Source of the DNA: Oscillospiraceae bacterium
GTDB lineage: Bacteria > Bacillota_A > Clostridia > Oscillospirales > Oscillospiraceae
Assembly (NCBI GenBank): GCA_902789835.1
Contig: CADAPN010000232.1
Span: 1 to 5,722, forward strand
Direction: 5' to 3'
DNA length: 5,722 nt
Both the position numbers and the translations under genes were made by a program. Below, piece after piece: positions 1-5,722 of this stretch. The notes beneath the pieces were generated by a model. That model had not been told where the DNA came from, did no database searches, and saw nothing but the letters and a program-made list of their open reading frames with translations. The first letter of the stretch is position 1, and the number at the start of each line of letters is the position of its first letter.

Positions 1-27
1 TTCCGGACGGTGAATCAAAGACCAGTA

Positions 28-41
28 TTGTCAACTGACAA
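28..41. promoter_or_regulatory. Perfect 14-bp dyad, candidate operator upstream of the aminopeptidase gene
   Basis: The sequence TTGTCA-AC-TGACAA is a perfect inverted repeat with 6-bp arms and a 2-bp centre. It lies about 22 bp upstream of a candidate -35 box and about 80 bp upstream of the aminopeptidase start. A dyad of this size and place fits a dimeric helix-turn-helix regulator, but no regulator gene is in view and a short palindrome can arise by chance. It could also belong to the end of an upstream gene that lies outside the window. Confidence 0.3.
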
Positions 42-63
42 ATGAGCTGCCAAGATTCTCTCC

Positions 64-92
64 TTGCCATCCGGGGAGCTTTGTACTAAACT
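64..92 (+). promoter_or_regulatory. Candidate sigma-A promoter of the M29 aminopeptidase gene
   Basis: TTGCCA (64-69, five of six matches to the -35 consensus) is followed after 17 bp by TAAACT (87-92, four of six matches to the -10 consensus). Transcription would start near 99, giving a leader of about 25 nt. The spacing is optimal but the -10 box is imperfect, so this is a reading by eye and not a firm call. Confidence 0.4.
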
Positions 93-123
93 GTCGGGGT
101 GAAAACAGAAAAGAGGTCATACT

Positions 124-1362
124 ATGCAGATCAGCAAGGAAAAATTATCCGAATACGCACGCCTGATTGTGCGCACCGGCGCAAACATACAGCCGGGACA
201 GGTGGTACAGCTCAGCATCGCCGTCGAACAGCATGAGTTTGCCGCCATGATCACGGAGGAAGCCTATCTCGCCGGAGCGAAAAAAGTCAATCTGAACTGG
301 CTTTCCGATAGCCAGAACCGGCTCCATTACCGCTATGCGGAGGAGGCGGTCCTCTCCGAGACCCTGCCCTGGGAAAAAGAGAAGCTCCGTCAGATGACGG
401 AGGATCTGCCGGTGCGGATCTTTGTCGAGTCTGAGGATCCGGACGCACTGGCCGGGCTGGACCCGGAAAAGCTCTCCCGCGTCATGCAGAGCCGCGCCGC
501 TGTGGCGAAGCCCTATCGTGATGAGATCGACGGGCGGCATCAGTGGTGCATCGCCGCACTGCCGTCAGAAGCCTGGGCGAGAAAGTGCTTCCCGGGGAAG
601 TCTGACGAAGAAGCGATGGAACTGCTCTATGACGCTGTGTTCCGCACGGTCCGGATCTCGGACGGGGGTGACGCGGTGGAGGCCTGGAGGGCACATACCG
701 CGCTGATCGAAAAGAAGAGCGCCTGGCTCAACGCCCAGGGCTTTACCAGCCTTCACTATGAGAGCGGCAACGGGACCGACTTCACGGTGGAGCTGATCCC
801 GGAGGCCCACTGGGAAGGCGCCGGGGCCACCAACCGCGAGAACGGGGCCTATTACATCCCGAACATGCCGACAGAAGAGATTTTCACCTCCCCAAGGGCG
901 GGAAAGTGCGCAGGAACGCTGGTCGCCGTAAAACCGCTGAGCTGGAACGGCCAGCTGATCGAGGACTTCTCCATCACATTCTCAGAGGGGAAAGCTGTCT
1001 CGTGCAAAGCCGCAAAGGGACAGGAACTTCTGGAAAAGATGCTGCACATGGACGAGGGGGCCTGCATGCTGGGCGAGGTGGCGCTGGTCCCGAAGGAATC
1101 GCCGGTCAACCGGTGCGGATTCCTGTTCTACAGTACCCTCTTCGATGAGAACGCCTGCTGCCACTTCGCGGTAGGCCAGGGCTTCAAGGAGGTCCTGCCG
1201 GACGGCGACCGCCTCACCACGGAAGAGGCGACGGCCGCGGGAATCAACGACTCGATCATCCACGTCGACTTCATGGTGGGTGCGGAGGACCTGAGCATCA
1301 CGGGTTTCCGTCCGGACGGCAGCAGCGCCGCCATCTTCCGCAACGGAACCTGGGCGGAATAA
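124..1362 (+). CDS. M29-family metallo-aminopeptidase (AmpS/AmpT/PepS-like)
   Basis: The 412-residue product is the usual length for peptidase family M29, dinuclear-metal exopeptidases of the cytoplasm that remove N-terminal residues from peptides. The N-terminal domain (about 1-200) starts with the typical KLSEYARLIVRTGANIQPGQ stretch. The C-terminal catalytic domain carries the family metal-ligand blocks: NMPTEE (248-252), GEVALVP (317-323, E318), DENACCHFAVG (341-351, H347) and HVDFMVG (380-386, H380 and D382). The residue seven after H347, a conserved Tyr in the characterised AmpS/AmpT enzymes as I recall them, is Phe354 here. The start is supported by AAGAGG at 111-116, 7 nt before the ATG. 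No signal peptide is visible. The gene appears to be a single unit with its own promoter and a hairpin after the stop. The role is most likely peptide turnover; substrate preference cannot be read from the sequence. Confidence 0.93.
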   Translation: MQISKEKLSEYARLIVRTGANIQPGQVVQLSIAVEQHEFAAMITEEAYLAGAKKVNLNWLSDSQNRLHYRYAEEAVLSETLPWEKEKLRQMTEDLPVRIFVESEDPDALAGLDPEKLSRVMQSRAAVAKPYRDEIDGRHQWCIAALPSEAWARKCFPGKSDEEAMELLYDAVFRTVRISDGGDAVEAWRAHTALIEKKSAWLNAQGFTSLHYESGNGTDFTVELIPEAHWEGAGATNRENGAYYIPNMPTEEIFTSPRAGKCAGTLVAVKPLSWNGQLIEDFSITFSEGKAVSCKAAKGQELLEKMLHMDEGACMLGEVALVPKESPVNRCGFLFYSTLFDENACCHFAVGQGFKEVLPDGDRLTTEEATAAGINDSIIHVDFMVGAEDLSITGFRPDGSSAAIFRNGTWAE

Positions 1363-1393
1363 TAAGAAAAAAACAGTGATTCCATCACACCGT

Positions 1394-1423
1394 GACAGGC
1401 AGCCCGGAAACGGGCTGCTTGTT
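1394..1423 (+). terminator. Hairpin terminator after the aminopeptidase gene
   Basis: GCAGCCCG (1399-1406), a GAAA tetraloop and CGGGCTGC (1411-1418) form a perfect 8-bp GC-rich stem. Lower pairs ACAG/TTGT extend it to about 12-13 bp with G-U wobbles. It lies 30 nt after the stop codon and is preceded by an A-rich run (1363-1375). The T stretch (TTGTT) is short and partly inside the stem, so termination may be only moderate. No other gene fits in this gap. Confidence 0.6.
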
Positions 1424-1521
1424 GCATCGCCTGCGCTTGAACAGCGCGAATGAAAACCGGGGCAAGGAGAATATATCAACCGTTCTACAGCCATTTTGCG
1501 ATTTTTCCCGTCTATTGTAGT

Positions 1522-1534
1522 GTAAGGACCTTAC
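1522..1534. promoter_or_regulatory. 13-bp perfect palindrome ahead of the sigma factor gene
   Basis: GTAAGG-A-CCTTAC is a perfect inverted repeat with 6-bp arms and a 1-bp centre, ending 6 nt before the ribosome binding site of the sigma factor gene. It could be an operator, or part of a promoter read by the sigma factor itself. Sigma-A-like boxes nearby are weak: TTGCGA (1496-1501) with TAGTGT (1518-1523), or ATGAAA (1450-1455) with TATATC (1472-1477). The promoter of this unit is therefore not settled. Confidence 0.35.
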
Positions 1535-1540
1535 GAAAAC

Positions 1541-1548
1541 AAGGAGGG
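1541..1548 (+). promoter_or_regulatory. Strong Shine-Dalgarno site fixing the GTG start of the sigma factor gene
   Basis: AAGGAGGG lies 6 nt before GTG at 1555. No comparable site stands before the in-frame ATG at 1450, and the residues between 1450 and 1555 look unlike a sigma factor N-terminus. The GTG start is therefore preferred. Confidence 0.75.
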
Positions 1549-1554
1549 ACCACC

Positions 1555-2115
1555 GTGGACGACAGCGGAATCATCGAGCTGTATCTCCGCAGGGCGGAGA
1601 CCGCCATTGAGGAAACCGCCCGGAAATACGGCACATATCTGAACAGTGTGGCTTACCGGATCCTGAACAGCAGAGAGGATGCAGAGGAAATCGTCGGAGA
1701 CACCTATCTCAAGACCTGGAATGCAATCCCGCCGACGAGACCGCGGGTGCTGAAGCATTTCCTGACCCGTATCACACGCAATCTGTCCTTTGACCGGGTG
1801 GAATACTACACGGCGGCAAAGCGGAGCGCCGAGACGGTTGCGCTGCTGGAGGAACTGGAAGCCTGCCTCCCGGACCCGAGGGGCAGCGCGGAACAGGCGG
1901 TCGAAGAGAAGGAAGTGACCGCGATCCTGAACCGTTTCCTCGGGGAATTGGACGAACTCAGCTGCTGTGTTTTTCTCTCGCGGTACTACTACGCGCATAC
2001 GCTCAAAGAAGTCGCGGCGCAGTATGATCTCCCGGAGGGAAAGGTCAGGTACCTGCTGACAAAGACACGGGAGCGGTTAAAGAGGCAGCTCACAGAGGAG
2101 GGGATCACCGTATGA
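1555..2115 (+). CDS. RNA polymerase sigma factor, ECF-like sigma-70 family
   Basis: The 186-residue protein has the two-domain layout of small (ECF-type) sigma factors. Region 2 spans about residues 5-80: the stretch ILNSREDAEEIVGDTYLKTW (36-55) matches the conserved DAEEIVxDTYLxxW core that binds the polymerase clamp and the -10 element, and TRITRNLSFD (71-80) follows. Region 4 covers about 118-180: residues 151-175 form the helix-turn-helix that reads the -35 element. The opening DDSGIIELYLRRAE is typical of a group of sigma factors frequent in Clostridia. It is probably the lead gene of a two-gene unit, as its TGA overlaps the ATG of the downstream membrane protein, the usual arrangement of a sigma factor with its anti-sigma factor. 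Target promoters are unknown. A longer form from ATG 1450 is possible but unlikely. Confidence 0.88.
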   Translation: MDDSGIIELYLRRAETAIEETARKYGTYLNSVAYRILNSREDAEEIVGDTYLKTWNAIPPTRPRVLKHFLTRITRNLSFDRVEYYTAAKRSAETVALLEELEACLPDPRGSAEQAVEEKEVTAILNRFLGELDELSCCVFLSRYYYAHTLKEVAAQYDLPEGKVRYLLTKTRERLKRQLTEEGITV

Positions 2116-2957
2116 ACCGAACGCAGCTCAACCGGGCTCTGACCGGAATCGACGATCGCTATCTCACCATGGTGGACCGGAAAACAGAGGAGGTCCAGAC
2201 CATGAGACAGAAGAAAATCAGAAGGAAAACATTTTTCAGAACCATCCTGATCGCGGCGGCGATCATGGCCCTGATGGGCATCACCGCCTACGCCGTCAGC
2301 AGCATCCACGCCGCCCGCCAGCAGGCGCTCCGTGCAGATCTGCAGATTGAGGAAAACCGCGTCAGCGGCTATACGGAATACGCCGAGAGCGGCCCTGACC
2401 CAGCCCCGGCCCCGAGTACGACGGCAGAGACCAAACAGGCCGAACCGAAAATCCAGTTGATTTCTTCCCTGCAGCAGGGAGACTTTCAGGCTGTTTTCTT
2501 TAGCCTCTCTCCGGTATCGGAGGAGAGGGCGAGAAGCTTTTTCTTTGACAACATGGTCACGGAATTCAGCTATATCGCATCGAATGAAGAGATCCCGGAG
2601 GACAGCTGGTACACCGCGGGAAAGACGGAAGACGGCATCGAAAAAAGCTTTGCGCACCCGGTTCCCTTTACCGAGGGGCATGAGGCGGAGCACATGGTGG
2701 AACAGAGCTCGCCCACGGGCCTCCCGGATGAAAACGGCGTGCAGCAGACCGTGACCTTTGAGGTAGTGGATCCGGACTGGTACAGGCCCCTGCTGATGGA
2801 GCACTCGTATGATCCGCAGACGCAGAGCCTGATGCTGGCGGCGATGATTTACCGGCAGACGGTGGATTTTTCCAAGCCGGTGTATCTCTCGGTCCGCTGT
2901 CTGGACGGGCCTTCGGTCTGGGCGGACATGGATATCTTGCGGATTACGGGACGGTGA
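2112..2957 (+). CDS. Single-pass membrane protein, likely anti-sigma factor; N-terminal part of a frameshifted gene
   Basis: The 281-residue product has a short cytoplasmic N-terminus (1-43) ending in the basic stretch KKIRRK, one membrane segment (about 44-62, TILIAAAIMALMGITAYAV) and a large extracytoplasmic part. A Pro/Ala/Thr-rich linker (about 94-112) leads into a folded region. The start overlaps the sigma gene stop (ATGA, 2112-2115) and has a strong AGGAGGGG site at 2096-2103, so the two are translationally coupled. By position and topology I infer that it holds the sigma factor at the membrane and responds to an outside signal. No zinc-finger or kinase motif is visible, and the family could not be named with certainty (DUF4179-like proteins are one possibility). 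The frame ends abruptly at 2957 with the tail RITGR, while sensible sequence continues in another frame, so about 145 residues of the C-terminus are probably lost through a one-base deletion near 2936-2941. Confidence 0.7.
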   Translation: MNRTQLNRALTGIDDRYLTMVDRKTEEVQTMRQKKIRRKTFFRTILIAAAIMALMGITAYAVSSIHAARQQALRADLQIEENRVSGYTEYAESGPDPAPAPSTTAETKQAEPKIQLISSLQQGDFQAVFFSLSPVSEERARSFFFDNMVTEFSYIASNEEIPEDSWYTAGKTEDGIEKSFAHPVPFTEGHEAEHMVEQSSPTGLPDENGVQQTVTFEVVDPDWYRPLLMEHSYDPQTQSLMLAAMIYRQTVDFSKPVYLSVRCLDGPSVWADMDILRITGR

Positions 2958-3388
2958 CCCTGGAAGCTTCGGACACGGTGTTTGTCTCCCCGATCCTGGC
3001 GGAAGCAATCCATCTGGTAAACCCGGAGAACGGCGGGAAACTGGAGATCCGGGACATCCGCCTCTCGGCCAACTGTGTGGAATGGAAGATCGTTCATGAC
3101 GATGCGGAGCTGATCCACAATCTGGATGCGGAATCCCCGACTTTCCATGAGGACTTTGAAAAGCAGCTGCAGTGGATCCGTTTCCAGGACGAGATCCTGT
3201 CGACGGCTTCCCTCACCTTCGCGGACGGCAGCACCATGCCGCTGAATGCCTCGCCGGCGGCACCCTATGAGGACGGCATTACAACGCTGACCTCATCCTG
3301 GAGCGGCACGATCGATATCAGCCAGGTGAAGAGCATCATCGTGATGGGGACGGAATACAGCTTCCCGGAACTGACACCGCAGGCATGA
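2954..3388 (+). pseudogene. C-terminal extracytoplasmic part of the split anti-sigma-like gene
   Basis: This 144-residue frame opens at GTG 2954 only because that is the first possible start. It has no signal peptide, membrane segment or clear ribosome binding site, and it overlaps the previous frame by GTGA. Read a few codons further upstream in the same frame it gives ADYGTVTLEASDT, which follows naturally on the WADMDIL of the upstream frame if one base is restored around the TTGCGG at 2937-2942. The joined protein would be about 425 residues. The region is rich in beta-prone stretches (KLEIRDIRLSANCVEWKIVH, SLTFADGSTMPL, GTIDISQVKSIIVMG) and looks like an immunoglobulin-like or similar beta-sandwich sensor or stalk domain. 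The alternative, a separate soluble protein made by translational coupling, is less likely. Confidence 0.6.
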
Positions 3389-3417
3389 TTCGATCAGACT
3401 GAGAATACGGAAAACCT

Positions 3418-3455
3418 TTTGAGCCCGGCTTGCAGCACTTCAAGCCGGGCTCAAA
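3418..3455. terminator. Perfect 15-bp stem hairpin after the sigma/anti-sigma unit
   Basis: TTTGAGCCCGGCTTG (3418-3432) pairs perfectly with CAAGCCGGGCTCAAA (3441-3455) around an 8-nt loop. It begins 29 nt after the anti-sigma-like frame stops. On the + strand no T run follows the stem, while on the - strand AGGTTTT follows, so it is either an atypical terminator or a stabilising 3' hairpin. Its position between two units makes termination the best guess. Confidence 0.5.
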
Positions 3456-3533
3456 TGCTGCCAGCGGCCGGGAGACGGCGAAAGAAATAACATTCCGGTC
3501 CAAAACCGCGGCAGAAAAACACTATTTTTGTGC

Positions 3534-3561
3534 ACTTATGCATTTGACAGCCCGCATAAGT
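3534..3561. promoter_or_regulatory. Inverted repeat enclosing the -35 box of the serine operon promoter, candidate operator
   Basis: ACTTATGC (3534-3541) and GCATAAGT (3554-3561) are perfect 8-bp inverted arms separated by 12 bp, so their centres are 20 bp apart, about two helical turns. The -35 hexamer lies in the loop and the right arm ends in the promoter spacer. A dimeric regulator bound here would block polymerase. The regulator is not encoded in the window. Confidence 0.5.
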
Positions 3562-3572
3562 TCATATATAAT
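3544..3572 (+). promoter_or_regulatory. Exact consensus sigma-A promoter of serC-serA
   Basis: TTGACA (3544-3549), a 17-bp spacer and TATAAT (3567-3572) match the sigma-70/sigma-A consensus at all twelve positions with optimal spacing. Transcription should start near 3579-3580, leaving a leader of about 35 nt before serC, too short for a T-box or riboswitch. The ribosome site is modest (GGTGAAG, 3604-3610). Confidence 0.85.
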
Positions 3573-3614
3573 TTCCCGGAGAAATGTCAGAAAGAAAAGA
3601 TTTGGTGAAGCATC

Positions 3615-4646
3615 ATGACAGAAGACAGAGTATATAATTTTTCCGCCGGTCCGTCCATCCTTCCGGAGGAGGTCCTGCAAAGGGCAAAAGCGGAGATCAT
3701 GAACTATCACGGCAGCGGCATGTCCGTCATGGAGATGAGCCACCGCAGCCCGGTGTTCTCCGAAATCTTTTCGGACACCAAGGCGAAGCTGCGCAGCCTC
3801 CTTCGCGTGCCGCAGACGCATGAGATTCTCTTCCTGCAGGGCGGAGCCACGCTGCAGTTTGCGGCGATTCCGATGAACCTGATGGAAGGTGGTACGGCGG
3901 ATTACGCCGTCACGGGGAACTTCTCCAAAAAGGCGGCCAAGGAAGCCGAGAAGTACGGGACGGTCCATATCGCCTATGACACCGGCGACACCGGGCATGA
4001 CCGGATCCCGACGCAGGAGGAGCTTCAGCTCAGCCCGGAGGCAAAGTATTTCTACTACTGCGCCAACAACACGATCTACGGGACCGAATGGCAGTATGTG
4101 CCGGAGACGAAGGCGCCGTTGGTCTGCGACATGTCCTCGGACATTCTTTCGCGCCCGGTGGAGGTCTCACGTTTCGGCCTGATTTACGCCGGCGCCCAGA
4201 AGAACATGGCCCCGGCAGGACTCACGGTCGTGATCGTGGATAAAGCCCTCGCCGGACGGGAGCTGCCCTATACCCCGCAGATCATGAGCTATGAAACCAT
4301 GATTCAGAACGACTCGCTGCTGAATACCCCGCCGTGCTGGGAATACCCCGCCGTGCTGGTGCATTTACATGCTCTCGCTGGTTCTGGACTGGCTGAAGGA
4401 GCAGGGCGGCGTGGAAGGCATGGAACAGCTCAAGCGCGAGCGGGCAAAACGCCTGTACGACTGTCTGGAAGAGAGCAGGCTTTTCCGCCTGCATGCGCAG
4501 CCCGGATCCCGCAGCGACATGAACGTCACCTTCCGCACGGGAGACGCGGAGCTGGATGCCGAATTTATCCGCTTTGCCGCGGAAAAGGGCCTCGTAAACC
4601 TGAAGGGACACAAGGTCGCCGGCGGCATGCGGGCCTCCCTGTATAA
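3615..4646 (+). pseudogene. serC: Phosphoserine aminotransferase, N-terminal two thirds, frameshifted by a 19-bp duplication
   Basis: SerC is a PLP enzyme that transfers the amino group of glutamate to 3-phosphohydroxypyruvate, giving phosphoserine in the second step of serine synthesis. Residues 1-242 are a clear SerC: YNFSAGPSILPEEVL near the start, HRSPVF (43-48), GGAT (76-79, phosphate contact), CDMSSD (171-176, with D172 the expected partner of the PLP ring nitrogen), and the PLP-binding Lys196 in YAGAQKNMAPAGL. NTPPCW (237-242) is also normal. Directly after it the frame is shifted by an exact 19-bp tandem repeat, and the next 101 residues are unrelated, Arg/Gly/Ala-rich sequence ending at the stop at 4646. 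The true C-terminus lies in another frame to 4716. With one repeat copy removed the gene encodes 360 residues, the normal length. As read, the product lacks the C-terminal domain and should be inactive. Confidence 0.9.
4322..4359. repeat. Exact 19-bp tandem duplication inside serC
   Basis: The unit GAATACCCCGCCGTGCTGG occurs twice head to tail at 4322-4340 and 4341-4359 with no mismatch. The bases flanking the pair do not extend the repeat (T before the first copy versus G at its end; G after the first copy versus T after the second). Because 19 is not a multiple of three it shifts the reading frame by one. Both copies encode NTPPCW, each in a different frame. Confidence 0.97.
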
Positions 4647-4716
4647 CGCCATGCCCATGGAGGGCGTGGACGCGCTGGTGAAGACGATAAAGGAGTTTGA
4701 ACAAAAGTATGTTTAA
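4369..4716 (+). pseudogene. serC: Phosphoserine aminotransferase, C-terminal fragment
   Basis: This frame carries the missing SerC C-terminal domain: MLSLVLDWLKEQGG, NVTFRTGDAELDAEFI, and the family signature GHKVAGGMRASLYNAMP near the end. Homology in this frame in fact begins at 4342, in the second repeat copy, where it reads NTPPCWCIY before the ATG at 4369. No ribosome site of note precedes that ATG, so independent translation is doubtful. Its stop overlaps the serA start by 8 nt. It and the upstream part are one gene broken by the duplication. Confidence 0.9.
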
Positions 4717-5722
4717 GATACAGACCATGAACAAGATCGCGGCCGCCGGGATCGAAGCTTTGGAGAAGAACGGCTGCCAGGTCGGCGAAAACATCAAGTA
4801 TCCCACAGGCCTGCTGCTGCGCAGCGCGGACCTGCACGAGATGGAATTCCCGGAGAGTCTGCTGGCGATCGCGCGGGCCGGAGCCGGGTACAACAACATT
4901 CCGGTGGACCGCTGCACGGAAGAAGGAATCGTGGTTTTCAACGCACCCGGAGCCAACGCACAGGCGGTGAAGGAGCAGGAGATCTGCTCTCTCGTGATGG
5001 CGTCCCGCGACATCCTCGGGAGTATCGCGTGGGTACAGTCCATTGCCGGGGAAGGAGATAAAATCCCCGAACTGGTCGAGAAAAAGAAGTCCTCCTTTGC
5101 AGGCCCCGAGCTGCTGGGCAAGACGCTGGGCGTCATCGGCCTGGGCGCGGTGGGCGCCTTGGTGGCAAACGTGGGCGTGGACCTGAACATGCGCGTCCTG
5201 GGCTATGACCCGTTCCTGTCAGTCGACGCGGCCTGGCGGCTTTCCCGCAAGGTCATCCACACGGAGAACCTGGAAGAGCTTTATGAAAACTGCGACTATA
5301 TCAGCATCAATGTCCCCTTCACCGACAGCACCCATCACATGCTGAACGCCGAGGCCTTTGCCAAGATGAAGGACGGCGTGCGCATCATCAACGAATCCCG
5401 GGCTGAAGTGGTGGATGACGAAGACATGACGGAAGCGCTTCGCAGCGGGAAGGTCGCAAAGTATGTGACGGACTTCCCCAATGAGACCATTCTCAAGGCG
5501 CCGAATGTGATTGCAATGCCGCATCTGGGCGCCTGCACGCCGGAGAGCGAAGACCGCTGTGCCGAGATGGCGGCCAACGAGATGTATGACTATCTGCTGA
5601 ACGGGAACATCCGCAACTCCGTGAATCTGCCGGATATCTATCTGAACCGGGCAGGGACCTGCCGCCTCTGCGTCATTCATCGGAACGTGCCCCGCATGCT
5701 GACCAGGATTCTGGATTTCATC
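4709..5722 (+). CDS. serA: D-3-phosphoglycerate dehydrogenase, C-terminus cut by the window end
   Basis: SerA oxidises 3-phosphoglycerate to 3-phosphohydroxypyruvate with NAD, the first step of serine synthesis. The 338 residues visible begin MFKIQTMNKIAAAGIEALEK, matching the start of the short clostridial form of about 390 residues. The substrate domain has RAGAGYNNIPVDRC (56-69) and NAPGANAQAVKE (78-89). The NAD fold has GVIGLGAVG (141-149) with Asp167 in GYDPF at the end of the second strand. Catalytic Arg231 (NESRAEVV), Glu259 (DFPNE) and His272 (PHLGACTPES) are all present. From about residue 318 an ACT regulatory domain begins (CRLCVIHRNVPRM) and runs off the window, with some 50 residues missing. 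The ATG overlaps the serC stop; AGGAG at 4691-4695 is 13 nt upstream, so coupling to serC translation is likely. The Gly usually following the catalytic Arg is Ala here. Confidence 0.93.
   Translation, partial: MFKIQTMNKIAAAGIEALEKNGCQVGENIKYPTGLLLRSADLHEMEFPESLLAIARAGAGYNNIPVDRCTEEGIVVFNAPGANAQAVKEQEICSLVMASRDILGSIAWVQSIAGEGDKIPELVEKKKSSFAGPELLGKTLGVIGLGAVGALVANVGVDLNMRVLGYDPFLSVDAAWRLSRKVIHTENLEELYENCDYISINVPFTDSTHHMLNAEAFAKMKDGVRIINESRAEVVDDEDMTEALRSGKVAKYVTDFPNETILKAPNVIAMPHLGACTPESEDRCAEMAANEMYDYLLNGNIRNSVNLPDIYLNRAGTCRLCVIHRNVPRMLTRILDFI

Follow-up and report, generated by a model that had tools for sequence, protein, structure and literature searches.

A frame-breaking 19-bp tandem duplication in serC of an Oscillospiraceae contig is probably the product of a faulty assembly join

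Misassemblies arising from closely related organisms are cited in the available part of PMC5610896, in which chimeric contigs were also measured per assembler. The accessible section of the review PMC13207564 describes tandem duplications, mediated by microhomology, that return to a single copy, and the corresponding portion of PMC9187656 describes an intragenic G-tract that controls bifidobacterial pili. A serC frameshift null of Escherichia coli was selected in extreme acid and led to acid and heat resistance via gadE, according to the available part of PMC9769608. Among the papers listed by the literature search, none dealt with a 19-bp duplication in serC, and the listings gave background only.

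The window, which is the whole stretch of DNA analysed (a contig of 5722 bases), was compared with relatives obtained by scanning genome contigs with the serC ORF, and 80 loci were recovered. The closest relative among these (L001) was a MAG of an Oscillospiraceae bacterium from roe deer abomasum, which aligned across the whole window with 90.8% identity over 5763 alignment columns. Another relative (L002) demonstrated 80% identity across serC-serA. The features of the window were as follows:

124-1362, M29 aminopeptidase
about 1555-2115, ECF sigma factor
2112-2957, + strand, 5' piece of an anti-sigma-like gene (281-aa ORF)
2932-2933, + strand, junction at which 40 bp present in L001 are deleted, breaking the anti-sigma-like gene; the second frame-breaking indel of the contig
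2954-3388, + strand, 3' piece of the anti-sigma-like gene (144-aa ORF)
3544-3572, + strand, consensus sigma-70 promoter upstream of serC-serA (TTGACA, 17 nt, TATAAT; 12/12 consensus)
3615-4646, + strand, 5' piece of serC with an out-of-frame tail (343-aa ORF, out of register from about residue 242, stop at 4644-4646)
4322-4340, + strand, copy 1 of the 19-bp unit, reading NTPPCW in the upstream serC frame (ATG 3615)
4341-4359, + strand, copy 2 of the 19-bp unit, reading NTPPCWCIYMLSL (NTPPCW) in the downstream serC frame; not present in L001 or L002
4369-4716, + strand, 3' piece of serC (115-aa ORF from ATG 4369, true downstream frame)
4709-5722, + strand, serA-like D-3-phosphoglycerate dehydrogenase, truncated by the contig end

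Analysis with Tandem Repeats Finder showed that positions 4322-4359 form a perfect head-to-tail tract of two 19-bp copies (period 19, 2.0 copies, 100% match) of the unit GAATACCCCGCCGTGCTGG. The chance expectation for exact two-copy period-19 tracts in the window, calculated from base composition, was about 4e-8. The tract spanned exactly 38 bases with an extension of 0 bases; there was no partial third copy, and no microhomology pair was found at the ends of the duplicated unit. The 5' piece of serC matched positions 2-243 of NCBIfam PRK05355 (3-phosphoserine transaminase, 357 positions) and the 3' piece matched positions 243-356, while the ATG of the serA-like gene overlapped the true stop codon of serC. 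An exact head-to-tail pair that puts serC out of frame, as claimed in an earlier sequence-only reading of this DNA, was thus borne out by the repeat search and the ORFs. Its prediction of a 360-residue SerC after removal of one copy was also correct, as 3615-4716 minus 19 bases gives 361 codons including the stop; the open SerC of L001 is likewise 360 residues long. Promotion of the duplication by a hairpin was considered and rejected, as the single-stranded DNA fold of 4296-4385 was unremarkable (z -1.32; 24/200 shuffles folded as well).

The related-strain comparison of serC that had been proposed with that reading showed the 19-bp unit in single copy in both L001 and L002, and the serC match of L002 covered residues 1-360 without stops. 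The alignment of the window with L001 contained six gaps. Four were intergenic (three single-base gaps and one of 2 bases); the other two comprised 19 bases in serC that are missing from L001 and 40 bases in the anti-sigma-like gene that are missing from the window. L001's genome belongs to a family of which 200 genomes were sampled, and serC was matched in 184 of these at a threshold of E 1e-30. The 16 genomes with no match at that threshold may be incomplete MAGs or real serine auxotrophs, either of which explains them equally well. None of the 150 serC matches listed from the 184 genomes contained internal stops, and 148 of them had a near-full query span, with the other 2 ending at contig edges. 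A scan for exact tandem tracts with a period of 10-150 covered 89 other loci (783 kb including the window) and showed such tracts to be rare, with nine distinct ones, the window's included. A period of at least 16 was found among the listed tracts only in a CAGT run, a tract with a 42-base period and the window's own. In none of the 89 other loci did an exact tandem tract fall within the serC match, and no variation in repeat number was seen among these relatives, L001 and L002 being single-copy.

The 40-bp frame-breaking deletion at 2933 was overlooked in the sequence-only reading. It falls downstream of the ECF sigma factor gene, and the anti-sigma-like protein is intact (438 aa) in L001 and in the homologues P0241-P0245, including the stretch that is deleted in the window; the P0241 cluster comprises 96 member sequences. 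Any serC-specific story is weakened because this second frame-breaking indel lies on the same contig. Against L001, the dN/dS of serC was 0.038 upstream of the repeat and 0.091 downstream, where the true frame was used, and that of the anti-sigma-like gene was 0.179 and 0.168 on the two sides of the deletion, while serA, M29 and sigma gave 0.020, 0.055 and 0.065, respectively. Decay has begun in neither of the broken genes, and both are under purifying selection. Since this holds on both sides of the breaks, the breaks are either very recent or unreal, and the well-preserved serC flanks from which recency had been claimed were confirmed by the two serC values. An old pseudogene was ruled out by the low omega on both sides, and an alternative product or a conserved second frame was ruled out by the single intact frame carried by the relatives.

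Residues of the anti-sigma-like protein leaned towards P0241 before the deletion (11 to 6) and towards P0243 after it (14 to 2), with a Fisher p of 0.004. The best switch point between P0241-like and P0243-like sequence was at residues 259-308, the interval that contains the deletion (permutation p 0.017, 33/35 sites, with the pair chosen post hoc). This pair was picked after the best match on each side had been seen, and 3 of the 8 pairs tested on the window gave p <0.05. Four intact relatives, used as controls with the same pair, gave p values of 0.47 to 1.0. Natural recombination would mimic a switch at the deletion. For serC, the switch between L001 and P0004 was not significant (7 to 3 before, 1 to 5 after, p 0.12), nor were those of two further pairs (p 0.62 and 0.37). 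As the two 19-bp copies are identical, the tract does not reveal two haplotypes.

Lesions in homologues were surveyed in the best 120 of 7900 SerC matches, the best 120 of 267 C-terminal fragment matches and the best 120 of 154 anti-sigma matches, so that the counts are not rates. SerC homologues were flagged for an internal gap of at least 3 residues or a poor head or tail, and anti-sigma homologues for a gap of at least 4 or a poor tail. Flags were raised for 10 of these best 120 SerC homologues (including the window itself and the distant composite P0078), for 6 of the best 120 C-terminal fragments (several of which begin with unrelated sequence) and for 2 of the best 120 anti-sigma homologues. 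The intact SerC cluster P0003 (361 aa) held 409 member sequences, while P0001, P0002, P0004, P0021 and P0097 held one each and P0008 held two. P0002 (329 aa) carries the window's shifted tail; counting back from the stop that the two share, its frame comes out 23 nt short of the single-copy one. Its first 238 residues are identical to those of P0004, which has 35 residues missing. In P0008 10 residues are missing, and in P0097 26 are missing and part of the PLP domain is gone.

P0021 has 13 residues missing and 5 extra, and the extra residues are a tandem duplication (RLFHL then RLFRL). The haplotype RLFHLHAQA occurs in P0003, P0008 and P0122, and RLFRLHAQD in P0097 and P0121; P0021 reads RLFHL-RLFRLHAQD, which is the H form followed by the R form with D. 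Judged by these residues, the duplication would join two co-existing strain haplotypes, for which a faulty join is the most plausible reading. Only the protein of P0021 is known here, and a real duplication that was later reshuffled between strains would leave the same residues. P0021 thus pairs one duplication with one deletion, as the window does, and both are similar in size to those of the window (39 nt vs 40 nt for the deletion).

From these sequence comparisons, the serC duplication is probably the result of a chimeric or faulty assembly and is most likely absent from any living genome. Short reads from mixed, closely related rumen-type Oscillospiraceae strains would have been assembled together, two stretches overlapping by 19 bases would have been set end to end and not merged, and a similar bad join upstream would have dropped 40 bases. 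The tract fits an unmerged overlap of assembled stretches, which would give exactly two copies between unrelated flanks, and 19 might correspond to k-1 for an assembler k-mer of 20. The contig may have arisen by the same route as the lesions in the sister contigs. A faulty join is favoured because two independent frame-breaking indels (+19 and -40) lie within 1.4 kb of an otherwise well-aligned contig, the genes of which are under purifying selection (omega 0.02-0.18), and because both indels are private, the unit being single-copy in L001 and L002 and the deleted stretch being present in P0241-P0245. It is also favoured because further private serC indels are seen on other contigs from this species complex, the P0021 duplication carries two strain alleles, the best haplotype switch interval in the anti-sigma-like gene, found with a pair chosen post hoc, holds the deletion, and the tract has no terminal microhomology. 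An assembly artefact, which was the last option of the sequence-only reading, is now ranked first in view of the second indel and the single copy in relatives. The likeness to chimeric contigs of strain mixtures, as far as the available part of PMC5610896 describes them, lies in private indels at near-identical haplotype joins, several per contig, in the lack of older decay and in a sister contig duplication (P0021) with two strain alleles; unlike these, the window has two identical copies, and its join is a predicted one. If the duplication is an artefact, a perfect short duplication that breaks a housekeeping gene in a strain-rich rumen metagenome would call for a check of companion indels first, and the strain alleles of both copies would be worth checking before a mutation or a switch is called.

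A genuine null, ranked second, is possible but doubtful: a private, very recent and real 19-bp duplication would knock out serC in one strain, with the habitat supplying serine and the pyridoxine branch. Serine synthesis would then halt at phosphohydroxypyruvate, and translational coupling to serA, whose start and the true serC stop overlap, may be lost. The reading frame is broken and the purifying pattern shows no older decay, so that the lesion looks both frame-breaking and fresh, as in a fresh null or pseudogene, but with the 40-bp deletion such a reading requires two unrelated fresh nulls on the same 5.7-kb contig, and serC was stop-free in 150/150 listed family matches, 148 of them near full-length. 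Loss of serC may occur in the family, given the 16 of 200 genomes without a match at E 1e-30, for which MAG incompleteness is an equally good explanation. The closest relative, L001, came from an acid stomach, the abomasum, and the E. coli serC null was selected under acid in the available account (PMC9769608), but the effect there went through gadE and would apply to these Clostridia only if they have a comparable factor. The E. coli allele and the window are alike in having a frame-breaking serC indel with the remaining gene intact; the former, as described in that portion of PMC9769608, was a 1-base deletion at Ser65 under laboratory selection, verified both by whole-genome sequencing and by reconstructing the deletion, whereas the latter is a 19-bp duplication on one unverified contig. 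A real duplication would amount to an ordinary, recently arisen auxotrophy allele, with interest mainly in serine cross-feeding.

Far behind in the ranking is a reversible switch, in which replication slippage would drop or regain one copy and turn serC off or on; this is very improbable. Tandem duplications are revertible in principle in the available section of PMC13207564, and the window resembles the microhomology-mediated class described there in being short, two-copy, frame-breaking and able in principle to revert, but its unit has no microhomology ends. Slippage switches are known from gut commensals, and in the accessible part of PMC9187656 the coding frame is set by repeat number, as it is here; there, however, a homopolymer varies in length within a population, whereas the window shows one event with two copies. 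The on/off switch offered in the sequence-only reading found no support: the unit is single-copy in L001 and L002, none of the 89 other scanned loci has an exact tandem tract within its serC match, the array holds exactly 2.0 copies, and all 150 listed serC matches are stop-free. A single-copy ancestor would also have no flanking repeat from which slippage could rebuild the duplication, a housekeeping amino-acid gene would be an unusual target for a switch, and the serC lesions of the sister contigs differ in size from that of the window. Slippage between short direct repeats yields two copies plus a remnant, and a slippage origin is disfavoured because the remnant at the window's tract is 0 bases. 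It is likewise highly unlikely that a heritable two-copy serC coexists with single-copy rumen cells and reverts measurably, with serine and pyridoxine synthesis bet-hedged and cross-fed and the P0002 and P0004 lesions as parallel losses; if it were so, those lesions would reflect the same pressure and not assembly noise. Last in the ranking, and scarcely credible, is a serC that still works, either by ribosomes bypassing 19 nt between identical codons or by a split enzyme from the two pieces. Wherever a ribosome left copy 1, the identical copy 2 would offer a matching codon to land on, and both serC pieces are conserved, but the arrangement is shared by no relative seen and the conservation is explained by recency. 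The remaining probability belongs to unlisted causes.

Some minor observations were made on the surveyed records. P0104 (a 229-aa SerC piece ending NTPPCWCI) and P0123 (a 115-aa piece starting MLSLVL) each have a longest contig of 1714 bases; perhaps both come from one contig and represent a further serC that is broken at the next tyrosine codon. P0078, a SerC record of 538 aa, repeats its N-terminal part and is apparently composite. The window, P0002, P0004 and perhaps P0104/P0123 are interrupted within codons 237-273, but a hotspot for lesions was rejected, as the list was ordered by similarity to a query that is broken there. The starts of the best 120 of 267 C-terminal fragments track Met codons (22 at 173, 14 at 198 and 18 at 246), and position 246 is not specially enriched among them.

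An RNA element was considered and rejected, as no Rfam family was found in the window at gathering score. A strong inverted repeat at 3418-3455 (18-nt arms, 94% complementary, 2 nt apart) lies between the anti-sigma-like gene and serC and is possibly a terminator. The sigma-70 promoter at 3544-3572 has its counterpart in L002, where the two hexamers and their spacing are identical to those of the window.
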